This document shows, piece by piece, positions 1 to 12,383 of a stretch of DNA of 12,383 nt. The translations under genes were made by a program, and so were the position numbers. The notes below the pieces were generated by a model that saw only the letters and a list, made by a program, of their open reading frames with translations, did not search any database and was not told where the DNA came from. The DNA is taken from NCBI GenBank assembly GCA_012274175.1, contig JAAOZZ010000317.1, positions 1 to 12,383 on the forward strand. Reading direction: 5' to 3'. The stretch's first letter is position 1. Each line of letters starts with the position of its first letter. The stretch comes from Betaproteobacteria bacterium (lineage in GTDB: Bacteria; Pseudomonadota; Gammaproteobacteria; Burkholderiales; Usitatibacteraceae).

Positions 1-2
1 GT

Positions 3-563
3 GGGGCCGTCATCAAGCCGCCCGCGATGGAAGCGCGCCTGCAGAAGCACGTGGGCCGTGCCGTCGTCTTCCGCGACTACGAGGACATGGCGGCGCGCAT
101 CGACGACCCGGCGCTGGACGTCGACGCGGATTCGGTCATCGTGCTGCAGAACGCCGGGCCGCGCGGCGCGCCGGGCATGCCCGAGTGGGGCCAGCTTCCG
201 ATCCCGCAGAAGCTCCTCAAGCAAGGCGTGCGCGACATGGTGAGGATTTCCGATGCACGCATGAGCGGCACAAGCTACGGCGCGTGCGTGCTGCACGTGA
301 CGCCGGAGTCGTTCGTGGGCGGGCCGCTCGCGCTGGTGCGCGACGGCGACCGGATCGAGCTGGACGTGCCGGCGCGACGGCTCCAGCTGCTGGTCGACGA
401 TGCCGAGATTGCGCGTCGTCGCGCGGCGTGGAAGGCGCCGGCGCCTCATTTCACGCGCGGCTTCGGGACGCTATACCTGAAGCACGTGACCCAGGCGGAC
501 CAGGGGTGCGACTTCGATTTCCTCGAGGCGGGCGGGACGACGGAGGAGCCGGAGATTCACTGA
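3..563 (+). CDS. IlvD/Edd-family sugar-acid dehydratase, C-terminal part (5' end outside window)
   Basis: The frame is open from the left edge and gives 186 residues, roughly the last third of a family whose members run to nearly 600 residues; it already reads GAVIKPPA before the first Met at 27. Family signatures are visible: the GxVIKP segment, GPRGAPGMPEWGQLPIP, and SDARMSGTSYGACVLHVTPE, which in this family carries the Ser thought to act as the catalytic base. These enzymes use an Fe-S cluster and Mg2+ to dehydrate a 2,3-dihydroxy acid to a 2-keto acid in the cytosol. The tail ending in a DQGCDFDFLE-type motif is more like L-arabonate/D-xylonate-type dehydratases than biosynthetic IlvD, but the cluster cysteines lie outside the window, so the substrate is a guess. 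It converges on the kinase gene, with 9 nt between the two stop codons. Confidence 0.88.
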   Translation, partial: GAVIKPPAMEARLQKHVGRAVVFRDYEDMAARIDDPALDVDADSVIVLQNAGPRGAPGMPEWGQLPIPQKLLKQGVRDMVRISDARMSGTSYGACVLHVTPESFVGGPLALVRDGDRIELDVPARRLQLLVDDAEIARRRAAWKAPAPHFTRGFGTLYLKHVTQADQGCDFDFLEAGGTTEEPEIH

Positions 564-572
564 AGCGGTGTT

Positions 573-1967
573 TCAGCCCTGCGCCGGCTGCCCCGACCTT
601 CGAACCACGTGCACGCTGCAAGGCGCGTTCGCGGTGACGGAGGAAGCCACCGAACGCCACCAGGCGAGCGTGCGCTCGTCGGGCGCGGGGGCTCCCAGCA
701 CGATCAGGTCCACGTTGTTGCGCGCCGCGAAGTCCACGAGGACGCCTGCGGGATCGGGTGCCTCGAGCACGTGCAGCGACACGCGGTCGGGCTCGATCGC
801 GAGCGGGCCGATCCAGTGGCGCAGCCGGATGCGATGCTCCACCTGCACGTCGCCCGCGCGCGGATCGGCAATCCCCGGGCCCGGCGGGACGACCGAGACG
901 CAGATCAGGCGGAACTCGCGGGAAAGCGAAAGAATGCTGCGGGTCACGCGCTGCAGCTCCGGCTGGCGCGGATCGTCGGGATGCAGCGTGTCCACTGCCA
1001 CCATCACCACCGGGGCCGCATCGGGCTCTTCCTTGGCGCCTCCGGGCAGCGAACCGAGATCCCTCGCGCGCCACCACCGCGCCGCCTGGGAAACGATGCC
1101 GGTGCGCTCCTTGCGCGCGCTGCGATCGGTAAGCATCACTTGCCCGGGATTGCGAAGGTCGAAGGCGACGTGGGCGGCCGATTGGTAGCGCCGCGCGGCC
1201 TCCGGCTCGAGGCAGCGCAGGATCACTTCCTGCAGCCACGGCGGCACCGTGGAGAGGCGCGCGCTGGGCGGCGCGGGATCGATCCAGAGGCGGTCGCGCA
1301 TCCCCGCGAAGGTGGCCGGCACGCCATAGGGAAGCTCGCCCGTGGTGAGCTCGTAGAGCACCACCCCGAGCGCGAAGAGGTCGCTGCGTGCATCGGTACG
1401 CGTGCCGCGCACCTGCTCCGGCGAGATATACGGCGCGGAGCCCGCCGTGTAGCGCCGCTCCTGGGATACGAGATCGGGAAGGTGCCGGTGGTGGGAGAGC
1501 GCGAAGTCCACGAGCACCGCCACGCCGTCGGGACGCAGGATCACGTTGTCGGGCTTCAAGTCGAAATGGATCACGTCCTGGGCGTGGATGCTGTGCAGCG
1601 CGTCGGCCATGGCCGCGCCGATGCGCGCCACCTCGGCGGCGGGAAGGGGTGCGCCCAGGCGGTGGTCGAGGCTCTGCCCGGCCACGCGCTCCGTCACCAC
1701 GTAGGGCACGGTGGTCACGCTGCCCGCGGCGACGAAGCGCGGCACGTGGGAGCCGCTCAGGCGCGGCAGGATCATCGCCTCGGTGTCGAAGGCGAGCATC
1801 AGCTCGGCGGAATCCACCGCGCCCATGCGGGGCACCTTCATGAGCATCGGAAAGGCCGCATCGCGCCCGGAGACCTCGAACAGGCGGCCCATGGCGCCTT
1901 CGTGCACGCACTCGCCCACGGTGAACCCGTCGATCTCCCGTCCCGCGGCGATGTCGATCTCGGCCAT
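573..1967 (-). CDS. Ser/Thr protein kinase fused to a universal stress protein (UspA) domain
   Basis: The protein has 464 residues. Residues about 15-272 form a Hanks-type kinase domain: glycine loop EGAMG (23-27), ATP-binding Lys44 in LMKVP, likely alpha-C Glu63, catalytic loop HFDLKPDN (134-141), metal-binding Asp154 in DFA (154-156), SAPYISPEQ (177-185), Asp196 and Arg260. Two signature positions differ: the Arg of HRD is Phe, and the Gly of DFG is Ala. After a linker, residues about 318-458 form a UspA-like domain, starting APVVMVAVD and ending in a LIVLG...VASSVTANAPCSVHVV segment. The second Gly of the usual USP nucleotide-binding GxxG is not present, so it may not bind ATP. There is no membrane segment. 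The open frame extends upstream to 2453, but the ATG at 1967 starts the kinase domain correctly and lies 2 nt after the phosphoesterase stop. It is probably co-transcribed with that gene. Targets are unknown. Confidence 0.85.
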   Translation of the reverse strand: MAEIDIAAGREIDGFTVGECVHEGAMGRLFEVSGRDAAFPMLMKVPRMGAVDSAELMLAFDTEAMILPRLSGSHVPRFVAAGSVTTVPYVVTERVAGQSLDHRLGAPLPAAEVARIGAAMADALHSIHAQDVIHFDLKPDNVILRPDGVAVLVDFALSHHRHLPDLVSQERRYTAGSAPYISPEQVRGTRTDARSDLFALGVVLYELTTGELPYGVPATFAGMRDRLWIDPAPPSARLSTVPPWLQEVILRCLEPEAARRYQSAAHVAFDLRNPGQVMLTDRSARKERTGIVSQAARWWRARDLGSLPGGAKEEPDAAPVVMVAVDTLHPDDPRQPELQRVTRSILSLSREFRLICVSVVPPGPGIADPRAGDVQVEHRIRLRHWIGPLAIEPDRVSLHVLEAPDPAGVLVDFAARNNVDLIVLGAPAPDERTLAWWRSVASSVTANAPCSVHVVRRSGQPAQG

Positions 1968-1969
1968 GC

Positions 1970-2710
1970 CTAGATGCCCCGCTCGAGGCGATAGGCGAGG
2001 GACTCGGGCAATCCCGCCGCGCGAATCTTGCGCGCCGCCTCCCGGTTGTCGTACGGGACGCGGTGGAATGTGATGCTCTTCGCCTCGAGGTCCACGCTCG
2101 CGTAGGCGGCCGCCGGATTGCCGTCCCGCGGTTGCCCCACGGAGCCCACGAGGGCGAGCCACCGGCGATGGGAGCCCACGGGAATGGGGACACCGGGCTG
2201 CGGACGGAAGGCGATCATGCGGTCCTGCGCGTTCGAGACGTAGAGCGCCTGGTCGTGCACGTGCCCCGAGAACGTGTACGGCGTGCCCGCCGCGCGTGCG
2301 CTGCGCTCCGCCGCCGCGGGGCTGTCGACGTATTCCCAATGGTCCGGGAGTGCCGCCGAGGCATGCACGAAGCACGCATCGTCCGCACGGATGCACAGGG
2401 GAAGGGAAGCGACGAATGCGCGCTGCTCCGGCGAGAGGACCTGGCGCGTCCACGCGATCGCCGCGGAAGCCGAGGCGTTGAGGTAGGCGTTGGACGCGGC
2501 CAACGCGTCGTCGTGGTTGCCCTTCACCACCACCGCGCCGCGCGCGGCATGCTCCGCGGTGATGTCGAGCACGGCTCCCGGATCCGCGCCGTAGCCCACC
2601 AGGTCGCCGAGGAACGCGAACTGCCCGGCGCCGCGCCCGGCCGCGTGCGCGAGGCAGGCGCGCAGCGCTTCGAGGTTGGCGTGGATGTCCGACAGCAGGG
2701 CGAGGATCAA
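1970..2710 (-). CDS. Calcineurin-like metallophosphoesterase (TTG start)
   Basis: The protein has 246 residues with the complete metal-binding motif set of the calcineurin-like phosphoesterase superfamily: SDIHAN (Asp8, His10), GDLVGYG (Asp36), KGNHD (Asn65, His66), VHAS (His116) and GHVH (His150, His152). It should be a cytosolic, dinuclear-metal phosphoesterase. The family includes phosphodiesterases, nucleotidases and protein phosphatases, and the substrate cannot be read from the motifs. The only reasonable start is TTG at 2710: it places SDIH at the usual position close to the N-terminus, and an in-frame TAG lies a short distance upstream with no ATG or GTG between. No strong Shine-Dalgarno is visible. 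The kinase gene begins 2 nt after this stop codon, so the two form a two-gene operon, and one possible role is opposing the kinase. That pairing is inference. Confidence 0.88.
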   Translation of the reverse strand: MILALLSDIHANLEALRACLAHAAGRGAGQFAFLGDLVGYGADPGAVLDITAEHAARGAVVVKGNHDDALAASNAYLNASASAAIAWTRQVLSPEQRAFVASLPLCIRADDACFVHASAALPDHWEYVDSPAAAERSARAAGTPYTFSGHVHDQALYVSNAQDRMIAFRPQPGVPIPVGSHRRWLALVGSVGQPRDGNPAAAYASVDLEAKSITFHRVPYDNREAARKIRAAGLPESLAYRLERGI

Positions 2711-2740
2711 AGGGGCGCCGAAATGTGCATCGTGCCGCCT

Positions 2741-2769
2741 AATCTACGGGTTGCGCTGAGGCAGATCAA
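2741..2769 (-). promoter_or_regulatory. Candidate sigma70-type promoter for the phosphoesterase-kinase pair
   Basis: On the minus strand TTGATC (2769-2764) and TAGATT (2746-2741) are separated by exactly 17 nt, each matching 4 of 6 consensus bases. The predicted transcription start near 2734 would give a leader of about 24 nt before the TTG start at 2710. The -35 box overlaps the last T residues of the groEL terminator, so this promoter would start immediately after that transcription unit ends. It is a prediction from pattern and spacing only. Confidence 0.5.
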
Positions 2770-2793
2770 AAAAAAGCCCCGCCGAAGCGGGGC
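2768..2793 (-). terminator. Rho-independent terminator of groES-groEL
   Basis: Read on the minus strand this is a 7-bp perfect stem GCCCCGC / GCGGGGC closed on a TTCG tetraloop (an extra-stable UUCG loop in RNA, with C-G closing pair) and followed at once by eight Ts. It lies about 80 nt after the groEL stop codon. On the plus strand the hairpin is followed only by TTTCTTT, so the orientation clearly suits groEL. Confidence 0.93.
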
Positions 2794-2811
2794 CTTTCTT
2801 TGCAGCGCCGG

Positions 2812-2865
2812 GGAATATCGACAGGAATATCGACCCTCTCCCCGGCCCTCTCCCAAGGGAGAGGG
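2812..2865. repeat. Short tandem repeat plus CCCTCTCCC inverted repeat downstream of groEL
   Basis: Two copies of GGAATATCGAC (2812-2822 and 2824-2834) are followed by CCCTCTCCC (2834-2842 and again 2846-2854) and its perfect complement GGGAGAGGG (2857-2865), with a 2-nt loop AA between the inner arms. The 9-bp inverted repeat with CCCTCTCC phrasing resembles the intergenic palindromic repeats dispersed in many proteobacterial genomes, from general knowledge of such elements. It lies in the groEL 3' untranslated region between the stop codon and the terminator, and could form a hairpin in the mRNA. Confidence 0.65.
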
Positions 2866-2871
2866 GGCACA

Positions 2872-4840
<1,969 letters not shown>

Positions 4841-4929
4841 GGATTCACTCCTCAGTGTGCTGGGGCCCTGGACTGCGGCGGTGCCGAATGCGCGGCTGGA
4901 CCCCTGGTTTCGATTGGGAGGCGCGGGCT

Positions 4930-4956
4930 TTAGCACTCACCCACGACGAGTGCTAA
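4930..4956 (-). promoter_or_regulatory. CIRCE operator (HrcA binding site)
   Basis: TTAGCACTC (4930-4938), a 9-nt spacer and GAGTGCTAA (4948-4956) form the exact 9-9-9 CIRCE consensus with no mismatch in either arm. CIRCE is the known target of the HrcA repressor, which is released on heat stress. Here it sits at the predicted transcription start of groES-groEL and shares one base with the -10 box, so bound HrcA should block initiation. No hrcA gene lies in the window. Confidence 0.97.
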
Positions 4957-4984
4957 TAATAGGCGCTGCGCGGCCTGAATTCAA
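4956..4984 (-). promoter_or_regulatory. groES-groEL promoter, sigma70 type
   Basis: On the minus strand TTGAAT (4984-4979) and TATTAT (4961-4956) are separated by 17 nt, each one or two bases from consensus. The predicted start falls inside the CIRCE element and gives a leader of about 100 nt before groES. The -35 region also reads CTTGAA, which matches the -35 of sigma32 promoters, but no CCCCAT-type -10 is seen at the right distance, so the vegetative sigma factor plus HrcA is the simpler reading. Confidence 0.8.
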
Positions 4985-5165
4985 GTCCCAGGTCAGCCGT
5001 TTTCTTTACGGAGTGATCGCTTACAACGAAGTGAGGCTATGGAGATAGATGCTCTGAAACAGCAACTTGCCGCCGCTATAGCGGGTGCGCCCATCGGCCA
5101 AGCGCTGTCCCTCGCCCAGGCGCCGAGCAGCAAAGCCGATAGCGCCGCCGCCGCGCGCTACGAAC
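4985..5165. other. Intergenic stretch with palindromes and a doubtful short reading frame
   Basis: This lies between the groES promoter and the stop of the next minus-strand gene. A plus-strand frame opens with ATG at 5039 (MEIDALKQQLAAAIAGAPIG...) after AGTGAGG, which is too close to the ATG to be a good ribosome site; the frame then runs antisense into the neighbouring gene, so I do not call it. The first part, to about 5090, is less GC-rich than its surroundings. It contains the perfect 12-bp palindrome CCGCTATAGCGG (5073-5084) and an inverted repeat TAGCGC / GCGCTA (5140-5145, 5155-5160) that could act as a weak terminator for the minus-strand gene, though no T-tract follows. Confidence 0.5.
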
Positions 5166-5807
5166 CTACCGCGCGAGCCGCGTGCAGCGGCCGAATTGGT
5201 AGACCACGCGGCGAGGGCGGCGGGTGCGCCCGATGCGGGTGGGGGATGCCACGTACGGACAGGGCGGATTGCGATAGCCGCCCTCCTCGAGGGTGAGGTC
5301 CTCGGCCACTTCCGCCCACACTCCGCCGCGGACCGGCCGGAAGAGCCACGAAACGTAACCCGAGCGCGCCGCGGCCCCGATCAGCTCGCCCGCGTCGGGA
5401 ACTTCGGCCACCACCGGGGGCTGCCCGTCCAGGGTCACGGGCGGCGAGCCGAAGGCGCCCATGCACTCCAGGGATTCCTGGCGCGAAGCTCCGGGACGGT
5501 GGAATGGCAGCGCTTCGGTGCGCGCGAGGTCCCAGGAGCCCAGCTCCCATGCGACATCGAGGACGTCGTTCTCCAGTTCATCGAAACGGTCCCAGCGCTC
5601 GTTGATCTGCAGGGCCGAGCTCGGCACCGCCTGGTAGGCGACCACGCCGGCGTCGCTCACTTCCGCGATGCGCGACTCGACGAAACCGTGCCAGTGCAGC
5701 GTCAGCACGAACGGCGTATTGGCGTAGGGCACCGCGGCCACCGTGACCGCCACGAGCGGCAGTCGGTTGGCGAGGAGCTGGGTCTCTATGCAGTCGAGCA
5801 ATTGCAT
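5166..5807 (-). CDS. Protein of unknown function, 213 residues
   Basis: I do not recognise this family. The start at 5807 is chosen over the earlier ATG at 5888 because GGAGGA lies at the right distance upstream. The N-terminal part, MQLLDCIETQLLANRLPLVAV, looks helical, followed by a hydrophobic stretch containing LHWHGF; the hydrophobicity is too short and mixed to be a confident membrane segment and no signal peptide is seen. The middle is acidic (DRFDELENDVLDVAWELG). The C-terminal part contains YVSWLFRPVRGGVWAEV and ends in a basic tail (TRIGRTRRPRRVVYQFGR). Codon use and composition match the neighbours, so it looks like a resident gene. It stands alone: downstream is the groES promoter region, and upstream a divergent intergenic space of about 240 nt. 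Confidence 0.7.
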   Translation of the reverse strand: MQLLDCIETQLLANRLPLVAVTVAAVPYANTPFVLTLHWHGFVESRIAEVSDAGVVAYQAVPSSALQINERWDRFDELENDVLDVAWELGSWDLARTEALPFHRPGASRQESLECMGAFGSPPVTLDGQPPVVAEVPDAGELIGAAARSGYVSWLFRPVRGGVWAEVAEDLTLEEGGYRNPPCPYVASPTRIGRTRRPRRVVYQFGRCTRLAR

Positions 5808-5973
5808 TCTCGTCCTCCGTTGTTCAGAAACGTCTTGCGATGGGGAAGATCCGGATCCGTGCATTCCCATGAAGCAAACCCCGTGCACGAATCCGCTTTT
5901 CGCACGGAATCAACTACCCGTGTTGCTAGCACTCGGCTGCGTCGGATGCCAAGGCGAACGCCGCCGGTAACAA

Positions 5974-5989
5974 AGCCCGAAGCCGGGCT
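5974..5989. repeat. Small inverted repeat in the divergent intergenic region
   Basis: AGCCCG (5974-5979) and CGGGCT (5984-5989) can form a 6-bp stem with an AAGC loop. There is no T-tract. It lies in the 237-nt gap 5808-6044 between the divergent unknown gene and the bioA-aidB operon, just upstream of the candidate -10 box. The same gap also holds CCGTGC (5881-5886) facing GCACGG (5902-5907). The function, if any, is unknown. Confidence 0.35.
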
Positions 5990-6002
5990 CCCGTCGAGCC
6001 GC

Positions 6003-6008
6003 TAGAAT
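6003..6008 (+). promoter_or_regulatory. Candidate -10 box for the bioA-dacB-aidB operon
   Basis: TAGAAT matches 5 of 6 bases of TATAAT and lies 36 nt before the chosen GTG start at 6045. No convincing -35 hexamer is found 16-18 nt upstream, where the sequence is GC-rich and contains the AGCCCG/CGGGCT inverted repeat. An activator-dependent or weak promoter is possible. This is only a candidate. Confidence 0.35.
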
Positions 6009-6044
6009 GGTCGGCGTCGCGGGTTGCCAGGGGGAAATGCGCGC

Positions 6045-6362
6045 GTGCCACTGCTGGGAAACGCCGAGAAGGCCGAGCTCGAAAGACTGATCCTCGCCAG
6101 GCTGGTCGAGCACTACGAGGCCCACGGTTCGGGCGCGTTGCTCACCGAGGGCCTGCGGGTGGTCGTGAACGCCGCCGGCATCGCGATCGACCGCGGCGAG
6201 ACGCTCGACCCGCTCGCGATGGTGGAAGTGCGCTCGCTCTTCACCGCGCTCTGCTACGTGACGGGCGGGACCATGGCGCTGCCGCGCGACGGCCTCGAGC
6301 CCCTCGCCACCGAGGCCACGAGCGCCCTCGCGGCGCAAATCAACCGCCTGGTCCCGGACTGA
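6045..6362 (+). CDS. Small protein of unknown function, 105 residues, first gene of the bioA operon
   Basis: I do not recognise this protein. It begins PLLGNAEKAELERLILARLV after the start, looks mainly helical, has no signal peptide or clear membrane segment, and contains a conserved-looking core LTEGLRVVVNAAGIAI and a more hydrophobic LFTALCYVTGGTMALP stretch. GTG at 6045 is preferred because GGGGGA lies 9 nt upstream; a TTG at 6024 in the same frame would add 7 residues. It stops 7 nt before the bioA start, so it is likely co-transcribed with bioA, dacB and aidB. The coding call rests on frame length, codon pattern and the tight operon spacing. Confidence 0.7.
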   Translation: MPLLGNAEKAELERLILARLVEHYEAHGSGALLTEGLRVVVNAAGIAIDRGETLDPLAMVEVRSLFTALCYVTGGTMALPRDGLEPLATEATSALAAQINRLVPD

Positions 6363-6369
6363 AGCGGCG

Positions 6370-7692
6370 ATGAGCAACCGCGAGATGGTCGCGCGCAGTC
6401 TCGCGGCCGTATGGCACCCGTGCACGCAGATGAAGGCGCACGAGCGAGTGCCCCTGGTGCCCATCGCACGCGGCGAAGGCGCCTGGCTGCACGACTTCGA
6501 CGGTCGGCGCTAACTGGACGGTGTCAGCTCGTGGTGGGTCAACCGCTTCGGCCACGCGCACCCGGCGATCAACGCGGCGCTGCGGGAACAGCTCGACCTC
6601 CGCGAGCACGTGATGCTCGCGGGATTCACCCACGCACCCGCCGTGGAGCTGGCCGAGCGCCTCGCGCGGCTCGCACCCGGAGCGCTGGGCCACGCGTTCT
6701 TCGCCTCCGACGGCGCGTCGGCCACCGAGATCGCCCTCAAGATGGCGTTCCACTCGTGGGCCAACCGGGGACGCCCGGAGAAGTCGCGCTTCGTGGCGCT
6801 GCAGGGCGGCTACCACGGCGAGACCGTGGGCGCCCTGGGCGTGACCGACGTGGCCATCTTCCGCGACGCCTACGCGCCGCTGCTGCGCGCGGGGCTCGTC
6901 GCACCCTTCCCCGCGAGGCATGCGGACGACCATCGCTTCGGCGGGATCCGCGGCGCCATCGACGCGGCCGACGCGCTGCGCAAGCTCCTGGCCGAGCGCC
7001 ACGGCGAGATCGCGGCCCTCATCGTCGAGCCCCTGGCCCAGGGGGCGAGCGGCATGCGCTTCTACCATCCCGAATACCTGCGGCGGGCGCGCGAGCTGTG
7101 CACGCGCTACGAGGTGCTGCTCATCGCCGACGAGATCATGACCGGGTTCGGGCGCACGGGAACGATGTTCGCCTGCGAGCAGGCGGGCATCGCCCCGGAC
7201 CTGATGTGCCTGTCGAAAGGGATCACGGGAGGCTACCTGCCGTTGTCGTGCGTGCTCGCGACCGACGCGGTCTACGGCGCCTTCTACGACGATCGCGTGG
7301 AGCGCGGCTTCCTGCATTCCCATTCGTACACCGGCAACCCGCTCGCCTGCCGCGCGGCATGCGCCGTGCTGGACCTCTTCGAGCGCGAGGACGTGCTGCG
7401 CGCCAACGAGGCCAAGGCCGCCCGCTTCATCCAGGCCGCCGCACCCCTCGCGCATCATCCGGGCGTGCGGGACTTCCGCCACCTGGGGATGATCTGGGCC
7501 TTCGAGGTGGAGAGCGACCATGCCGACTTCGCCGCGCGCGCCTTCGCGCTCGCGCTGGAGCGCGGCGTGCTGCTGCGCCCGATCGGCAAGACCGTCTATT
7601 TCATGCCGCCCTACGTGGTCGACGACGCGCAGTTCGCGCTGCTCGTGGATGCGGGCCTCGCCATCGTCCAGGCGCTGGGGACCGGCGCATGA
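6370..7692 (+). pseudogene. bioA: Adenosylmethionine-8-amino-7-oxononanoate aminotransferase (BioA), interrupted by an in-frame TAA
   Basis: BioA is the PLP-dependent aminotransferase that uses S-adenosylmethionine to convert KAPA to DAPA in biotin synthesis. The frame from ATG 6370 gives 440 codons, the family length, and matches throughout: WHPCTQM, then SSWWVN (substrate pocket), HVMLAGFTHAPAVEL, GYHGETVGALGVTD, the PLP-site Asp in DEIMTGFGRTG, and the Schiff-base Lys in LSKGITGG. One defect is present: codon 48, in DGRR-TAA-LDGVSSWW, is TAA (6511-6513). Relatives commonly have Tyr here, one base away as TAC. Ending there leaves 47 residues; restarting at GTG 6607 or ATG 6610 would lose SSWW. 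No frameshift or other damage is seen, so the lesion is very recent, recoded, or a sequence error. The stop overlaps the dacB start (ATGA). Confidence 0.9.
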
Positions 7693-9116
7693 CCCGCCTC
7701 GCCTTCATGGTGCTCCTGCTGGCTTCCCTCGGCGCCGGCGCGCGCGACCTGCCCAAGACCGTGCGCGAGGCCCTCGCCTCCGCCGGCGTGCCCGCCTCGG
7801 CGGTGGGTGTCGTGGTCGCACCCGCCCAGGGCGGGCCGCGCCTGATCTCGGTGCGCGCCGACGCGGCGATGAACCCCGCTTCGGTGCTGAAGCTCATCAC
7901 CAGCTACGCGGCGCTCGACCTGCTGGGGCCCGCCTTCACCTTCCATACCGACGTGCTCCTCGACGGCAAGCTCGAGGGCGGCGTGCTGAAGGGCAACCTC
8001 GTGTTCCGCGGCGGGGGAGACCCGGGGCTCACCTACGAGCGCCTCTGGCAACTCGCCCACGGGCTTCGCGCCCGCGGCCTGCGGGAGATCCGGGGCGACG
8101 TGATCGTCGATCGCGGCTACTTCGCGCCCGCGCCCTACGACGCCGGGGAATTCGACCACGAGCCGCGCCGCGCGTACAACGTGGGCCCCGACGCGCTGCT
8201 GGTGAACTTCGACGCCGTGGACTTCCGCTTCATCCCCGGCGCCGAGGGCGTCCAGGTCACCGGGGAGCCGGACCTGCCCAACGTCGAGATCGCGAGCCAC
8301 ATCCGCTCCGTCGACGGCGACTGCGGCGCGTGGAGGCACGACCTGCACTACGACATCGAAGACAACGGGCTCGTGGCGACGGCGGTCTTCTCCGGCAGCT
8401 ATCCGCGCGCGTGCGGCGAGCGCACCTGGCCCCTCTCGGTGTTCGACGGGCCCCGGTTCTTCGAGTCGCTCTTCCGCTGGATCTGGAGCGAGGCGGGCGG
8501 CACTTTGCGCGGAAGCGTGCGCTCGGGTGCCACGCCCCCCGGCGCCCAGCCGTTCCTGCGCCACGAATCCGAGCCGCTCGCGAACCTCGTGCGCGACATG
8601 AACAAGTACTCGAACAACGTGATGGCGCGCCACCTCTTCCTCGCGCTGTCAGCCGAGCGGCTCGGGGGAAGCGCGCAACTTCCCGCGAGCGGGCGCGTGG
8701 TGCGCGACTGGCTCGCCGCCCGGGGAATCGATGCCTCGGGGCTCGTGCTCGACAACGGCTCGGGGCTCTCCCGCGAGGCGCGCGTAAGTGCCTCCATGCT
8801 GGCCGCGGTCCTCGCGAGCGCCTGGTCCGGCCCGCTCATGCCGGAGCTCGCCGCCTCGCTTCCCGTATTCGCCGTGGACGGCACGCTGAAGGACCACCAC
8901 GCCCCCGGAGCGGCCGGAATGGCGCACCTCAAGGGCGGCACGCTCACCGGGGTGCAGAGCATCGCCGGATACGTGCTCGACCGGCGCGGCCGCCGGTGGA
9001 TCGTCGTGATGATGGTGAACCACCCCAACGCCAACAACGCCGAGCCCGCGCTCGATGCGCTCGTGGCGTGGGTGAGCGCGCTGGGCGCGCCGCGGGCCGC
9101 GGGAGGAGGGGGATGA
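7689..9116 (+). CDS. dacB: D-alanyl-D-alanine carboxypeptidase/endopeptidase, PBP4 type (peptidase S13)
   Basis: The protein has 475 residues. An N-terminal signal peptide is evident (MTRLAFMVLLLASLGAGA, cleavage probably after AGA at residue 18), so it acts in the periplasm on peptidoglycan, cutting the terminal D-Ala and cross-bridges. The penicillin-binding motifs are SVLK (65-68, nucleophile Ser65 in NPASVLKLITSYAALDLLG), SNN (308-310 in KYSNNVMARHLFL), and KGG (415-417 in HLKGGTLTG). The third motif is KTG in most of the family, so the middle residue is unusual here. The downstream part NGSGLSREARVS and the C-terminal AGYVLDRRGRRWIVVMMVNHPNA are typical of S13 enzymes. The start overlaps the bioA stop and the stop overlaps the aidB start, both as ATGA, indicating translational coupling. 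Confidence 0.92.
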   Translation: MTRLAFMVLLLASLGAGARDLPKTVREALASAGVPASAVGVVVAPAQGGPRLISVRADAAMNPASVLKLITSYAALDLLGPAFTFHTDVLLDGKLEGGVLKGNLVFRGGGDPGLTYERLWQLAHGLRARGLREIRGDVIVDRGYFAPAPYDAGEFDHEPRRAYNVGPDALLVNFDAVDFRFIPGAEGVQVTGEPDLPNVEIASHIRSVDGDCGAWRHDLHYDIEDNGLVATAVFSGSYPRACGERTWPLSVFDGPRFFESLFRWIWSEAGGTLRGSVRSGATPPGAQPFLRHESEPLANLVRDMNKYSNNVMARHLFLALSAERLGGSAQLPASGRVVRDWLAARGIDASGLVLDNGSGLSREARVSASMLAAVLASAWSGPLMPELAASLPVFAVDGTLKDHHAPGAAGMAHLKGGTLTGVQSIAGYVLDRRGRRWIVVMMVNHPNANNAEPALDALVAWVSALGAPRAAGGGG

Positions 9117-10735
9117 GCGGCGATACCCACGACGTTTCCAACCAGCCGCCGCCGCGGGGCGAGTACGACGCGTTCTCCGGCGACACGTGGCTTCGCGACG
9201 GCCTGCGGCGCACGAGCGCGGCCTGGGTCGACGGGGCGGCGGCCGACCTCGGCCGCTTCGTGGGCTCGGCCACCGCGCGCCACCACGCGCTCCTCGCCAA
9301 CCGCCACGGGCCACGCCTCGAGACCCACGACCGCCTCGGGCACCGCATCGACGAGGTCGAGTACCACCCGTCGTACCACGCCCTCATGGCGCGCGCGATC
9401 GGCGCGGGCGTGCACTCGGCGGCGTGGAAGCGCGAGCGCGGCGGCTTCGCGGGCCGCGCGGCGCTCTTCTACCTCTGGAACCAGCTCGAGCAGGGCACCG
9501 CGTGCCCGGTGACGATGACCTTCGCGTCGATCCCGATCTTCGCCCATGCGCCCGATCTCGCGCGGGAGTGGCGGCCCAAGGTCCTGGCCGATGCGTACGA
9601 TTCGCGCCTTGCGCCGCTCACCGAAAAGTCCGGTGTGACCATCGGCATGGCGATGACGGAGAAGCAGGGCGGCTCGGACCTGCGGGCGGTGCAGACGGCG
9701 GCGCAGCACGACGGATCCGCGTACCGGCTCACGGGCCACAAGTGGTTCTGCTCCGCGCCCATGAGCGACGGCTTCTTCACCCTCGCCCGGCAGGCCGAGG
9801 GGGTGAGCTGCTACTTCGTGCCGCGCACGCTTCCCGACGGTACGCGCAACACGCTCCTGATCCAGCGCCTGAAGGAGAAGGTGGGCAACCGCTCGAACGC
9901 CTCGGCGGAGATCGAGTATCGCGACACCTTCGCGTGGCCCGTGGGGGAGCCGGGCCGCGGCATCGCCACGCTGATCGAGATGGCGCACCACACGCGCTTC
10001 GACATCGTGGTGGGCATCGCCGGGATGATGCGCTCCGCGCTCGACGAGGCGCTGCACCACGCGACCCATCGCGCGGCATTCGGAAAGACGCTCTCGGAGC
10101 ACGCGCTCATGGGCAACGTGCTGGCCGACCTCGCGCTCGAGGCGGAAGCGGCGCTGCTGCTGGCGCTGCGCCTCGCCGCGGCATTCGATGCTTCCCGGGA
10201 CGATCCGCGGGAGCGCGAGCTGCAGCGCGCGCTGACCCCGGTGGCCAAGTACTGGCTGTGCAAGCGCATGACGGCGGTGGCGGTCGAGGCGATGGAGTGC
10301 CTGGGCGGCAACGGCTACGTGGAGGAGTCGCCCCTCGCGCGTCTGTATCGCGAAGCACCCCTCAACGGCATCTGGGAAGGCAGCGCCAACGTGATCTGCC
10401 TGGATGCGCTGCGGGCGCTGGGCCGCTCGCCGGACGCGTTCGCCGTGCTGGCCGCGGAGATCGAATTCGCGCCAGATCAGCGCATCCGCGCGCGGCTGGA
10501 CGCCGCCCGCAGCCTGCTCGCCGATCCCGCGGCCGCGGAGTCCGGCGCCCGCACGATCGTCGAGGCGCTGGCGCTCGCCGCGCAGGCCTCGCTCATGAAG
10601 CGATATTCCGACCCGGCGGCCGCCGAGGCCTTCTGCGCGTCGCGACTGGACGATGGATGGGGTGCGAGGAGCCTGGGAACGCTCGCCGCGGGAACGGACT
10701 TTCGCGCCCTCTGGACCAGGGCCGAGCGCCGCTAG
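9113..10735 (+). CDS. aidB: AidB-type acyl-CoA dehydrogenase family flavoprotein (DNA alkylation response)
   Basis: The protein has 540 residues, almost exactly the length of E. coli AidB (541) and much longer than ordinary acyl-CoA dehydrogenases. Similarity runs along the length: THDVSNQPPPRGEYD near the N-terminus, HPSYHALM, CPVTMTFASIPI, MTEKQGGSDLRA (from 181), GHKWFCSAPMSD (from 208), FVPRTLPDG, LKEKVGNRSNASAE, TRFDIVVG, AMECLGGNGYVEES and RLYREAPLNGIWEGSANV (410-427). AidB binds FAD and DNA and is linked to protection against alkylating agents; isovaleryl-CoA dehydrogenase activity has been reported as weak. Its start overlaps the dacB stop as ATGA, preceded by a GGGAGGAGGGG Shine-Dalgarno. 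It is the last gene of the operon and its TAG shares a CTAG with the convergent hemerythrin gene. Confidence 0.93.
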   Translation: MSGDTHDVSNQPPPRGEYDAFSGDTWLRDGLRRTSAAWVDGAAADLGRFVGSATARHHALLANRHGPRLETHDRLGHRIDEVEYHPSYHALMARAIGAGVHSAAWKRERGGFAGRAALFYLWNQLEQGTACPVTMTFASIPIFAHAPDLAREWRPKVLADAYDSRLAPLTEKSGVTIGMAMTEKQGGSDLRAVQTAAQHDGSAYRLTGHKWFCSAPMSDGFFTLARQAEGVSCYFVPRTLPDGTRNTLLIQRLKEKVGNRSNASAEIEYRDTFAWPVGEPGRGIATLIEMAHHTRFDIVVGIAGMMRSALDEALHHATHRAAFGKTLSEHALMGNVLADLALEAEAALLLALRLAAAFDASRDDPRERELQRALTPVAKYWLCKRMTAVAVEAMECLGGNGYVEESPLARLYREAPLNGIWEGSANVICLDALRALGRSPDAFAVLAAEIEFAPDQRIRARLDAARSLLADPAAAESGARTIVEALALAAQASLMKRYSDPAAAEAFCASRLDDGWGARSLGTLAAGTDFRALWTRAERR

Positions 10736-11265
10736 GCGGCCTTGGCTTCCTCGAGCAGGGTGAGCTTTTCGCGCGCGAGGCGGAAGCGGCGCGCGATTTC
10801 CCCCAACCCCGCCGCGTCGAAGCGGCTCGCGAGCTGTCCGAACAGCTCCTCGTGTTCCGATTCGATGTGGCGCGCGATGATCCCGCGGGCCACGTTGAGC
10901 CGCGCGTGCCATTCGAGCGTGGAGCAGCGGGTGCGGGAGAGCTGCTCGAACAGGCCCTGCACCAGCTCGTGCTCGACGAAGCGCTCGTCGGCGTGCGCGC
11001 CGGCCGCTTCGCGCACCGGGGCGCCCTCGAGGGCCTTGTAGACCACGGTCTCCTCGGCGAGGGCGTGGATCACCCATGCGCGGCGCACCTGCCGCAGCAA
11101 TGCGTGACAACGCTCCTCGTCGCGCTCGCCCCTCAAGCGCTCCACCGCGCCCAGCATCTGCTCGTGTTCCTCGCGCAGCACGCGGCCGATTTCCCCCGCG
11201 CCGGCACCGTGGAAGACCGGCGCCGCGCGTGGGTTGGGCGAGCTCGACGCAGTGGCGCGGCGCAT
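10732..11265 (-). CDS. Hemerythrin HHE cation-binding domain protein
   Basis: The protein has 177 residues and is all-helical in appearance. The hemerythrin-type ligand pattern is present: His34 in LREEHEQM, His67 and Glu71 in VIHALAEETVVY, His99 in FVEHELV, and His133 with Glu137 in IARHIESEHEELFGQL. Such domains bind a di-iron centre and act in oxygen, nitric oxide or oxidative-stress sensing or iron handling in the cytosol; no partner domain is fused here that would narrow the role. There is no signal peptide. It starts 9 nt after the stop of the entericidin-like gene, with only a weak GAGCGAGTGAG ribosome site, so it is probably co-transcribed and possibly coupled to that gene. It converges with aidB and the two stops overlap in CTAG at 10732-10735. 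Confidence 0.85.
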   Translation of the reverse strand: MRRATASSSPNPRAAPVFHGAGAGEIGRVLREEHEQMLGAVERLRGERDEERCHALLRQVRRAWVIHALAEETVVYKALEGAPVREAAGAHADERFVEHELVQGLFEQLSRTRCSTLEWHARLNVARGIIARHIESEHEELFGQLASRFDAAGLGEIARRFRLAREKLTLLEEAKAA

Positions 11266-11274
11266 CTCACTCGC

Positions 11275-11403
11275 TCAACGATGCTCGTTGGCTTCGTTCT
11301 GGATCTTCTTGCCGCCGCCCTGCACGTCGCGGCCGAGGCCTTCCATCGTGTTGCAGGCCGTGAGGATGAACGCGCCCAGGATCATGGCGATGATTGCTTT
11401 CAT
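11275..11403 (-). CDS. Entericidin EcnA/B-like small lipoprotein
   Basis: This short gene encodes 42 residues: MKAIIAMILGAFILTAC, then NTMEGLGRDVQGGGKKIQ and a short NEANEHR tail. The first 16 residues form a lipoprotein signal peptide and LTAC is a lipobox with the acylated Cys17. The following NTxxGxGxDxxxxGxxI pattern is that of the entericidin family, small membrane lipoproteins tied to stationary phase or stress and, for EcnA/EcnB, to a toxin-antidote pair affecting lysis. Only one member is present, so the pair arrangement is not shown. GGAGG lies 5 nt before the ATG (11413-11409). The hemerythrin gene starts 9 nt downstream, and a perfect palindrome lies just upstream. Confidence 0.88.
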   Translation of the reverse strand: MKAIIAMILGAFILTACNTMEGLGRDVQGGGKKIQNEANEHR

Positions 11404-11417
11404 TGTTGCCTCCGTAA

Positions 11418-11434
11418 TTTCCCGCGTCGGGAAA
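11418..11434. repeat. Perfect palindrome TTTCCCG-CGT-CGGGAAA upstream of the entericidin-like gene
   Basis: A 7-bp inverted repeat with a 3-nt spacer ends 4 nt before the Shine-Dalgarno of the entericidin-like gene. It could be an operator for a dimeric regulator or a hairpin in the mRNA leader. It is not a terminator, because no T-tract follows in either orientation. No convincing -35/-10 pair was found in the 150-nt gap 11404-11554. Confidence 0.55.
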
Positions 11435-11554
11435 GATCAGGGTTGAGGGTATGAGACGGCCCGCCAGGGACGTCCTGCCAAACGCAGCCCCATCGTGACA
11501 AAGGTGCCCGGGCCGGAGAATCAGGCGAGGGCGCGGGCGAATGTCAGGGTTTTC

Positions 11555-12328
11555 CTACGGCCTGACAGCGCCTTTCACGCCCTGGACGACGGCGAACACC
11601 GCCGCCAGCGCCGCGAGGAACGCGGCGGCGAATGCGGGCGCGGTCCCCAGGGGCGCGAGCCCCACCGCGATCACGAAGAAGAACGCGGCGAACCCGCACA
11701 GTCCCTTCACGAAACCCCGCGCGAGGCGCGCGAGCGCCGCCGGCCCGTAGAGCGCCATGGTGAACGGCGGCATGATCGAGCCGGTCACCGGGACGGAGAG
11801 CAGCACGCCGCTCACCACCGGGCCGAACACGCGCGCGCTCCACAGGATCACCGCGGCCAGCACGAACGCCGCGGCGAGCCGAAGCCTCAGCTCCATGCGC
11901 GGGATCGCCGGCAGGGATCCCTCCCCGCGATCGGGCGGAAGCCAGCGCCATGCGACCGCGAGACCGCCCAAGGCCAGCGCGAGGGCGACCCAGGGCGCGG
12001 GAGAGGCCAGGGCCACGAGTACAGCGATCGCTGCATACGCGGACCATCCCGCCGCAAGGGCTAACGGCCAGCGGGCGCGGCGCGCGGCGTGGGTGAATGC
12101 GAGCAGGTGCGCAGCCTGGCCCACGATGGCCGCGAGCGTGATGGTGGCGGAGCGCGCCGCGAATTCGCTCCCGTGGTCGAGCGCGAGGTAGAGCGTGATG
12201 GGACCGCCGATGAGCGGCAATCCGCCCAGGTAACCGGACACCGCGTGACCCCAGCGGCGCGCCGCGAGGCTCGCGAGCCACACCGCGGCCGGCACGAGGG
12301 CGAGCCGCAGGAGGGTTTCCGCGCTCAC
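11555..12328 (-). CDS. Multi-pass inner-membrane protein of unknown function with an internal duplication
   Basis: The protein has 257 residues and is strongly hydrophobic with about eight or nine possible membrane segments; the only long polar stretch is about residues 131-149 (PPDRGEGSLPAIPRMELRL). The two halves align without gaps at an offset of 142: LRLA (7-10 and 149-152), Gly27 and Gly169, VSG (30-32 and 172-174), Pro38 and Pro180, Gly41 and Gly183. This suggests a duplicated membrane unit, as in many transporters, but I do not recognise the family and give no substrate. GTG at 12328 is the start; it overlaps the TGA of the upstream gene (GTGA), which supports it. The stop lies about 150 nt from the entericidin-like gene on the same strand. 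Confidence 0.8.
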   Translation of the reverse strand: MSAETLLRLALVPAAVWLASLAARRWGHAVSGYLGGLPLIGGPITLYLALDHGSEFAARSATITLAAIVGQAAHLLAFTHAARRARWPLALAAGWSAYAAIAVLVALASPAPWVALALALGGLAVAWRWLPPDRGEGSLPAIPRMELRLRLAAAFVLAAVILWSARVFGPVVSGVLLSVPVTGSIMPPFTMALYGPAALARLARGFVKGLCGFAAFFFVIAVGLAPLGTAPAFAAAFLAALAAVFAVVQGVKGAVRP

Positions 12329-12383
12329 TTGCGCGCCGGGGCGGCGCTGGTACGCGGTCGCGGCCGGTTGCCGCCGGCCACCA
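12325..12383 (-). CDS. C-terminal end of an upstream gene (mostly outside window)
   Basis: A minus-strand frame enters from the right edge and ends with TGA at 12327-12325, giving the tail VAGGNRPRPRTSAAPARK. The stop overlaps the GTG start of the membrane protein as GTGA, a typical operon junction. The tail is rich in Pro, Arg and Ala, like disordered C-termini of high-GC proteins. Too little is present to name the protein, and the call rests on the overlap and the open frame only. Confidence 0.4.
   Translation of the reverse strand, partial: VAGGNRPRPRTSAAPARK

Follow-up and report, generated by a model that had tools for sequence, protein, structure and literature searches.

The window, a stretch of DNA of 12,383 nucleotides, is one entire contig (C434) of a draft genome and carries an interrupted bioA followed by dacB and aidB (Table 1). 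The bioA frame begins with an ATG at 6370 and, apart from codon 48, is open up to a TGA at 7690–7692. The in-frame TAA that the original prediction placed at codon 48 of this frame is confirmed in the assembled letters. Taken as a whole and read through the stop, the frame reaches 531.7 bits against TIGR00508, whose cut-off is 405, and is the best match in the genome; the portion 3′ of the stop scores 434.5 bits on its own. By score the protein is thus a member of the BioA family, and the nearest database protein besides the window's own fragment, P0002, is 89% identical to it (among the best 120 of 8000 scored). It differs from the family in that its frame is not uninterrupted, with the TAA at codon 48, and in having Arg at two conserved hydrophobic columns. 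On the minus strand of the window, a frame at 573–2453 joins a protein kinase domain to a universal stress protein domain.

Table 1 Positions of bioA, its unusual codons and its neighbours in the window
Feature	Position	Strand	Remarks
bioA frame (adenosylmethionine--8-amino-7-oxononanoate transaminase)	6370..7692	+	440 codons, one in-frame TAA
In-frame TAA, codon 48	6511..6513	+	Read in the assembled letters; without counterpart in the relatives examined
Codon 59, Arg	6544..6546	+	Column is Leu in 119/119 close proteins and Leu/Ile in 108/108 loci
Codon 78, Arg	6601..6603	+	Column is Leu/Val in 119/119 close proteins and Leu/Val/Ile in 108/108 loci
Perfect inverted repeat, 9-nt arms, 5-nt loop	6600..6622	.	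Overlaps codon 78; window sequence
359-aa open frame 3′ of the stop	6613..7692	+	ATG at codon 82; GTG at codon 81 would give 360 aa
dacB (Peptidase_S13)	7689..9116	+	ATG overlaps the bioA TGA
aidB (AidB_N and acyl-CoA dehydrogenase domains)	9113..10735	+	3′ of dacB

Codon 48 was compared with two sets of homologues. In a panel of 109 bioA loci from relatives, which are not all independent because some genomes are present twice, 108 cover the column; it holds Tyr in 96, Phe in 6, Leu in 3, Ile in 2 and Val in 1, and none has a stop. Among the 119 closest BioA proteins in the database, a set from which the window's own 359-residue fragment was excluded, the residue is Tyr in 118 and Phe in 1, again with no stop. 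The claim that relatives commonly have Tyr therefore holds (96 of 108 loci, 118 of 119 proteins), yet the column also accepts several hydrophobic residues. The label Usitatibacter sp. is attached to several of the nearest proteins in the database, and of the genome records that bear a name, Betaproteobacteria bacterium GR16-43 gives the top match. The original prediction had also named an intact codon in all sibling genomes as the mark of a sequence error or a strain-specific change. At the genus level this is largely what is seen: bioA is intact in four of five congeners, and the fifth, an incomplete assembly, gave no match at 1e-80. A same-species sibling, intact or stop-bearing, was not found with either the full frame or the 359-residue form as query (best 120 of 8000 scored in each case). 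On these alignments the stop is private, no relative examined having it.

The TAA is not the only unusual codon in the frame. The statement that bioA has no other lesion proved wrong, since codons 59 and 78 both encode Arg where all compared homologues have Leu, Ile or Val. The window's BioA has five private residues, and four of them (codons 48, 59, 77 and 78) fall within 31 codons; random placement produces such clustering in 0.5% of trials, in a test that was picked after the pattern was seen. Comparable features occur among the 119 other BioAs: five likewise have at least four private residues in 31 codons, with totals of 9–17 private residues each, and seven have at least one charged residue at a hydrophobic column. 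The arms of the inverted repeat that overlaps codon 78 (6600–6608 pairing with 6614–6622) are imperfect in the six relatives that were inspected by eye. A repeat that is perfect in the window but imperfect in these six relatives resembles the outcome of quasi-palindrome-templated changes.

The genome assembly comprises 3,143,817 bases in 479 contigs, is 80.56% complete and 1.45% contaminated, and is probably metagenome-assembled. A second copy of the bioA neighbourhood was not found in it. Other genes of the genome were searched for inner stops; the four further class III aminotransferase matches, the two bioF-model matches, the three bioB-model matches, the 14 AMP-binding matches and the 20 of 60 ABC_tran matches listed are all free of them. 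Because no other inner stop appears among the matches listed, the assembly is not error-ridden in general. A codon-usage scan for interrupted genes covered the window and a further 16 stretches, in all 174,755 bases once two masked stretches were removed. It flagged 19 stops, none of which was judged by eye to interrupt a gene; this is weak evidence because at the threshold used the bioA stop itself went undetected. In GroEL, which the bioA contig also encodes, there is no private residue, but the same is true of 81 of the 120 GroELs compared, the window's included, so that this control is weak in both directions. The protein database records the identical GroEL protein (2872–4518) from two contigs, whereas the window's assembly has one full copy of the region; the second contig may belong to a different assembly of the window's species.

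Four other biotin genes of this genome are intact. The genes bioF, bioD and bioC, which the original prediction had singled out for checking, lie together with bioB on contig C338, and each of the four scores above its family cut-off and is without an inner stop. In the congeners, bioF is above its cut-off in three of five; of the remaining two, one, an incomplete assembly, matches in part, and the other gives no match at 1e-60. There is no obvious substitute for BioA, such as the other aminotransferase that the original prediction suggested might fill in: no second bioA exceeds the TIGR00508 cut-off of 405, with the four other class III matches in the genome at 117–349 bits. A BioY uptake gene was not found in any of the six genomes of the genus, in a search whose control was positive in 9 of 14. 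With bioB, bioF, bioC and bioD intact and BioY not found, loss of bioA might be costly. Selection on the bioA frame as a whole looks normal in these comparisons: dN/dS is 0.216 between this frame and that of G001, and 0.23 and 0.37 against G003 and G010, compared with 0.20–0.47 among five pairs of intact bioA relatives. Being averaged over a long branch, these ratios are silent on a very recent loss.

The original prediction offered three readings of the TAA: a base error, which we favour; a fresh nonsense mutation, which stays possible; and a tolerated or recoded stop, which the evidence does not support. On balance, and with limited confidence, we judge that a local consensus or strain-mixture error explains the stop. 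The TAA and the two Arg codons at hydrophobic columns would then all be local bad sequence in a draft genome, with read errors or a mixture of strains having become fixed in the consensus. The stretch would have been thinly covered, the cause would lie in sequencing or assembly rather than in the cell, and the living organism would most likely have an ordinary working bioA. Consensus errors occur in draft and metagenome-assembled genomes, and the changes seen here are likewise private, clustered and limited to a single stretch of a single contig, which makes them a candidate for such an error only. We favour an error because the draft is fragmentary, the stop is private and a 31-codon span holds two further improbable residues besides it; the clustering of these residues beside the stop is the chief reason for preferring it to a real allele. 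An error is in keeping, too, with a dN/dS against G001 inside the range of the intact pairs, an average over a long branch, and with the intact bioB, bioF, bioC and bioD. Against it, five of the 119 other BioAs show comparable clusters of private residues, and the assembly is not visibly bad in general, as no other inner stop appeared among the matches listed. The same observation suggests that the assembled bases are mostly right, and it counts, with the presence of the TAA in the assembled letters and the failure to find a second bioA above the cut-off, in favour of a real and very recent nonsense allele. Such an allele would cut BioA to 47 residues and abolish synthesis of 7,8-diaminopelargonate, so that the cell would take its biotin from neighbours while bioB, bioF, bioC and bioD remain. 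To this we give somewhat less than an even chance: the improbable residues are gathered near the stop and not spread along the frame, the other four biotin genes are intact in a genome in which BioY was not found, and no stop-bearing sibling is among the best 120 of 8000 scored. An elaborated form of the same idea, in which a population of a Usitatibacter relative would have undergone a clustered mutation shower in bioA (the stop and two Arg codons within 31 codons, one Arg apparently completing the hairpin) and become a new auxotroph that keeps bioB, bioF, bioC and bioD and is fed by its neighbours' biotin, seems to us improbable.

The two remaining readings would leave a working enzyme. Translation might restart at codon 81 or 82 and yield a still-functional BioA of 359–360 residues; an in-frame GTG and an in-frame ATG do lie 3′ of the stop, 97 and 100 bases past it, and the 359-residue product retains a PF00202 match. 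However, this product is without the WHPCTQM and SSWW segments, both invariant in the 12 sequences compared and both of which we take to have a role in the active site, and by eye there is no clear ribosome-binding site ahead of codons 81 and 82. We regard a restart as very improbable. In the protein database the 359-residue form is a singleton, found on the window's contig (best 120 of 8000 scored). The BioA of another organism, P0242 (359 residues, 84% identity, on a contig of 1650 bases), begins at the same Met as the window's fragment, through either the end of its contig or a similar truncation; as a second truncated case it was set aside, since the shared start may just be the contig end. 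Alternatively, the TAA might be read through or recoded, by a suppressor tRNA, by readthrough or by reassignment, so that full-length BioA is made. The frame is open to its end 3′ of the stop and relatives tolerate several hydrophobic residues at codon 48, but TAA still terminates genes in this genome: among 165 closed genes in the 174,755 sampled bases, 94 end in TGA, 61 in TAG and 10 in TAA, and one of the TAA-ended frames is presumably a thiolase, ending in the C terminus usual for that enzyme. Nor is the stop conserved in relatives (none of 108 loci and none of 119 proteins), and there is no further inner stop among the matches listed. No tRNA with a TTA anticodon is present among the 31 of 32 tRNA matches typed by ARAGORN in this roughly 80% complete genome, whose missing fifth might hold a suppressor; the 32nd, partial and located at a contig end, received no type from ARAGORN. 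A tRNA-Leu with anticodon taa was considered as a suppressor and rejected, as it decodes UUA. On stop usage, tRNAs and relatives together, recoding of TAA or a new genetic code was set aside as unsupported, and we give this reading almost no credence.

Lesions in biotin operons are already known in nature, so that even a real allele would be ordinary. In natto-fermenting Bacillus subtilis, one study reports that bioW carries a nonsense mutation and bioF a deletion (PMC4624242), a precedent that favours a nonsense allele in the window and shares with it a single stop in one step of the biotin pathway. In the natto strains, however, according to the same study, the lesion is common to several sequenced strains and is accompanied by the bioF deletion, whereas the window comes from one draft genome with no sibling, in which those other bio genes that were found are intact. 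The study also reports that one of the strains carrying the bioW stop is prototrophic for biotin, and that the authors blame auxotrophy mainly on the bioF deletion (PMC4624242); a stop alone is thus not proof of auxotrophy, which weakens the case for a nonsense allele with that consequence. No title or abstract opening among the literature matches listed treats this bioA lesion. Under either reading the stop in bioA is ordinary and of a kind already known. Automatic annotation calls for caution here, as it would list BioA as a 359-residue protein or the biotin pathway as broken, and the organism accordingly as a biotin auxotroph, all on account of a single private codon that has two further improbable ones near it. 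If the stop is real, it is a further instance of a free-living bacterium coming to depend on a vitamin.

The arrangement of bioA and dacB, the latter said to start on the bioA stop, is as described: the ATG at 7689 overlaps the TGA at 7690–7692. It also recurs elsewhere: dacB lies 3′ of bioA in all 12 loci checked, and in 10 of them bioA ends in a stop/start overlap (ATGA or GTGA), two genomes being counted twice in this set. A lowering of DacB and AidB by early termination in bioA, as put forward in the original prediction, is possible.
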